Shown here: positions 1 to 64,000 of the stretch, piece by piece
How positions within the stretch are numbered: position 1 is the stretch's first letter
Layout of the letters: every line of letters starts with the position of its first letter
Origin: Pyrinomonadaceae bacterium
GTDB taxonomy: Bacteria; Acidobacteriota; Blastocatellia; Pyrinomonadales; Pyrinomonadaceae
Length of the DNA: 64,000 nt
Direction: 5' to 3'
NCBI GenBank assembly: GCA_025054715.1
Contig: JANWYH010000008.1
Span: forward strand, 1-64,000
Made by a program: the position numbers and the translations under genes
The notes under the pieces: generated by a model
Database searches by the model: none
Told to the model about the DNA's origin: nothing
What the model saw: only the letters and a program-made list of their open reading frames with translations

Positions 1-508
1 GGTAGCGACGGGGAGGATAGAGCGAGGGAAGGTTAAGGTGAATGATGCGGTAGAGATAGTGGGATTGAGGCCTACGCAGGGGACGGTGGTGACTGGTGTA
101 GAGATGTTTCGGAAGGTATTGGATGAGGGTGTAGCGGGGGACAATGTAGGGTTGTTGTTGAGGGGTATAGAGCGGAAGGCGGTTGAGCGGGGTCAGGTGA
201 TAGCGAAGCCTGGTAGTATAACGCCGCACACGAGGTTTAAGGCGGAGGTGTATGTATTGACGAAGGAGGAGGGTGGAAGGCACACGCCGTTTTTTAGTGG
301 ATATCGTCCGCAGTTTTATTTTCGGACGACTGATGTGACTGGGACGGTTAAGTTGCCTGAGGGGGTAGAGATGGTGATGCCTGGAGACAATGTTCAGATG
401 GAGGTTGAGTTGATAGCGCCGATAGCGATGGAGAAGGGATTGAGGTTTGCAATCAGAGAAGGTGGTAGAACCGTCGGCGCAGGTACAGTCGCGGAAATTA
501 TTGAATAG
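1..508 (+). CDS. tuf: Elongation factor Tu, 3' part (5' end outside window)
   Basis: This is the C-terminal part of EF-Tu, the GTPase that brings aminoacyl-tRNA to the ribosome. The reading frame is open from base 2 and ends at TAG 506-508. The visible part covers domains 2 and 3, with the family strings [33 protein letters not shown] and [18 protein letters not shown]; the G domain lies upstream of the window. It heads the usual tuf-rpmG-trnW-secE-nusG order. Codon use is odd: up to about base 450 every Glu is GAG (14 of 14), every Ile ATA (7 of 7) and every Leu TTG (9 of 9). The last 20 or so codons switch to GAA, ATC/ATT and AGA, like the genes downstream. Identity is certain. Confidence 0.97.
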
Positions 509-520
509 GGGTGATTTTCT

Positions 521-673
521 ATGCCTAGGGAGAACGTTGTCTTACAATGTGTTGATTGTAAAGAAAGAAACTATGTTACTACCAAAAATAAGAAAACTAC
601 CCCTGAGCGATTGGAATTTAGAAAATATTGCCCTCGTTGCCGTCAACACAAGATTCATAGAGAAACCAAATAA
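521..673 (+). CDS. rpmG: 50S ribosomal protein bL33
   Basis: This 50-residue protein of the large ribosomal subunit starts at ATG 521, 12 nt after tuf, and stops at TAA 671-673. It has the zinc-binding (C+) form of the family: CVDC at residues 10-13 and CPRC at 37-40, with the typical [19 protein letters not shown] stretch between them and a basic C-terminus. It lies between tuf and tRNA-Trp, as in many bacteria, and is probably co-transcribed with them. A longer open frame overlapping it in another phase (447-695) is a shadow. Confidence 0.95.
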
Positions 674-679
674 GGATGC

Positions 680-755
680 AGGGGCATGGTGTTAACGGCT
701 AGCACGAAGGTCTCCAAAACCTTAAGTCCGGGTTCGAATCCTGGTGCCCCTGCCA
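680..755 (+). tRNA. trnW: tRNA-Trp (CCA anticodon)
   Basis: A 76-nt cloverleaf can be folded by eye. The acceptor stem AGGGGCA (680-686) pairs with TGCCCCT (745-751), followed by discriminator G752 and an encoded CCA (753-755). The anticodon arm is AAGGT-CTCCAAA-ACCTT with anticodon CCA, and the T arm is CCGGG-TTCGAAT-CCTGG. It sits between rpmG and secE, the usual place for tRNA-Trp in many phyla. Confidence 0.95.
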
Positions 756-778
756 CCGAAAATTAGGAGAAGACTAAG

Positions 779-1021
779 GTGCCAGAAGAAGCGATAGAAA
801 CGGCGGAAAGCAGAGGAAAAGTAACTCAGTATATTAAAGAAACAAAAGAAGAGCTACAAAAAGTTTCTTTTCCTTCTGCAAGCGATGTTAGAGGAACGAC
901 CGTTATTGTAATTATAAACGTGATTTTTTTTGCCGTGTTTTTGTTCCTAATAGATAGATTCTGGACTTATGTTTTGGATGCGATTACTTGGGTTATAAAT
1001 AGTCTTTTTGGTGCTTTATAG
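779..1021 (+). CDS. secE: Preprotein translocase subunit SecE
   Basis: SecE is the small clamp subunit of the SecYEG protein-export channel in the inner membrane. This 80-residue protein has a short cytoplasmic helix with the family motif [16 protein letters not shown], followed by one membrane segment at about residues 43-65. That is the single-TM form found outside Enterobacteria. The start is GTG 779; TAAGG lies immediately before it. nusG follows after one nucleotide, so the two are translationally coupled. Confidence 0.95.
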
Positions 1022-1022
1022 A

Positions 1023-1583
1023 ATGCGAAAGTGGTTTTTCATACATACATATTCTGGTCACGAGAACAAGGTTGTTGAAAGCCTTAATGCGCGAATTCGA
1101 GACCTTGGTCTCGGGGATAAAATTACGCAAGTTCTTGTTCCGAAAGAGAAGGTAATCGAGATGCGGGGTAACAAGGAAGTAATTTCCGAAAGAATGTTTT
1201 ATCCCGGATATGTTCTTGTAGAAATAGAATGCGACGAGAAAGGAAAAATACCCGACAATGTTTTTCATGCGATAAGATCGACTCCAAAGGTTACAGGTTT
1301 TGTTGGTGGCAAGAATCCAGTTCCGCTTACTCAGGAAGAAGTTGATCAGATAGTTCATAATGTAGAGGCAGCGGCAGAAAAGCCTAAACCGAAGTATTCC
1401 TACAGTGTCGGTGAAGTTGTGAGAATAAAGTCAGGGCCATTTTCAAGCTTTATCGGTAAAGTTGAAGAAGTAAATGAAGAAAAAACAACTCTAAAAGTTA
1501 CAGTTACAATTTTTGGACGTTCAACACCAGTTGAACTAAGTTTTCTCGATGTAGAAAAAGTAACTTTTGCGGAAGAAGATTAG
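1023..1583 (+). CDS. nusG: Transcription termination/antitermination protein NusG
   Basis: NusG binds RNA polymerase and links it to Rho or to the leading ribosome. The N-terminal NGN domain begins [16 protein letters not shown] and contains [10 protein letters not shown] and [12 protein letters not shown]-terminal KOW domain follows (residues about 132-180, [19 protein letters not shown]). I chose ATG 1023, one base after the secE stop, because the protein then begins at the conserved motif (186 residues). An in-frame ATG at 1008 would add five residues overlapping secE. Length is normal for the family. Confidence 0.96.
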
Positions 1584-1586
1584 TTT

Positions 1587-2015
1587 ATGGCAAAGAAGAT
1601 AGTCGGATACATAAAATTACAAATTCCGGCTGGAAAAGCAAATCCAGCGCCACCGATAGGGCCTGCTCTGGGGCAGCATGGCGTCAACATAATGGAGTTT
1701 TGCAAAGCGTTTAATGCAAAAACTCAGAATGAAGATCCAGACATGAAGATACCTGTTGTCATAACGGTTTACTCGGATCGTTCCTTCACGTTTGAGACCA
1801 AAACACCGCCCGCAGCTGATCTTTTAAGAAAAGCTGCTGGCATTCAGAAAGGTTCAGGTAAGCCTAATCGGGAAAAAGTAGGAAAAATAACCCGTGCTCA
1901 GCTTGAGGAAATAGCACGCAAAAAACTTCCTGATCTGAATACGAAAAATCTTGAAGCTGCTATTAGAACAATCGAAGGAACCGCTAAAAACATGGGATTG
2001 ATAATAGAAGATTAG
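1587..2015 (+). CDS. rplK: 50S ribosomal protein uL11
   Basis: uL11 forms the GTPase-associated centre of the large subunit together with L10 and L12. This 142-residue protein has the proline-rich N-terminal domain ([25 protein letters not shown]) and a C-terminal rRNA-binding domain ending in the typical [12 protein letters not shown]. It begins at ATG 1587, three bases after nusG, and is followed by a stem-loop before rplA. Length and motifs are fully normal. Confidence 0.97.
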
Positions 2016-2028
2016 CTTTTTCAAGGGA

Positions 2029-2050
2029 GAATCGTCGTTTAAGGCGATTC
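2029..2050 (+). promoter_or_regulatory. Stem-loop between rplK and rplA
   Basis: GAATCGTC (2029-2036) and GGCGATTC (2043-2050) form an 8-bp stem, with one G-T pair and a 6-nt loop, in the 57-nt gap between rplK and rplA. There is no following T run, so it is unlikely to be a terminator. A processing or translational control element (for example for L1) is possible but not shown. Confidence 0.4.
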
Positions 2051-2072
2051 GCTATAACCTAAGGAGGAAAAA

Positions 2073-2768
2073 ATGCCAAAAAGAGGAAAGAAATATAAAG
2101 CTGCATTAGAGAAGATCGAAAAAGGGAAAAAATATAGTCTTCGAGAAGCCATAGATAAAGTTAAGGAAATAGCGTTTGCAAAATTTGATGAGACAGTTGA
2201 ACTTACGATGTGGCTTGGGGTTGATCCGAGAAAAGCCGATCAAATGGTTCGCGGAACGGTCGTTTTGCCAAATGGGCTTGGTGGTAGGGAAAAAGTGGTG
2301 GTTGTGATTACACAGGGAGAAAAGCTTATAGAAGCAGAAGAAGCCGGTGCTGATTTTGTCGGTGGAGATGACATAATTCAAAAAATAAAAGATGGATGGC
2401 TTGAGTTTGACTCTCTGATAGCTACACCTGACGTTATGGGGAAGATTGGACAACTCGGGAAGATTTTAGGACCTCGTGGTTTAATGCCGAATCCTAAAAC
2501 AGGGACAGTTACAATGGACGTGAAAACCGCAGTCAAAGAAACTAAAGCTGGTAAGGTTGAATACAGAGTTGATAAAACAGGTGTTATTCACGTTCCAATA
2601 GGTAAAGTCTCTTTTGAAACGGATAAACTTTTGGAAAATGCCAAAACTTTGATTGATGCGGTTATAAGAGCAAAACCCGCTACAGCAAAGGGGCGCTACG
2701 TAAAGAAAGTTAATCTTTCGGCAACTATGAGTCCGAGTGTTTTAGTTGACGAAGGAAATTTGTTGTAA
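2073..2768 (+). CDS. rplA: 50S ribosomal protein uL1
   Basis: uL1 binds 23S rRNA at the E site, forms the mobile L1 stalk and often represses its own mRNA. The 231-residue protein has the family signatures [19 protein letters not shown] at the N-terminus, [20 protein letters not shown] in the middle, and [16 protein letters not shown]-like segments. Start ATG 2073 follows a strong Shine-Dalgarno AAGGAGG at 2061-2067. Only 16 nt separate it from rplJ. Confidence 0.97.
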
Positions 2769-2784
2769 AGGAGTTAGGGAGAAA

Positions 2785-3309
2785 ATGAAGACAAAGGCGC
2801 AAAAGCAACAAATTTTAACTGCCCTCACGGAGCAATTTCAAAAGTCTAGCTCAGCGATGGTGGTAAGTTTTAATCGAGTGACCGTCGCAAAAGATCAAGA
2901 ACTTCGTAATCAGCTCCGAGAAATAGGGGCAAAGTATCAGGTAGTCAAAAATACTCTGGCTAGGATTGCGGTTAAAGGAACTCCTTATGAAAATATAAGC
3001 GAGCATTTCAAAGGGGTTACTGCGGTAGCGTGGACAGAAGACGATCCGGTCCAGCTTTCTAAAACTATATTAAAGTTTATCAAAAGTAACTCGGAATTTT
3101 TTCAATTTAAGATCGGAGTAGTTGACGGTAAGATCGTAGATTTTAAGCAAGTTGAACAGATAGCGAGCTTGCCGTCCAAGGAAGAATTGATAGCAAGGCT
3201 CTTATTTATACTCAAAGCTCCAGCGCAACGCTTAGCTTCTGTAGTTAACGCTGTTCCACGTAATTTAGTGATAACTATAAAACAGATTGGAGAAAAGAAT
3301 AATCAATAA
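2785..3309 (+). CDS. rplJ: 50S ribosomal protein uL10
   Basis: uL10 anchors the L12 dimers to the ribosomal stalk. The start was set at ATG 2785, which follows the Shine-Dalgarno AAAGGAG (2768-2774) and begins MKTKAQKQQILTALTEQF; the open frame extends upstream into rplA but without support. The protein is 174 residues, with the typical N-terminal rRNA-binding part (LRNQLREIGAKYQVVKNTLAR-like) and a C-terminal helix (residues about 135-165) that binds L12. In E. coli a long autoregulatory leader precedes rplJ; here there is no room for one. Confidence 0.95.
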   Translation: MKTKAQKQQILTALTEQFQKSSSAMVVSFNRVTVAKDQELRNQLREIGAKYQVVKNTLARIAVKGTPYENISEHFKGVTAVAWTEDDPVQLSKTILKFIKSNSEFFQFKIGVVDGKIVDFKQVEQIASLPSKEELIARLLFILKAPAQRLASVVNAVPRNLVITIKQIGEKNNQ

Positions 3310-3373
3310 TTTTTGAGCCATAAAGCTAAGAAAAAGGGCAAAGCGATTGAGTCAGGGGTCGCTTTTGGAGTCT

Positions 3374-3413
3374 GGGCTCTTTGTAGTTAGAGATGCACTA
3401 ACTACAAAAGCCT
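3374..3413 (+). promoter_or_regulatory. Strong stem-loop in the rplJ-rplL gap
   Basis: TTTGTAGTTAG (3380-3390) pairs perfectly with CTAACTACAAA (3398-3408) around a 7-nt loop. GGGCT/AGCCT extends the stem outward past one bulged C. It lies in the 178-nt gap between rplJ and rplL and has no T run after it, so an RNA-processing or mRNA-stabilising element that raises L12 output is more likely than a terminator. Confidence 0.55.
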
Positions 3414-3487
3414 CTGAGAGTTTTGAAGGCACGGATTGAAGTCAAAATGAATAGTAAATTGAAAAAACGAGGAAAAGGAGAAGAATT

Positions 3488-3892
3488 ATGGCAGTCACAA
3501 AAGAAGAAGTTATCGAGTATCTAAAAAACATGAGCCTTTTAGAGGCTAGCGAATTAGTCAAGGAACTCGAAGAAATTTTTGGCGTTTCAGCTGCCGCGGC
3601 TGCTCCTGTAATGGTTGCAGCAGCTCCAGGCGTAGCCGCAGCGGCTGGAGGAGACGGTGGTGCAGAAGCAGCAGCTGAGAAAGATTCTTTTGATGTTATC
3701 CTACAAGCTGCTGGCAGCGACAAGATAAAAGTTATTAAAGTAGTCCGTGAAATCACGGGACTTGGACTGAAAGAGGCTAAAGAGCTAGTAGATGGTGCAC
3801 CCAAAACCTTAAAAGAAGGTGTATCTAAAGAAGAGGCTGAAAGCATAAAGGCTAAACTTACGGAAGTCGGTGCGACAGTTGAATTGAAGTAA
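3488..3892 (+). CDS. rplL: 50S ribosomal protein bL12 (L7/L12)
   Basis: bL12 is the multi-copy stalk protein that recruits and activates translational GTPases. The 134-residue protein has an N-terminal dimerisation helix ([20 protein letters not shown]), an Ala/Gly-rich hinge (residues about 36-62) and the conserved C-terminal domain ([20 protein letters not shown], then [20 protein letters not shown]). The start ATG 3488 has GGAGAAG upstream. It is flanked on both sides by stem-loops, in line with its need for higher dosage than the other ribosomal proteins. Confidence 0.97.
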
Positions 3893-3911
3893 AGAGATTG
3901 TTAAAATGAAA

Positions 3912-3946
3912 AGCAAGTCAATTTTGTTTGACAAAATTGACTTGCT
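3912..3946 (+). terminator. 15-bp perfect stem-loop after rplL
   Basis: AGCAAGTCAATTTTG (3912-3926) is exactly complementary to 3932-3946, with a 5-nt loop. It starts 20 nt after the rplL stop. Only a short AT tract follows, so it may be a partial terminator (attenuator) or an RNase processing site separating ribosomal-protein from polymerase mRNA. Confidence 0.6.
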
Positions 3947-3966
3947 AATTTAAATGAGCTTGAAAA

Positions 3967-3997
3967 GGTAAGATAAAATTCTTACCTGCGATTTTTT
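3967..3997 (+). terminator. Stem-loop plus T6, candidate attenuator before rpoB
   Basis: GGTAAGA (3967-3973) pairs with TCTTACC (3980-3986) and is followed after five bases by six Ts (3992-3997). The stem is short and AT-containing, so incomplete termination would be expected, which fits an attenuator between rplL and rpoB. Confidence 0.5.
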
Positions 3998-4066
3998 CGG
4001 AAAATCATAGGTGTCTTTTTCGGCACATGTAAATAGTTTCTATCCATCTTTTGCACCGTTATTTTT

Positions 4067-4100
4067 AAGCGGTTGGGGAGAGCTGTGCCCAAAACCGCTT
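4067..4100 (+). promoter_or_regulatory. Third stem-loop in the rplL-rpoB gap
   Basis: AAGCGGTT (4067-4074) pairs with AACCGCTT (4093-4100), and inner GGG/CCC pairs can extend the stem. It lies 136 nt before rpoB. A small open frame across it (4011-4193) has no coding character. Together with the two hairpins upstream, this gap (3893-4235) contains RNA structure rather than genes. Confidence 0.45.
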
Positions 4101-4235
4101 ATGGTTTTGATTTGCCCTGATTATTACGTCAGAAGCATTTTCAGAAAACAAAATCATGCTAAACAAACGGTAGTTTCTGTTGTTAGATACTAACTGAAAC
4201 ATCAGAATAATTTTTCAGAGAGAAGAGTAAGGTAT

Positions 4236-7200
4236 ATGATTAAGAATCCACTCCAAGACGCAAAAGACAGCAGACAAAAAAATATAGAAGATGCTCCACA
4301 AAGGATAGATTTTTCAAGAATAAAAACAAACATACCGATACCGAACCTAATCGAGGTTCAGCGTGAGTCTTATAATCGGTTTTTGCAGATGGACTTGCTG
4401 CCTGAGGAGCGCAAAAACATAGGATTACAGGCTATTTTCAAGTCGATTTTCCCCATTTCTGATTATCGTGGTGTTGCAGAGCTTGACTTTGTCGAGTATC
4501 AAGTAGGTAATTGGCAATGTAAGTGCGGAAAGCAAGAAGGTTTAATTCATTTGCGGGATAACTGCAAGAATTGTGGAGCGAAGATAAAGGTTGATCCATT
4601 TAGCAAGGCGGAAGTTCTATGCGAAAAATGTGGCACGTTTAATGCTGTAAAGCCAGCTCTTTGTAGCAATTGTGGCGAGCCAGTATCGCTTAAGCATAAA
4701 AATGATGAGAAGGAATGCAAAGAAAGAGGAATGACCTATAGCGTTCCTTTGAAAGTTAAATTAAGGCTTACCGTGTTCGAAGAAAACGATGAAGGCAAGA
4801 AAATCCGTGAAATCAAAGAAGAGGAAGTTTTCTTTGGTGAAATTCCGTTGATGACTGAAAATGGCACGTTTATTATAAACGGAACTGAAAGAGTAGTAGT
4901 TTCTCAGCTTCATCGCTCGCCGGGTGTGTTTTTCAAGATCGAAAATGGAGTTTATGTTGGAAAAATAGTTCCTTACCGTGGTTCGTGGGTAGAGTTTGAG
5001 TTCGATCAAAAGGGCATTTTGCAGTCGAAGCTTGGCAAGAAAAAGATGATAGCTTCGCTTTTCCTGCGAGTGTTAGGTATATGGTTAAAGCGTGCAGAAG
5101 ATTTAAGAAAAGCTTCTGATGAAGTTATTGGGAACATTATAAAAGACATAGATTTTACTGATACTGAAATACTGGAAATTTTCTATCCTAGTGAGGAAAT
5201 CCGTATTGAAAAGGGAAGGCTTTTCGCTCAGATCAAAAGGGAAGGAAAAAGCAAGATAGTTGGCTTACATTCTGCGAAAGAAATAAAGGTTGGAGAAGAT
5301 GTCATTGTTCGTGCTGGCAGAAAGATAACCGAATCGGCTTTGAGGAAAATAAGAGAAGCAGGCATCGAAGAGGTAGAGATAGAATCCAGCAGCTTAAAAG
5401 GTGCCTATGCAATTGCTGATGTGGTAGATGAAGATAACGGGGAAGTTATAGTTGAGACGAATGAGGAAATTACTGCATCGAAGCTTCAAGAAATAGTAGA
5501 AGCTGGAATAGAGAAAATAAGGATTTTCTTTCCTGAAGATGAAGAGATAGGTAACGTAGTCTCACAAACTTTGAAGAAAGACCCAATAAAGAAACCTGTG
5601 GATGCTCTTCTCGAAATATATCGCAAGTTAAAACCCGGCGATCCGCCAACTGTTTCGTCGGCCTACAAACTTTTAGAAACTGCTTTCTTCGATCCACGAA
5701 GATTTGATTTATCCCGTGTAGGAAGGATTAAGTTTAATATCAAGATGGGAAGGCCCGAAAGGGAAAAAGTGGACGAGGAAGGCTATCAAGTTCTGGAAGC
5801 TAAGGACTTTTTTGATGTTGCGAAGTATCTGCTCAGAATGAAGAGCGATCCGGAAAACTATCCGCAAGATGACATAGATCATCTTGGAAACCGTCGTGTT
5901 AGGTCTGTTGGTGAGCTTTTAGAAAATCAGTTCCGTGCCGGTCTTGAAAGGATGGAAAAAACGATAAGGGAAAAGATGTCCATTCAGCAGGATTTGCAGT
6001 CAACGATGCCTCACGATCTGGTAAATGCTAAACCAATAGTTGCTGCAGTCAAAGAATTTTTCGGTTCATCACAGCTTAGTCAATTTATGGATCAAACGAA
6101 TCCTCTTTCTGAGATAACACATAAAAGACGTCTTTCGGCACTCGGTCCGGGCGGACTTTCTCGTGAAAGAGCTGGTTTTGAGGTGCGAGACGTTCATCCA
6201 ACACATTATGGTCGGATTTGCCCGATTGAAACTCCAGAAGGTCCTAACATTGGCTTGATTTCATCTTTATCTTGCTATGCAAGAATAAATGAATTTGGCT
6301 TCATCGAATCGCCATACAGGAAGGTAGAAAACGGTAGAGTTATTGAATATGTGAGGATCATAAAGGGTGGGGATACGAAGTTTAAGCCCAATGAGCATCT
6401 TCCGATGGAAGAAGTAGAAAAGGAAAATCAGCGTGTCATGAGTGAAGGAGGGGTTCCTGCTGAATATGAGCCTTATCCATTTTATCTGACTGCTTGGGAA
6501 GAGGATAAATACATAATTGGACAAGCGAACATAGAGCTTGATGAAAACGGCTACATTGTAAACGAGCAGAATATAGCCAGAAAGAAAGGTGAATTCATAA
6601 CGGCTCATAGAGATGAGATTCAATTTATTGACGTGTCGCCTAAGCAGTTAGTTTCGGTCGCAGCTTCTTTGATACCTTTTCTTGAAAACGATGATGCTAA
6701 CAGGGCGTTGATGGGCTCAAACATGCAACGGCAAGCCGTTCCGCTTCTAAGAGCTGAAGCTCCTTATGTAGGAACGGGAATGGAAAAAATAGCTGCTCAT
6801 GACTCTGGCGCCGTTGTAGTAGCACGGCGTGACGGAATAGTTGATTACGTTGATTCTGAAAGAATCATCATAAAAGCAGATCACAATGTTGATGGAACAA
6901 TCTCTCGTGAAGTAACAGCTGATATCTATCCTCTTGTAAAATTCAAGCGTTCAAATCAAAATACTTGCGTTAATCAAAGGCCAATTGTAAGAGCGGGGCA
7001 AAGAGTTAAAAAAGGACAGGTCATAGCTGATGGTCCTTGCACTGATAGAGGTGAACTTGCTCTGGGAAGGAACGTTCTTGTAGCCTTCATGCCTTGGAGA
7101 GGTTATAACTTTGAAGATGCGATTTTGGTTTCAGAAAGGCTTGTAAAAGAAGACTACTATACTTCGATCCACATAGAAGAACTCGAAACCGAGGCGAGAG

Positions 7201-8696
7201 ATACAAAGCTAGGACCTGAAGAGATAACACGTGACATACCTAATGTTTCTGAAGCATTACTAAGAGATTTGGACGAGTCGGGCATCATTCGCATTGGTGC
7301 TTATGTAAAGCCTGGTTCGATTTTAGTTGGTAAGGTAACTCCTAAGGGTGAATCACAGCTTACCCCTGAAGAAAAACTACTCCGTGCTATCTTTGGAGAG
7401 AAAGCTAGTGACGTGAGAGATGCTTCTTTGGTTTGTCCTCCGGGAATAGAGGGAACGGTTGTTGACGTCAAGGTTTTCACTAGGAAAGGGCAAGAAAAAG
7501 ATAAACGGTCGCTAATGATCGAAGAGCAAGAAGAAATGGCTCTTAGGAGAGATTTGGAAGACGAGATCCGCATACTTGAAGAGCAGAGAGATGAGAGAAT
7601 TTACGATCTATTTGAAGGAAGAAAGCTGTCTGAGGACCTAAAAAGCGGTAGTGAAGTGATTATTCCGAAAGGAGTGAAAATCACTCGTGAAATGCTTAAA
7701 GGGGTTGATACAAAACTCCTTAAAAAAGCAAAAATTGCTGGTGCAGATTTTGATGTTGCGGCCGAGATTAAAGAGTATGAAAGAAGGACTGCTAAACAGA
7801 TCGAGATATTAACCGACATTTACGAGGAGAAAATTACTAAAATCAAACAAGGGGATGAGTTACCACCGGGAGTGATTAAAATGGTTAAAGTCTTTATAGC
7901 AATGAAAAGGAAGCTCTCGGTTGGCGACAAGATGGCAGGAAGACATGGGAACAAAGGTGTTATTGCGAGAATCTTACCAGAAGAGGACATGCCTTATCTT
8001 CCTGATGGAACACCCGTTGATATAGTTCTAAATCCTCTCGGAGTGCCTAGCCGCATGAATGTTGGTCAGATTCTAGAAACACATCTTGGCTGGGCAGCCA
8101 GAGTCCTTGGGCTTTATTTTGCAAGCCCTGTATTTGATGGTGCAAGTGAAGAAGAAATTAAGAGCTACATAAAAAAGGCAAACGAAAAATTCGATGAGTT
8201 AGGGCTTCCTCATACAGTTGGTCCTTCAGGAAAGACAAGATTATACGATGGGTTAACAGGTGAACCTTTCGAACAGAAAGTAACGGTTGGTTATATTTAT
8301 ATGATGAAACTATCTCACCTTGTGGATGATAAGATTCATGCCCGTTCGATAGGCCCTTACTCTTTAATTACTCAGCAACCTTTAGGTGGAAAAGCGCAAT
8401 TTGGCGGTCAGAGGTTTGGTGAAATGGAGGTGTGGGCACTTGAGGCTTACGGCGCAGCTCATATTCTCCAAGAACTTCTGACTTATAAGTCTGACGATGT
8501 AGTCGGTAGATCAAAAATTTACGAAGCTATAGTTAAAGGTGATGTGGATTTCCAACCTGGACTTCCAGAATCTTTCAACGTTCTTGTTAGAGAGCTTCAA
8601 GGGCTTTGTCTGGACGTCGAGCTTATAGAAGAGGTTAGTCCAGAAGAAGCCGAAGATAGTATAGGAGAAGTTATAAACGTTGGTGTCGGAGAGTAA
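4236..8696 (+). CDS. rpoB: DNA-directed RNA polymerase subunit beta
   Basis: RpoB is the second-largest catalytic subunit of RNA polymerase, and at 1486 residues it is longer than most. Conserved regions are in order, including the rifampicin pocket around residues 610-650 ([30 protein letters not shown]) with the drug-sensitive residues. The C-terminal [19 protein letters not shown] is also present. An insert at residues about 92-157, ahead of the conserved [18 protein letters not shown], has eight cysteines in four pairs: C95/C97, C110/C113, C129/C132 and C143/C146. It looks like two zinc ribbons and has no counterpart in E. coli RpoB. A second, charged segment (residues about 330-440) is of a kind common in other phyla. 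Start ATG 4236 follows AGAGTAAGG. Confidence 0.98.
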
Positions 8697-8751
8697 CTTC
8701 TTCTGACAAAGTATCAATTTCAAAAAAATTTTAATTTTTGAGGGAGCAAGC

Positions 8752-11700
8752 ATGTGGCAAGAAGCTTTACTAAATAAGGAAAAGAACAGATTAACGCCAA
8801 ATTTTGAGGCGATAAGGATTAGTTTAGCATCGCCCGAAAAGATACGGTCTTGGTCTTACGGCGAGGTTACCAAACCCGAGACTATAAATTACCGAACCTT
8901 TAAGCCTGAACGTGACGGGCTTTTCTGTGCGAAGATTTTTGGGCCTATAAACGATTGGGAATGTCTATGTGGCAAATATAAGAGGCTGAAACATCGTGGT
9001 GTCATCTGCGATAAGTGTGGGGTCGAAGTTACACAATCTAAAGTTCGACGCCAGAGAATGGGACATATAGAGCTTGCTAGTCCTTGCTCACATGTTTGGT
9101 TCTTTAAAGGATTGCCATCGAGAATAGGGCATCTTTTGGATATTTCCTTACGTGACTTGGAAAAAATTCTTTACTTTGAAAGCTATGTCGTCATTGATCC
9201 GGGTGATGTTCCTGGGCTGAAAGAAAAGCAACTTCTAACGGATGAAGAGTATAAAGCACTAAAGAGGGAATATCCTAACGGTTTTGTTGCGAAAATGGGT
9301 GCGGAAGCCATTAAAGAGCTTCTTATGAAAATTGATATAAAAGCTCTTGTTGATGAATTGAGGCAAAAAATGAAGGAAGAGGTTTCTAATCAGAAGAAGC
9401 TTAAGTATGCAAAACGCCTCAAGGTAGCAAATGCTTTCTTACGATCTGGCAACAAACCTGAATGGATGATTCTTGATGTTATACCAGTGATTCCACCTGA
9501 ATTGCGTCCGTTAGTGCCTTTAGATGGTGGCAGATTTGCAACGTCAGACCTAAACGATCTATATCGTCGCGTGATCAATAGAAATAACCGTTTGAAGAAA
9601 CTTATTGAGCTTAAAGCGCCAGACGTAATCATCAGAAACGAAAAGAGAATGTTACAGGAGGCGGTTGATGCGTTATTCGATAATGGTAAGAGGGGCAGGA
9701 TTTTAAGAGGTCCTAACAATCGTCCTCTGAAATCTTTAGCTGGATCACTTAAAGGAAAACAAGGCAGATTCAGACAAAACCTTCTGGGTAAGAGAGTTGA
9801 CTACTCAGGACGTTCGGTTATTGTTGTAGGTCCTGAACTTAAGCTTCATCAGTGCGGTTTGCCAAAGAAGATGGCTTTGGAGCTTTTCAAACCCTTTATT
9901 TACAACAAACTAGAAAAGGAAGGTCATACATCAACCATAAAACAAGCTAGAGAAATGGTTGAAAGACAAGACCCGATAGTGTGGGATATACTCGAGGACG
10001 TAATTAGGGAGCATCCTGTTCTCTTGAATCGCGCTCCTACACTTCACAGGCTCGGTATTCAAGCGTTTGAGCCTGTTCTAGTTGAAGGGAAGGCTATAAA
10101 AATTCATCCTTTAGTTTGCACTGCTTTTAATGCCGACTTCGACGGCGATCAGATGGCAGTTCATATTCCGCTTTCGCTTGAGGCTCAAATCGAAGCCCGG
10201 TTGCTTATGCTTTCTTCTGAAAACTTGCTTTCTCCGGCAAATGGTCAGCCTATAGCAGTGCCGACACAAGATATAGTTTTGGGTTGCTATTACATGACAA
10301 GACCGAGAAATGGGTTGAAAGGAGAGAATAAAGTTTTTAACTCAATCGAAGAAGTTTTGATGGCTTTAGATGCGCGAGTAGTAGAAACACAGACGAGAAT
10401 AAAGCTAAGGTGGAAAGGTGACCTCATCGAGCTTGAAAAGGAGCATAATCCTCAAGATGTAATGCGTGCTCATGTTCAAAAGGATGTAAACAAAATAATC
10501 GAAACTACTGCTGGAAGAGTCGTTCTTAACGAAAGACTGTCAAGATATGGCCTGCCATTTATAAATGGAACGCTGAAAAAGAAGGGACTTCAATCACTTG
10601 TCAGTTATGCCTTCTTGAGACTTGGTCAGGAAAAAACGGTTTCCTTGCTTGATGATCTAAAATCAATAGGGTTCTTGTATGCGACTAAATCCGGTGTGTC
10701 AATAGGAATAGACGACATGGTGACTCCGCCTAATAAGAAGGAAATCATTGAGAGGGCATATCAGGAAGTAGCGAAACTACAAAAGCAATATGAAGAAGCG
10801 ACTATAACCAATTTGGAAAGAGTCAATAAGGTTACAGCTATATGGTCTGAAGTTACCGATGAGGTTGCGCGCGAAATGTTTAAGGCGATGGACGAACGAG
10901 AAAAGGCAAGAAATGAGTTGAATCCTATCTTGATGATGGCTGATTCCGGTGCTAGAGGCTCCGAAGCTCAAATTCGTCAGCTTGCAGGAATGCGCGGTCT
11001 TATGGCAAAGCCCTCTGGCGAAATTATTGAGACGCCTATAGTAGCTAACTTCAGAGAAGGGTTGAACGTATTGCAATACTTTATTTCAACTCACGGCGCG
11101 CGCAAAGGATTAGCCGATACAGCTTTGAAGACAGCTGATTCTGGATACTTGACTAGACGCCTTGTTGATGTAGCTCAAGACGTAATAGTTTCTGAGTATG
11201 ATTGCGGAACTCTGAAGGGAATTTTAGCGGAGGCAATAATAAGAAACGGCGAAGAAGTAGAGTCGCTTCGTGATCGAATCGTCGGCAGAACAGCACTTGA
11301 AGACATAGTTGATCCTGTTGATGGAACGATAATTGTTCATGCAAATCAAGAAATTGATGAAGACTTAGCTCAAAAAGTCCAGCTTTCAGGATTGAAGTCT
11401 GTAAAGATTCGTTCAGTTTTGACTTGCCAAACTAGACGTGGCGTTTGCGTGAAATGTTACGGTAGGAATCTCGCAACAGGAAGGACCGTGGAGATAGGAG
11501 AAGCTGTTGGTATAATAGCGGCTCAAAGTATTGGTGAGCCAGGAACACAGCTTACAATGAGAACTTTCCATGTTGGCGGAACTGCTCAACTTGAACACGA
11601 AACTAGACACGTAGCCTCTGTTGACGGAACTGTCAAGTATTCTGATGATCTCAAGGTAATTGTTAATCGCGAAGGTGAAAAAATAGCAGTGCGTCGTCAA

Positions 11701-13071
11701 GCTGATCTAATGATTGTAGATTCTCGCGGGCGTGAGGTAGCGCGCTACCAAATCGTTTATGGTGCACATGTTAAGGTTGAGGATGGTCAGGCGGTTCAAG
11801 AAGGAGATGTTTTAGCAACTTGGGATCCATATACATTTGCTATTTTGACAGAAGCTGCGGGTCGCGTTCACTATCAGGACATAATTTTGGGCAAAACCGT
11901 GGAAGAAGATGTTGACAAAGTAACAGGTTTGAAGCGATTAGTTGTCAAAGACTCAGACGAAAAGTATCAGCCTCGCATAGAGATTCGTGACAGCAATAAC
12001 AAACTTGTAAGGTCATATCTAATGCCTATAAAAGCTAATCTAATGGTTGAAGAAGGTGCTGAAGTTGAGGCTGGTGATATTATAGCCAAGATACCTCGAG
12101 AAACCAGAAGGACAAAAGACATCGTTGGCGGTTTGCCTAGAGTGCAAGAGCTATTTGAAGCACGCCGTCCTGCCGAAACTGCCGTAATGAGCGAAATTGA
12201 TGGAGTTGTAAAGGAGGTTCAGCTTACAAAAGGAAAAAGAAAAATCGTTATTCTCGGAGACGATGGAACCGAATGTGAATATGATATTCCTCGTGGAAAG
12301 CACGTTAACGTTCAAGAAGGTGATAGAGTTAAAGCTGGTGAGCCTCTTATGGACGGTCCGCTTAATCCACATGATATTCTGAGAGTTTTAGGGATCGAGA
12401 AGTTACAAGAATATCTCGTCAATGAAATACAAGAAGTTTATCGTTTGCAAGGCGTTAACATAAACGATAAGCATATTGAAGTAATAGTCCGCCAGATGCT
12501 CAGGTGGGTTCGTATTAAAGATGTTGGTGATACGGATTTTCTTGTTGAAGAGCAGGTTGACAGATTCCGTTTTGAAGATGAAAATCGCCGTGTTATAGAA
12601 AGAGGTGGAAAACCAGCAACTGCCGAACCTATGTTACTAGGTATCTCGAAGGCTGCCCTTTCTACGGACTCTTTTATTTCCGCTGCTTCCTTCCAAGAGA
12701 CAACTCGTGTGCTTACCGAAGCTGCGGTTTCAGGAAGGATAGACTATCTGCGCGGACTTAAGGAAAACGTAATCATGGGAAGACTAATCCCTGCTGGAAC
12801 TGGAATGAAACGCTATAGAAACGTGAAGGTAGAGGAAGATCCAACAGTCGACTATAGAGAACCTGATGAATATGATAAATTGATGAGTGTAATGCTAGGG
12901 CTTGAAGAAACTAGAAGGTTTGATGAAACTCCAGCCGATAAAGCAGTCAATAAGAGAGTTTCTGATATTTCGGACGAATACGATTATGGTGATGAGGACA
13001 GTGAAGTTACTGTTGGCATAGAGGAAGACTTTTCTGCAGAGGACTTGCAGGAAGGCGATTTAGACTTTTAG
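8752..13071 (+). CDS. rpoC: DNA-directed RNA polymerase subunit beta'
   Basis: RpoC carries the active-site magnesium of RNA polymerase. The 1439-residue protein has the N-terminal zinc site C71, C73, C86, C89. The catalytic motif [10 protein letters not shown] has Asp 462, 464 and 466. The second zinc site lies in the [16 protein letters not shown] region, followed by the trigger-loop region ([17 protein letters not shown]). The C-terminal part has the usual [19 protein letters not shown]. Start ATG 8752 follows GAGGGAG, 55 nt after rpoB, so both are on one transcript. The last 60 residues form an acidic tail. Confidence 0.98.
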
Positions 13072-13169
13072 TCTTTTCTGTGAATTCGTCTTAAGACACT
13101 GCGATTTTTACTTGCAATGCACGAGTTCTTTGGCAAACTTTTTCCTTTTTTGCAGAGTCTTTTTTCTTG

Positions 13170-14402
13170 ATGAAGTTTTTAGTCTCAAAAATAATAATTA
13201 CAGGATTTATCGCGATTACTTATGCTACTGTGTTCTCCCAGCAAGGAGTTGAAAAAAGACCAAGAGTTGTCATCACTGAGCCGGATTTTATAAAAACCTC
13301 ACCTTCACCGACTCCTCGGAAGGTTTCGCCTACTTTGACGATTCAAGGTAGCAGAAGAGAAGATGAAAACAGCGGAAAGTATCGAGAGCTAAGTTTAGAG
13401 ATGATAAAGGGCAAGATTGCTGAAGCAAAGTTATTGCTTCAGTCGAAGCCTTTATTAACTTCTCTAACGGATAGCAGTCAAATAGATACGAATTGGATTA
13501 GGCTAGCGTTTTTTGATCGAAAAGAAGAAAGGATAGATTTTGTTGTACTTCCTAAAGCTCTTTTTTTGCAAAAAGGCGCACAGATACCTGTTTCGATCTC
13601 TAATAACAGACTTGTAAACGTCAGCATAATTCGTGCTAATGGTGTGAATACACCTGTGACTATTTGGGAAGATGGAATTTTTCACCTTCCACTGCTTGTT
13701 CAGTATCCTATTGAAAAAGAAGGAAAGCATAGAGAAACGGCTTATTACGTTTCAACTCATCCGGGGCTTGTTACTCCTGAAGTCATTGAAGCTGGGAAGC
13801 TTTATATTCGTAACATTGTAGATGCCGCAAGGTATTCCCTGAGGCAGAAGGGAATTTTGATTCAGAAAGAGATAGCCGATATAGCTGAAAGATTGATGGT
13901 AGTAGAGCAGGTTGATCACTACAGATTTCGCACAGAGCCTCATATTAACATTTTCAATGATATTTACGCCATTTACGCTTTGAACGAAGGACAAGCCTAC
14001 AGATATGCCGTAAGTCGGGCTGGAGCGGGGGGAGCTGTTCAAATGATTCCTTCGACTTACGCAATGGTTCGGGCGCGTTTTTATAATGTTGGTTTGATAC
14101 CTGACTTTGTAGAGGGAATGAGAAATCATCTTAATGCCGTAAAAGCTATGCTCCTTTATATGAAGATGACATGGGACGATCTCGTAACGAATGAAACTAT
14201 TTTTCAGGCAATTCAGAGCGGAATAGCTACTCAGAAGGAACTTCTTGCGGCTGGTTATAATTCAAATCCAGCTAGACTTTCTCTTTACATCAGGCGTGGT
14301 GGAAGCAATTGGAGAGAATTGATACCAAGAGAGACAAGGATTTATCTAGAAATTTATCGTTCGATGGAGCTTTTTGTTCCGATAGAAGCTAGAAAAGAAT
14401 AA
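13170..14402 (+). CDS. Secreted lytic-transglycosylase-like protein
   Basis: The 410-residue protein begins with a signal peptide (hydrophobic residues 2-20, cleavage probably after VFS) followed by a proline/threonine-rich linker. Near residues 270-300 it has ALNEGQAYRYAVSRAGAGGA followed by VQMIPSTY. This resembles the catalytic segment of SLT-type lytic transglycosylases (Glu ... S-GA-GLMQ-MP-T), with Glu273 in the place of the catalytic acid. The N-terminal 200 residues are not recognised. The likely role is cutting or binding peptidoglycan in the periplasm, but the match is distant. I chose ATG 13170 over the TTG three bases upstream. The next gene, on the other strand, converges with it 10 nt away. 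Confidence 0.7.
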   Translation: MKFLVSKIIITGFIAITYATVFSQQGVEKRPRVVITEPDFIKTSPSPTPRKVSPTLTIQGSRREDENSGKYRELSLEMIKGKIAEAKLLLQSKPLLTSLTDSSQIDTNWIRLAFFDRKEERIDFVVLPKALFLQKGAQIPVSISNNRLVNVSIIRANGVNTPVTIWEDGIFHLPLLVQYPIEKEGKHRETAYYVSTHPGLVTPEVIEAGKLYIRNIVDAARYSLRQKGILIQKEIADIAERLMVVEQVDHYRFRTEPHINIFNDIYAIYALNEGQAYRYAVSRAGAGGAVQMIPSTYAMVRARFYNVGLIPDFVEGMRNHLNAVKAMLLYMKMTWDDLVTNETIFQAIQSGIATQKELLAAGYNSNPARLSLYIRRGGSNWRELIPRETRIYLEIYRSMELFVPIEARKE

Positions 14403-14412
14403 GTTTTTTAAG

Positions 14413-14970
14413 CTAGTTAACGCCGTTTACTAATTCATTAAAGTCCTCTATAGAAGGAAGCTCTGACAAATCCTTGAGTCCAAACTGAATAAGAAATTCC
14501 TTTGAAGTGCCATATAGAACTGGTCTTCCTACCGTATCTTTTCTTCCCTTCACAGCAATTAACTTCCTGTCAAGAAGAGTTTTTATTGCTGAAGCTGACT
14601 GAACACCTCGAATTTCTAAAATTTCAGCAATTGTTATAGGTTGTTTGTAGGCAATTACAGCCAAAGTTTCCAGTGCAGCGATTGAGAGTTTTGCTGATGA
14701 CTTGGTTTTCAAAAAGGACTTGATAGGTTCATGGTATTCAGGTCTAGTCACCATTTCCCAGCCGCCGGCAACCTGCCTAATCTGCAGACCGCTTTTTCGC
14801 TCTTCATATTCGCGGGCAAGGTTTTCTATAACTGCATCTATAGTTTCTTTACTTTCGCCTGTTAAGCTTGCTATTTTCTCGCTAGAAACCGGTTCATCTG
14901 AAACAAAGATTAAAGCTTCGCAGATAGCGGAAAGTTCAGCTATACTTCTCTTTTCATTTCGGTTCTCCAT
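14413..14970 (-). CDS. scpB: Segregation and condensation protein ScpB
   Basis: ScpB is the winged-helix partner of ScpA in the SMC-ScpAB condensin that organises and separates chromosomes. The protein (185 residues from ATG 14970) has the two winged-helix domains and the family motifs CEALIFVSDEPVS, LETLAVIAYKQPIT, EILEIRGVQSASAIKTLL and KGRKDTVGRPVLYGTS. A GTG at 14976 would overlap the stop of the upstream gene by four bases and is an equally possible start. It is the last gene of the nagZ, binding-protein, scpB operon. No scpA is visible in the window. Confidence 0.93.
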   Translation of the reverse strand: MENRNEKRSIAELSAICEALIFVSDEPVSSEKIASLTGESKETIDAVIENLAREYEERKSGLQIRQVAGGWEMVTRPEYHEPIKSFLKTKSSAKLSIAALETLAVIAYKQPITIAEILEIRGVQSASAIKTLLDRKLIAVKGRKDTVGRPVLYGTSKEFLIQFGLKDLSELPSIEDFNELVNGVN

Positions 14971-14972
14971 AA

Positions 14973-16514
14973 TCACTGAACTTTAATGTCTTTTACAAAT
15001 GTCCAGTCACCGCTTGCATTTATTTTAATGTTGGTCAGTCGTTTACTTGCTACTACCATATTTGATGGATACCAAAGCGGGAAAAGAGGTAAATCACGAC
15101 TTACAATCTGTTGCGCCTTTGCGTATAGTTCCTTTGCCTTTTGCTTTTCAAAGGTTTCTACTGCTTCTAGGATCATTTTATCGAATTCTGGGTTTGAATA
15201 TCGGCTTCTGTTTCGACCTCCTTCGGGTTTCTTATCGGGGGATTCTGTTGAAAGAAATAGGTCTCGTAAAAAGATTGGATCTTGGTTGCCGCCTACCCAG
15301 ATAGACGTATTCATTTGGAATTTGCCGAGTTTGAGATATTCAAGAAGTGTATTAGACTCAAGCGGTTCAATCTCGACGTTTATTCCTACTTTTTTAAGAT
15401 AATCCTGTATTACTTGTGCATATTGGCTTACGGCAGTGCTACCTGAAATTATTGAAAGTTTTATAACTTCGCCTTTGTAACCAGCTTCTTGAAGAAGCTG
15501 CTTTGCTTTTTCTGGGTCATAGGAGTACTTAATCGTAGCATCGTAAGCCCATGACTCTTCTGGCAGGATTGAATGCGCAATTTTCGCTTGACCACCTAAA
15601 ATGGTCGAGATTATTTCTTCTCGATTAATTGCGTAAGCTATTGCCTGCCGAATTTTTATATTGTTTACTACGGGGGCTTTTAGATTAAATCCAATGTAAC
15701 GGACATTTGAGCCGTCCGATTTGATGACCTGCAAGTTTGGATTATTTTTAAGCGTGTTGAAAGTATCAGCTGAAAAATTCGTTGGGTTAGGTGCTAAGTT
15801 AACTCTTCCTGCTTGAAGTTCTGCTTGCAAAGCGTTTGCATCGGTTATGGTTTTAACTGTTAGTTTCTTTATTTGAGGTGCACCTTCCCAATAGTCGGCG
15901 TTACTTTCTAGTTCCACAATTTGATTTACCTTATCAAACTTTACAAACTTAAAAGGTCCAGTGCCGATTGGATTTTCCTTTTGTTGCTCTATTGTATTTT
16001 CAGGGATTATCGGTATTGCAACTAGATTTGAGAGAAGCTGATTTACAAGCGAAGGTCTTGTGACTTTTATTATCAAGGTATTAGCTGTTGGATTTTCTAT
16101 CGAGACAATGTGAGGTTTAGTTTGACCATCAACCTTTTCAAAAAAGCTTGCCGCTTTGTAGCCACCTGACTCCATTAATTTTTCAAGTGTGTATTTTGCA
16201 TCATTTGAGGTAAGTAGCTTGCCGTTATGAAATTTGACGTTATCTTGAAGGATGAAGGTTACGGTTACCTTATCGTCTGAAATCAGGATTTCCTTAGCAA
16301 GCTCACCAACATACTCGAAGCGATCGTTTTTTTTGACCAAAGAGTTGTAAAGCAAATTGCGAATTCTATCTGCTGCTGTATCCGAAACAGACGTTGTTAA
16401 GGTATCAAGGCTCGAGAATCTATCAGAAAGTGCTATTGTAACCGTATCAGAGCCGTTTTCAGACCGACAAGCAATTGCAATGACTAAAAGCAAAAGTATG
16501 CATATTCGTCTCAA
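14973..16514 (-). CDS. ABC transporter solute-binding lipoprotein, family 5 (oligopeptide/dipeptide type)
   Basis: The 513-residue protein resembles extracellular solute-binding proteins of family 5 (OppA/DppA/NikA type). These capture peptides or similar ligands outside the membrane for an ABC importer. The N-terminus is a lipoprotein signal ending in IAIAC, with Cys16 as the lipid site. Family segments include LQDNVKFHNGKLLTSNDAKY, the IGTGPFKFVKFD stretch, and KIRQAIAYAINREEI. It overlaps the end of nagZ by four bases (ATGA), so the two are coupled. No permease or ATPase gene is adjacent, so the transporter partner must lie elsewhere. With nagZ beside it, a cell-wall peptide ligand is plausible but unproven. 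Confidence 0.88.
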   Translation of the reverse strand: MRRICILLLLVIAIACRSENGSDTVTIALSDRFSSLDTLTTSVSDTAADRIRNLLYNSLVKKNDRFEYVGELAKEILISDDKVTVTFILQDNVKFHNGKLLTSNDAKYTLEKLMESGGYKAASFFEKVDGQTKPHIVSIENPTANTLIIKVTRPSLVNQLLSNLVAIPIIPENTIEQQKENPIGTGPFKFVKFDKVNQIVELESNADYWEGAPQIKKLTVKTITDANALQAELQAGRVNLAPNPTNFSADTFNTLKNNPNLQVIKSDGSNVRYIGFNLKAPVVNNIKIRQAIAYAINREEIISTILGGQAKIAHSILPEESWAYDATIKYSYDPEKAKQLLQEAGYKGEVIKLSIISGSTAVSQYAQVIQDYLKKVGINVEIEPLESNTLLEYLKLGKFQMNTSIWVGGNQDPIFLRDLFLSTESPDKKPEGGRNRSRYSNPEFDKMILEAVETFEKQKAKELYAKAQQIVSRDLPLFPLWYPSNMVVASKRLTNIKINASGDWTFVKDIKVQ

Positions 16515-17662
16515 CTCGTTTGTCCTCCGTAACTATAGTTTAGCTTTTGATTCAACCTAGCAATCTCTTCAGAAAGCCCCAATAAACGATTTTTATCAAA
16601 TTCTAGAGGCGGTCTCAAAACCGATTTTATTTTTGCGATTCGTCTCAAGGATTTTTCAAGGCTTTTTTGAGATAGTTCCTTTGTCTTGAAAGCTGAAAGC
16701 ACGCTTCGATACGCACTTATTGCCGATTGCGAAGTTGAGCAAATCAAGATCATGTCTTGGCTTGCTTCAAGCGCAAGTTTTGCAGCATCTTCGATTGTAT
16801 AATGCTTTGTAATTGCACCCATTTCAAGATCGTCTGTTAAAGCAAGATTTTCATATCCTAACTCTTCTCTTAAAAGATCATTCACGATATGCTTGTTAAT
16901 CGAAGCGGGAAGAATTTTTCCTCCCATTGTTTCCTCGACTAAGTCAATTTTAGGGTAACCACCATGACCGACCATAACAGCTTTTATTCTGTCTTCCTCA
17001 TCTCGGCGATAAAGAAAAAGCTCGATATAGGGAGCTAAGTCTTGTGCGATCAACTCATCGTGAGAAAGGGCTACTATCGGCATTTCTTCATGTGAATCGA
17101 TGTCACTTGCCCCGAGCCCGGGAAAATGTTTTAGGCAACCCCAGATACCCTCCCGCTGTAGTCCTCGCAGATAAACCATTGCATAGCCTAGCACTTCTCC
17201 CGGTGAACGACCGAAGGAGCGCGAGTAAAGACCGTTTTGCAGCTTTTCTCTTTCCTCGCTTAAGATCTCCATTACCGGAGCAAAGTTCATGTTCAAACCG
17301 AGGATTCTTAGAACTTCGCCTGTGATTTTTCCTAAAAGTCTTGCAGCTGCTAGATCACCGTTTTGTCTAATAGCGCGAGCCGAAGGCATTGGTGTCAAAA
17401 CTCTTCTTAGACGATCGACCAATCCACCTTCTTGATCGATACTGATAATTGGTTCTACTGGGAGTTTTTTACGTAATTCATCATTAAGCCTTCTTGTTTG
17501 CTCGAGGGATTTAATGTTTCTAGCGAAAAGACAGATTCCACCAGGTGAAATTTCTTCTAATAGCTCTTTTGCTTCAGCATCTATCTCGTCTGATGGAAGG
17601 CCTATTATGAAAAGCTGACCGACCTTTTTCTCGAAAGGAAGTGAAAAAATTTCTTTTATCAT
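16511..17662 (-). CDS. nagZ: Beta-N-acetylhexosaminidase, glycoside hydrolase family 3 (NagZ-like)
   Basis: This GH3 enzyme removes N-acetylglucosamine from muropeptides during cell-wall recycling. The 383-residue protein has FARNIKSLEQ, the substrate-binding SIDQEGGLVDRL, the NagZ signature KHFPGLGASDIDSHEEMP with the catalytic Asp/His pair, and LTDDLEMGAI with the nucleophile Asp. No secretion signal is seen, which fits cytoplasmic NagZ. ATG 17662 was chosen; the frame runs back to a TTG at 17695 but with no ribosome site. It is the first gene of the operon with the solute-binding protein and scpB. Confidence 0.9.
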   Translation of the reverse strand: MIKEIFSLPFEKKVGQLFIIGLPSDEIDAEAKELLEEISPGGICLFARNIKSLEQTRRLNDELRKKLPVEPIISIDQEGGLVDRLRRVLTPMPSARAIRQNGDLAAARLLGKITGEVLRILGLNMNFAPVMEILSEEREKLQNGLYSRSFGRSPGEVLGYAMVYLRGLQREGIWGCLKHFPGLGASDIDSHEEMPIVALSHDELIAQDLAPYIELFLYRRDEEDRIKAVMVGHGGYPKIDLVEETMGGKILPASINKHIVNDLLREELGYENLALTDDLEMGAITKHYTIEDAAKLALEASQDMILICSTSQSAISAYRSVLSAFKTKELSQKSLEKSLRRIAKIKSVLRPPLEFDKNRLLGLSEEIARLNQKLNYSYGGQTS

Positions 17663-17733
17663 CTTTTTAGGAAAGCACCTTTGATTATTCGACAAAAGAA
17701 TGGGTTTTGCAAGAGCGAAAGGCTTAAAGAGGA

Positions 17734-17767
17734 AATTGCGTAAGGCTTCGTGAGCACTTACGCAATT
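17734..17767. repeat. 11-bp perfect inverted repeat
   Basis: AATTGCGTAAG (17734-17744) is exactly complementary to 17757-17767, with a short inner GCT/AGC pairing. It lies between the 5' end of nagZ and the 3' end of the small gene at 17825, both on the minus strand. It could end the small gene's transcript, but the T run is missing. Confidence 0.4.
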
Positions 17768-17805
17768 GGCAGGGATTTAAGGGAGAAGGTAGTGAGAGCA
17801 GGGTA

Positions 17806-17843
17806 AGCAAAATTGCCTAAGCTTTTAGCTTGACAATTTTGCT
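17806..17843 (-). terminator. Inverted repeat spanning the stop codon of the 69-residue gene
   Basis: AGCAAAATTG (17806-17815) pairs with CAATTTTGCT (17834-17843). An inner AAGCT/AGCTT helix is also possible. It overlaps the last codons of the minus-strand gene at 17825 and may act as a terminator, though no clear T tract follows. Confidence 0.4.
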
Positions 17844-18034
17844 GGCGGGAAATAAAACCTTCCTGTTGTTTTCAATCTTTCTGGATCAAATCTTTGTCTT
17901 GCACCGCAATTTAGGCAAACTCTATAAGTTTGACCTGTTTCTTCATCGAAAAAAGGACGACTTAGTTTGTTTTTGTGCCAGCAACCAAAAACTCTGGCTA
18001 AAAAACCTATCGGGCGATTTTCTATCTTTTTCAT
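17825..18034 (-). CDS. Small protein with a likely zinc-binding knuckle, function unknown
   Basis: This 69-residue protein has no recognised function. C18-W-H20 near the start and CLNC at residues 40-43 could form one zinc site, in the pattern VFGCWHKNKLSRPF ... TGQTYRVCLNCGARQRFDPE. There is no signal peptide or membrane segment. The start ATG 18034 has a good ribosome site (AAGGAAG). The motif-like layout and codon use like its neighbours support a real gene. It stands alone between nagZ and the antiporter. Confidence 0.72.
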   Translation of the reverse strand: MKKIENRPIGFLARVFGCWHKNKLSRPFFDEETGQTYRVCLNCGARQRFDPERLKTTGRFYFPPAKLSS

Positions 18035-18170
18035 AGCTTCCTTTTCAATTTATTCGTTCAAACGCTTTTTTCTGGTTTCAAAATAGAGACTATCTGCTAG
18101 AAAGTTTTTGCAAAAAATTTTTTTAGTTTGAGTTTTTCTCTGGGTTAGGCCCTAAGTTATATTCGAATTT

Positions 18171-19424
18171 ATGATTGCGGGAATTTTCGCAGCTGGTGCG
18201 GAGAACCTAGAGGTTCTATTCAATCTTTTTCTGATAATTTTTTTTGCTAAATTACTTGCCGAGATTTTTGAAAGATTAAAGCAGCCGGCAGTAGTTGGAG
18301 AAATTCTTGCGGGTGTAATTTTCGGTCCCAGTTTGCTTGGGCTTATATCATCTTCGGAAATTGTGAAGGTTGCAGCGGAAGTAGGCGTGATTTTTTTGCT
18401 TTTTACCGTTGGTCTGGAAACTAATCCATCCGCTGTTTTGAGGGTTGGTAGAAAGGCTATTATTGTTGCGATTCTTGGTGTGGTCGTGCCTTTTGTTGCA
18501 GGCTATGCTTTGATGAAGGTTTATGATGGAAGCAGCGCGGAAGCAATGTTTTTGGGTGCGGCGATGGTCGCAACTTCCGTGGGCATCACCGCAAGGGTTT
18601 TATCAAATCTGGGGCTTCTCGATGCTCCAACAGCAAAAATAATTCTTGCCGCAGCAGTTATAGATGACATCTTAGGCTTGCTAATTTTAACTGTGGTTTC
18701 AAGCGTGACCGTCGGAGGAGTTGATTATGGAAAGCTTTTCTTTACAGCGAGTCTTGCTATAGGTTTTACGCTTTTTGTGGTTTTTATTGGTGCTCCGTTT
18801 GTGACAAAAATTTCTCCAAAGATTGAGAGGTTGAAGATAGGCAATTCCTTTTTTATTTTCGGGCTTTTGCTTTGTTTAGGACTTTCTGTAGCTTCAGCTT
18901 ACATTGGTGTTGCGGCTATAATTGGAGCTTTTTTGGCTGGAATGGCTCTGGCTGAAGGAGCTGAAGAGCAGCCTGAAATGATAAAGCAAACAAACGGAAT
19001 AACCGAATTTCTGGTGCCAATATTTCTTGTCAATATCGGCATGGCTCTGGATGTTTCTGTTTTCAAAGACTATTCTACAGTTTTGTTAGCTGTGGTTGTA
19101 ACGGTAATTGCGATGCTTACTAAGATATTTGGTTGCGGCATAGGCGCTTTAGATTTGGGTTGGAGAAGGGCTGGACAGGTAGGGATAGGAATGATGCCAC
19201 GAGGAGAGGTTGGGATTGTGGTTGCTCAGATAGGTTTAGGGCTTGCAGTTATTGATAACAAGATTTTTGGAGTGGTTCTTTTTATGGCGGTTATGACTAC
19301 TTTAGCGGCACCACCTCTTATAAAATGGATTTTCTCGCAAGAAGAGGCATTATTTAAGACGATTGATACTGAGGACGCTGGTGGAATAGTTGTAAATCAA
19401 GAGGATTGGTCAAGACTCGGATAA
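18171..19424 (+). CDS. Cation/proton antiporter, CPA2 family (Kef/NapA type)
   Basis: The 417-residue inner-membrane protein has about 12 hydrophobic segments. It begins with the family pattern LFLIIFFAKLLAEIFERLKQ then PAVVGEILAGVIFGPSLLG. The ion-binding pair is in AAVIDDILGLLIL (residues about 160-172, Ile-Asp-Asp rather than Asn-Asp). It ends soon after the last membrane segment, so it lacks the TrkA-N/RCK domain of full-length Kef channels. It exchanges Na+ or K+ for H+. The start ATG 18171 has no Shine-Dalgarno; a TATATT box sits 7 nt upstream. Confidence 0.9.
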   Translation: MIAGIFAAGAENLEVLFNLFLIIFFAKLLAEIFERLKQPAVVGEILAGVIFGPSLLGLISSSEIVKVAAEVGVIFLLFTVGLETNPSAVLRVGRKAIIVAILGVVVPFVAGYALMKVYDGSSAEAMFLGAAMVATSVGITARVLSNLGLLDAPTAKIILAAAVIDDILGLLILTVVSSVTVGGVDYGKLFFTASLAIGFTLFVVFIGAPFVTKISPKIERLKIGNSFFIFGLLLCLGLSVASAYIGVAAIIGAFLAGMALAEGAEEQPEMIKQTNGITEFLVPIFLVNIGMALDVSVFKDYSTVLLAVVVTVIAMLTKIFGCGIGALDLGWRRAGQVGIGMMPRGEVGIVVAQIGLGLAVIDNKIFGVVLFMAVMTTLAAPPLIKWIFSQEEALFKTIDTEDAGGIVVNQEDWSRLG

Positions 19425-19719
19425 TCGATCTTTTATGTTTTGACTTTGCTTATCTTGACTCTTTCGATTACCGCGCAAAAGATGTCTAACTAGACAGAAG
19501 AGTTGATTTATGATGGATTTTTGCCGTAGCTTAATCAATGTAACGTCGCAGTTGACTCGCAATCGCAGAGTTGAAATAACTTTGCAGAAGGAAAAACCAC
19601 TAAACTTTCGTTCAAGCGTTTCATCATGGAAGGGAGATGGCTAGGGTAAAAGACGGAAAGACTTTATCGGTCTCGATTAGTGCAGGGAAACTAAGCCTAA
19701 GTTTATATTCAAACTTTGC

Positions 19720-20649
19720 ATGTCGAGAAACTCATCTAAAATCGTTATGAAGGCTGCAATTTTTCTTTTGGCGCTTCTTTCATTTCCTATCTTCGCTCAA
19801 AGTGTGCGTAGCATTACGATTTTAACAGAGCCGCAAGCAAAGGTTTGGGTAAATCAGGTTTATCGCGGAGAAACAGACGACACGGGAAGACTTACAATAA
19901 ATCTACCGAGGCAGACAATTCGTATTCGTGTCAGAGCCTATGGATTCAAAGAGCTTTCAAAAATGGTAGGTCCTTCTCAGACTGGAAACGTAAAGTTTTC
20001 ATTAGTTCGCACTACCGATAAAGCGGAGCTTGCTTTTCAGCAGGCTGAAAAAATGTCATCAGTTGACAGGGAGAGAGCTGTAGAGCTATACCGAGAAGCT
20101 GTAAGTCTAAAGCCTAATTTTGCTGAGGCCTATGTTGCCATGGCTAGAGTTTTGTCAGAAATGGGAGAAACGGAAGAAGCTCTAGAAGCAATTAAAAAGG
20201 CTCGACGCATCAAGCCTGTGTATCCAGAAGCATCAGCCGTGGAAGGTAGAATTTACAAGTCTGAAGGAAGTGAAGAAAAAGCAATAGCTGCCTTCAATCG
20301 TGCCATAAAAGAAGGAAGAGGATTTCAACCGGAGGCTTATGCCGGTCTTGGGCTTCTTTACAAAGAGCGTGCCGAAAGTCTTTCGCTAGAAGGAAAGTTT
20401 GACGAAGAAAAGCTTAATTATGAGTTAGCGGCGAAGGCTTTACGGACTTCAATAAATCAGCTTTCTGGTGCTCCCGATGCTGAAGCGCTCTATCAAGTAC
20501 TTGGATTGATTTACGAAAAACAAGGTAAATATCCACAAGCAATTAAAACTTATGAGGAATTCTTGAGGGTTTTTCCAGAAAGTAGTGAGAGAAGTGCCGT
20601 GGAGTCTTTTATTACACAGCTAAAAAAGAAAATTACCGAAAAAAATTAA
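19720..20649 (+). CDS. Secreted PEGA-domain and TPR protein
   Basis: The 309-residue protein has a signal peptide (MKAAIFLLALLSFPIFAQS, residues 10-28). A PEGA-like beta domain follows (residues about 30-95, ILTEPQAKVWVNQVYRGETD). At least four TPR-type helical repeats fill residues about 100-300 (AFQQAEKM, AEAYVAMARVLSEMGETEEA, PEAYAGLGLLYKERAE and EALYQVLGLIYEKQGKYPQA). PEGA plus TPR proteins are thought to act as surface or periplasmic scaffolds; the partner is unknown. A second possible start is ATG 19747. The gap before it (19425-19719) holds no gene. Confidence 0.82.
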   Translation: MSRNSSKIVMKAAIFLLALLSFPIFAQSVRSITILTEPQAKVWVNQVYRGETDDTGRLTINLPRQTIRIRVRAYGFKELSKMVGPSQTGNVKFSLVRTTDKAELAFQQAEKMSSVDRERAVELYREAVSLKPNFAEAYVAMARVLSEMGETEEALEAIKKARRIKPVYPEASAVEGRIYKSEGSEEKAIAAFNRAIKEGRGFQPEAYAGLGLLYKERAESLSLEGKFDEEKLNYELAAKALRTSINQLSGAPDAEALYQVLGLIYEKQGKYPQAIKTYEEFLRVFPESSERSAVESFITQLKKKITEKN

Positions 20650-21118
20650 GCTTGCAGCTTTTTAGAAAGGTTTTGATCGAGTGGGGAAAATCCTCTTATT
20701 AGCGGTAATACGAGTATGGAACACAGCTTGTGAGAAGACGCAATAGAGCGCTTTTAGATTCTTGCGAAAAAACTTACAGAAACTCAAACTTCTCATAAGC
20801 CTCATTTTCAAGAATAACATCCATAGTCTTTTCGTCTTCTACTAGCTTTCCTTATCTCTTCAAGTGCATAAGCTAAGTAGCATCTTTGCTAAAAGTCAAA
20901 CAGTCGTGCTTTCGTGCATGCATAATATTCAGAAAAGTTTGTCCTGTGTTTATCGGTATTCTTGCTCTATCTCTACCACTTTATTGAAAGCCCGTGCTCT
21001 TTTGAGTATTTGCCTTGTTCTGCACGTGTGTTTCGTCGGGAAAACATGGCTTTTCTACTAGTTTGACTGTGAGAAAGTCCGCATAAAAGCAGTATGTGCG
21101 GTCTTGAAGAATGCAATG
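20650..21118. other. Gap of 469 bp, possible decayed gene on the minus strand
   Basis: No intact gene is visible. On the minus strand, about 20780-20850 reads TMDVILENEAYEKFEFL followed by a stop. Just upstream, in a different phase, LAYALEEIRKA can be read. This could be the frameshifted C-terminal end of a lost gene. The support is only the protein-like appearance, so this is weak. Confidence 0.25.
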
Positions 21119-22675
21119 TCACTTTTTAGTAAGTTCTTTTATTCTCTTGAAAATCATTGGCAAGAGTAAAAGGGTTTTTATCAGAGAGCCAGAAGCGAAA
21201 TACTTAGCAAAGCCCTTGAAAGTATTTATTGCTGTTTCTGAATAAGGCATCCACCAAGCATCTGGGAAAAGTAGTAAGCGATTAAGGTGAATGTGCTTTG
21301 GATTGACTAACTCCATCAGACCTTCGAGACCATGGGTTCTACCGTAACCTGACATTTTTACGCCGCCCCAAGGGGTTTGAGCTATTGCGTGTGTGTATAA
21401 AACTTCATTGATGCAAACTGTTCCTGCTTCAAGTTTTTCTGCAACCCTTCTGGCTTTTTTAAGGTCGCTAGTCCAAACGCTAGCAGTAAGTCCAAACTCT
21501 GAATCATTTGCAAGCCTGATGGCTTCCTCTTCGTCCCGAAATGTTGCTATTGGAAGCGTAGGCCCGAATGTTTCCTCACGCATAGCTTTCATAGAATTGT
21601 TGACGTCAGCAATTATAGTTGGTTCAAAAAATAGTCCTTTATTTTGTCCGCCGAGTAGAATTTTTGCGCCTTCCTTTTTGAAGCTTTCTACGTGCTCTTT
21701 AACGATTTGAAGTTGCTTTTCTGAAGACAAAACTGTTATTGAAATGTCACTTTGCGTGCCGATACCTTGTTTTAGCTTCTTGGTTTTTTCTATGAGCAGT
21801 TTAGTAAAGTCTTTTGCAATTGATTCTTCAACATAAAGTCTTTCGACAGATGCGCAATTTTGTCCAGCATTGCAAAAAGCAGCCCAAACAGCAGCTTCTG
21901 CTGCTAAGTTTAAGTTGGCGTCAGCGAAGACTATCATTGGATCTTTGCCACCAAGTTCTAAAACGACGGGGGTTAAGTTTTTTGCTGCTGATTGTGCAAT
22001 TTTTTTTCCTGTTGAAACACTTCCGGTAAACATTATTTTGTCAGGCGCTGCTTCTACAAGTGCTGCTCCTGTTGAACCGTCGCCAGTTATTACCTGAATG
22101 GTGCCTTCTAAAGCGCCGGCTTTTCGGAAAATCTCTTCTATTTTTAGTCCGACAAATGGAGTTAGTTCAGAAGGTTTGATTATAACGGTATTGCCTGCCA
22201 TTAATGCCATTGTGGCTTCTCCAAGCGGAATTGAAAAAGGATAATTCCAGGCAGGAATGATTACAACTACTCCGACAGGCTCATATATGATCTCTGAGGA
22301 TCGTCCGAGCAGTGAAAAAAGCCCTATATTCACTTTGCGGGGTTTAAGTAGTCTTTTAGTATTTCGTGCAAAATACTGCATCAAATCAAGCACCGGAGCT
22401 ATTTCCATTGAGATAGCCTCTGCTATAGGTTTACCTGATTCTTTACAGATAAGCTCGGCTATTTCATCCATTTCGGCAAGTATCACTTCTCTTGCGCGCA
22501 TGATGAGATGTTTGCGTTCATCGAAGGACGTTTTTCGCCAGGTCTGAAAAACGCTTCTTGCTCGATTGATAACTTGTCTTACCTCTTCTTTAGAAAAGAT
22601 TTTAGCTTTTCCTATCTCTTCACCTGTGGCAGGATTTCTTGAAATTAGAACCTCTTGACTGACGGCTAGACTCAT
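21119..22675 (-). CDS. NAD(P)-dependent aldehyde dehydrogenase with hydrophobic C-terminal tail
   Basis: This enzyme oxidises an aldehyde to the acid. The 518-residue protein has the expected catalytic residues: Asn144 (PAWNYPFS), Glu240 (LELGGKDP) and Cys274 (NAGQNCAS). A glycine motif FTGSVSTGK binds the cofactor. After residue 460 it carries a tail ending in a hydrophobic helix (LIKTLLLLPMIF), like the membrane anchor of fatty-aldehyde dehydrogenases. A long-chain or lipid-derived aldehyde is therefore a reasonable guess, not a proof. The gene stands alone, on the strand of the two glycosyltransferase genes upstream. Confidence 0.9.
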   Translation of the reverse strand: MSLAVSQEVLISRNPATGEEIGKAKIFSKEEVRQVINRARSVFQTWRKTSFDERKHLIMRAREVILAEMDEIAELICKESGKPIAEAISMEIAPVLDLMQYFARNTKRLLKPRKVNIGLFSLLGRSSEIIYEPVGVVVIIPAWNYPFSIPLGEATMALMAGNTVIIKPSELTPFVGLKIEEIFRKAGALEGTIQVITGDGSTGAALVEAAPDKIMFTGSVSTGKKIAQSAAKNLTPVVLELGGKDPMIVFADANLNLAAEAAVWAAFCNAGQNCASVERLYVEESIAKDFTKLLIEKTKKLKQGIGTQSDISITVLSSEKQLQIVKEHVESFKKEGAKILLGGQNKGLFFEPTIIADVNNSMKAMREETFGPTLPIATFRDEEEAIRLANDSEFGLTASVWTSDLKKARRVAEKLEAGTVCINEVLYTHAIAQTPWGGVKMSGYGRTHGLEGLMELVNPKHIHLNRLLLFPDAWWMPYSETAINTFKGFAKYFASGSLIKTLLLLPMIFKRIKELTKK

Positions 22676-22719
22676 AATTGCAATTTATGAAACTTTTCTG
22701 TCAAAAGGCAAATGCAGCT

Positions 22720-23463
22720 TTATTTTTTCAGTCCGATAAGTTGCATTAGAGCAAGAAAAACGAATCTAGGGTTTAAAATGATGTATCTTCGCCACAGGCG
22801 TCGCGGTTCTTGAAATAGTCGAAAAAGCCATTCAAGACCGAGCCTTCCTAGCCATTCAGGACATTCTGGGACTTTACCAGCAAAGAAGTCGAAAGAAGCG
22901 CCGACACCAAGCATTACGGATTTGATTTTGCTCTTATGCGAAGCCATCCATTTTTCTTGCTTTGGGCATCCTAAGCCAACAAATAAAATATCTGGTGAAG
23001 CATTGTTTATCTGCTTGACGATCTCTTCATCTTCTTTTTCAGTCAGAGTGCGAAAAGGTGGCGAATAAGCATAAGAAACTTTCAAATCAGGAAAGTCGCG
23101 TTTTACTCGTTGCTTTATTGCTTCAATTACGGTTTCGGAACTTCCGTAAAATCCCACAGAAAAACCATTTTTTTCTGCGTGTTTGAGAAGAGCTATCATT
23201 GCGTCGTTTGCTCTTAGTCTCGAAGCCGATTTTGCACCTTGAAGTTTCTGCATCCAAACCATCGGCATTCCATCTGTTACGATGTAGTCTGCGCTGTTTA
23301 CCTGCTTTCGAAAATCCGGATCGTCTTCGGCTTCCATCGTCATGTGAACGGTTGAAAAACAAATGTAGCCGCCTTTTTTTTGCTCAACCAGGTTGGTTAC
23401 CGTTTTTGTTAACTCTTCTAAGGAAGTAACGTTAGGGTTTAGGCTCAAGACTTTTATTCTCAT
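22720..23463 (-). CDS. WecG/TagA/CpsF family glycosyltransferase (GT26)
   Basis: Members transfer a sugar such as N-acetylmannosamine or its uronic acid onto a lipid-linked acceptor at the inner face of the membrane, early in polysaccharide assembly. The 247-residue protein has FSTVHMTMEAEDDPDFR, VTDGMPMVWMQKLQG, the FVGLGCPKQEKWM motif and a basic C-terminus (EPRRLWRRY) that docks such enzymes on the membrane. It overlaps the preceding GT4 gene by four bases (ATGA), so both belong to one pathway. Substrate is not known. Confidence 0.9.
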   Translation of the reverse strand: MRIKVLSLNPNVTSLEELTKTVTNLVEQKKGGYICFSTVHMTMEAEDDPDFRKQVNSADYIVTDGMPMVWMQKLQGAKSASRLRANDAMIALLKHAEKNGFSVGFYGSSETVIEAIKQRVKRDFPDLKVSYAYSPPFRTLTEKEDEEIVKQINNASPDILFVGLGCPKQEKWMASHKSKIKSVMLGVGASFDFFAGKVPECPEWLGRLGLEWLFRLFQEPRRLWRRYIILNPRFVFLALMQLIGLKK

Positions 23464-24515
23464 TTTGCGATTTTTCTGTAGATTTGCTCGAGACTTTGAA
23501 TGTAATTTTTCAGGTCAAAATGAGATTCTATCGTTTTGCGGGCTTTCTTGCGAATGCTTGTTTTGTGACTTTCATCCATTCTAAGAACAAGTTTTAACTT
23601 TTCGGCTAGCTGCTTTGCATCTTTTGGTTTAATCAAAAAGCCATTTATACCATTTCGAATCACTGAGCCGACAGAAGCAATATCAGAGGCAATTACCAAG
23701 CAACCGGCGGCCATAGCTTCGAGTATTGCAATCGGCAAGCCTTCTCCATATCTTGATGGCAAGATGAGTATATCGGCTTGACTAAGAATCTGCGTTTTTT
23801 GCCGCCCCGCGATTACTCCTCCAAATCGAAACTTGCTTCCTAAAAGTGCTTTCATTTTTTCAATGAAAAACTCTTTCATCTCTCCATTACCAAATGCAGT
23901 AAAGCAGAAATCTAATTCTTTGATTTCATGGAAGGCCTCTATAATTTCAAATAATCCTTTTGATTCATGCATTCGACCGAGAAATACTATAGAGTTTTTC
24001 TGCTTTTTACCAACTGAAAACTCCTCGACAGAGACTGCATTCTTTAAGACTAAAGCATCCTTGCCAAATCTTTCTTTGATGATTTTTTGTTCAGTTTCAC
24101 TTAAGACTAAAATGGCCGAAGCATCGGTCATCATTTTTTTAGTTATTCTTTTAAGCCATAGCTTTTCAAATTCTTGTGTGAGAAACTTCCCGCCGTGTAT
24201 GTGTAATATAACAGGTTTTTGTAAGCGCTTGGCAATCAAACATAAAGAAAAATCTCTTAAAATTGAAAGAGGGTTTAGTGCAGTGTTGATGTGTATCAGA
24301 TGAGCCTGCGAATCTTTGACAAGCCTGTAAAATTTAATCGGAAGAAGTATTTGCCTGAAAATCCAAAAAATACCTCTTCTTTCGTTGTCTTTCTTACCTG
24401 CTAAGAAGTGAATATATTGAAGCGAGCTTCTTTCAATTATTTGACGAACGAGAGTCGAGATGCCACTAACGTTTACCTTTTCGTCTAAGCTTGGCGACGT
24501 TATGATTATTTTCAC
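23460..24515 (-). CDS. Glycosyltransferase family 4
   Basis: The 351-residue protein has the GT-B fold of GT4 enzymes. The N-terminal half has LIHINTALNPLS and ILHIHGGKFL. The C-terminal half has IVFLGRMHESKGLFEIIEAF and the nucleotide-sugar binding segment ILPSRYGEGLPIAILEAMAAG with the E-x7-E pattern. It starts at GTG 24515 and is coupled to the downstream GT26 gene. It probably adds a sugar to the same polysaccharide precursor. The divergent GntR gene lies 114 bp away. Confidence 0.9.
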   Translation of the reverse strand: MKIIITSPSLDEKVNVSGISTLVRQIIERSSLQYIHFLAGKKDNERRGIFWIFRQILLPIKFYRLVKDSQAHLIHINTALNPLSILRDFSLCLIAKRLQKPVILHIHGGKFLTQEFEKLWLKRITKKMMTDASAILVLSETEQKIIKERFGKDALVLKNAVSVEEFSVGKKQKNSIVFLGRMHESKGLFEIIEAFHEIKELDFCFTAFGNGEMKEFFIEKMKALLGSKFRFGGVIAGRQKTQILSQADILILPSRYGEGLPIAILEAMAAGCLVIASDIASVGSVIRNGINGFLIKPKDAKQLAEKLKLVLRMDESHKTSIRKKARKTIESHFDLKNYIQSLEQIYRKIAK

Positions 24516-24592
24516 TTAGAAAGAATAACGCATTCGAGAAGCTTAGGCAATTTCTAAGTTGTTCTAAAAAAATGCCAAATGAAGGGCTGTCG

Positions 24593-24622
24593 TTGATAAT
24601 GGTAATCTGAGAAGATTATAAT
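24593..24622 (+). promoter_or_regulatory. Sigma-70 type promoter of the GntR gene, leaderless
   Basis: TTGATA (24593-24598) and TATAAT (24617-24622) are 18 bp apart. The -10 box ends 7 nt before ATG 24630, so transcription should begin at or next to the start codon. No Shine-Dalgarno is present. Confidence 0.65.
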
Positions 24623-24629
24623 TTCCTAT

Positions 24630-25397
24630 ATGCCTAAGTTGAGACAATCTTTTGCGGATTCTAGAATTCCGCTTTACTACCAGCTTGAAAATGTTCTTCG
24701 TGAGAAGATTATTTCGGGTGAATTTGAGCCTGGTCAGAAGATACCAACTGAGCTTGAATTGATTGATCAGTACGGTGTTTCAAGAATAACAGTTCGTCAG
24801 GCTTTGCAGGCTTTGGCTGAGGAAGGTTTGATTGAAAGAAAGCAAGGTAGGGGAACTATAGTAGCGATTCGCAAGACAAAACGACGCAAGTTTTCAGGTA
24901 TAATTCACCTTACAGGTTCGCTTGATGAACTTATCGAAATGGGAATGGAAACCCCCGTCAAAGTATTAGAAATGAACAAAATAGAAGCAGATTCCCACGA
25001 AGCTGAACTTTTACAGATAAAGCCTGGAGAACCTATTTATAGACTGAAACGGCTTAGAATGCATGAAGGCAAGCCTTTCGGGCTCATAGTAAATTATTTG
25101 CCTGAAGAGATTGGTTCAAATCTTACAATGGCTGAGCTTTCTAGCGGTGCTTTGTTAAACATTATCGAAAAGAAATTCGGTTATCGCCTAGAAAGTGCTT
25201 TGCAGGAAATAAGGGCTGAACTTGCAGATGCTTACGTTGCTCAGCTTTTAGATGTCAGAGTTGGGACGGCTTTATTATCAATTGACAGGACTGTTTACGC
25301 ATTAGGAAGTAAGCCAGTTGAATATGTTCATTCGCTTTATAGGAGCGACCTATACGGCTATTCAGTTAAGCTTCTACGTGAGAAAAAAGATGAGTAA
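24630..25397 (+). CDS. GntR-family transcriptional regulator (HutC/UTRA type)
   Basis: This is a repressor or activator with an N-terminal winged helix (residues about 12-80: PLYYQLENVLREKIISGEF, PTELELIDQYGVSRITVRQA, EEGLIERKQGRGT). A C-terminal UTRA ligand domain follows (about 95-245, with YRLKRLRMHEGKPFGLIVNY). The HutC subfamily senses small molecules such as sugar phosphates or histidine intermediates; the effector here is unknown. It diverges from the GT4 gene, and the shared 114-bp gap could hold its operator, so it may control either direction. Confidence 0.92.
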   Translation: MPKLRQSFADSRIPLYYQLENVLREKIISGEFEPGQKIPTELELIDQYGVSRITVRQALQALAEEGLIERKQGRGTIVAIRKTKRRKFSGIIHLTGSLDELIEMGMETPVKVLEMNKIEADSHEAELLQIKPGEPIYRLKRLRMHEGKPFGLIVNYLPEEIGSNLTMAELSSGALLNIIEKKFGYRLESALQEIRAELADAYVAQLLDVRVGTALLSIDRTVYALGSKPVEYVHSLYRSDLYGYSVKLLREKKDE

Positions 25398-25585
25398 GGT
25401 GAGTTTTTGTTCTGAAATACATAAAATTTTCTTGACTAAGCTTGACACAGCTAAAATTTTGCGTGATTATTTTTTCTGCTCCTTTATTAGAGCGAGGCAA
25501 ACTTTGGCAACTGAAAGTTCATCTCAAATACCGCTTGACTTTGTGGAAAACCGCTAGTTGAGCGAGAAAAGATTGGAGGATTGCA

Positions 25586-26797
25586 ATGAAAAAGTTTCTA
25601 TTTAAGTTTATATCAATTTGCTTGACTGCGCTATTTTCAACGTTGGTTTTCGCGCAAGAAAGTGAGTGCGACAAACTCTATAATGAGGATTTTGTTCCGA
25701 ATTATAGAAGTAGAGAGCTGCAGAAGTTGAAGCTGGCTATAGACTCAGGAAAGCAGTTTGTTGAAAAATGCTCTAATGAAGAGGCTTACAAAGAGCCGAT
25801 TGAATTTGTTAAAAAGCAGCTTCCGAGGATGGAACGGAATTATAAGTTCTCTCTAGCTGTGAACACCTTTGACGATGCGGTAAAGGATGCGAAGAATCCT
25901 AAACCTGATGCGGCTTTCGCAAGTGGTAAGGAAATTTTAACCCTTGAACCGAACTTTCCTCAAGCCCTTGACATAATGCTGACTCTAGCTTCAGTTGGCC
26001 TTGATCAAGCTTTGTCGGGGAATAAAAAGTACATCGAAGAAACTTTAAGATATGCGAAAGAAGCAGTGCAGAAGCTAGAGGCAAACGCTCCCTCAAAAGA
26101 TTACGGGCTTTGGAGCTATGTTTATAAAACGAAGGAATTTCCTGATGGAAAAAGTAATGCTCTTGCTTGGATGAACTACACAATCGGCTACATAATGTTT
26201 TATCATCAGGGCCTAAAGAAAGAGGCGGTTCCATATCTATTCAGAGCACTTCAGTATAACTCGAACGTTAAGAAAAGACCAGAAATTTACGAGGCAATAG
26301 GGGATTTTTACAAAGAAGAGTATAACCGCCTAGATGACGAGAGAACTGAAACAGCTAAAAAGATTCAAGAAGAAACAAACGAAGAGGTCAAGAAACAGCT
26401 TTTTGAAAAGGCAAAAGAAATTCTTGCTCTTCAAAAAGGATACGCAGAGCGGATGATAGATGCTTACGCTCGTGCTAGGGAAAATGCAGGCAATGATCAG
26501 CGTTACAAAGAATCCCTATATGAAACAATCAAGATTCTTTACAGCGTTCGTTTCGATGGAAAAAAGGAAGGGGTTGATCAATACATAACTTCTCTAATAT
26601 CAAAGCCGATGCCTGATCCTACCAGTCCTGTGATGCCGATAGTGGAGCCAGCTTCTACAACTTCTGGTGAATTAAATCCTCCTGTATCTACTACAACCAA
26701 TGGGGCAATTGCCGAAGAAAAAGTCGTGGAAAACAATCCTCCAACGAAACAACAGAAAGCGACAAAGGCTTTTTCTAAAAGGAAAAAGAGAACATAG
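25586..26797 (+). CDS. Secreted TPR-like helical protein of unknown function
   Basis: The 403-residue protein starts with a clear signal peptide (MKKFLFKFISICLTALFSTL, cut after FAQ). Residues 25-330 are helical with TPR-like spacing (LAVNTFDDAVKDAKNP, FASGKEILTLEPNFPQALDI, YLFRALQYNS, IYEAIGDFYKEEY). A Thr/Pro-rich tail ends in a basic KRKKRT. The start ATG 25586 has GGAGGA upstream. It is followed by a strong terminator. No closer function can be given. Confidence 0.8.
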   Translation: MKKFLFKFISICLTALFSTLVFAQESECDKLYNEDFVPNYRSRELQKLKLAIDSGKQFVEKCSNEEAYKEPIEFVKKQLPRMERNYKFSLAVNTFDDAVKDAKNPKPDAAFASGKEILTLEPNFPQALDIMLTLASVGLDQALSGNKKYIEETLRYAKEAVQKLEANAPSKDYGLWSYVYKTKEFPDGKSNALAWMNYTIGYIMFYHQGLKKEAVPYLFRALQYNSNVKKRPEIYEAIGDFYKEEYNRLDDERTETAKKIQEETNEEVKKQLFEKAKEILALQKGYAERMIDAYARARENAGNDQRYKESLYETIKILYSVRFDGKKEGVDQYITSLISKPMPDPTSPVMPIVEPASTTSGELNPPVSTTTNGAIAEEKVVENNPPTKQQKATKAFSKRKKRT

Positions 26798-26819
26798 ATT
26801 TCAGAAAAAAGTGACTTTT

Positions 26820-26854
26820 AGAGAAAGCCAACTTAAAGGTTGGCTTTCTCTTTT
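26820..26854 (+). terminator. Rho-independent terminator
   Basis: AGAGAAAGCCAAC (26820-26832) pairs perfectly with GTTGGCTTTCTCT (26839-26851), followed by TTTT. It ends the transcript of the secreted TPR-like gene, 22 nt after its stop, and lies just before rnc. The arm sequence argues against the TTG at 26840 as the rnc start. Confidence 0.8.
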
Positions 26855-26860
26855 GGAAAT

Positions 26861-27580
26861 ATGACTTCGGACTTAGTTTTGGTGGAAAAACTATTAGGTT
26901 ATACATTCCAGGACAAGTCCCTGCTCAAGCGGGCTTTGACTCATCGTTCTTGGGTATACGAGAAATTTTCTAAAGAGCTTTCCGAAGAAGAGATACACAA
27001 AAAACATAATGAGAATTTAGAGTTTATAGGAGATGCCGTTTTGGGACTTGCAATTGTAGAAGCTCTGTGTGAAAAACATGGGGACTTAAGTGAGGGTAAG
27101 TTAACTTTGATGAAGCATTTTCTTACGAGTGCTTCTGTGATAGCGAAAGTTGCGGAAAAGCTGAACTTGGGTAAGCATATTCTAATTAGTCAAGGTGAGG
27201 AAAAAACTGGCGGTAGAAGTAAGAAGAATTTGTTGGCTGATTGCTTTGAAGCTATAGTTGGCGCCATTTTTCTTGATTCAGGCTATGTATCTGCTAGAAG
27301 TTTTGTACGGAGAGCGTTTATAGAAGAGTTGAGAGAGGTAACTCCTGAAACCTGTGTTGACTATAAAACTCTTTTGCAAGAGGTATTGCAAGCTCGAAAG
27401 AGTGAAGCTCCTAAATATAGAGTTGTAGAAACTTCAGGGCCGGCACATAAGCCGACCTTTTATGTTGAAGTTAGTTGGGATGGCGGGAAAGCCATCGGTA
27501 GAGGGTCTTCAAAAAAGCAAGCCGAAATGATGGCTGCAAGTCTGGCGTTAGAGAAAATAAAGCAACAAGAGGTTGGTTAA
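26861..27580 (+). CDS. rnc: Ribonuclease III
   Basis: RNase III cuts double-stranded RNA, including rRNA precursors. From ATG 26861 the protein has 239 residues. The signature NENLEFIGDAVLGL at residues 50-63 includes Glu54 and Asp58, and ADCFEA has Asp127 and Glu130. A C-terminal double-strand RNA-binding domain (about 160-236, SSKKQAEMMAASLALEKI) follows. The frame extends to a TTG at 26840 inside the terminator, which is rejected. It heads rnc-lepB-truA, with gaps of 5 and 4 nt. Confidence 0.95.
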   Translation: MTSDLVLVEKLLGYTFQDKSLLKRALTHRSWVYEKFSKELSEEEIHKKHNENLEFIGDAVLGLAIVEALCEKHGDLSEGKLTLMKHFLTSASVIAKVAEKLNLGKHILISQGEEKTGGRSKKNLLADCFEAIVGAIFLDSGYVSARSFVRRAFIEELREVTPETCVDYKTLLQEVLQARKSEAPKYRVVETSGPAHKPTFYVEVSWDGGKAIGRGSSKKQAEMMAASLALEKIKQQEVG

Positions 27581-27585
27581 AAACT

Positions 27586-28392
27586 ATGAAGGAAAAAGAC
27601 AAGCAAAAGGGCATATTTAGAGAGTATTTTGAATCTTTTGTAGAGACTCTCATAATAGCTCTGTTTGGAATGACATTTGTTGTGCAGGCAGTGACTGTCC
27701 CGACGGCATCAATGCAGAATACGATTTTAGTTGGTGATTATTTACTGGTTAACAAGTTTATTTTTCCTGCTGGTGGGGATACGGTTTCTTTTCTACCACA
27801 AAGGGAGATTCAGCGAGGTGACATAATAGTCTTCAAATATCCGGGCAACAGAGTTGATCCGGCATCTGATAGAAGAAGAGGTTTAGTTCCCTATCAGATC
27901 AGTTATGTAAAAAGGGTAATTGCTCTGCCTGGAGAAACGGTCGAGTTTCGTAACAACAATGTTTATATAAACGGGGAGCTACTTCCAGAACATAGAATAA
28001 CTGCTGACATGCCAGTAGGCGTGGTTGATGAAGATAGTTCGGCTTTGCAAGTAAAGTCTGAAGAGCCTAGAGAACCTAATCAGCTGTGGGATGTTTATTA
28101 CTCAAGTGCTTCGATGGAAAGTGCCCGAAAGGGAAATTTGCCGGTTGATCCAAGGATGAATTTTGGTGTCCCAGGTAAAGTTATAAAAGTTCCAGAAGAC
28201 AGCTATTTTGTAATGGGTGATAACCGAGACAACAGTGATGACAGTCGATTTTGGGGGTTTGTTCACAGGGATTTGATAATTGGAAAGGCAATGTTTATAT
28301 ATTGGTCTTGCGATAGGAACGCTTCGGACAATACTTTTTTAAGCTGTCTTTTAAATCCACGCCTAGAGCGAATTGGCAAGATAATCCGATAA
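27586..28392 (+). CDS. lepB: Signal peptidase I
   Basis: LepB removes signal peptides from exported proteins at the outer face of the inner membrane. The 268-residue protein has one N-terminal membrane segment (residues about 18-38), the catalytic Ser42 in PTASMQNTILVGD, the catalytic Lys109 in YVKRVIALPGE and the box GDNRDNSDDSR at 211-221. It sits between rnc and truA in one operon; rnc and lepB are neighbours in many bacteria. Confidence 0.95.
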   Translation: MKEKDKQKGIFREYFESFVETLIIALFGMTFVVQAVTVPTASMQNTILVGDYLLVNKFIFPAGGDTVSFLPQREIQRGDIIVFKYPGNRVDPASDRRRGLVPYQISYVKRVIALPGETVEFRNNNVYINGELLPEHRITADMPVGVVDEDSSALQVKSEEPREPNQLWDVYYSSASMESARKGNLPVDPRMNFGVPGKVIKVPEDSYFVMGDNRDNSDDSRFWGFVHRDLIIGKAMFIYWSCDRNASDNTFLSCLLNPRLERIGKIIR

Positions 28393-28396
28393 CCGC

Positions 28397-29188
28397 ATGC
28401 CAACGTGGAAACTTGAAATCGAATATAACGGAACACGTTACCGTGGCTGGCAAGTTCAAAAAAACGCTAGAACAGTTCAAGGTGAGCTGCTTGATGTGGC
28501 CAGGAAAGTCTTTCCAGACTTTGAAAATGTAGAGATTGGTGGTGCTGGTAGAACAGATGCCGGAGTTCATGCAGTTGGCCAGGTAGCTCATCTAAGAGTT
28601 CCGAGTGTTAATGTAAATCTTAAACCTTGTCAGATTCAGCAAGCGTTCAATAGCCTTCTGCCTCATGATATAAACATTTTGAAAGTCGAAAGTGTGCCTA
28701 ATAATTTCCATGCTCGCCACGATGCTCTTTCGAGATACTATCTTTATCAGATATCAACTCGACGGACAGCCTTTGGCAAAAACTTCGTCTGGTGGATTAA
28801 GGAAGCGTTGGATATTAACAAGATGAAAGCAGTTGCAGAAACTTTAGTTGGCAGGCACGATTTTCGTGCTTTTTGTGACTCTGATAATCAGTCTACCATT
28901 GTTGTTGTAGAACATTCAGAGATTTTTGTTGACGGCAGTTTAATATGCTTTCGCATCGGGGCGAGTCATTTTCTGTGGAGAATGGTAAGGAGACTTGTTG
29001 GTGTGATGGTCGAAGTAGGAAAAGGAAGCATTGACACGGAAGAGTTTAGAAGCCTTTTTCACAAAGATTCTAGTGTGATTGCAAAGTTCACTGCGCCACC
29101 TTCCGGACTTTTTCTAGAGAAGGTTCTTTACAAAGGTGATAAACCTCCTCTAAGGAAAAAAGCAATCTTTCCGATACCTGAAGTTTAA
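28397..29188 (+). CDS. truA: tRNA pseudouridine(38-40) synthase
   Basis: TruA converts uridines 38-40 in the anticodon arm of many tRNAs to pseudouridine. The 263-residue protein begins LEIEYNGTRYRGWQVQ and has the catalytic Asp54 in GGAGRTDAGVHA. Later motifs include FHARHDALSRYYLYQI, LVGRHDFRAF and HFLWRMVRRLVG. It starts 4 nt after lepB. Confidence 0.95.
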   Translation: MPTWKLEIEYNGTRYRGWQVQKNARTVQGELLDVARKVFPDFENVEIGGAGRTDAGVHAVGQVAHLRVPSVNVNLKPCQIQQAFNSLLPHDINILKVESVPNNFHARHDALSRYYLYQISTRRTAFGKNFVWWIKEALDINKMKAVAETLVGRHDFRAFCDSDNQSTIVVVEHSEIFVDGSLICFRIGASHFLWRMVRRLVGVMVEVGKGSIDTEEFRSLFHKDSSVIAKFTAPPSGLFLEKVLYKGDKPPLRKKAIFPIPEV

Positions 29189-29266
29189 TTCGAGTGAAGT
29201 CTTGACTTAATTTTCGTTTTTTGCAAAATTTCAAGTTTGAAACTAAAGGGGGTTTTGTTGAAGGAT

Positions 29267-29599
29267 ATGGCAAGAGTAGTGGCAGAAACGGCAAATGGCA
29301 CGGTTACTTTCGAAGCTGAAAATGGTAGAAAGCTTGTTCTGTGTCTTGAGGATAACGGAGTAGATATTCTTCACCGTTGTGGTGGAAATGCAAGATGCAC
29401 TACTTGTCGAGTAGAAGTCATATCGGGTGAAGTAGAGCCTATGAGCGAAGTGGAAAAAAGTATTCTCTCTGTCAAACCGGATGTAACTGAAAAGACAAGA
29501 CTTTCCTGTCAGATTCGTGTCGTCGGTGATCTACACGTCAGGGTTATCAATCAAGCAAGCGTAAAGGGAATTGACCCCGGTCCACGTCCGTCAGAATGA
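29267..29599 (+). CDS. [2Fe-2S] ferredoxin
   Basis: A soluble electron carrier of about 110 residues. C38, C44, C47 and C81 give the C-x5-C-x2-C ... C spacing of adrenodoxin/ISC-type rather than plant-type ferredoxins (HRCGGNARCTTCRVEVISGE). The start is uncertain: ATG 29267 is used, but a GGGGG ribosome site at 29248-29252 is better spaced for the TTG at 29258, which would add three residues. No reductase or oxygenase partner is adjacent, so the redox partner is unknown. Confidence 0.88.
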   Translation: MARVVAETANGTVTFEAENGRKLVLCLEDNGVDILHRCGGNARCTTCRVEVISGEVEPMSEVEKSILSVKPDVTEKTRLSCQIRVVGDLHVRVINQASVKGIDPGPRPSE

Positions 29600-30037
29600 G
29601 CTATTCCGTCTTGTGAAGTTTGCTCTTCCTACTTAAGTGAGGAAGCTCGCACGCATATAAGGTTTGTTCTCACTAATATACTTGTAGAGACTGATCTCTT
29701 CGGCAAGTCTAGTTCGGCGCTAAAGCTTCTTCTACCTGCCACGTTTCAAGTGGATGAGACCTTCTTTCTACGCTTGCCTTCTTTTCTTTTGCGTTTTTTG
29801 TTTGACAAAGGGTCTTCTGTTCACTGGTTGCTTTTAACCTCGTATCTCGAGGGCAACTTCGACTACGTTTCATCTCGACCTTGCAGAAAATGGAGCCTCT
29901 TTACTCGAGTTTGGTAAGAGGTTAAGGCGGAAAGTCCTATTTTATTGGGCTGAAAAGCGGTTTTTCGGTACTAACGCTTTTTGCTTTTAAGAAGAGAAAT
30001 GACTTATGATTCATGATAAAATTATTTTTTACGGCTT
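29600..30037. other. 438-bp gap before alaS, no gene seen
   Basis: No convincing gene lies here. A weak bulged stem-loop (CTTCCT/AGGAAG, 29625-29645) follows the ferredoxin. A 54-codon minus-strand frame (29709-29873) is Lys/Arg-rich and lacks coding character. I looked for a T-box upstream of alaS and did not find its conserved sequence. Confidence 0.5.
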
Positions 30038-32737
30038 ATGATAACAGGTCATGAGATAAGAGAGAAATTTCTTGGTTATTTTGAAAAGCATGGGCACAAA
30101 AGGGTTCATTCGTCGCCTCTTTTGCCTGCGAACGATCCAACGCTGCTATTTACGAATGCAGGGATGAATCAATTTAAGGATTTGTTTACAGGTGTTGAAA
30201 AACGTGATTATAAGCGTGCTGTAAGCGCTCAGAAATGCATTAGGGCAGGCGGGAAACACAATGATTTAGACGAAGTGGGTCGAACTGCTCGCCATCACAC
30301 GTTTTTTGAGATGTTGGGAAACTTTTCCTTCGGCGATTACTTCAAGCGAGAAGCCATAAGGTTTGCATGGGACTTTTTGGTTAACGAATTAAAGCTGGAT
30401 GTTAATCGTCTTTGGTTCACTATCTTTGAAGGCGATTCAGAAATTCCTGAAGACAGCGATGCGAGACGTTATTGGATAGAAGTAGGAGCTTCTCCTGAGC
30501 GAATTTTAGGGTTTGGGAGAAAAGATAATTTTTGGCAAATGGGAGAAACTGGTCCTTGCGGTCCTTGCTCGGAAATCCATTATTACATGGGCGATGAACC
30601 AGAAAATCCCCTGAAAAACCGTGCCGAACTAGTGAATGCTCCCCAAGGGGATCAGACAATTGAAATTTGGAATTTAGTTTTTATGCAGTTTGAGCGCATA
30701 GAGGCTGAAAAGAAGGGCATTTATTACCTTAAACCTTTGCCAGCGCCTTCAGTAGATACTGGAATGGGGCTAGAGAGAATAACCGCGGTTTTGCAGGGAG
30801 TAAAGTCTAATTATGAAACTGATCTGATAAAGCCAATCGTTGATTTTACTGCAACGATAGCTGGCAAATCCTATGAAGCTGATACCATTGAAGGCTTTGC
30901 CATGCGAGTCATAGCCGATCATGCAAGAGCAACGGCTTTTGCGATAGCGGACGGGATTTTGCCAGGTAATGAGGGTAGAAATTATGTCTTAAGAAAAATA
31001 ATGCGCAGAGCAATTTATCAGGCTAGAGAACATCTCGGATTAAAAGAGCCTTTCCTTTACAAGGTTTGTGATTTTGTTATTGACTTGATGAAAAAAGCCT
31101 ATCCTGAGCTGGAAGCACAAAGGGATTTTGTATTAAAGATGACAAGGCTAGAAGAGGAACGTTTTGGGAAAACTTTAACGGTCGGGCTTGAAAAGCTTAA
31201 GGAGGTCTTTGGCTCAAACAAATCTGTTGAATTCAAGGAGTTAGCACGGCTTTATGATACGTTCGGAGTTCCTCGTGATCTTATTAGAGTCAAACTGATC
31301 GAGCAAGGGCATCAAATGAGCGAAGAGGAATTTAACGAAAGGTTTGACGAGGCTTTACAAGAAATACAAAACAATAGCGAGATCGGTAAAACTTCTAGGA
31401 AATCCGCAATAAAGCCGATTTATCAGGAATTGGCTGAAAAGATCAGTCCCAGCGTTTTCCGTGGGTACGATACAACTCGTATAGATGGGACAAAAGTTAC
31501 CGCATTGATACGTGATGAAAAAGAGGTTCAAGAGTTAAAGGAGGCGGAAGAAGGTCTAATAGTGCTAGAAGAGACGCCTTTTTATGCTGAAGCTGGTGGA
31601 CAAGTTGGTGACACTGGAATTCTTGTTAGCCAAGATGCAAAGGTTAAGGTGCTAGATACATTTTCGCCGATACAAGGGTTGATTCTCCATAAGTCCAGAG
31701 TTGAAAAAGGGACTATTAGGCTAGGTGACCTATTAACGGCAATCGTAGATGAAGAAAAACGCGATGCTACTAGGCGCAATCATACGGCGACGCATCTACT
31801 TCATGCTGCGCTGAAGGAAGTTCTAGGTTCACATGTCAAACAGGCAGGCTCCGTAGTTGCGCCAGATTTTCTTAGATTTGACTACACACACTATCAACCT
31901 TTAACGGATGAGGAGATCAAAGAGATCGAGGACCTTGTGAATTATTACATTTTAAGAAACGAACCTGTTAGAACCGATATAATGCAGCTAGAAGAAGCCA
32001 TCAGCTCAGGTGCTGTTGCACTTTTTGGTGAAAAGTATGGTTCACAGGTTCGTGTTTTAAGTGTTGGCGATGGTAAGTTTTCAAAAGAACTTTGTGGTGG
32101 GACTCACGTTCGAGCGACAGGTGATATAGGTATTTTCAAAATCATTTCAGATGAAGCCATAGCGGCAGGCACTCGTCGAATTCGAGCGATCACAGGTTTT
32201 GAAGCTATCAAAAGATTTCAAGAAGATGAGAAAATCATAGAGAAAGCTACTGAGAGTTTGAAGGCTGACCGAAGAGGTTTTGTTGAGATACTTGAAAAAT
32301 TGCAAGATGAATTGAAACGTCTAAGACGGGAGAATGAGGATTTAAGACTGAAAATTATTACATCTGCTACAGGTCCGGTGCAGAACGGGGATGTAGCGAG
32401 GGAAATCAAGGGAGTTAAAGTTTTAACAAAAGTTGTTGAGGGCTTGGATAAAGGAGCGATGCGTCACCTTTCGGATACACTCCTTGCAAGATTAAAGTCT
32501 GGAGTCGTTATTCTTGCTAAGCGAGACGATGGAAAAGTTGCTTTTATTGTGCGAGTATCAGAAGATTTAACTGATAAAGTTAAGGCTGGGAAAATTATCA
32601 ATGAGATTGCTCCAGTAGTCGCAGGTCGAGGTGGCGGTCGAGATGATATGGCTGAAGGTGGTGGAAGTTTGACAGAAAAGTTAGAGGAAGCCTTGGAAAA
32701 AAGTTACAAGGTTGTTGAAAGTATGCTTTCCTCCTGA
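30038..32737 (+). CDS. alaS: Alanine--tRNA ligase
   Basis: AlaRS charges tRNA-Ala and edits mischarged serine or glycine. The 899-residue protein has the class II catalytic core (LFTNAGMNQFKDLFTG, RHHTFFEMLGNFSFGDYFK, GNEGRNYVLRKIMRRAI). The editing domain has zinc ligands in RRNHTATHLLHAAL and LCGGTHVRATGDIG. A coiled coil follows (about 730-780), and the C-terminal glycine-rich C-Ala domain has AGRGGGRDDMAEGGG. Length is normal. It has its own long upstream gap and is probably a separate unit. Confidence 0.97.
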   Translation: MITGHEIREKFLGYFEKHGHKRVHSSPLLPANDPTLLFTNAGMNQFKDLFTGVEKRDYKRAVSAQKCIRAGGKHNDLDEVGRTARHHTFFEMLGNFSFGDYFKREAIRFAWDFLVNELKLDVNRLWFTIFEGDSEIPEDSDARRYWIEVGASPERILGFGRKDNFWQMGETGPCGPCSEIHYYMGDEPENPLKNRAELVNAPQGDQTIEIWNLVFMQFERIEAEKKGIYYLKPLPAPSVDTGMGLERITAVLQGVKSNYETDLIKPIVDFTATIAGKSYEADTIEGFAMRVIADHARATAFAIADGILPGNEGRNYVLRKIMRRAIYQAREHLGLKEPFLYKVCDFVIDLMKKAYPELEAQRDFVLKMTRLEEERFGKTLTVGLEKLKEVFGSNKSVEFKELARLYDTFGVPRDLIRVKLIEQGHQMSEEEFNERFDEALQEIQNNSEIGKTSRKSAIKPIYQELAEKISPSVFRGYDTTRIDGTKVTALIRDEKEVQELKEAEEGLIVLEETPFYAEAGGQVGDTGILVSQDAKVKVLDTFSPIQGLILHKSRVEKGTIRLGDLLTAIVDEEKRDATRRNHTATHLLHAALKEVLGSHVKQAGSVVAPDFLRFDYTHYQPLTDEEIKEIEDLVNYYILRNEPVRTDIMQLEEAISSGAVALFGEKYGSQVRVLSVGDGKFSKELCGGTHVRATGDIGIFKIISDEAIAAGTRRIRAITGFEAIKRFQEDEKIIEKATESLKADRRGFVEILEKLQDELKRLRRENEDLRLKIITSATGPVQNGDVAREIKGVKVLTKVVEGLDKGAMRHLSDTLLARLKSGVVILAKRDDGKVAFIVRVSEDLTDKVKAGKIINEIAPVVAGRGGGRDDMAEGGGSLTEKLEEALEKSYKVVESMLSS

Positions 32738-32860
32738 ATTTTAGCCATTGTCGAGCTTGTTTCTTGAGGTTATTTCATAAAGATAAACCCCCTTTTGGAT
32801 TTATTTTTGATGAATACCTTGTTCGTTAATGATTAACTCTCTTCATATTTGTCCTCGGGC

Positions 32861-33901
32861 TTAGTTAGGTAGAACTATGCCTTGAAAGTTGTAAGCTTTC
32901 TGAATTGAATTTCCTGGAAAGCTAACACTTCTTATTGTCGGCGATATGTATTGTTCCAAGCACAAGACAGTGTATGTTTTCCCACCTATTGTTCTTTGCG
33001 TTCCACAGACAGGATCATTGGGTCCATTAACTAGCTCGCCAAATTGCGTTGAGTAGAAAATTCCTGTAGGATGGGGGCGAAACGCATACCAAGCTAATTC
33101 TATACGTCGAACATCGTTTAGTAAACCTGTGGGAATCCATGTCCCCATAGCATCGAGATTAGGATCGCTAGATTGTCCTTGGCGAGGGCCGTTGTAATAC
33201 TGAGGCTTAACGTTGAAGCCTAAGTCCCAGCCCCATTCGGGCGCACCTGCCCTGCTATACCAGTTTTCAAAGGCTATGGAGCATTCGGGATAATTGACCG
33301 ACATTATCGGTCGTATTTGTTGCGGAACCCCGCAGGTATCTGACGGACGTAGGTTAGGTCCAGGATTATTATCTTGACCGAAGTCAGCCCAAAGATTCCA
33401 ATAACTTATTCTCCTGCGGCGATCTCTTGCCCACACTTGATATGAGTGGAATCTCGAGGCATGGCCATTCGGATTAGTGTCAAGATGCATTATTACATAT
33501 ATGTCGATGCCATCATCCCTCAGGTAGAATCCTTTGAATCCTGTGTGCTTATGAGTATTTTCGTGGGGCGTGTTTCCGGGATGAGAGAATGAAGGAAGCC
33601 AACGAGAATAGTAAACCCACTGAGGCGGTGGGTCGCCATGCTCATGACCATAAAAGCACCCACTAGGATGAACGGGAGGATGCCAAACGTTTGGGTCATG
33701 TAGTTCCGGTGGGCACAGCTGTTCTAGTGTAGAAGTTACGGGATTACCACACCACTCTTCCTCGTAATATTTGCCAAAAGCGATGGTTTGGAAATTTAAG
33801 CCTATATCTGAACCTTGATATCTAGTTTCTGCTAACGCGAGAACGAAACAAACTACAACGAGAAGCGGAACCAAATGCTTTGAAATCGTTTCTCTTTTCA
33901 T
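32861..33901 (-). CDS. Secreted His/Cys-rich protein of unknown function
   Basis: The 346-residue protein has a signal peptide (VPLLVVVCFVLALAE, residues 11-25). The mature part holds seven cysteines, many Trp, Tyr and Pro, and several His clusters: HPPVHPSGC, YGHEHGDPPPQW, HENTHKHTGF and HASRFHSYQVW. Such clusters suggest metal binding or a secreted enzyme, but I do not recognise the family. Start ATG 33901 has an excellent AGGAGG ribosome site. By eye it looks richer in GC than its neighbours, which may point to transfer. It stands alone. Confidence 0.78.
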   Translation of the reverse strand: MKRETISKHLVPLLVVVCFVLALAETRYQGSDIGLNFQTIAFGKYYEEEWCGNPVTSTLEQLCPPELHDPNVWHPPVHPSGCFYGHEHGDPPPQWVYYSRWLPSFSHPGNTPHENTHKHTGFKGFYLRDDGIDIYVIMHLDTNPNGHASRFHSYQVWARDRRRRISYWNLWADFGQDNNPGPNLRPSDTCGVPQQIRPIMSVNYPECSIAFENWYSRAGAPEWGWDLGFNVKPQYYNGPRQGQSSDPNLDAMGTWIPTGLLNDVRRIELAWYAFRPHPTGIFYSTQFGELVNGPNDPVCGTQRTIGGKTYTVLCLEQYISPTIRSVSFPGNSIQKAYNFQGIVLPN

Positions 33902-34189
33902 AAACTAACCTCCTAGATTCTTTTGGTCCCGCTTTTCTTACGAAAGCCCCTTCTGTGTGCCCCAATCAATCTTGGCTAAATTATGTCATTGTCGGTCCTA
34001 TTAGTCAAGGATTTGACGAAATTTTGTTTGTCATTTTGCGATCTGGTCTATGAGACAAACGAAACGCACGACCTGAATTCTATAAGTTAGCTTGAGTTAA
34101 TGAAAGACTTAGAAACAGATTTTTCCTTGCAGAATTTCCCTCGACGATAGTGGTAAGTTGATTATCAAAGTCACAAAAGCACGAAAATC

Positions 34190-34402
34190 ATGCCTTCTGA
34201 CCGAAGTTTGTCGGTATCCAGCGCTTCCTTAATCCACCAGATGAAGTTTTTGCTGAAGGCTGTCCATCGAGTTGATAATAAGGATAGTATCTTGAAACAT
34301 CTGTACGAGCAAGAAAATTATCAGGCAAACTTTGAAAAGGGCGTTAGAAAGGCTACGAAGAAGTTGAAAAAATGCTCTCTTACAAATAGATTATCGAGTT
34401 AA
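34190..34402 (+). CDS. Possible small basic protein
   Basis: A 70-codon open frame encoding a basic, Ser- and Lys-rich protein with a helical middle (DSILKHLYEQENYQANFEKG) and no recognised domain. It lacks a clear ribosome-binding site and overlaps the end of the convergent TPR gene by four bases. It is listed only as a possibility. The bases before it (33902-34189) hold nothing recognisable. Confidence 0.25.
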   Translation: MPSDRSLSVSSASLIHQMKFLLKAVHRVDNKDSILKHLYEQENYQANFEKGVRKATKKLKKCSLTNRLSS

Positions 34403-35412
34403 TTTTCTTTTGAAGTAATCTGAGCTTTTTTGAGCAGGTCTTTAACAACCTTTTCACCTTGCATTCTTTCTTCTTTGGTTAATCCGGCTGAGTTTAGATA
34501 AAGCTCTAACTCTTCGGCTGCTTCCTTGTATTTTCTTAGATCGTTAGCATAGAGTTGGACGAGCTCTTTTTGAATTTCGGGGTAAGTTTGTTTGCTAAGT
34601 TTTTTAGCTTTCAAGAGATGTTCTTCAGCTTTTTGATAATTTTGTTTTTCTCTTTCGATTTTGCCGAGAAGATAGAGAATCTGGACTGAAGAGGGAGCCA
34701 TCTTGTATGCTTCGTAAAGAGCCGTAAGAGCAGATTTGTTGTATTCTTTCCCAAGCATGTGAAGTGAATATCCGAGATAATAAAGCGAAAAGGTGCTTTT
34801 GGGATTTACTTCTATAGCTTTTAAGAAATAACCTGCTGCTTCTTTGTATTTTTTCAAGAAGAACATTTCCTGTCCTATCTGCTGTAAAGCTAGGAGATAA
34901 TTGGGAAAGATTTGCAATGCCTCGAATAGGTTGGTAATAGCAACATCTCGCTGTCTTTTTTTTAGCGCTTCCATAGCTTTTTCATACTTTTTGCGCGCTT
35001 CTGAAGGCACTTCCTGTGCAAATATAACTTTTGCCTCTGCCTCTTCTATGCTTCCTTTTCTTGGCAATAAAACGAAATCTAGTGTAAAGACTCCGAATCC
35101 TTCTCCACCTCTAACGTTTCGGGTGTATATTTCAATCATCTGCGTTTGATCTTCGAGATCATATTTATATCCCAAGGCTTTGACATAATAGATGCCATCG
35201 GGAAGATTAAAAAAGTGATAAGCACCTGCCGCGTCGGTTTTCGTTCTTCGGTTATAGAACGATCGTTGAAATTCGTCAAGAAGCTCAACGTCTATGTCAG
35301 GAAGACCTCTGCCTTTTTTGTCTGTGATGAAACCAGATAGATTGCCTGCTGCGTGAGCTTGTAAAACGATGATTAACGGCAGAAAGTAGAGAATAAGCTT
35401 TGGTGATCTCAT
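34399..35412 (-). CDS. Secreted carboxypeptidase-regulatory-like and TPR protein
   Basis: Starting at ATG 35412, which follows AAGGAG, the protein has 337 residues. The longer frame back to 35454 is rejected because the signal peptide begins at this Met. After the signal peptide (LILYFLPLIIVLQAHA) comes one carboxypeptidase regulatory-like beta domain (residues about 24-110, NLSGFITDKKGRGLPDIDVE). TPR repeats fill residues about 130-320 (YEKAMEALKKRQRDVAITNL, YKEAAGYFLKAIEVNPKS, YQKAEEHLLKAKKLSK). It is probably a periplasmic or surface scaffold protein; the partner is unknown. Confidence 0.83.
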   Translation of the reverse strand: MRSPKLILYFLPLIIVLQAHAAGNLSGFITDKKGRGLPDIDVELLDEFQRSFYNRRTKTDAAGAYHFFNLPDGIYYVKALGYKYDLEDQTQMIEIYTRNVRGGEGFGVFTLDFVLLPRKGSIEEAEAKVIFAQEVPSEARKKYEKAMEALKKRQRDVAITNLFEALQIFPNYLLALQQIGQEMFFLKKYKEAAGYFLKAIEVNPKSTFSLYYLGYSLHMLGKEYNKSALTALYEAYKMAPSSVQILYLLGKIEREKQNYQKAEEHLLKAKKLSKQTYPEIQKELVQLYANDLRKYKEAAEELELYLNSAGLTKEERMQGEKVVKDLLKKAQITSKEN

Positions 35413-35515
35413 GAGTATACTCCTTTCTTCAAGAATTTTAATTTCAATATACAACCTTGCGGAATTTTGTCAATAGTTTTTCTTAAAGAAGCTAGGAGGT
35501 TGTCTTAAAGCTAAT

Positions 35516-35544
35516 TTGTCGTGAAGTTTGTGGTTAAATATAAT
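35516..35544 (+). promoter_or_regulatory. Sigma-70 type promoter of fahA, probably leaderless
   Basis: TTGTCG (35516-35521) and TATAAT (35539-35544) are separated by 17 bp. The -10 box ends 8 nt before ATG 35553, and no Shine-Dalgarno is present, so the mRNA should start almost at the ATG. Confidence 0.6.
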
Positions 35545-35552
35545 TGCCTCTT

Positions 35553-36830
35553 ATGAACTACGAAATAAACGAGACGCATGATCCAAGCCTTGTAAGCTGG
35601 CTTGATTCGGCAAATGATCCCAGAACAGACTTTCCTTTACAAAATCTTCCTGTTTGTAGATTCGTTCATCGGAACACTTTGAAGATTGGCGTTGCAATAG
35701 GGGATTTTTTATTAGACTTTGAGCCCTACTTTGATACCTTTGTAGCGTCCGGACAGGAAAGAAAGTCCATTGAGTTAGCTGCAAGTCACCGAGTAAGACG
35801 AAAGATACAGGAAGATTTCAGTGCAAATGCTCCTCAGTCTAAAATCAATTTGATTAAAGAGTATTTTCTCGTACCGATTGAGTCTTGCAAGTTTGTCTTA
35901 CCGTTTGAAATAGGGGATTATACGGATTTTTATTGTTCGATTTTTCACGCAAGCAATGTCGGTGCGATGCTTAGACCCGATAATCCTCTTTTTCCGAATT
36001 ACAAATGGCTTCCGATAGGTTATCATGGGCGGGCTTCTTCGATTGTAATCTCAGGAACAAGCATAAAGCGTCCAAAGGGACAAAGCCGTTCCGACCCGTC
36101 AAAGCCTCCCCAGTTTGTTCCATGCAAAAACTTAGATTATGAGGTAGAAGTTGGATTTTTCATTGGCAAGGGAAACAACTTAGGTGAGCCGATACCGATC
36201 TCAGAAGCAGAGCAACATATTTTCGGACTTTGTATAGTTAATGACTGGTCAGCGCGGGACATTCAAGCATGGGAGTATCAACCACTCGGACCTTTTCTTG
36301 CAAAGAGCTTTGCTACTACGATTTCGCCTTTCGTTGTAACTATGGAAGCTTTAGCTCCGTTTAGGTGTGAAGCCTTCAGGCGTGAGCCCACCGATCCGCA
36401 GCCACTCGAATACATTTACGACGAGAGAGATCAAAAAAGGGGAGGAATTGATCTAAATCTTGAAGTTTACATAAGAACTCAAAAAATGAGGGAAAAAGGG
36501 CTTGAGCCTTATCTTCTCAGTCGCAGTAATATGAAGGATTTATATTGGACGATTGCTCAGATGGTAGCTCATCACACCTCTAACGGTTGTAATTTACGTC
36601 AGGGAGATTTGCTGGCAACAGGAACAGTTTCGGGAAGAGAAAAGCACGAACGTGGCTGTCTTCTTGAGCTTACTTGGCGGGGCACCGAACCATTGGAGCT
36701 TCCGACGGGCGAAATGAGACGCTTTCTTGAAGATGGGGATGAAATAATTATGAAAGGTTATTGCGAGCGAGAAGGTTTCCGTCGGATAGGTTTCGGAGAA
36801 TGTAGGGGGATTATTCTTCCTGCTGATTGA
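35553..36830 (+). CDS. fahA: Fumarylacetoacetase
   Basis: This enzyme catalyses the last step of tyrosine breakdown, cutting fumarylacetoacetate to fumarate and acetoacetate. From ATG 35553 the protein has 425 residues, close to the family's usual length. It carries GDYTDFYCSIFHASNVG with the metal-binding Asp, LPIGYHGRASSIVISG, LDYEVEVGFFIG with metal-binding Glu residues, and LCIVNDWSARDIQAWEYQPL. Other tyrosine-pathway genes are not in the window. Its last 20 bases overlap a small gene on the opposite strand. Confidence 0.96.
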   Translation: MNYEINETHDPSLVSWLDSANDPRTDFPLQNLPVCRFVHRNTLKIGVAIGDFLLDFEPYFDTFVASGQERKSIELAASHRVRRKIQEDFSANAPQSKINLIKEYFLVPIESCKFVLPFEIGDYTDFYCSIFHASNVGAMLRPDNPLFPNYKWLPIGYHGRASSIVISGTSIKRPKGQSRSDPSKPPQFVPCKNLDYEVEVGFFIGKGNNLGEPIPISEAEQHIFGLCIVNDWSARDIQAWEYQPLGPFLAKSFATTISPFVVTMEALAPFRCEAFRREPTDPQPLEYIYDERDQKRGGIDLNLEVYIRTQKMREKGLEPYLLSRSNMKDLYWTIAQMVAHHTSNGCNLRQGDLLATGTVSGREKHERGCLLELTWRGTEPLELPTGEMRRFLEDGDEIIMKGYCEREGFRRIGFGECRGIILPAD

Positions 36831-36975
36831 TTTTTTCGTTGTTTTCTTCTTCGGATTCTTGAGGCTCGTATTTTTCGTATCCGAAGGCATCATCGTAATA
36901 GTAACGGCGTTGTTCGATGTCTTCTTGCCAAGAACTCTTTTCTGAGTCTTTTATTTTTTCTAGTTTTTTGCGCAT
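36811..36975 (-). CDS. Small charged protein, function unknown
   Basis: A 54-residue gene below usual length cutoffs, from ATG 36975 to TAA 36811-36813. The sequence is MRKKLEKIKDSEKSS followed by a Tyr-rich centre (RRYYYDDAFGYEKYEPQE) and an acidic Glu/Asn/Gln tail. Codon use is like the neighbours and the composition is not random, which supports coding. It fills the gap between fahA and the phosphatase gene, overlapping fahA tail to tail by 20 bp. No function is recognised. Confidence 0.55.
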   Translation of the reverse strand: MRKKLEKIKDSEKSSWQEDIEQRRYYYDDAFGYEKYEPQESEEENNEKINQQEE

Positions 36976-36987
36976 AATGTTAAGAGT

Positions 36988-37815
36988 ATGAAAAACAGAC
37001 TACTACTCAGTTTTTCTGTTTTCACTTTACTTTTTTCATTATACTTTAGCGTTTGGAATTCAGCGCAACAAAAAACAGCTATAAAGACTGATTTAGAATA
37101 CCAGATTGGGGCAATTCTGTATGTGCAGAAAGCAGCCGAATATCGTGCGCTTTGCTATCAAGCCTTTAATTGGGCAAAAAGGATGATAGATGAAGATGAG
37201 AAAAACCTAAAAAAGCTTCCAAAGTCTGAGAGGAGAAGACCAAGAGCGGTTATAGTGGATATTGATGAAACGGTTCTTGACAATTCTCCTGCGCAAGCTT
37301 ATGGGGTCATAAACAACAAACCATTTAATTTGCCGGACTGGTATGCTTGGGGCGAAATGAGAAAAGCAAAAGCCGTTCCGGGTGCGGTTGATTTTGCAAA
37401 TTACGCATACTCGAAAGGTATCAGAATTTTCTATATTTCAAATCGCGATGAGATTCAAAAGCAGGCGACGATTGATAATTTGAAAAACGTAGGTTTTCCG
37501 GATGTTTCAGAAGAGACTGTCATTTTACGGCAACAGGAGTCATCGAAGGAATCTCGACGGCGGATGGTAGCCTCAAAGTATAGAGTTGTCGTTTTACTGG
37601 GAGATAACCTTAACGACTTTGCACAGCAATTTGAGAAAAAATCCGTTGAAGATAGGTTTGCTGAAACAGACAAAATTCGACAGGTTTGGGGTGAGCGTTT
37701 CATAGTTCTTCCAAATCCTATGTATGGCGATTGGGAAAATGCCATTTATGCTTATCAGCGCTTAACCGAAGAACAAAAAGCACAAAAACGATTAGAGGCT
37801 CTTGAACTGCCATGA
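36988..37815 (+). CDS. Exported HAD phosphatase, e(P4)/class B-C acid phosphatase type
   Basis: Members dephosphorylate nucleotides such as NMN or 5'-AMP in the periplasm. The 275-residue protein has a hydrophobic N-terminal signal (LLLSFSVFTLLFSLYFSV) without a lipobox cysteine, unlike the e(P4) lipoprotein. The HAD nucleophile motif is VDIDETVLDNS with Asp91 and Asp93. Motif II-like ISNRDE and the acidic motif LLGDNLNDF follow, and PNPMYGDWE is typical of this family. Its stop overlaps the start of the S9 peptidase by four bases. Confidence 0.9.
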   Translation: MKNRLLLSFSVFTLLFSLYFSVWNSAQQKTAIKTDLEYQIGAILYVQKAAEYRALCYQAFNWAKRMIDEDEKNLKKLPKSERRRPRAVIVDIDETVLDNSPAQAYGVINNKPFNLPDWYAWGEMRKAKAVPGAVDFANYAYSKGIRIFYISNRDEIQKQATIDNLKNVGFPDVSEETVILRQQESSKESRRRMVASKYRVVVLLGDNLNDFAQQFEKKSVEDRFAETDKIRQVWGERFIVLPNPMYGDWENAIYAYQRLTEEQKAQKRLEALELP

Positions 37816-40016
37816 GAAAACGAATTCTCTTCGCGTTTTTAGCTTTACTTTGCCTGTGGCAATCGCAAGCTCAGAGCCTGACGGTTCGGCAAATAATGCA
37901 AGAGCCGTCAATTGCTGGAATGCGACCCGAAGCTGAAAAAATATCTCCTGATGGACGCATAGTTGCCTTTTTGTGGAATGCCGAGGCAAAAAGACCTCGC
38001 AATCTTTACATAGCTTCAACTAGAGATGCAAAGGCACGCTTGTTGGTAAATGCGTCTACTATTTATGAGCAAAGACAGCAGCAGGAGAGCAAACTAAATT
38101 ACGGCTTAGTTGTCCGTGATGATTTTCTTATACAAAGAGAAAAAGAGCTTTCAAACATTGAGTTTTCGCCAGATTCAAAACGAATTCTCTTTATTCAAAG
38201 CGGCGATATTTATCTTGTTGAGATTGAGACCGGATACTTGCGCCGAATCACGCGCACACAGGGAGTAGAATCTCAGGCTAGGTGGCTTACCAATAGCAAA
38301 ATCCTTTTTTCAAGTGCGGGCAATTTTTATGTTTTTGACCTTGAAAGTCCGTTTATTACTCAGATAACTAAGGAAGGCAATCCATCGTCTTTTCAGACGA
38401 TAACGCTTAATCTTACAAGCAAAGACGGCTTGCTTTTTGCTTATGTTTTGTCCGATGGTTCAAGACAGCGATCGCTTATTGTTCCTGATTATCTTGACGA
38501 ATTTGTTCAAGCAAGAACAGTTCGGCGTGGTTGGACTGAGCAGAAGGTTTTGGTTACACGCACGGATGGAAGCCTCGAGCGTCCATTTGAAATAAGGCTT
38601 CCAAAGCCTGAAGGCAACTATTACATTCGTGGATTGCGGTGGACTTCGGATAATAACCTTTTGATTGACCGGGTTGATGCCGATACGAAAAGAAGAATAA
38701 TTTTTCTTGTCAGAAATATTGGCAAGCAAGATGAAAAAATCATCACGATCACTGAAGAAAGAGATGAAAAATGGATAGCACCATTGTCGCGACTGATAGA
38801 AGCAAACCCTCAGAATCCTTCGCAGATAGTTTTTGCTTCTGAAAAGAGCGGTTTTAATCATCTTTATCTAGCTGAAGTTAGAAGCGACGATAGTGTCGAA
38901 ACAAGGCAGTTGACTCAAGGAGACTGGGAAATTGACTGGTTCAAGTGGCTTGATTCGAAACGCATCATATACACTTCTACGGAAGCAAATACGGCTGAGC
39001 GGGAGTTTTATATTCTTGATGTTACTAGTGGAAAGAGAGAATTATTTAGAACAGAAGGCAGCGGAATGAAAACAAATCCTCAGCTTAGCGAGAATTCTTC
39101 GATGTTGATATATTCGTTTTCTCGCTGGAACTTACCTACAGACGTCTATGCAGTTGAAGTTTGCAAGGGTTGCGTATCAGTGAAGATAACGAATTCTGTT
39201 CCGTCGGATTTCTTACGTATGAAATGGAACGAGCCGCAATTTGTCGATATACGAACACGCGATGGGAAAGTAGTAAAGTCAAAAATTTACTTACCTGAGG
39301 ATTTCAGTAAAAGTCGAAAGTATCCAATGGTTATATTTGTTCACGGAGCGGGCTATCTTCAAAACACCATAAACGGTTGGAATAATTATTATCGTGAGTT
39401 TATGTTTAATCAGTTACTTACTCAGAAAGGCTATGTAGTTTTGGATATTGATTATAGAGGTTCGGCTGGATACGGTAGAGACTGGCGGACGGATGTTTAT
39501 GATTTTCTAGGTGGGAAAGATTACGAGGATCACCTAGATGCGATTGACTACATGATCGAAAACTATTCGATTGATCCTAATCGAATAGGAGTTTACGGCG
39601 GAAGCTACGGCGGATTCATGGCGGCTATGCTTGTAATGCGTGCTCCCGAAAAAATAGCTTGTGCAGCAGCGTTACGACCAGTTTTCGATTGGAAGAATTA
39701 TTATGCCTCCTCGCCAATTTACACCACTGAGCGCCTTGGCTATCCTGATAAGAATCCTGAAGCATACAGACGGTCATCGCCAATAGCTTACGCTGAAAAG
39801 CTACAAAAACCTCTTTTGATTTTGCACGGTCTTGTAGATGACAACGTTCATGCGCAGGATTCAATTCAGTTAATCGAAAAGTTAATCCGTCTTGAAAAGA
39901 CCCAGTTCTTTGAGGCAATGTTTTATCCATCTGAAAATCATGGTTTCCAGCGACCAACGAGCTGGGCAGATGAATACGAAAGAATACTGATGTTTTTTGA
40001 AAAATATTTAAAATAA
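37812..40016 (+). CDS. Secreted S9 family peptidase (prolyl oligopeptidase/DPP-IV type)
   Basis: The 734-residue serine peptidase has a signal peptide ([19 protein letters not shown]). An N-terminal beta-propeller covers about 25-490, with repeats such as [20 protein letters not shown]-terminal alpha/beta hydrolase domain follows. The catalytic triad is readable: Ser598 in [10 protein letters not shown], Asp676 or 677 in [10 protein letters not shown], and His710 in ENHGFQ. It likely trims dipeptides or short peptides outside the inner membrane. It overlaps the phosphatase gene by ATGA, so the two are translated together. Confidence 0.93.
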
Positions 40017-40027
40017 TTTCGGTGGTT

Positions 40028-40975
40028 ATGAGAATCTTGGTAACTGGTGGTGCTGGATTTATCGGTTCTCATCTTTGTGAACGGCTTTTGCAAGAGGGGC
40101 ATGAGGTAATATGTCTTGATAACTACTTTACTGGAAGGAAAGAAAATGTCACTCATTTGTTAAGTAATCCTCGTTTTGAGTTGTTAAGACATGATATAAC
40201 TCAGCCGATTTTACTTGAGGTTGATCAAATCTACAATCTTGCATGCCCTGCTTCTCCGATTCATTACCAATACAATCCTGTTAAAACCGTGAAGACAAAC
40301 GTGTTAGGGATAATCAATATGCTCGGTCTTGCGAAACGAGTAAAAGCTAGAATTTTGCAAGCTTCGACTTCTGAGGTTTATGGCGATCCGCAAGTTCATC
40401 CGCAGTCGGAAGATTATTGGGGGAATGTCAATCCGATAGGACTTCGTAGTTGTTATGATGAAGGTAAACGTGTCGCCGAAACGCTTTGCATGGATTATCA
40501 CAGGCAAAATAAAGTTGATATAAGAATAGCGAGAATCTTCAATTGTTATGGACCTAGAATGTTAGAAAACGATGGGCGTGTCGTGTCAAATTTCATAGTG
40601 CAAGCGCTTAGAGAACAGGAGCTTACCGTTTACGGTGATGGAAGCCAAACACGTTCATTTTGCTACATCGATGACATGATAGAAGGTTTAATAAGATTGA
40701 TGAATACTGAAGCCGAGGATATTCATTCGCCCGTAAATCTCGGTAATCCAGAGGAATTCACAATAAAAGAACTTGCAGAACAGATAGGTAAGATTTTAGG
40801 AAGAAATGTAAAGCTGAAATACCTTCCACTTCCACCAGATGATCCAAAACAACGACGCCCTGATATTACGAAAGCCAAAAGACTGCTGGATTGGTCGCCG
40901 AAGGTTCCTCTTGCGGAAGGATTGAAAAAAACTATAGAATACTTTGCAAAGAGAAATATCGCTAAAGCTAAGTAG
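40028..40975 (+). CDS. UDP-glucuronate decarboxylase (UDP-xylose synthase type SDR)
   Basis: This extended short-chain dehydrogenase makes UDP-xylose from UDP-glucuronate for surface polysaccharides. From ATG 40028 it has 315 residues. The NAD-binding motif [10 protein letters not shown] comes first, followed by the UXS-typical [12 protein letters not shown], the catalytic [14 protein letters not shown] and the SCYDEGKR motif (Tyr and Lys). NCYGPRM and [13 protein letters not shown] follow. The next gene is a related SDR, so the pair may supply one unusual sugar. A GTG six bases upstream is a less likely start. Confidence 0.9.
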
Positions 40976-40986
40976 AGGTTAAGATT

Positions 40987-41976
40987 ATGAAAATTCTAAT
41001 CACAGGTGGAGCAGGTTTTATAGGTTCGCATTTAGCAGACAGACTTCATGATGAAGGTCATGAAGTTACTGTAATTGATAATCTCTCGACCGGAAGGTAT
41101 TCAAACATCGAACATCTTGAAGGTAAAGAAAGATTTAGACTGATAATTGACACGGTTTTGAACGAAAAATTGATGGAAGAATTGATAAAAGAAACTGACA
41201 GGGTTTTTCACATGGCAAGTGCTGTTGGGGTTAAGTTAATAATGGAACGTCCTGTTCAGACAATTGAAACCATATTCAAAGGCACCGACGTTGTTTTAGG
41301 ATTCTGTGCTCGTTATAGAAAACGAGTGCTTATTCCATCTACTTCAGAAGTTTACGGAAAGGGCACGGCAGTTCCGTTCAAAGAAGAGGATGATATTTTG
41401 AAAGGCTCAACTTCAAAACACCGCTGGGCTTATGCTTGCGCTAAGGAATTGGACGAATTTCTCGCTCTTGCTCATTGGAAAGAATCGCGGTTGCCTGTTG
41501 TTGTTGTAAGGCTTTTTAATACCGTAGGTCCAAGGCAAACTGGACAGTACGGCATGGTAGTTCCTAGATTTGTAAAGGCAGCAATAGAAAACAAACCTCT
41601 TTATGTTTATGGAGATGGCACTCAGTCTAGATGCTTTGCTCATGTTGCTGACGTAGTGGAAGCGTTGATAAAATTACTGGAAACTCCCGCTTGCTTCGGA
41701 CAGGTCATAAACATCGGAAATGATAAAGAGGTGACAATAAAAGAGCTGGCTGAAAAAGTCATAAAGCTTACGAAAAGTGAAAGCTCCATTCGTTTCATAC
41801 CTTATGAGGAAGTTTACGGAGATGGATTCGAGGATATGCGTCGGAGAGTTCCTTGTCTTGATAAGGCACGCAAGTTGATATCTTACAATCCAACCCGAAC
41901 TTTGGAAGACATCATCAACGATGTTGCAAGATATTTTCAGAAGTCGAAACTGGTGGAAGGAGTTTTAGTTGAATGA
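40987..41976 (+). CDS. NAD-dependent nucleotide-sugar epimerase/dehydratase (SDR)
   Basis: The 329-residue extended SDR has [33 protein letters not shown], the active-site PSTSEVYGKG and WAYACAKELDEF (the usual Tyr-x3-Lys), and GDGTQSRCFAHVADV. The SAVGVKLIMERP stretch resembles UDP-glucose 4-epimerase-like and dTDP-glucose 4,6-dehydratase-like enzymes of surface sugar pathways. The exact reaction cannot be told from sequence alone. It starts 11 nt after the decarboxylase and overlaps the next gene by ATGA. Confidence 0.88.
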   Translation: MKILITGGAGFIGSHLADRLHDEGHEVTVIDNLSTGRYSNIEHLEGKERFRLIIDTVLNEKLMEELIKETDRVFHMASAVGVKLIMERPVQTIETIFKGTDVVLGFCARYRKRVLIPSTSEVYGKGTAVPFKEEDDILKGSTSKHRWAYACAKELDEFLALAHWKESRLPVVVVRLFNTVGPRQTGQYGMVVPRFVKAAIENKPLYVYGDGTQSRCFAHVADVVEALIKLLETPACFGQVINIGNDKEVTIKELAEKVIKLTKSESSIRFIPYEEVYGDGFEDMRRRVPCLDKARKLISYNPTRTLEDIINDVARYFQKSKLVEGVLVE

Positions 41977-42566
41977 AAGCCTTTTTACTGATCCTTGTTT
42001 GCTGCGTTGGCCTGTTTGCTCAAGAAACTGGAAGTGTAAAGGGAAAGGTGCGCACATCTGAGGGGAAACCGCTTACAAATATAACCGTTTCCGCACACCA
42101 AAAGGAAAAAGAAGTTAAATCGGTTAAAACAAATTCAAAGGGTGAGTTTTTGATGGAAGGCTTACCAGCTGGAAAATACAATTTCGTTTTTACCGGCAAA
42201 GGCTATAGCACTGGTATCAAATATAATGTTGAGGTAAGGGCAGGGAAGCTTACCGATCTCGGCGACAGATTGATTCTCGATGTTGATCGGGGAACGCTGG
42301 TTATCATCATGGGCAGTGTTTTTAATCAAGATGGATTAAGTGTAGCCGGCGCTAAGGTTGAAATAGAAAGGATTATAAAAGATGGCTCAGTAAAACGCGT
42401 CGGATCGTCTTTCACGAATGAAAGTGGTGAATTTGCCTTTAGATTTCCTGAAGAACCAGCCAAATATCGGATTACTGCCAGCAAGGATAGAGTGTCTGCA
42501 AGTAGAGAAATAGAGGTTGAAATGGCAGCTGTTTATCGTTTGTCTTTGATTCTGAAATTGAAATAA
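41973..42566 (+). CDS. Secreted carboxypeptidase-regulatory-like domain protein
   Basis: The 197-residue protein has a signal peptide (MKAFLLILVCCVGLFAQE). Two beta-sandwich repeats of the carboxypeptidase regulatory type follow: the first at about 22-95 (GSVKGKVRTSEGKPLTNITV), the second at about 105-190 (VFNQDGLSVAGAKVEIERI). Each contains the NSKGEFLMEGLPAGKY or NESGEFAFRFPEEPAKY pattern. It is probably a periplasmic or surface binding module. It is coupled to the epimerase gene through a four-base overlap, though a sugar-related role is only inferred. Confidence 0.82.
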   Translation: MKAFLLILVCCVGLFAQETGSVKGKVRTSEGKPLTNITVSAHQKEKEVKSVKTNSKGEFLMEGLPAGKYNFVFTGKGYSTGIKYNVEVRAGKLTDLGDRLILDVDRGTLVIIMGSVFNQDGLSVAGAKVEIERIIKDGSVKRVGSSFTNESGEFAFRFPEEPAKYRITASKDRVSASREIEVEMAAVYRLSLILKLK

Positions 42567-42568
42567 AC

Positions 42569-44491
42569 TCAGAAAATTCTTTTACCTAAACGGCGTTCTT
42601 CTAGGGTCTCTATTTTCTCTTTGATTTTGTTGTAAATGCCATCAGAGTCAAGACCATATTTTGCCAGCAGCAATTTAGGATCGCCGTGAGTGATAATTCT
42701 GTCAGGAAGACCTATTCTTAAGACTTTTACACTTCCAAGCAATCCGTTTTCTTCTAAAAGTTCAAGCACGGCAGAGCCGAAACCTCCGGCTAGATATGCT
42801 TCTTCCACCGTAACTAAAAGGCGATTTGAGCGAGCCAAAGCTAGTATCAGCTCTGAATCTAAGGGTTTTGCAAAACGGGCATTTATGACAGAAGCCTTTA
42901 TACCTTCTTTTCTAAGGTTTTCAGCAGCACGAAGCGATGGATAAACCATTGATCCATAAGCCAGAATAGCGATTTGACTTTCTGTTTCCTCGAGCAAAAT
43001 TTCAGCTTTGCCAATTTCGAGTTTTTTGGGCGGGGCCGAAATATCAACTCCGATGCCATTTCCGCGGGGGTAACGAAGTGCGGCCGGACCAGAATATTCT
43101 ATTGCGGTAAGCAACATATCTCTTAACTCAGCTTCGTCTTTTGGTGCCATCAATACAATGTTAGGATAGCTTCGAAGATATGCAATATCCAGAAGTCCAT
43201 GATGTGTTGGACCATCTCCCCCCACAATGCCGGCTCTATCCATTGCAAACGTGACGTCAAGATTTTGAAGGCAAACATCGTGTATAACCTGATCGAAAGC
43301 TCTTTGTAGGAATGTTGAGTAAATGGCAGCAACGGGCTTTAGCCCTTCGCAAGCCATGCCAGCAGCAAAAGTTACGCAATGTTGTTCAGCTATACCGACA
43401 TCGAAAGCGCGATCAGGAAATTTTTCCAGCGCTTTATCAACTCCGGTTCCGTCTGGCATCGCAGCTGTTAAAGCAACGATTCTTTTGTCCTTTTCCATCA
43501 GTTCGCATAGCGTATTTCCGAAAACGGCCGTATAAGTTGGAGGTGAAGCTTTTGAGGATGATTTAGGTAAACCTGTTTGCGGGTCAAAAGGACCTGTTGC
43601 GTGCCAAGCATAATAATTTTTCTCTTTCGAGGGGTAACCTTTTCCTTTGGTTGTAAGAGCATGAACAATAACAGGACCATCGTCAATTTTTTTTGCTTCT
43701 TCTAGCGCACGGACTAACATCGGGACGTTGTGACCGTCAACATATCCGATGTATTTGAAGCCGAGTTCATTGACGAGAGCACCGGGAAGGACAGCAGCAG
43801 CTATAGCGTCTTTAACGGTTTTTGCTGCCTTGCGGAGACTATGGCCTACTCCCGGCACGGACTCGAGAACATCACCAATTTCTTCCTTCAGGTGATGATA
43901 GCTTTGGGCAGCTTTAATACGATTTAAGTAACCTGCTAATGCACCTACGGCTGGAGCGATTGACATTCCGTTGTCATTTAGGAGAACTATCAATCGCGTT
44001 TTGAGGTGTCCTGCTTGATTTATGGCTTCCATAGCCATTCCACCTGCAATGGAAGCATCTCCAATTATTGCACAAACATGAAAATCTTCTCCTTTTAGGT
44101 CTCGGGCAATTGCCATTCCAAGAGCTGCTGATATTGAAGTCGAGGCATGACCAGCGCCGAAAGTGTCGTATTCTGACTCGTCTCTACGTAAGAAACCTGA
44201 AAGTCCACCGTATTGTTTAATAGTGTGTAAAAGATCGCGCCTTCCTGTTAAAACCTTGTGAGCATAGGCTTGATGACCGACGTCCCATACGATCTTATCG
44301 TGAGGAGTGTCAAAGACATAATGAACTGCGACAGCTAACTCGACAGCACCCAAACTTGCGCCAGTGTGTCCTCCAACACGGGCGCAGGTTTCGATTATAA
44401 ACTGACGAATCTCGTCTGCAACTGCTTGCAAGTCTCCAACCTTTAGTCTTCTTAAGTCTGCAGGTGAATTTATCTCACTTAAAAATCTCAT
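42569..44491 (-). CDS. dxs: 1-deoxy-D-xylulose-5-phosphate synthase
   Basis: This thiamine-diphosphate enzyme is the first step of the MEP isoprenoid pathway, joining pyruvate and glyceraldehyde 3-phosphate. From ATG 44491 it has 640 residues. Visible motifs are VGGHTGASLGAVELAVAVHY, WDVGHQAYAHKVLTGR and the ThDP motif GDASIAGGM ... NDNGMSI (Ala where many members have GDG). DVGIAEQHCVTFAAGMA and the transketolase C-domain (RYPRGNG) follow. The frame reaches a TTG at 44512 that is unlikely to be used. It converges with the gene at 41973 with a 2-nt gap. Confidence 0.96.
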   Translation of the reverse strand: MRFLSEINSPADLRRLKVGDLQAVADEIRQFIIETCARVGGHTGASLGAVELAVAVHYVFDTPHDKIVWDVGHQAYAHKVLTGRRDLLHTIKQYGGLSGFLRRDESEYDTFGAGHASTSISAALGMAIARDLKGEDFHVCAIIGDASIAGGMAMEAINQAGHLKTRLIVLLNDNGMSIAPAVGALAGYLNRIKAAQSYHHLKEEIGDVLESVPGVGHSLRKAAKTVKDAIAAAVLPGALVNELGFKYIGYVDGHNVPMLVRALEEAKKIDDGPVIVHALTTKGKGYPSKEKNYYAWHATGPFDPQTGLPKSSSKASPPTYTAVFGNTLCELMEKDKRIVALTAAMPDGTGVDKALEKFPDRAFDVGIAEQHCVTFAAGMACEGLKPVAAIYSTFLQRAFDQVIHDVCLQNLDVTFAMDRAGIVGGDGPTHHGLLDIAYLRSYPNIVLMAPKDEAELRDMLLTAIEYSGPAALRYPRGNGIGVDISAPPKKLEIGKAEILLEETESQIAILAYGSMVYPSLRAAENLRKEGIKASVINARFAKPLDSELILALARSNRLLVTVEEAYLAGGFGSAVLELLEENGLLGSVKVLRIGLPDRIITHGDPKLLLAKYGLDSDGIYNKIKEKIETLEERRLGKRIF

Positions 44492-44655
44492 CTTCTCGGC
44501 CCTCTTTACCAAAGTTTACAAAAATGAATTTTAGCTTGCTAATTAGCAAAACTGAAAGACACGATGAATAACTTTGCAAATATTTTTGCTGTTTTTTCAT
44601 CTGCATCTTGTGGTATTGTTTAGAATAAAGAAGCCTAGCAGAAGGAGAAAGAGTG

Positions 44656-46014
44656 ATGCAAAAAAGAATTTTTTTGTTAGCTTTTACTTTGGCAGCTGCA
44701 TTATCCGTTTTTGCACAGACAGCTGTCAAAATGCCAAAGAACAAGTACAAGATCGAGGAGGACGTTAAAATTGGTCAAGAAGCTTCGCAAGAAGTTGAAA
44801 GTAAACTTCCTATTCTTCGAGACCGTGAAGTTGAGCAATATGTTCAAAGTGTCGGCAGGAGATTAGTCAAGGCAATACCAGACGAATTTAATGAGCCGAG
44901 ATTTAATTACACTTTTAAGGTGGTAAATTTGAGTGATATAAATGCGTTTGCGCTTCCTGGAGGACCTATTTACATAAACCGTGGCTTGATTGAGGTAGCT
45001 AAAAATGAAGGCGAGCTTGCCGGAGTCATCGCACATGAAATTAGTCATGTTGCCTTGCGTCATGCAACCGCACAAGCTACAAAGATGAGCAATCCGCTTA
45101 ATCAGATATTAGTTATTGGCTCAATTCTCGGTGGAGCCATAATCGGAGGCGACTTGGGAGCAAGTTTAGGACAGATGGCAGTTGCTGGGTATTTCCTTCG
45201 TTATAGTCGTGAGTATGAAACTCAAGCCGATATTTTAGGTGCTCGAATAATGGCTCGTGCTGGTTACGATCCGCAAGACCTTGCAAATATGTTTCGGACG
45301 ATAGAAGAGAAAAGTAAGGGAGCGCGCCCGCCAGAATGGTTAAGTAGCCATCCAAATCCGGGAAACCGCTATCAGAAAATATCTCAAGAAGCGCGCTATC
45401 TTGAAGTCTCTCCCAATCCAATAAAAGTTACACCAGAGTTTTTACGAGTTCAAAGGAGATTACAGTCACTTCCTAAAGCTGATTCAATGGAAAAAGGCGA
45501 TGCTTCAAGAGCAGGTGGAGGAACATATAGAAAGAGTATTCCAGAACCTTCTTCGCGCCTGAAGACTTACAGTAATAATAGCTTTAGAGTTGGTATTCCT
45601 GATAATTGGGAGATAGTTAATGAAAGCGCTAGCGAGGTTTGGTTTTCACCTCGTGGAGCCTACGGTAGAGATGGCATAACTCATGGCGTCGTTGTGGGAA
45701 TTAAAAACTCCAGAGGTCGTAACACTCTTTCCGTAGAGACGGATAATTTCGTTAATGAGATTTTGAGAATAAATGACTTCCTGCGAAAGAGAAGTTCACA
45801 AAAGATTAGTTTCATAAATCGAAACGGGATTCTTACAGTTTTAAGTGGTCGGTCGCCAATCACTGGAGAGATTGAGATTGCGAAGGTACACACTGCTTTT
45901 TCAAAGGACGGGAGGCTTTTTTACTTGATAACAGTTGCTCCTGAGCGAGAATTCGACTTTTATGCATATACTTTCGATAAAATTATAGACTCGGTCAAGG
46001 TAAACGAGTTTTAG
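44656..46014 (+). CDS. Secreted M48 family zinc metallopeptidase (BepA/LoiP-like)
   Basis: The 452-residue protein has a signal peptide (FLLAFTLAAALSVFAQ) and an M48 catalytic domain. The zinc motif HEISH is at residues 127-131 and the third ligand Glu188 is in YETQAD. NAFALPGGPIYINRGL is the conserved substrate-groove segment. The C-terminal 190 residues form an extra domain without recognised repeats, whereas BepA has TPRs there. It likely degrades or helps fold outer-membrane proteins. The start ATG 44656 follows GAAGGAG; a GTG sits just before it. It diverges from dxs. Confidence 0.9.
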   Translation: MQKRIFLLAFTLAAALSVFAQTAVKMPKNKYKIEEDVKIGQEASQEVESKLPILRDREVEQYVQSVGRRLVKAIPDEFNEPRFNYTFKVVNLSDINAFALPGGPIYINRGLIEVAKNEGELAGVIAHEISHVALRHATAQATKMSNPLNQILVIGSILGGAIIGGDLGASLGQMAVAGYFLRYSREYETQADILGARIMARAGYDPQDLANMFRTIEEKSKGARPPEWLSSHPNPGNRYQKISQEARYLEVSPNPIKVTPEFLRVQRRLQSLPKADSMEKGDASRAGGGTYRKSIPEPSSRLKTYSNNSFRVGIPDNWEIVNESASEVWFSPRGAYGRDGITHGVVVGIKNSRGRNTLSVETDNFVNEILRINDFLRKRSSQKISFINRNGILTVLSGRSPITGEIEIAKVHTAFSKDGRLFYLITVAPEREFDFYAYTFDKIIDSVKVNEF

Positions 46015-46319
46015 AATTTTTCACCTATTAAATAGATTACTGGCTCATCGCTTACAACCCGAGCCGAATGATATGTTCCCGCTGGCATAAAGTCTCTGTC
46101 GCCAGGACCTAGAACGAAAGTTCCGACATTTTCAATTGTAAGCTCGAGTTTACCTGAAATTATCCAGTGCGATTGCTCATTATCGTGTTTGTGTGTTGGA
46201 TAAACAGTAGAGGGACTGTCGCTCCATTGAAAAACTCTGTAGCCTTCAGATACCATTATTTGCCTTAATCGGGCAGCATTTGGTTTGTAAGCTTCTCTCC
46301 ACCTTTCGATCCGGTACAT
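46011..46319 (-). CDS. Small cupin-domain protein
   Basis: From ATG 46319, preceded by AAGGGGTG, the protein has 102 residues and is one conserved beta-barrel. The metal motif is THKHDNEQSHWIISGKLEL (cupin motif 1) followed by PGDRDFMPAGTYHSARV (motif 2). Single-domain cupins bind a metal and a small ligand; the ligand is unknown. The longer frame to 46409 runs through a hairpin and is rejected. It is the last gene of the minus-strand run and overlaps the convergent M48 gene by four bases. Confidence 0.85.
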   Translation of the reverse strand: MYRIERWREAYKPNAARLRQIMVSEGYRVFQWSDSPSTVYPTHKHDNEQSHWIISGKLELTIENVGTFVLGPGDRDFMPAGTYHSARVVSDEPVIYLIGEKF

Positions 46320-46340
46320 ATTCGTCACCCCTTGAAAGAT

Positions 46341-46377
46341 AATCGAGGAAACCGACAAAAAATCGGTTTCCTCGATT
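46341..46377 (-). terminator. 15-bp perfect stem-loop between M16 and cupin genes
   Basis: AATCGAGGAAACCGA (46341-46355) is exactly complementary to 46363-46377, with a 7-nt loop. It lies 7 nt after the M16 stop on the minus strand. There is no good T tract after the stem, so it may protect or process the mRNA, or lower cupin expression, rather than fully terminate. Confidence 0.55.
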
Positions 46378-46383
46378 AGAAGT

Positions 46384-49191
46384 TTACTTAGAAGCTGTCT
46401 TTTCATCAACTTTCAGCGGGTTTCCTTCGGTGTCTAGATAGCTAATTTTTTCACCCCAACCTTGTATTTTTTTAAGTTCTGGCTCAATGACTTTTCTATC
46501 TCCAACTATCAGAATAGCCATTTTATCGGGTTGAATGTATTTCTTTGCTACTCTGTTGATGTCTTCGATTGTAACAGCTTTTACCTTTTGCAAGAATTCA
46601 TTGAAGTAATTGTCAGGCAAGTTATAGATTGCTAATGTAGCAAGTTGATTTGCTATTTGACCAACAGTTTCAAATCCTTGTGGGTAACGGCGTATGATGC
46701 TTTGTTTGTTGTATTCAAGTTCCTGCGATGTTACGGGGCGCTCACCTAATATGCCGTTTATTTCCTTAAGAAACTCAACGACGGCTCCCTTCGTAACAGC
46801 GGTTTGAACAGCAGCAGATGCTTCAAAGGGTCCAGCACCACGACGAAAGCTCCAGCTGGTTCTCGCTCCATATGTGTAACCTTTGTCTTCTCTTAAGTTC
46901 AAGTTAACTCTTGAGGTAAACTGCCCGCCAAGAATTGAGTTCATCACAACCAGTGGTATGTAGTCAGGGTTACTGCGTGAAACACCTACATGTCCTATTG
47001 AAATAACAGATTGAGCGGCGCCGGGTCTATCAACAATATATATGCCAGGATTTTTCAGCTCTACGTCTGGTGGAGTCAAAGTCCTCGGGATTTCAGCTGC
47101 TTTCCACCCAGCGAAAGCTTTTTCTAGTTTTGGAACAATCTCTTTTAGACTAGTGTCGCCGACTACTATCAAAACGGCATTATTCGGACGATAGTAAGTT
47201 TCGTAAAACTTTTGTATTTCTTCTCTAGTTATGGCTTTAATCGTCGTTTCATCGCCATTGATAGGTTTACCGTAAGGATGGTTTTTTCCGTAGAGCAAGA
47301 CGCTATAGACTATGTTAGAGATCTGATTTGGATCATCTTTACGCTGTAAGAAACTCACTAGCATTCTGCGCTTTACTGTTTCAAGTTCTTCTTGAGGAAA
47401 TGATGGATTGATCAGTACATCGGAGAATATCTCTAGCGCCTTATCGAGGTTTTTCTTAAGTGTAAGCATGGATAGATTCGATGAATCCCATCCGGCACTT
47501 GTTACGAGATTTGTTCCTAAAGACTGCAACTGATTTGCAATCTCAACTGCGGAGCGGGTTTTAGTGCCGTTGTCAATAAGATCGCTTGTTAGAACAGCCA
47601 ATCCCGCGCGATCGATTGGGTCTAAGTCAGCGCCGGCTCGGAAAACCATGTTCATTGAAACGATAGGTAACTCGGAATGTTTTACAAACCAGACTTCGAG
47701 ACCATTTGAAAGTTTCTGCTTTTCGATTTTAGGTAGTGAAAATTTCGGGTCAGGACCTGGTTTTGGAAGGTTTGCCGAAAAGTCCTTTTTATTTTCTTTT
47801 TTACTTGTTGAAGTAGAAGTGGGTTTATTTTCTTCTTGATCGGCTTCTGGTGCTTTCTTCTTTCCTGGAACGATGCTCATTACCAGACGGTTTTGGATCA
47901 GGTATTTATTGGCTACGCGAGAGATGTCCTCTGGAGTTACTTTTAAGTATTCTTCTAACTCTTCTTGAAATCTGTCAGGCTTACCGTAGAACACGGCGTT
48001 TTCGTTCATTGCATCAGCTTTTGCGAGAACAGTTTGAAGTCCTAAAATTATTCTAGCCTCGATCTGGTTAAGAGCACGTTCAAGCTCTTCGCGTGTAGGT
48101 GGTTCTTTCTTGATTTTTTCAATTTCTTCGTTAATTTCTTTTTCTATTTCTTCAAGCTGTTTTCCAGGTCTTGCGGTTGAAACTATTTGGAAAAGACCTG
48201 CGATTTCTCTTGAAATGTGGGAAGCAAAGACGTCTTGAGATACTTGCTTATCAAAAACTAGTTTTGATTGAAGGCGTGAACCTCTTCCTGAGGAAAGAAT
48301 TGTAGCTAAAATGTCAAGTGCTGGTGAGTCTTTATCAGCTTGAGGAACTGTATGCCAAACCATATAGATTCTGGGAAGGCGAACGGCATCCTCAAAACTT
48401 TTACGGATTTCTGCTTCTAGTTTGGGTTGTGGTGGATTAGGACGAACGATGTCATTACCCCTTGGAATTGGACCGAAGTACTTTTCAACCCATTTTTTTG
48501 CTTGTTTAGGATCAAAGTCTCCTGCAATGACTAACGAAGCATTGTTCGGAACATAATAAGTTCGAAAGAAATTCTTTACATCTTCCATTGAAGCTTCTGT
48601 TAAATCTTTCAGCGAGCCTATAGTAGTCCAGCTGTAAGGATGGTTTTTGGGATACATTAGCTCTGAGATTTTTTCAAAGGCTGTTCCGTAAGGTTGGTTA
48701 TCATAGCGTTGGCGGCGTTCGTTTTTGACTACGTCGCGTTGATTATCGAGCTTTTCTTGGGTCATGGCTTCAAGTAACCCACCCATGCGATCGGCTTCCA
48801 TAAAGAGAGCTAACTCTAGGAAATTTGAGGGTAAGACTTGAAAGTAGTTGGTTCGATCAGCATTTGTTGTTCCATTTATCGTTGCGCCAGCTTCTTGCAA
48901 TGGTTTGAAATAGTCGTCATCATAATTTTTTGAACCTTGAAACATCAAGTGCTCGAAAAGATGAGCAAATCCTGTTCTTCCTGGCACTTCGTTTTTTGAG
49001 CCGACGTGATACCAGACGTTTACAGCTACTATCGGCACAGAGCGATCAACATGCATTATCACTCGCAGGCCATTGTCTAGCCGATATTCTTCATATTTTA
49101 TCGGAGGTAGGTAAGATGCTTTTTTTTGGCCGAAGATCATAGGCGATATGAACAATGAAAAAGCGAACAATACGACAAGTTTTGCCTTCAT
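46384..49191 (-). CDS. Secreted M16 family zinc peptidase, two-domain (pitrilysin type)
   Basis: From ATG 49191, preceded by AAGGAG, the protein has 935 residues. It has a signal peptide (KLVVLFAFSLFISPMIFG), a first M16 domain with the inverted zinc motif HLFEH at residues 77-81 and KNERRQRYDNQPYG with the third ligand Glu, and a second M16 domain lacking the zinc motif. A charged linker (about 455-490, Ser/Thr/Lys-rich) joins the halves. It likely degrades peptides in the periplasm. It lies downstream of the sigma/anti-sigma pair. Confidence 0.93.
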   Translation of the reverse strand: MKAKLVVLFAFSLFISPMIFGQKKASYLPPIKYEEYRLDNGLRVIMHVDRSVPIVAVNVWYHVGSKNEVPGRTGFAHLFEHLMFQGSKNYDDDYFKPLQEAGATINGTTNADRTNYFQVLPSNFLELALFMEADRMGGLLEAMTQEKLDNQRDVVKNERRQRYDNQPYGTAFEKISELMYPKNHPYSWTTIGSLKDLTEASMEDVKNFFRTYYVPNNASLVIAGDFDPKQAKKWVEKYFGPIPRGNDIVRPNPPQPKLEAEIRKSFEDAVRLPRIYMVWHTVPQADKDSPALDILATILSSGRGSRLQSKLVFDKQVSQDVFASHISREIAGLFQIVSTARPGKQLEEIEKEINEEIEKIKKEPPTREELERALNQIEARIILGLQTVLAKADAMNENAVFYGKPDRFQEELEEYLKVTPEDISRVANKYLIQNRLVMSIVPGKKKAPEADQEENKPTSTSTSKKENKKDFSANLPKPGPDPKFSLPKIEKQKLSNGLEVWFVKHSELPIVSMNMVFRAGADLDPIDRAGLAVLTSDLIDNGTKTRSAVEIANQLQSLGTNLVTSAGWDSSNLSMLTLKKNLDKALEIFSDVLINPSFPQEELETVKRRMLVSFLQRKDDPNQISNIVYSVLLYGKNHPYGKPINGDETTIKAITREEIQKFYETYYRPNNAVLIVVGDTSLKEIVPKLEKAFAGWKAAEIPRTLTPPDVELKNPGIYIVDRPGAAQSVISIGHVGVSRSNPDYIPLVVMNSILGGQFTSRVNLNLREDKGYTYGARTSWSFRRGAGPFEASAAVQTAVTKGAVVEFLKEINGILGERPVTSQELEYNKQSIIRRYPQGFETVGQIANQLATLAIYNLPDNYFNEFLQKVKAVTIEDINRVAKKYIQPDKMAILIVGDRKVIEPELKKIQGWGEKISYLDTEGNPLKVDEKTASK

Positions 49192-49246
49192 TTTGGACTC
49201 CTTTTGAGAAAGTATTTTTAGAACTAATAGACGTTTCAAAAATCGG

Positions 49247-50002
49247 CTAGGTTTCAATTTTTGCGATGGCTACAACCTTTTTGAGTTCTGAAACGACAAC
49301 TCCGCCCGGTTTTTCAGCTGTTACTACGAACATTTTAGGTTTTTCAACTTTTAATCTGACGTCTATGGGCAAAATTATTTCTCCTTGAGTGTTTACATTG
49401 AAAAGGCCGGCGTCTATTGGGTATTTTTGACCTTCGTCTACAATCCAAAGCTGATAAGTTTCTTTGTTGGGATCGTTTGTGGGTAGTGAAAAGAAACGGA
49501 CAAAGCCCTTTTGTTCTGCGTTATTCCATGCCAAATCTCCGATTATTTGATCTGGGTTTTTAGGGTCTTTCCATTGCAATTTAATGGTATCGGGCATTGA
49601 GAGAATTTTTTCTCTTTCTAAGAGGTTGTTGCTTTCCTGCTTTAGAAAATGTGTGAAGTAAATGTTAACTGCTAAGCCGATGATTGCCAGACCAGCAAAA
49701 ACCCAACCCAGCCAAGCAAAAATAGGAATTTTCTTTTCAGTGTTAAGTGCTTTAGGGGACTTTTCAAAATGGACTTCGGCTTCTTCGATGATTTTTTCTT
49801 TTAGATGAACAGGTAGAGGCTCTAACTCATTTAAACTGGTTAAATTTATTGCAGCTGCTGCAAGCTCAAAGGATTCTATTTCTTCTGCAAGTTCGGGAAG
49901 GTTTTTCGTAATCTCTTCTAATTCTTTTAGCTCTTCTTCTTCAAGCGAACCTAAAACCTTTCCCGAAATAAGCTCCTTTATTTTTTCGTCTCTTTCTTTC
50001 AC
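49247..50002 (-). CDS. Anti-sigma factor, RskA/anti-sigma-K type
   Basis: This is the membrane anti-sigma partner of the ECF sigma factor encoded just upstream. The 251-residue protein has a cytoplasmic N-terminal helical domain (residues 1-60, ELISGKVLGSLEEEELKELE) without zinc ligands. One membrane segment lies at about 93-115 (IFAWLGWVFAGLAIIGLAV). An extracytoplasmic anti-sigma-K domain follows (about 140-250, with YQLWIVDEGQKYPIDAG and FVVTAEKPGGV). It overlaps the sigma gene by four bases (ATGA). Confidence 0.92.
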   Translation of the reverse strand: MKERDEKIKELISGKVLGSLEEEELKELEEITKNLPELAEEIESFELAAAAINLTSLNELEPLPVHLKEKIIEEAEVHFEKSPKALNTEKKIPIFAWLGWVFAGLAIIGLAVNIYFTHFLKQESNNLLEREKILSMPDTIKLQWKDPKNPDQIIGDLAWNNAEQKGFVRFFSLPTNDPNKETYQLWIVDEGQKYPIDAGLFNVNTQGEIILPIDVRLKVEKPKMFVVTAEKPGGVVVSELKKVVAIAKIET

Positions 50003-50547
50003 GGAGTTTCTCCTTTTGAGCTATTTTTTATTCCGAGAATTTCTCTTATCTTAATCAAGCCGCGGCGTGCGTGTGATTTAACAGTTCCTAGTGGTATTCC
50101 CGTAATAGTTGAGACTTCTTGATGGGAAAATCCCTCACATATAAGAAGCCTTAATATCTGACGTTGCTCAGGCTTTAGTTGGTTGAAAGCTTCAATAACT
50201 TGTTTGACTTCAGCGTCGTGTTGAATCTGTTTATAACTTTGAGATAAACCCAAAGAAGCACTTTCTATTGATTCAATTTGAGGCTTTCGGCTTAATTTTC
50301 TTAATCGGTCAATCAAACGGCGCCTAGCTATCATTACAATAAATGTTGCTTCTGATGATTTGTTTCTATCAAACTTATAAGCGTTCTTCCAAATATCAAT
50401 GAAAATTTCTTGAACGGCGTCTTCTGCCTCTTGTCTATTAGCACACATCTTTTGTGCTAAAGCCCAGACTAGTCCGCCGTATGTCTCAACGCACTCTTCT
50501 ACAGCAGATGCATCTTTTCTAGCGATGCGTTCGAGTATTGAAGCCAC
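49999..50547 (-). CDS. ECF sigma-70 factor (SigK-like)
   Basis: This alternative sigma factor is kept inactive at the membrane by the RskA-like protein encoded next. The 182-residue protein has region 2 (residues about 20-90, AEDAVQEIFIDIWKNAYKFD and FIVMIARRRLIDRLRK) and region 4 (about 118-172, LKPEQRQILRLLICEGFSHQ then EVSTITGIPLGTVKSHARRG). The start is GTG 50547, as no suitable ATG exists. It probably senses an envelope signal and may drive the downstream M16 and cupin genes as well as its own operon. Confidence 0.94.
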   Translation of the reverse strand: MASILERIARKDASAVEECVETYGGLVWALAQKMCANRQEAEDAVQEIFIDIWKNAYKFDRNKSSEATFIVMIARRRLIDRLRKLSRKPQIESIESASLGLSQSYKQIQHDAEVKQVIEAFNQLKPEQRQILRLLICEGFSHQEVSTITGIPLGTVKSHARRGLIKIREILGIKNSSKGETP

Positions 50548-50618
50548 CTTTTACAATATACAGCATATAACCGCCGACTCAAGTTTCAAAAACATGAACA
50601 ATAATTTTTTCGTTTCCG

Positions 50619-51050
50619 TCAGTTTTTTGGTTTCAAGTTTCTTAGATTCTTGAGCGAAGCGATTAGAAAAATAAAAGTAGAGGTTGCTGCTGAAAGCAAA
50701 CAGAATTGACAGAAAGCCTCGATTACAAAAGCTTGTAGGTAAACTAACCAAGCTGAAAAGCCGGCCATCAAGAGAGTTTGAAGAAGCAATAATAGCCAAA
50801 GACGCTCATAGCCGTAAAATATCAAAATAGCTAGAAACAGAGCTAGAGCGTAGGCTATCGCACCGAAAATAGCTATAGGTATGTCGAAAATTGTTGCGTA
50901 TTGACTAGTCAATACTTTTTCGCAGCCTTCTACTATACTGCAAGGAACAGGCTTTGCTGTGTAGTGGTGAATGGTCAGATAGATTGAGTCAATTAGTCCG
51001 ATCAGAGCTAGAATAGAGATCAAAATTTCAGCTCTAAAAACTTTCTTCAT
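50619..51050 (-). CDS. Vitamin K epoxide reductase (VKOR) family protein
   Basis: Bacterial VKOR homologues re-oxidise DsbA-like proteins by passing electrons to quinone, replacing DsbB. The 143-residue membrane protein has four helices. The loop cysteines are C37 and C43 (PCSIVEGCEKVLTSQYATIF) and the active-site pair is C114-C117 (FCQFC). It starts 4 nt after the DsbA-like gene, giving a complete disulfide-forming pair. Confidence 0.93.
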   Translation of the reverse strand: MKKVFRAEILISILALIGLIDSIYLTIHHYTAKPVPCSIVEGCEKVLTSQYATIFDIPIAIFGAIAYALALFLAILIFYGYERLWLLLLLQTLLMAGFSAWLVYLQAFVIEAFCQFCLLSAATSTFIFLIASLKNLRNLKPKN

Positions 51051-51054
51051 CTCC

Positions 51055-51714
51055 TTATTTCTGACCAGCTTTTTGAAGCTCGGCGTCTATTATGGCTTTG
51101 AACCTTTGAAATTCTGTTTCTTCATAACTCAATGGTTTGCCATTTACGAAGAAGGTTGGGGTTGAGTTTACTTTTAGGGCTCTTCCTCTTTCAATATCCT
51201 TTTGAACGCGTTCTCTTGCGGCTATGCCAGACATATCTGCTTTGAATTTCTCAACGTCTAGCCCGAGTCTTTGTGCATAAGTTTCAAAGTCTTTTCTATG
51301 ATCTGCGCTAGTTGACCATGCTTTTTGGTTCGAGAAAATAAGGTTTTGCATGTCCCAGAATTTTCCTTGAAAACCCGCTGCTTCCGCGGCTAGAGCTGCA
51401 TCGAATGCTCTCGAATGAATTGGAAGAGGATAGTTGCGAAACACTATTTTGATTCTGTCCCCGTAAGTTGCATGAAGCTCTTGCACCGTTGGATGAATAA
51501 GAGCACAAGTGGGGCATTGGAAATCGGCGAATTCCTCTATAACAACGCTTGCATTCCTCCCACCTTTAAAATGCTCCGGAGTCGCTCCTAGAGGAGCCTT
51601 TGCGTAAAGTTCTGCATAGTTAGTATTTGAAGACTTTTGACTATTTGAGCTTTGAGAAGACTCGCAGCCAAGACAGACTAAAACAGCTAAAGTAAAAAGA
51701 ATCAGCTTTTTCAT
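51055..51714 (-). CDS. DsbA-family thiol oxidoreductase, lipoprotein
   Basis: The 219-residue protein introduces disulfide bonds into exported proteins. The N-terminus has a lipobox (LVCLGC, Cys17), so it should be membrane-anchored. A Ser-rich linker leads to the thioredoxin-fold domain with active site C67-P-T-C70 (FADFQCPTCALIHP). The cis-proline loop is VNSTPTFFVNG. The adjacent VKOR gene is its likely re-oxidant. The order dsbA-vkor is followed after 71 nt by the sigma factor. Confidence 0.94.
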   Translation of the reverse strand: MKKLILFTLAVLVCLGCESSQSSNSQKSSNTNYAELYAKAPLGATPEHFKGGRNASVVIEEFADFQCPTCALIHPTVQELHATYGDRIKIVFRNYPLPIHSRAFDAALAAEAAGFQGKFWDMQNLIFSNQKAWSTSADHRKDFETYAQRLGLDVEKFKADMSGIAARERVQKDIERGRALKVNSTPTFFVNGKPLSYEETEFQRFKAIIDAELQKAGQK

Positions 51715-51874
51715 AATTGACTCTTTTCGTTTTGAATTCAGGCAATTTCGATTTTATCCATTGTTTTTTGCCTTCGTCAAGCAAATCAGGTCTAAACCTT
51801 AGAAGTCAGTATTGATTTGAATTTTCAGTTTTGTTTTTGCTAAATTAAAATTTTTGCAAAGAGAGAAAGTCAAT

Positions 51875-52900
51875 ATGAAGTTTGAAGAGTTCTTAAATCG
51901 TTTTGAAGAAGAAGAGTGGTTAGATGCGGTTGAGAAACTCCTTCCTGAGATACACGAAGTCGATCGAAATGCTGTTCAGATATGGTTCCGTTTCTTTCCT
52001 TTGAAGCTTTTTCGATATCTTCAAAAGTTTGAAGACAAGGATGCTATCGTTCGAAAGTTTTTGCTACGTGGTAATTTCGAGCTAAAGAATCAGATAGATT
52101 CTTCGCACCGCTTTTTTTACGGGCATCGTTTCTGGAAGCAGGTAAAAGAGGCGACGATAGATGTGGCAGAAAATTTTGATGGCGCAAATAGCATAGAAGA
52201 GCTTGCAAGATCAATAGCAAAAATTGCTGCTCAAAAGGCGGGAATGGGCTCTGATCTCACGCTTGGCATCACGCTTGCTGGATTGATGACTATAGTCCAA
52301 GCCGGTTACCAGGCTTTTAAGGATTCTGAAGGAAAAATTTATTTAAGCGGTGATTTTGCGAAAAAATCACCCGATCAAATTGTAAGACAAAGGGCTAAAG
52401 ATGATTCGCAGGGCATCTTTGGCTTTTTGAGAACTGTGGATAAACAATACTCTGTAATTTTCGACGAATCTAACAAAGATAAAGGAAGATTTAAGGCTTA
52501 TCTTAACGAAGAAATAACCTCTGCAGCAGCTAGGTGCAGCGTGAAAACAGATGAAAGATGCCTCGAAGGACCGATACCAGTAGAATGTAAAAGTGCTGCG
52601 TGTGGAAATTGTTGGGTTGGTATTCTAGGTGGACAAGAAAAATTAACCGAGGTGCAACGGCTTGAAAGGAAAAGGATGAAATTTTTCGGTTATAATCAAC
52701 CCGACGAACCAAAGCCTTTGCTTCGATTAGCGTGTCAAGCAAAAGTACAAGGAAATGTTACCATTGTAATTCCGCCATGGAACGGCATTTTTGGCAAAGA
52801 AGTTTACGGAATCGAAGAAGAAAAGCTCGAAGGTGTAACTACTTCGGCTAGGAGGAATCGTGAGATCATACGTGAAGTTGTCAGGAACAATTTGACATGA
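51875..52900 (+). CDS. Two-part protein: unknown N-terminal domain and C-terminal [2Fe-2S] ferredoxin domain
   Basis: From ATG 51875 the protein has 341 residues. Residues 1-215 are a helical domain I do not recognise (EEFLNRFEEEEWLDAVEKLL, FFPLKLFRYLQKFEDKD, ARSIAKIAAQKAGMGSDLTL). Residues about 215-305 form a ferredoxin-like domain with C238, C243, C246 and C287 (C-x4-C-x2-C ... C), including ECKSAACGNCWVGILGG. C221 and C229 are extra. No signal peptide is present, so it is cytoplasmic. The function could be electron transfer to or sensing by the N-terminal domain. It precedes an EamA transporter by 10 nt. Confidence 0.78.
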   Translation: MKFEEFLNRFEEEEWLDAVEKLLPEIHEVDRNAVQIWFRFFPLKLFRYLQKFEDKDAIVRKFLLRGNFELKNQIDSSHRFFYGHRFWKQVKEATIDVAENFDGANSIEELARSIAKIAAQKAGMGSDLTLGITLAGLMTIVQAGYQAFKDSEGKIYLSGDFAKKSPDQIVRQRAKDDSQGIFGFLRTVDKQYSVIFDESNKDKGRFKAYLNEEITSAAARCSVKTDERCLEGPIPVECKSAACGNCWVGILGGQEKLTEVQRLERKRMKFFGYNQPDEPKPLLRLACQAKVQGNVTIVIPPWNGIFGKEVYGIEEEKLEGVTTSARRNREIIREVVRNNLT

Positions 52901-52910
52901 TCGCTAGAAA

Positions 52911-53789
52911 ATGCTGCTAAATAAAACGAAATTGCCGCCGGTAATCCTAGTCTTGCTGGCGGTTTTATTATGGTCCACTGGCGGAGTTTTTATAAAACTT
53001 ACAACTCTAGATGCCTTTGCGGTAAATGCGGGAAGGTCTTTGTTAGCAGCGATTACCGTCTTTTTACTTACCCATAAAAAGGGTTTGAAATTCGATTACT
53101 TTACATTGTTAGCAGCGCTACTTTACGCTGGGACGCTTTCCTGCTTTGTTTATGCAACTAAAACAACATACGCGGCGAATGCGATTTTCCTCCAATACAC
53201 GGCTCCTGTCTATGTTCTAATTCTTTCGCCTCTAATTTTGAAAGAAAGGTTTCGACCGTCTGATCTTTTAACGATCATTTTTTGCATGTTCGGAATGATG
53301 CTTTTCTTTTTTGAGATGGAGCCTATACAAACAGCTCCCAATGTGTCTTTGGGAAACATATTTGGGCTTCTTTCAGGGTTATTTTTCGGTCTTTATTTTG
53401 TTTTGCTACGACATCCTTTAGCTCTTAAAAATCCTAATCCGGCGGTTTCGGTTTTCTATGGAAATTTGATAGTTGTCTTGGTTATGCTTCCATTTATTTT
53501 TCAAAATCCTCCTAATCCTAGCTCTATTGATTATCTTGCGATCTTTTTCTTGGGGGTTTTCCAGATTGGTTTAGCTTATATTCTTTTTACGAACGGAGTA
53601 GCCAGTGGAGTTCGCCCATTTGATGCAAGTATTCTGGGATTTATCGAGCCTCTATTAAATCCGCTTTGGGTTTTTGTTTTTCTCGGAGAAACTCCTTCTC
53701 CTTGGGCAATTTTAGGTGGAGCAATAATTCTTACTACTGTTGCTTTCCATACCTTAAAACAGAATTTACCTGCTCAAAAGCCTGTTTGA
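52911..53789 (+). CDS. DMT superfamily transporter, EamA type
   Basis: The 292-residue inner-membrane protein has ten hydrophobic segments in two EamA repeats. The first begins ILVLLAVLLWSTGGVFIKL; the second includes IFGLLSGLFFGLYFVLLRH and PFDASILGFIEPLLNPLWVF. Such permeases export metabolites or amino acids; the substrate is unknown. It starts 10 nt after the ferredoxin-domain gene. Its last 56 bases overlap the end of the convergent flippase gene. Confidence 0.9.
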   Translation: MLLNKTKLPPVILVLLAVLLWSTGGVFIKLTTLDAFAVNAGRSLLAAITVFLLTHKKGLKFDYFTLLAALLYAGTLSCFVYATKTTYAANAIFLQYTAPVYVLILSPLILKERFRPSDLLTIIFCMFGMMLFFFEMEPIQTAPNVSLGNIFGLLSGLFFGLYFVLLRHPLALKNPNPAVSVFYGNLIVVLVMLPFIFQNPPNPSSIDYLAIFFLGVFQIGLAYILFTNGVASGVRPFDASILGFIEPLLNPLWVFVFLGETPSPWAILGGAIILTTVAFHTLKQNLPAQKPV

Positions 53790-55266
53790 GAAACTCTTTT
53801 TCTTCATTAAAAATGCCTAACTTTGAACCTGAAATCGTAATGGCAATGCCGAAAATCAGAAGGCAAAGCAATAAGTAGAAAGATCCGGCTAAAAATGGCA
53901 GGAAAATCTTAGAAAAGAAACCGTAGAGAACGCCTTTTGTGTATGTGATGAAAATAAACAGAAAAAAACCAGCGATAAGGCACGAAAAGGCAGTCTTTGC
54001 AACTGGCATCAAAAGTTTTAGGTGTTTTGTGTTGAAACCTAACTTTTTTGCTAAAATCGCCGTAAATAAAAGCTTTTCCAGAATCACAAGAGAAACGGCA
54101 ATCGTAATTACTCCAGTCAGATCAACGTGCCAGATAGCAAAATAAAGCGCAGACACCAAAACTATTAGGCTTAAGATTCTGATTCTTAAGAGCAATCTTC
54201 CTAGCTCCTTGTAAGCTCGGACAATCGGATCAGTAAGAAGTATCTCAAAAGGTAGAAGCGTTATGTTAACAAGAAAAATCGGAATGCTGGCATCAAACTT
54301 TTCTGTGAAAAGTGTCTTTATGAAAATGTCTGCTGTAGTGAAAAGAAAAACATAAATTGGGAAGTAGAAAAGAGAGAGCTTTTGCATGGATCTTACTGTA
54401 ACTCTTATCATCTCCTCTGTATCATCAACAGCTTGAAGCTTACTCATCTTAGGAATCAAAACCGAAGCGACTGATTCTCGCAATATCATTATCAAGGGGA
54501 TTTGAAAGCATCCGTAGGCATATATGGCGAAATCTTCAGCTCCAAAGCGGTAAGAAACAAAATAATTATGTAGATCATTCTGCAGAATCCAAATTAAACC
54601 GATAAAGCCGAGCGGTATGGCGTACTCGAGATGTCTTCTTATGAATGAAAATCTAGGCTTTTCCCACGAAAAACAGAGATTCCTCTTAAGGTAGATAATC
54701 AAAGCCAATATTTGTAGAAAACCTTGAATTATGGCTGCGTAAAGTAGAGACTCTATAGATGAGAAAAGAATCACTGCTAAAATCATCAAAGACGTTTTCG
54801 TAAGTTGAGAAAAGACAATAAAAAGCGTCGCAATTCTAGTTTCTTGGTTTGCTATAGCAAACGTTTCCAAAAGAGTAGAAAATGTCCATAACCAGACCGT
54901 TAAACCGATAAGAGTCGCTAAATCTTTTATTTGGTCGTTTGCAAGGGCTTTGGCTGGAAGATCAGAAAATAAAAAGAAGGATAAAAAAAAGCATCCGCCA
55001 ACTAGGAAATTAAAAAGCAGAATGTTTTGAATAAGCTGATTTTTACTTTCTGGTTCTCGCGGCAAGAAGTATAAAGCGGTCATCGGAAATCCAAACGGCA
55101 GTATTGAAGAAGCATTAGCCACAACTAGAAAAACTTGCCGATAAGTGCCGATTTCTTCGCGTGAAAGATAACGAACAACAAGTAATGGTAAAGCAAAAGC
55201 TAAAAGAAAACTAACAAATTTTGCCAAAAAAAGCCAGATACTTTGTATCTTGAGAGAAACGCTCAT
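53734..55266 (-). CDS. Polysaccharide flippase (Wzx/MATE-like)
   Basis: The 510-residue membrane protein with about 12-14 helices carries lipid-linked sugar units across the inner membrane. It begins WLFLAKFVSFLLAFALPLLV and has the conserved PLLVVRYLSREEIGTYRQVF pattern of the family. ATG 55266 overlaps the stop of the GT2 gene by one base (TGATG), so they are coupled. It is the last gene of the polysaccharide operon and converges with the EamA gene, sharing 56 bp. Confidence 0.88.
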   Translation of the reverse strand: MSVSLKIQSIWLFLAKFVSFLLAFALPLLVVRYLSREEIGTYRQVFLVVANASSILPFGFPMTALYFLPREPESKNQLIQNILLFNFLVGGCFFLSFFLFSDLPAKALANDQIKDLATLIGLTVWLWTFSTLLETFAIANQETRIATLFIVFSQLTKTSLMILAVILFSSIESLLYAAIIQGFLQILALIIYLKRNLCFSWEKPRFSFIRRHLEYAIPLGFIGLIWILQNDLHNYFVSYRFGAEDFAIYAYGCFQIPLIMILRESVASVLIPKMSKLQAVDDTEEMIRVTVRSMQKLSLFYFPIYVFLFTTADIFIKTLFTEKFDASIPIFLVNITLLPFEILLTDPIVRAYKELGRLLLRIRILSLIVLVSALYFAIWHVDLTGVITIAVSLVILEKLLFTAILAKKLGFNTKHLKLLMPVAKTAFSCLIAGFFLFIFITYTKGVLYGFFSKIFLPFLAGSFYLLLCLLIFGIAITISGSKLGIFNEEKEFLKQAFEQVNSVLRYGKQQ

Positions 55267-56267
55267 CAATATAGATGGAGATTGGAGATTATAGAAGCAA
55301 ATTCTGCTGGTCTAAATTTGCGGAAAGCTCTGAAAACGAACTTTGGGCTTATTTGTAGAAGAGCAATGAGAACAGCAAATTTCAATTTTGGCGATTTTAA
55401 ATGGGCTTTTGTTAGAAGCTTTTGTGCTCTTGAGAAATTTTCCTTTACTATTTGTATTTTCGCTCTTTGAATAGTTACCTCATTTTTTGCTCTGCTTATT
55501 TGCTCAATCAAAATTCTCTTTTCTTCGGAGCTAAGCTCATACTTTGAAGCTATCATTTCAAAAGATTTGAGCGATCGCTTTGCTTTTTGAAGTTCTGAGC
55601 CTGTAAGACCCGTTTCGCGCATACGATACTTGAGCAAAACCTTTTTCTGGTATCCTATTTTTGCACCTTGCTTTAACAGTCGAAACCATAGATCGAAATC
55701 TTCTGGAAAGGCACTTGTAAGATTTTCGTCGAATAAACCCGCTTTTACAAGCACATTCTTTTTTGCTAATGTTCCTGAGGTTATTAAGTTAACTCTTCCG
55801 CTAAGCAGACTCTCGGTCGTAACTTCGCCTTCTGAAGGGCATTCCTGCATGTAGGTTCGGAATTTTTTGTTTTTCAGGTTACCAAAGAGCATCGCATCAC
55901 AGTAGACGAGATCATAGTTTCTTTCCTTGATGAATTTCATTTGCCATTCAAGATATTCAGGGAACCAAATATCGTCGCTATCAAGGAAAGCTATGTAGCC
56001 GGATTTTGAATTCTTTATAGCCGTGTTTCTTGCCGAAGCTGCTCCTCGGTTTTTCTGTTTTATGTAAATGATTTTGTCCATGTACGGCTCAAGGACTCTT
56101 TCAAGCTTTTCTGTATCGGTTGAGCCGTCATTTACGACTATGATTTCATAGTTCTTAAATGTCTGTCTTAAGACGGAATCGAGTGTTCCTGCAATAAAAT
56201 CAGCAGAATTATAAACAGGTATTACGATGCTAACTTCAGGGAAAGATTCTACACTTCTTCTTTCCAT
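55266..56267 (-). CDS. Glycosyltransferase family 2
   Basis: The 333-residue GT-A enzyme begins with the family pattern VSIVIPVYNSADFIAGTLDS and VRQTFKNYEIIVVNDGSTD, followed by the metal-binding DxD-like FLDSDDIWFPE (residues about 95-105). The C-terminal 100 residues are basic and helical. It adds one sugar to the lipid-linked unit. It overlaps the flippase by one base and starts 2 nt after the second GT2 gene. Donor and acceptor are unknown. Confidence 0.9.
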   Translation of the reverse strand: MERRSVESFPEVSIVIPVYNSADFIAGTLDSVLRQTFKNYEIIVVNDGSTDTEKLERVLEPYMDKIIYIKQKNRGAASARNTAIKNSKSGYIAFLDSDDIWFPEYLEWQMKFIKERNYDLVYCDAMLFGNLKNKKFRTYMQECPSEGEVTTESLLSGRVNLITSGTLAKKNVLVKAGLFDENLTSAFPEDFDLWFRLLKQGAKIGYQKKVLLKYRMRETGLTGSELQKAKRSLKSFEMIASKYELSSEEKRILIEQISRAKNEVTIQRAKIQIVKENFSRAQKLLTKAHLKSPKLKFAVLIALLQISPKFVFRAFRKFRPAEFASIISNLHLY

Positions 56268-56269
56268 CT

Positions 56270-57406
56270 TTACCTTTTTGTTTCCCAGTTTGGAATCCTA
56301 TCTCCTTTCAAAAATTTATAAAACCCAATCAAAGAAGCTAGATTCGCTAAAAGAAAATAAAGAGGTTGCTTGAGAAATTTTACTTTTCTTTTTTCCAAAA
56401 ATCGAGCAATTAAGGCGAGAAGATAAAAAAGAAGCTGAAGAAAAAAAGTGAATACAAAAAAAAGAGATTCGGTTATTAGCAAGGCATTTGAAACGAATAA
56501 AGAAATCAGAAAAAATGGAACCATGTAGCGTAAAACTTTATGAGATATTAGTTCGATAGCATATAATCCTGTTTTGAAAGGATTTAGCATGTCTCGATTT
56601 ATCCATAGGTCTGTTAAGGTTTGAGTTACAACCCGAACACGCATGTTAAGTTCATCTTCAAAGTTTTCGTTGGTTTTTTCAAAGCAAATAGCTTCAGGTT
56701 CTATAATGCTACGTAAGCCTCGACGATAAAGTATGCTAGCTATTAGAAAGTCAGAACAGGCTTCTGGATACATTGGTTCATAAGCTGAGCGTCGCACAGC
56801 ATACATGCAGCCTGAAGCTCCTACTAGAGAACATGCTCGGCTTTCAGCTTCTTTTATGAAATTTTCGTATTCCCAATAGCTTTTCGTCCCATCGCCTATC
56901 GTAGAATTGGGGTCTGATACGTATATCAGTCGTCCTGTTACGCATCCGACCGATTCATCAGCAAAATTTGGTAGGAGCTTACGTAGAATGTTTTTAGGAT
57001 ATAACGTGGTTGCGTCTGAAAAAAGTATTATCTCACCGGAAGCTTGCTCAATCGCTTTATTCTGTGTGTAAGTTTTTCCTTTTCTACCTTCTTGACGAAA
57101 AAGTTTGACGCCTTGGTCTGAAAACTCTTTTACTATGTCGTCTGTTCTGTCAGTTGACCCATCGGATGCAACTATTATTTCGAGCTTTTGACGGGGATAA
57201 TCTATTTGAAGAGTATTCTGTATTTTTTGACGAATGTTTTTTTCCTCGTTATAGGCTGTCATGAGAATAGTAACCTTTGGCTCTATTTTTGATTTTTTAA
57301 CTTCTTTTGGGAAAAGCCTTCCGATGGAAAAGATAAGAAGCGGATAGCCAATATAGGTGTAAAAAAGAAGAAGTAAGCTAAGAAAGAAAATAATTTCAGC
57401 AATCAT
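56270..57406 (-). CDS. Membrane-bound glycosyltransferase family 2
   Basis: The 378-residue protein has an N-terminal membrane helix (FFLSLLLLFYTYIGYPLLIF). A GT2 domain follows with VTILMTAYNEEKNIRQKI, IIVASDGSTDRT, LFSDATTLYPKN and GASGCMYAVRR. Three membrane segments form the C-terminus (about 290-365). This layout is typical of polymerising or inner-membrane transferases. It overlaps the O-antigen ligase-like gene by 11 bases. Confidence 0.9.
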   Translation of the reverse strand: MIAEIIFFLSLLLLFYTYIGYPLLIFSIGRLFPKEVKKSKIEPKVTILMTAYNEEKNIRQKIQNTLQIDYPRQKLEIIVASDGSTDRTDDIVKEFSDQGVKLFRQEGRKGKTYTQNKAIEQASGEIILFSDATTLYPKNILRKLLPNFADESVGCVTGRLIYVSDPNSTIGDGTKSYWEYENFIKEAESRACSLVGASGCMYAVRRSAYEPMYPEACSDFLIASILYRRGLRSIIEPEAICFEKTNENFEDELNMRVRVVTQTLTDLWINRDMLNPFKTGLYAIELISHKVLRYMVPFFLISLFVSNALLITESLFFVFTFFLQLLFYLLALIARFLEKRKVKFLKQPLYFLLANLASLIGFYKFLKGDRIPNWETKR

Positions 57407-58838
57407 CTTTTGAGAATCTCAACTTCTTATAGATTCTACGTAAGGCAACTGCGTAAGCTACTAAGTAATAGACATACCAGTTATAAGCCACAGAAACAAA
57501 GAAGCTTGAAACCATATAAGCTACAAGGCTTGCTTGAAGCCCTACTGAAAAATAATAAAACCAATCGCCTTCTTCTTCCTGAATTTTCTCAATTGCAGAT
57601 AGTTTTTGAAAAGGACTTATCAAAAAAACTAGATAAAAGAACAATGCTACAATACCTAACTCAGACGCGATCTGCATGTAGGTGTTATGCCATTCCAGAT
57701 TGTAGTCGTTCATTATCGGGGAGTTTCCTATCCCGATTCCCCAGGGGTTTCTTGCTGTAACGTAAAGTGAGCGAAGAAACAAAGCTTTTCTTTGATCAAT
57801 CGAGCCTACAGGGTCGAGCTCTGGAGAAAAAATCGAAAGAAGCCTCAAAAAATAATTACTTGGAGCTATCAAAATGAAAAAAATCGAAAGTATCGCCGAA
57901 CCAATTAGGATTTTAAATCTTTGCTTTTGAGCTACTTTCCAGAGCAAGAAGAAAGTTGAGATAAGAAACCCTAAAAAAGCTCCTCTTGAGAACGTCACGG
58001 TCATTCCAGCGACAAAAAGAGCTGCCATTGAAAAATAAAGGAAACGCTTAAAGAAACCTTTCTGCGCAAGCGCTAAACAAACTGCAATAGGAATCATGGT
58101 GACAAGATGAAGAGCCATATCATTTGGGTTACCAAACATACCTCCGATTTCTACACCCACCCTGTAGCCTTCTACTCTAAATTCACCTCTTAAATACAGG
58201 TTTAGGGCAATCAGGCTTACGACAAAAGCAATCGAGAGGGACAGAAAAATCATTCCCAGTAGGCGTTTGCGAGTTCTGATGACATTCACCATTACGACGA
58301 AAATAACGGCTGCTTTTATGAAACTATCGTTGAAGGTTTGCCATGAGCGATCGAAGTTTTTTCCAATAAACGTCGTTATAAGCGCAAAAGCAACTAAACC
58401 AATGATGCATTTGACTTCAGTAGGGAATGCAGTAAAAGAAGCCTCTGTTAAAATCTGTGTCGGAACGAAAATTATTAACGTTGCTAAAGCAACATAAAAG
58501 GCAGTAGCAGAAAGAAAGCCAAGTGAAGGGACGAGTTCATAAGGACGAAACCACGCGAGAACCGAGAAAATATAAATTCCAATATAGGTCATCATATGAC
58601 CATTTTTGAGTAACCAGTTTTCCGTAGAAAGTAACTTTTTCGCTTTTACAATTTCAGGACTTTCTTTTTCGGTAAATACCAATTGTTCCACGCTTGCTAA
58701 GTCGGAAGCTTCATTGTGAGTTTTTGTCAGTATTTTTTGATTGGTTCTTTCAGGCGAAATGGTTCTGTGGCTTTTTTCGGAGCTTCTTTTTTTAGGAGGT
58801 TGTAAGGTTTGAAAGCGACTTTGTTTTTCTTTTTTCAT
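57396..58838 (-). CDS. O-antigen ligase/polymerase family protein (Wzy/WaaL-like)
   Basis: The 480-residue integral membrane protein has about ten helices after a long basic cytoplasmic N-terminus (residues 1-80, QSRFQTLQPPKKRSSEKSH). The large periplasmic loop contains YVTARNPWGIGIGNSPIMND and LEWHNTYMQIASELG, the conserved pattern of this family (a His in the H-N-x-Y type motif). It joins polysaccharide units or attaches them to an acceptor. It lies 27 nt after the sigma-like gene, on the same strand. Confidence 0.87.
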   Translation of the reverse strand: MKKEKQSRFQTLQPPKKRSSEKSHRTISPERTNQKILTKTHNEASDLASVEQLVFTEKESPEIVKAKKLLSTENWLLKNGHMMTYIGIYIFSVLAWFRPYELVPSLGFLSATAFYVALATLIIFVPTQILTEASFTAFPTEVKCIIGLVAFALITTFIGKNFDRSWQTFNDSFIKAAVIFVVMVNVIRTRKRLLGMIFLSLSIAFVVSLIALNLYLRGEFRVEGYRVGVEIGGMFGNPNDMALHLVTMIPIAVCLALAQKGFFKRFLYFSMAALFVAGMTVTFSRGAFLGFLISTFFLLWKVAQKQRFKILIGSAILSIFFILIAPSNYFLRLLSIFSPELDPVGSIDQRKALFLRSLYVTARNPWGIGIGNSPIMNDYNLEWHNTYMQIASELGIVALFFYLVFLISPFQKLSAIEKIQEEEGDWFYYFSVGLQASLVAYMVSSFFVSVAYNWYVYYLVAYAVALRRIYKKLRFSKDDC

Positions 58839-58865
58839 TTACCGAGAGTTGAGCTTAAGGCACGT

Positions 58866-60002
58866 CTATTGAGCCTCAAGTATTAAATCCTTCACTTTTT
58901 TTCTAAGCTCTTGCTCAAAATGCCTAGCTTCGTTTACATCTGAAAATGAGAGACTTCTTAGGCTTTCTTCGATGCGTCGGCGGTAATCTGATACCAGAGA
59001 ATCAGAAACCTTAAGCATTTCTGCTATCTGAAGCTGAGTCCCTCCGTTTGGCGACAGATAACAATGCCAAAGTATTTTCATCATTCGGTTAAATTGTTTT
59101 GTTTTTCCATTGACTGCTTGATGAAGTCTCTTCAAAAATTCGTCAACACTATCCGCAGCTATCTGTTCGGCTTCTTTGCGAAGAATGCTTTCCTCAGGCG
59201 TTTCGCGAATATCTACTAACTCAATGCTAGGTTTTTCTTCTTCTGATTCATCGCCATTACTGATAGGTACAAGATATATATCAATCACGGGAAGCCTCGA
59301 AAGAACCAAAGATCGGAGGCTGCGAATGTCCATTGGCGAATCAACAGCTTTGAGAACACGGATAATCAATTCTTCTAACTCGCCGTTGCTAATTACTATT
59401 TGTGCATCACCAGTACAACCTACGTTTCTAATATTTCTTTTGTGAAAAGGAACAGTTTTAACTCTTACTTCTGCTTCTTGATAGCTACGGCGTTTTTTAT
59501 CGTCAGGCCACTCGGCTAGACCATAAATCCTGTCAGCTAATTTGCGAGATTCTTCCTGACCGTCTGAGTTATCGAAACGCTTAAAGGATTTGCTAGTTTG
59601 AATTATTGTTGATATTCTGCGGGCAAGCCTGTAACTTTCCGGATATCTTTTTCTTAATTCTGTAGTTAAAAGGTTGGTAAGCTCAATCTGTGCGATTTCT
59701 TTTTCAATCTCTTCATCTGACATTCTGTTATCAAGGTAATGCTGAAATCTATCTTTACTTAGCAAAATGAAGAAAAGTTCCTGGGTTAGTTCAACATAAA
59801 TATCCTGTTTTGAGGCTTTGTCGTCTAACAAACCGGCTGTTTTAGAAGCTCTCACTAACGGATGAGAGCTAACGATACGATAAAGTTCCGACCAGATTCC
59901 ATTTACATCCTCTTTGCTTAGAATTTTATTCCATTTTCCGATCTTTCTATCTCTTTTTCTTGACACTACACCAGAGCACTTTGTGTGTTTGACTGTGTTC
60001 AT
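58866..60002 (-). CDS. Sigma-like DNA-binding protein of unknown function
   Basis: This 378-residue protein is not assigned to a named family. The first 140 residues are helical and resemble sigma region 2 in layout (DIYVELTQELFFILLSKDRF, TTELRKRYPESYRLARRIST). The middle 160 residues include an acidic stretch (GDESEEEKPSIELVDIRETP). Near 321-347 there is a helix-turn-helix like sigma region 4 (GTQLQIAEMLKVSDSLVSDY). The start ATG 60002 has AGGAGA upstream. It heads the polysaccharide operon and faces a zinc-finger gene across a 246-bp gap. A regulator of the operon is the simplest reading, but this is inferred. Confidence 0.7.
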   Translation of the reverse strand: MNTVKHTKCSGVVSRKRDRKIGKWNKILSKEDVNGIWSELYRIVSSHPLVRASKTAGLLDDKASKQDIYVELTQELFFILLSKDRFQHYLDNRMSDEEIEKEIAQIELTNLLTTELRKRYPESYRLARRISTIIQTSKSFKRFDNSDGQEESRKLADRIYGLAEWPDDKKRRSYQEAEVRVKTVPFHKRNIRNVGCTGDAQIVISNGELEELIIRVLKAVDSPMDIRSLRSLVLSRLPVIDIYLVPISNGDESEEEKPSIELVDIRETPEESILRKEAEQIAADSVDEFLKRLHQAVNGKTKQFNRMMKILWHCYLSPNGGTQLQIAEMLKVSDSLVSDYRRRIEESLRSLSFSDVNEARHFEQELRKKVKDLILEAQ

Positions 60003-60248
60003 AAATTTCTCCTGAAAAAAGGCAGAGCGTCCCCTGCTAACCTGAGTATCAGAATTTTCAATCGAATCAGCTTACGCCGGGAAGGGCTTGTGTGTGAGAC
60101 GATCACACCTTTTCGATATTAACAAGAATCTTAACCTTTAGCAAGATTTTTTTACTTGTTAAACAAATTAAGGAAAACAGAAGATTTTGGAAAAGTCGAG
60201 CAATTAGCGATTTTCTCTTTGTCGGGGAATTCAATAGAGGATTTTCTG

Positions 60249-60527
60249 ATGATAAAAGTTTTTTGCAAGACGATAAATTGCCCGTCTTCAGAGGCTTTAC
60301 TTGACTTTCAGAAGAATAGACTTGCAATCAAAGAGGCAAGAAAAGTGAGTGAACATCTTTTAGAATGTGAGTTCTGCGCTTCTGAAGTGGCTTTTTATTC
60401 ACGGTTGAAAAGAATAAAAGAAACCAGCAACAAAATAGCACCCATACCACCTAAGTTACTGGAGTTTGCCGGGAGACTTCTAAGAAAAAGGAACGAAACT
60501 TCTAATGGTTTTAAAGATTCTGTCTAG
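60249..60527 (+). CDS. Small zinc-finger protein of the anti-sigma (zf-HC2) type
   Basis: From ATG 60249 the protein has 92 residues; the frame extends upstream to 60156 without support. C11 in CPSSEALLDF and the motif H36-x3-C40-x2-C43 (SEHLLECEFCASEV) match the zinc anti-sigma layout. It lacks a membrane segment, so it would act in the cytoplasm. It is divergent from the sigma-like gene, which suggests, but does not prove, that the two proteins interact. Confidence 0.72.
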   Translation: MIKVFCKTINCPSSEALLDFQKNRLAIKEARKVSEHLLECEFCASEVAFYSRLKRIKETSNKIAPIPPKLLEFAGRLLRKRNETSNGFKDSV

Positions 60528-60767
60528 CAACGTCGATCAGATCTTTTCTTTATAAATCTCGACTGATAAAAGCTTTAAATTTCTACGCAAGACCCGAAAG
60601 GTTTTTCTCTCAGAGTTTTTCACAGTTAATGTGAGTTACAAACTAAATGATTGCCTGTGGAAGCGTAATGATTGAAAACAATCAGGCAGTGCCTTTTGAA
60701 CAAAATCCGAACCTATTAAGGAAGCGTAAAAAATAAGACTATAGGCGAAAAAATCGACTAGAACCAA

Positions 60768-61082
60768 TTATTTTTCCGCTCTTTGAATTTTGAATTCGGA
60801 AATATCCAATGAGAAGTCAATATCTTTTTCATCCAAAGTTCTTACTTTGTCGTATAAACAACTAAATCCCCTTTCTCTTGATAGATAATACCTATCTAAA
60901 ATCCAAAAGACTATAACCGGCAAAAAAGAAACCACGATGTAATTTTTATTAGCATCTCTTGAGGATAAAGCAAACAAAGCAGCAACCAAGGTTATAGCCC
61001 AACCCTTCATTAAGAAGGAATTGTTGGCCATTCTGTTAATTACAGATTGTATGAATTCTAAATGTTTAATTTTGTTTTCCAC
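60768..61082 (-). CDS. Small protein with two membrane segments, accessory
   Basis: The 104-residue protein starts at GTG 61082, 7 nt after the stop of a truncated gene. It has a conserved-looking head (KHLEFIQSVINRMANNSFLM) and two membrane segments, about 24-42 (KGWAITLVAALFALS) and 48-65 (YIVVSFLPVIVFWILDRYYL), then a charged tail. From memory, proteins of this kind occur widely and often beside TIR-domain genes, but I cannot check that here. It has no Shine-Dalgarno and probably depended on its upstream neighbour. Confidence 0.7.
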   Translation of the reverse strand: MENKIKHLEFIQSVINRMANNSFLMKGWAITLVAALFALSSRDANKNYIVVSFLPVIVFWILDRYYLSRERGFSCLYDKVRTLDEKDIDFSLDISEFKIQRAEK

Positions 61083-61089
61083 GTCTAGT

Positions 61090-61275
61090 TTATTGGTAGT
61101 AACTTTTTAAACAATTTTCTAATGATTCGCTTAATTCTAGATATGGTTTATCACTCTGGTTTCTAAAGTAATCTGCAACTAATCTCAAAAACTTGCAGTT
61201 TTTAAAAATCCGTATAAAGTCGTCGTCCTGCCGAGCCCAAGCAAAGCGCGGGCAAGGCAAAAATCGGCTAAAACT
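61090..61275 (-). pseudogene. 5'-truncated gene remnant at the tRNA-Ser 3' end
   Basis: The frame is open from the TAG at 61276-61278 to TAA 61090-61092 but has no usable start. The last 45 or so codons look coding: DDDFIRIFKNCKFLRLVADY, then FRNQSDKPYLELSESLENCL. The first 15 codons fall in a GC-rich stretch (61220-61260) unlike its surroundings. I read it as the C-terminal end of a gene whose front was lost. It sits directly downstream of tRNA-Ser and just ahead of the two-TM gene. Confidence 0.5.
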
Positions 61276-61289
61276 CTAATTTTGAAAAA

Positions 61290-61380
61290 TGGCGGAGAGG
61301 GTGGGATTCGAACCCACGATACCCTTTTGGGGTATAACGGTTTTCGAGACCGCCCGATTCAACCACTCTCGCACCTCTCC
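61290..61380 (-). tRNA. trnS: tRNA-Ser (CGA anticodon)
   Basis: A 91-nt class II tRNA with a long variable arm. The acceptor stem GGAGAGG (61380-61374) pairs with CCTCTCC (61300-61294), followed by discriminator G and encoded CCA (61292-61290). The anticodon loop reads CTCGAAA, giving anticodon CGA. The T arm is GTGGG-TTCGAAT-CCCAC. Its 3' end borders the accessory remnant region. Confidence 0.95.
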
Positions 61381-61407
61381 AATCAGAAATCTTAGCAAGT
61401 CTATATT

Positions 61408-61899
61408 TTAGTCATAATAATTTTTCTTTTCCAAACGACGCCTACGGAAAAAGTCTTGTATCAACTGACGACTTTTTTCTTCGAATACGCCAGCTGATAT
61501 TTCAATTCTATGATTAAGTTGAGGGTTCTGGCATATTTGAAAAATTGTTCCGGCAGCACCAAATCTTTGATCGTAGGCGGCAAAAACAAGCCTTTTAATT
61601 CGGGCATGAACTAATGCCCCGGCACACATCACACAAGGCTCTATCGTTGTGTAAAGAGTTGTATCTAGAAGTCGGTAATTTCCTAACTTCTGCGCAGCTT
61701 CTCGCAACACTACGATCTCAGCATGAGCCGTAGGATCGCAATTTCTTATCACTAGATTATGACCAGCACTTATGATGTTTCCAAGAGCATCAACAAGGCA
61801 GGCTCCAACAGGGACTTCTCCTAATCTTTCTGCCTTCTTTGCCTCTTCAATGGCGATTTGCATCCAGTATTCATCGTCTTTCAGTCTTTCCGATTTCAT
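61408..61899 (-). CDS. tadA: tRNA-specific adenosine deaminase
   Basis: TadA converts adenosine 34 to inosine in tRNA-Arg(ACG). The 163-residue protein has the zinc and proton-shuttle motif H59-A-E61 (DPTAHAEIVVLREAA) and P88-C89-V-M-C92 (TIEPCVMCAGALVHARI). FAAYDQRFGAAG is also typical. It lies upstream of tRNA-Ser on the same strand. Length is normal. Confidence 0.93.
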   Translation of the reverse strand: MKSERLKDDEYWMQIAIEEAKKAERLGEVPVGACLVDALGNIISAGHNLVIRNCDPTAHAEIVVLREAAQKLGNYRLLDTTLYTTIEPCVMCAGALVHARIKRLVFAAYDQRFGAAGTIFQICQNPQLNHRIEISAGVFEEKSRQLIQDFFRRRRLEKKNYYD

Positions 61900-62327
61900 A
61901 TCTCAGCCAAATTATAGAATTGCTAGATTTCTAAGTGAAAGCTCACCGTTATTTCAGAACTTACCTCGAAAGCAGCTAACGAAATCTTAAAAAATGCTCG
62001 AAGCGCAAGAAATCATCAGTCTTTCGTATATTTTTCGTTTTTGCTTCTTCGTGATTTGCCCTTTCACCATTCGAACAGCCTTTAGATTTCCTCCTCTCTT
62101 TCCGTCGGAGAATTAGGCCTTTGGGTAAGCTCGTCAACTCCTTCCGTGAGTTCGTCAATTTTACCTAAGCTTTTCCTGCTAGCAAAGGTCTTCTCCGAGA
62201 AAACGGATAAGATCGTTTATGTTTGTTCGAGCTCATCTTGAGCTTATCATACTATAGCGTAAAGTATCGAACTAAAACTTCAGATAGGCTTGATTGAGTG
62301 TTCAATTTGTTATAAGATTATTACAAA
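61900..62327. other. 428-bp gap between tadA and the aldehyde dehydrogenase, no gene accepted
   Basis: The divergent gap holds no gene I can support. A minus-strand frame (61976-62158) is basic and low in complexity, and a second overlapping phase ends in DELTEGVDELTQR without a start codon. Near 62290-62316 TTGATT and TATAAG are 15 bp apart, a weak promoter candidate for the gene at 62328. Confidence 0.4.
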
Positions 62328-63785
62328 ATGCGAAAGATATATCACGTAATAAATGGAGAAAGAGTGCCATCAAGATCTGGTAAGACGTTTTTTTCAGAAA
62401 ATCCGGCTACTGAGGAAATTATTGCAGAAGTAGCTTATGGAGAAGCTGAAGACGTTGATTACGCCGTTGAGTCGGCTAGCAAGGCTTTTTGTGAGTGGTC
62501 TAGATTGGCACCAGCGGTTCGGGGAAAGCTTCTTTACAAAGTGTCTGAAAAACTTTTGGAACGAGCGGAAGAATTTGCAAGAGCTGAAACAGAGGATTCT
62601 GGAAAGACTTATCAATCTAATTTGAGGATTGATGTTCCGTTTGCGGCAGAATTCTGGCGTTACTATGCTGGCGCGGCGGATAAAATTCGCACTCCGGTTG
62701 TTGCAAACGAATTTGGAATTCACCGATATGCAGTTCGCGAACCTTACGGTGTTGTAGGTGCTATTGCGCCGTGGAACTTTCCTCTTGTGATGGCAAGTTT
62801 GAAAATGTGTGCTCCTCTTTCTTGCGGAAACACCGTTGTTATAAAGATGGCTGAACAAACTCCGCTTACGGTTACTATGCTTGCGGAGCTTTTACTTGAA
62901 GTAGGATTCCCGCCTGGTGTTGTTAACGTTGTTCACGGGGATGGGAAGACGGGACAATGTTTGGTTAATCACCCCAAAGTCAAGAAGATAGCTTTCACAG
63001 GGTCGTCAGCAGTTGGTAAGCTTATCGGTGCTCAATGTGCTCAGCTGGGGAAGCCAGCACTTCTTGAAATGGGCGGAAAGTCAGCAAATATAGTTTTTGC
63101 TGATGCTGATCTCGATCTGGCAGCAGATGGAGTTCTTCAGTCGGGACTTGGCAACAATGGTCAATTTTGTCTTGCAGCTTCAAGGATTCTAGTTGAGGAG
63201 AGTATTTCTGACGAATTTATTTCAAAGTTACTTGAGAGGGTTAGGAGAATAAAACTTGGTGATCCGTTTTGTCCAAGCACAAATTGTGGACCATTAATCT
63301 CACAAAAGCAACTTGATCGTGTGATGAATTACATTGAGATAGGTAAAAACGAAGGTGCAGAGATTATTTTCGGAGGGAAAAGAGCAGAGCATTTAGAAAG
63401 GGGTTATTTTCTTGAACCTACTGTATTCTGGAAGATGAAATCAGGAATGCGTATCTGGCGAGAGGAAATTTTCGGTCCTGTCATCGGAATCACCACGTTT
63501 CGGGATGAGGAGGAAGCTATCGAGCTTGCAAATGACTGCGATTATGGGCTTGGAGCTTATTTTTGGTCGAAAGATGTCAACAGGGTTCACAGAGTGAGCT
63601 ATTTTCTTGATTCCGGATTAGTCTTTGTAAACATGCCAGCCTATATGGTTCCTCAAATGCCGGCAGGGATTAGAAAATTAAGTGGTAGCGGATACAATTT
63701 TGGACTTGAAGCAATAGAAAACTACACTAAGCTTAAGGGGATTTACATAAACTACAGCGAGCAAATCTTTCCATGGCTGTCTTAA
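62328..63785 (+). CDS. NAD(P)-dependent aldehyde dehydrogenase
   Basis: The 485-residue enzyme oxidises an aldehyde to the acid. Catalytic residues are visible: Asn150 (APWNFPLV), Glu247 (LLEMGGKS) and Cys281 (NNGQFCLAAS), with the cofactor motif FTGSSAVGK. The family resembles betaine-aldehyde or gamma-aminobutyraldehyde dehydrogenases, but the substrate cannot be named from sequence. It differs from the first aldehyde dehydrogenase in the window by lacking the hydrophobic tail. Its stop overlaps the convergent moaA stop. Confidence 0.92.
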   Translation: MRKIYHVINGERVPSRSGKTFFSENPATEEIIAEVAYGEAEDVDYAVESASKAFCEWSRLAPAVRGKLLYKVSEKLLERAEEFARAETEDSGKTYQSNLRIDVPFAAEFWRYYAGAADKIRTPVVANEFGIHRYAVREPYGVVGAIAPWNFPLVMASLKMCAPLSCGNTVVIKMAEQTPLTVTMLAELLLEVGFPPGVVNVVHGDGKTGQCLVNHPKVKKIAFTGSSAVGKLIGAQCAQLGKPALLEMGGKSANIVFADADLDLAADGVLQSGLGNNGQFCLAASRILVEESISDEFISKLLERVRRIKLGDPFCPSTNCGPLISQKQLDRVMNYIEIGKNEGAEIIFGGKRAEHLERGYFLEPTVFWKMKSGMRIWREEIFGPVIGITTFRDEEEAIELANDCDYGLGAYFWSKDVNRVHRVSYFLDSGLVFVNMPAYMVPQMPAGIRKLSGSGYNFGLEAIENYTKLKGIYINYSEQIFPWLS

Positions 63786-64000
63786 CCGCCTATAAAACTC
63801 ATGGAGCGAGAAGCAGGCATAAAATGAGGATCGTTAATGTAATGTCGAGGTTCTTTTTTTAGAGTTACGGCTTCAATAAATTCAGCTATTTCTTCATCGC
63901 TTGCTCCGCTTCTTACAAAGTCTCTTAAATTGTATTCTTTGACCGAGAATAAACAGGTTCTTATTTGTCCATCAGCAGTTAGTCTAATTCTGGAGCAAGC
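63782..64000 (-). CDS. moaA: GTP 3',8-cyclase MoaA, C-terminal part (5' end outside window)
   Basis: This radical-SAM enzyme makes the first molybdenum-cofactor intermediate. Only the last 72 codons are present, ending at TAA 63784-63782. They read CSRIRLTADGQIRTCLFS (two ligands of the second 4Fe-4S cluster), then SGASDEEIAEFIEAV, PRHYIND and the family-typical end SMSFIGG. The terminal Gly-Gly is functionally important in the family. It converges with the aldehyde dehydrogenase, sharing three bases. Confidence 0.9.
   Translation of the reverse strand, partial: ACSRIRLTADGQIRTCLFSVKEYNLRDFVRSGASDEEIAEFIEAVTLKKEPRHYINDPHFMPASRSMSFIGG

What the first reader, a model, noticed from the sequence alone, without database searches (positions are those of the whole stretch)
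58866..60527. Sigma-like protein and divergent zinc-finger protein at a polysaccharide operon
The first gene of the operon encodes a protein with sigma region 2-like and region 4-like ends separated by about 160 residues. A cytoplasmic anti-sigma-type zinc finger is encoded divergently. This may be an undescribed regulatory pair that controls polysaccharide export.
Basis: partly seen in the sequence, partly recalled or inferred. Interest (0 to 1): 0.5.

Follow-up and report, generated by a model that had tools for sequence, protein, structure and literature searches.

The report
Sigma-like switch for exosortase surface proteins
A soil-bacterium gene pair, an unusual sigma-factor-like protein and a small zinc-binding protein, looks like an unnamed genetic switch, and a DNA signal beside it recurs in front of genes that sort proteins to the cell surface, which gives a concrete experiment to run.

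Summary
Window 58866-60002 (-) encodes a 378-aa protein with a region 2-like N-terminus, a region 4-like C-terminus and a conserved middle part. A 92-aa soluble Hx3Cx2C zinc-finger protein is divergent (ATG 60249, end 60527). In Pyrinomonadaceae the pair is adjacent in 81 of 84 testable loci. 43 of 56 homologues hit the sigma70-ECF model, below its cut-off. All 34 listed structure rows that include the N-terminus are sigma factors, at modest Z. Pfam and NCBIfam hold no model for either protein.

New: the gap holds a sigma70-like promoter towards the sigma gene (75 of 81) and a promoter-like element towards the zinc-finger gene, TTnTGGAA-N10-ATT-N5-TTT (core 8/8 in 75 of 81). The element also precedes PEP-CTERM genes (core in 13 of 53 against 19 of 974 ordinary genes), exosortase-linked prsT (10 of 12 against 5 of 166 controls) and some exosortase genes (6 of 14). 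Best reading: an alternative sigma and its anti-sigma control the exosortase/PEP-CTERM regulon, with feedback on the anti-sigma. Binding and transcription are inferred. Polysaccharide genes adjoin in 51 of 72 loci.

The parts
58866..60002 (-). Sigma-like protein, 378 aa, first gene of the polysaccharide operon
   Evidence: homologues in 71 of 97 relatives
59586..59933 (-). Region 2-like N-terminal part (about residues 24-139), with DLTQEL (here ELTQEL) and IELTNLL..LRKR
   Evidence: A1 conservation; model helices H24-H136; hhalign to ECF region 2.2, E 9.8e-5, probability 58%
59208..59555 (-). Conserved middle part (about residues 150-265): GLxxWxxxK, RdtRxvGctGdxQ, and an HTH-like ELEELI..DSP.D.R.LR segment; no known domain found
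58935..59153 (-). Region 4-like C-terminal part (about residues 284-356)
   Evidence: hhalign to ECF region 4.2, E 1.5e-3, probability 17%
60116..60144 (-). Sigma70-like promoter of the sigma gene: TTGCTA, extended -10 TGTTAATAT
   Evidence: regex hit in 75 of 81 intergenics; alignment
60185..60213 (+). Promoter-like element TTTTGGAA-N10-ATT-N5-TTT towards the zinc-finger gene; 0 mismatches, the only such site in the window
60249..60527 (+). Soluble zinc-binding anti-sigma-like protein, 92 aa (C11, H36, C40, C43), followed by an IPxPLxELAxxLL-type tail
57396..58838 (-). O-antigen ligase-like protein (Wzy_C; best NCBIfam model TIGR03097, below cut-off), next gene of the operon
56270..57406 (-). 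Glycosyltransferase family 2
55266..56267 (-). Glycosyltransferase family 2
53734..55269 (-). Polysaccharide flippase-like protein (Polysacc_synt_3)

Best explanation
The 378-aa protein is an alternative sigma factor of the sigma70 type with an unusual third domain between regions 2 and 4. The divergent 92-aa protein is its cytoplasmic zinc-type anti-sigma. The sigma gene is read from a housekeeping-type promoter, so sigma is always made but held by the anti-sigma. When released it reads the element TTnTGGAA-N10-ATT-N5-TTT. That element lies in front of the anti-sigma gene (negative feedback) and of genes of the exosortase/PEP-CTERM system: prsT, PEP-CTERM proteins and, in some genomes, exosortase. 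The pair therefore switches exosortase-dependent surface-protein sorting, which is coupled to exopolysaccharide. Shown here: conservation of the pair, sigma-like sequence and fold signals, the zinc ligands, both promoter-like elements, and sharing of the element with the exosortase system. Inferred: core-polymerase binding, sigma/anti-sigma binding, and recognition of the element by this sigma. The signal (metal, redox or partner switch) is unknown. A role of the middle domain in reading the spacer ATT is a guess.
For: Sigma nature: TIGR02937 sigma70-ECF matches 43 of 56 homologues at E <= 0.1 (best 6.3e-6) and sporulation SigE models 30 and 24, while no non-sigma NCBIfam model matches more than 3. 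Some matches start in region 2.2 and run to region 4.2 across the insert (L060 61-348, L043 68-346). In VIA-align 39 of 50 rows are sigma factors, and all 34 rows that include the N-terminus are (best 6jbq_F, E. coli sigmaE, Z 7.5, rmsd 17.0, 171 aligned of 186). Pair: 81 of 84 loci. Over 60 family genomes: both present 55, neither 3, sigma only 2, zinc finger only 0. The zinc-finger profile's further matches include ORFs directly beside ECF sigma genes: G000:C16:375553 beside C16:376009, G003:C23:1337349 beside C23:1336799, G060:C2:423629 beside C2:423059. Element: core 8/8 in 75 of 81 gaps; 1 of 81 in Markov sequences, 0 of 81 on the opposite strand. Consensus with up to 1 mismatch in 1.27 Mb: 80 sites in these gaps, 6 elsewhere, 2 for the reversed pattern. 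PEP-CTERM upstreams: 8 of 26, expected 0.54; separate second set 5 of 27, expected 0.56; only spacing 10 is enriched; ordinary genes 19 of 974; Fisher 7e-10. Flanks not used for selection agree between the two gene classes. prsT 10 of 12 at >= 11/13 matches against 5 of 166 controls, Fisher 3e-11; exosortase 6 of 14. Co-occurrence: exosortase in 55 of 71 sigma-bearing and 1 of 26 sigma-free genomes.
Against: No match reaches a curated sigma cut-off (best seen 25.8 of 42.9 bits), and Pfam gives mostly HTH-level hits. Foldseek gave nothing at E <= 0.001; VIA Z values stay below 8, where helical proteins can match by chance, and the two-domain alignments have rmsd of about 17. hhalign against ECF sigmas is short and weak. 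Nothing tests binding. Another regulator could read the element. The element is absent upstream of the sigma gene in the 16 loci of two other families, which also lack the zinc finger, and upstream of exosortase in 4 genomes of one of them. G019 has the element at prsT but no detected sigma or zinc-finger gene (87% complete). Two family genomes keep sigma without the zinc finger (G001 of the same genus; G003). In the window's own genome the exosortase match (11/13) lies inside the upstream ORF and may be chance. A longer, branch-specific form of the motif was not enriched in the window's genome (42+38 against control 43+40).
Confidence: 0.6

Rival explanations
1. The protein descends from a sigma factor but no longer acts as one. 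It binds the TGGAA-N10-ATT element through its HTH parts as an ordinary activator or repressor, and the zinc-finger protein modulates it.
For: Matches stay below sigma cut-offs. There is a large conserved middle part. The most common Pfam match is a plain HTH model (HTH_23 in 30 of 56). Sites lie 61-350 bp from the assigned start codon of the zinc-finger gene, a wide range for a promoter unless leaders are long.
Against: The D-L-T-Q-E motif that aligns with sigma region 2.2 is nearly invariant, which an ordinary HTH regulator would not need. All N-terminal structure rows are sigma factors. The element has a -35/-10-like layout and is not a palindrome. In the window it ends 36 bp before the start codon.
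Confidence: 0.2
2. The pair is a real sigma/anti-sigma pair, but the element is read by another regulator of the exosortase system that also controls the anti-sigma gene.
For: The link between sigma and element is by location and co-occurrence only. G019 carries the element at prsT without a detected sigma gene.
Against: In 1.27 Mb of loci the best sites fall almost only in the sigma/zinc-finger gap (80 of 86). G019 is an 87% complete genome that lacks both adjacent genes, as one missing piece would give.
Confidence: 0.13
3. One reading: the pair mainly controls the adjacent polysaccharide operon.
For: Polysaccharide gene on the same strand within 3.5 kb in 51 of 72 loci, O-antigen ligase in 49. 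In the window the operon starts with the sigma gene.
Against: 21 of 72 loci have the sigma gene without polysaccharide genes next to it, many beside a Ser/Thr kinase instead. No mismatch-free element in front of the window's polysaccharide genes. The promoter in front of the operon is sigma70-like.
Confidence: 0.07

Closest known systems
ECF sigma factors with class I zinc-type anti-sigma factors (such as ChrR/SigE, RsiW/SigW; PMC7406223, passages read)
   Same: Region 2 and region 4 ends; soluble Hx3Cx2C partner encoded next door; GGAA-type upstream element; feedback on the partner gene; the partner sequence is compatible with three helices, a linker and a fourth helix.
   Different: Conserved middle part of over 100 residues between regions 2 and 4; scores below every curated sigma cut-off; divergent genes; extra conserved ATT between the two promoter halves; sigma gene under a sigma70-like promoter.
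PrsK/PrsR sigma54 control of PEP-CTERM genes in Proteobacteria (PMC1569441, passages read)
   Same: One cis-element in front of PEP-CTERM genes; link to exosortase, prsT and exopolysaccharide genes.
   Different: That element is a -24 GG/-12 GC sigma54 site. Here TGGAA and ATT are 10 bp apart and the likely regulator is a sigma70-type protein with an anti-sigma. PrsK/PrsR were not searched for here.
SigI-type sigma factors (PMC10575876, seen in a search listing only)
   Same: Sigma70-family protein of unusual architecture used for surface or polysaccharide functions (listing abstract; the rest recalled).
   Different: No SigI model among the matches; partner is a soluble zinc finger, not a membrane RsgI-type protein (recalled).

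Membership tests
sigma70-family sigma factor | Region 2 with the polymerase-binding region 2.2 motif | tested here: met
   D71 and T73 nearly invariant, Q74 and L76 invariant in 56 homologues; aligned to ECF region 2.2, E 9.8e-5, probability 58%, 13 columns. That this motif binds beta-prime is recalled knowledge.
sigma70-family sigma factor | Region 4 helix-turn-helix at the C-terminus | tested here: met
   (3vfz_B Z 6.7, rmsd 2.6 over 62 residues)
sigma70-family sigma factor | Match above a curated sigma model cut-off | tested here: not met
   Best seen 25.8 bits against 42.9 for TIGR02937; 43 of 56 match at E <= 0.1. It is therefore filed as sigma70-like, not as a named member.
sigma70-family sigma factor | Binds core polymerase and directs promoter-specific transcription | not testable with these tools
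   needs biochemistry
ECF (group 4) sigma factor | Only regions 2 and 4 joined by a short linker | tested here: not met
   Conserved middle part, about residues 150-265. So it is not filed as an ECF sigma, only as working like one.
Class I (zinc-type) anti-sigma factor | Hx3Cx2C zinc motif plus an upstream ligand | tested here: met
   C11, H36, C40, C43 invariant in 29 orthologues; motif definition in PMC7406223
Class I (zinc-type) anti-sigma factor | Encoded next to its sigma factor | tested here: met
   81 of 84 same-family loci; 0 of 16 loci in two other families
Class I (zinc-type) anti-sigma factor | Three-helix bundle, linker, fourth helix | tested here: inconclusive
   Pattern compatible by eye (invariant P67, L70, A74); no model was predicted for this protein
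Class I (zinc-type) anti-sigma factor | Match above a curated family cut-off | tested here: not met
   15.1 of 165 bits (RseA) and 14.4 of 62.5 (RsrA); both are equivalog models of other proteins
Class I (zinc-type) anti-sigma factor | Binds and inhibits sigma | not testable with these tools
   needs biochemistry
Proteobacterial PrsK/PrsR/sigma54 PEP-CTERM regulation | -24 GG/-12 GC element in front of PEP-CTERM genes | tested here: inconclusive
   The enriched element is GGAA-N10-ATT and no other GGAA-ATT spacing from 4 to 20 is enriched; a sigma54 pattern itself was not scanned for
Proteobacterial PrsK/PrsR/sigma54 PEP-CTERM regulation | PrsK and PrsR present | not tested
   no search made

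The most novel reading that the evidence does not exclude
A new family of three-domain sigma factors, found so far only in three families of one Acidobacteriota class, is the dedicated switch for exosortase-dependent surface-protein sorting in Pyrinomonadaceae. Its middle domain reads the ATT placed between the two promoter halves, and a soluble zinc anti-sigma under its own control senses a cytoplasmic metal or redox signal. It would replace the PrsK/PrsR/sigma54 control known from Proteobacteria.
Probability: 0.42. Interest if true: 0.75.

Novelty: new variant of a known kind. Interest (0 to 1): 0.62.

Why it matters
Exosortase/PEP-CTERM systems are widespread, and the only control described in the papers seen here is sigma54-based and proteobacterial (PMC1569441, passages). 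This gives an Acidobacteriota family a candidate regulator, a partner, a promoter element and a list of target genes from sequence alone. It also adds a sigma-like architecture that current family libraries miss. Each step can be tested with reporters in a laboratory host.

Tried and rejected
Promoter regulon by a longer motif: TTTGGAA-N10-ATT-N3-GATTTA was found once each in 6 of 60 genomes, with no match for the reversed pattern (the places are those of the sigma/zinc-finger gap), and the two-mismatch scan of the window's genome showed no excess. GGAA-N10-ATT-N3-GATTTA matched in 51 of 119 family genomes. The longer motif fits only one branch; the shorter consensus came from comparing branches.

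Structured leader RNA: the sigma gene's leader shows two hairpins in one branch. Pairing within a sequence beats pairing across sequences (z -7.2 and -6.3, 0 of 10000 permutations each; controls -0.4 and -1.9; 30 sequences). RNAalifold on the MAFFT alignment gave 0 pairs and Rfam gave only a tRNA in 16 loci. Left as a side observation.

N-terminal domain alone: the second structure job was sent without an alignment by oversight and gave pLDDT 46; not used.

Sequence search of solved structures: only two weak HTH-level hits. First scan of named genome contigs with the single protein found none; with the alignment it found 123.

First PEP-CTERM upstream sets used wrong start codons and were discarded; one search replaced them.

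Sigma54 site: rejected for the element, because the spacing differs from the -24/-12 layout (PMC1569441).

Dropped rows: L148 and L152 left out of alignment A2 (29 of 31); one search used 30 distinct of 31; one search counts distinct loci after removing copies; PEP-CTERM set 1 used 26 of 30 loci (L246, L250, L265 without a usable ORF, L267 a fragment), set 2 used 27 of 30 (L277, L291, L298 without an ORF), and the set 2 loci are the 30 that the tool gave out of all its matches. In one search two 'control' ORFs with 12/13 (L320_12, a cut prsT-like ORF, and L323_6, the window genome's PEP-CTERM gene) are really targets; they were taken out of the 168 to give 166.

Full report
What is there. The window lies in contig C22 of a 2.45-Mb genome. 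ORF 1 (58866-60002, -) and the divergent zinc-finger ORF are real. The zinc-finger start is most likely ATG 60249, leaving a gap of 246 bp; the other 34 gaps measured are 463-964 bp.

The sigma-like protein. P0001 alone gives sub-threshold HTH and sigma hits. Homologues occur in 71 of 97 related genomes: 57 of 60 in the family, 14 of 37 elsewhere in the class. In a phylum sample of 396 genomes 33 matched, all in the same class: 28 in the family, 5 in two others. A scan of named genome contigs found 123 relatives; the 80 kept carry Acidobacteriota-type titles, apart from one titled only 'bacterium'. In 56 aligned homologues the N-terminus carries a nearly invariant D-x-T-Q-[ED]-L motif (the window's own copy reads ELTQEL after D) and a downstream IELTNLL..LR[KR] block, and the C-terminus a region 4.2-like HTH. 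NCBIfam TIGR02937 matches 43 of 56 members and SigE models 30 and 24, while non-sigma models match at most 3. Some member matches run from region 2.2 to region 4 across the insert. hhalign with 19 local sigma proteins aligned the region 2.2 and 4.2 motifs in order, but weakly (E 9.8e-5 and 1.5e-3 as single comparisons). The AlphaFold model has mean pLDDT 82 and low-confidence stretches at 1-17 and 240-264. VIA-align lists 39 sigma factors among 50 rows. All 34 rows that include the N-terminal part are sigma factors; the 11 non-sigma rows cover only the C-terminal HTH (RPSB, RPSD and RPSH are read as UniProt names of Bacillus sigma factors, recalled). Foldseek itself gave nothing with E <= 0.001.

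The zinc-finger protein. In 29 orthologues F5, K7, C11, P12, H36, C40, F42, C43, E46, P67, L70 and A74 are invariant. Hx3Cx2C across helices 2 and 3, followed by a linker and a helix that binds sigma region 2, is how class I anti-sigma domains are described in PMC7406223 (passages read; there about 35% are soluble and about 72% of the soluble ones have the zinc motif). When the profile was searched in 97 genomes, three further matches lay directly beside ECF sigma genes.

The pair. Of 104 distinct loci 81 have the divergent zinc-finger gene. Of the 23 without, 16 are from the two other families, 4 end at the contig edge and 3 lack it (L044, L049, L067). By genome, with E <= 1e-15 for the zinc finger: both 55, neither 3, sigma only 2, zinc finger only 0 of 60.

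Neighbours. Polysaccharide genes follow on the same strand within 3.5 kb in 51 of 72 loci with enough sequence, O-antigen ligase in 49; an AMP-ligase lies upstream in 40 of 64. In the two other families the sigma-like gene sits beside exosortase-A-system genes in several loci: TIGR03006, TIGR03019 or TIGR03087 above cut-off in L055 and L056, and TIGR03015 below cut-off in L058-L060. Exosortase (TIGR02602, E <= 0.001) is found in 55 of 71 sigma-bearing and 1 of 26 sigma-free genomes (genomes are related, so the Fisher value of 2e-11 overstates independence). In 8 genomes sigma and exosortase lie on one contig about 15-33 kb apart (G003, G010, G014, G016, G035, G041, G055, G058).

The promoter-like elements. 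Alignment of 18 gaps showed two conserved blocks. Towards sigma: TTGC[TC]CA with an extended -10, TGnTAnnAT, found by regex in 75 of 81 gaps. Towards the zinc-finger gene: TTTTGGAA-N10-ATTRCRGATTT in one branch. The shared core TGGAA-N10-ATT is present 8/8 in 75 and 7/8 in 6 of 81 gaps, against 1 of 81 and 0 of 81 (8/8) in the two controls.

Sharing with the exosortase system. An unbiased dyad count upstream of PEP-CTERM genes gave GGAA-N10-ATTG as the top dyad (5 sequences; 10 shuffles reach at most 4). Testing GGAA-N10-ATT: 8 of 26 against 0.54 expected, 0 of 1000 Markov sets, other spacings 0-2. A second set from 17 other genomes gave 5 of 27 against 0.56, 0 of 1000. Upstreams of 974 ordinary ORFs gave 19, the same as other spacings (14-26). 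Positions outside the selected core agree between zinc-finger and PEP-CTERM sites: TT at -3 and -2 (82/92% and 84/84%), TTT at +23 to +25 (98/90/98% and 84/61/84%). A genome scan with TGGAA-N10-ATTGNCNNTTT in 33 genomes gave 18 sites against 6 for the reversed pattern: 4 at zinc-finger genes, 2 at PEP-CTERM genes (L314, L318), 1 at a secreted ARAD-type protein (L304), 1 at prsT beside exosortase (L310), 4 at one family of secreted PKD proteins (L301, L305, L313, L315), and 6 unexplained. In 15 stretches around exosortase or a PEP-CTERM gene, the consensus scored >= 11/13 upstream of 10 of 12 prsT-like genes and 6 of 14 exosortase genes, against 5 of 166 other ORFs (two mislabelled controls removed as told; 1 of 5 further PEP-CTERM-like ORFs there reached 11). 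PrsT and exosortase names were confirmed for examples (TIGR02917 400 bits against cut-off 312 for L325, below cut-off for L327 and L331; TIGR02602 above cut-off for L319, L322, L325). In the window's own genome the element precedes the zinc-finger gene (13/13) and its single PEP-CTERM candidate (12/13, about 67 bp before the ATG). The exosortase match there lies inside the upstream ORF and is not counted on.

Limits. The element was not found upstream of sigma in 16 loci of the other families or at exosortase in 4 genomes of one of them, so the regulon claim is for Pyrinomonadaceae only. G019 has the element at prsT (12/13) without a detected pair. No experiment links sigma to the element.

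Literature. Searched: in an open-access library only. No paper held 'Pyrinomonadaceae' with 'sigma factor', none 'PEP-CTERM' with 'ECF sigma', none 'exosortase', 'Acidobacteria', 'PEP-CTERM' and 'regulation' together. PMC1569441 (passages) describes sigma54-type control of PEP-CTERM genes in Proteobacteria and says that further regulatory proteins and motifs remain to be found. Other papers were seen in search listings only.

Noticed in passing
L031-L182, between the sigma-ward promoter and the sigma start (for example L143:7703-7852): The leader of the sigma gene carries two hairpins that appear to co-vary in one branch (z -7.2 and -6.3); no Rfam match. The window's own leader is shorter and was not scored.
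   Followed up: partly
L301:1680-2675, L305:1618-2529, L313:1632-2633, L315:410-1411: A family of secreted proteins with PKD-like domains in four genomes has the element 115-180 bp upstream.
   Followed up: partly
G029:C33:84813-85049, G041:C92:7889-8146, G055:C96:17593-17826: Second zinc-finger paralogues lie right beside PEP-CTERM genes (compare).
   Followed up: no
L033, L035, L038, L121, L149: Where polysaccharide genes are absent, a convergent Ser/Thr kinase often follows the sigma gene, and several of these genomes lack a clear exosortase.
   Followed up: no
L049 (G001, same genus): The closest relative keeps a diverged sigma copy (48-53% identity) but has no zinc-finger neighbour and no exosortase hit.
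   Followed up: partly
49247-50547: An ordinary ECF-type sigma gene (49999-50547, matches PF04542) with an overlapping downstream gene (49247-50002) that looks like a membrane anti-sigma.
   Followed up: no
61293-61380: A tRNA gene on the minus strand (Rfam RF00005, L001:3925-4012).
   Followed up: no
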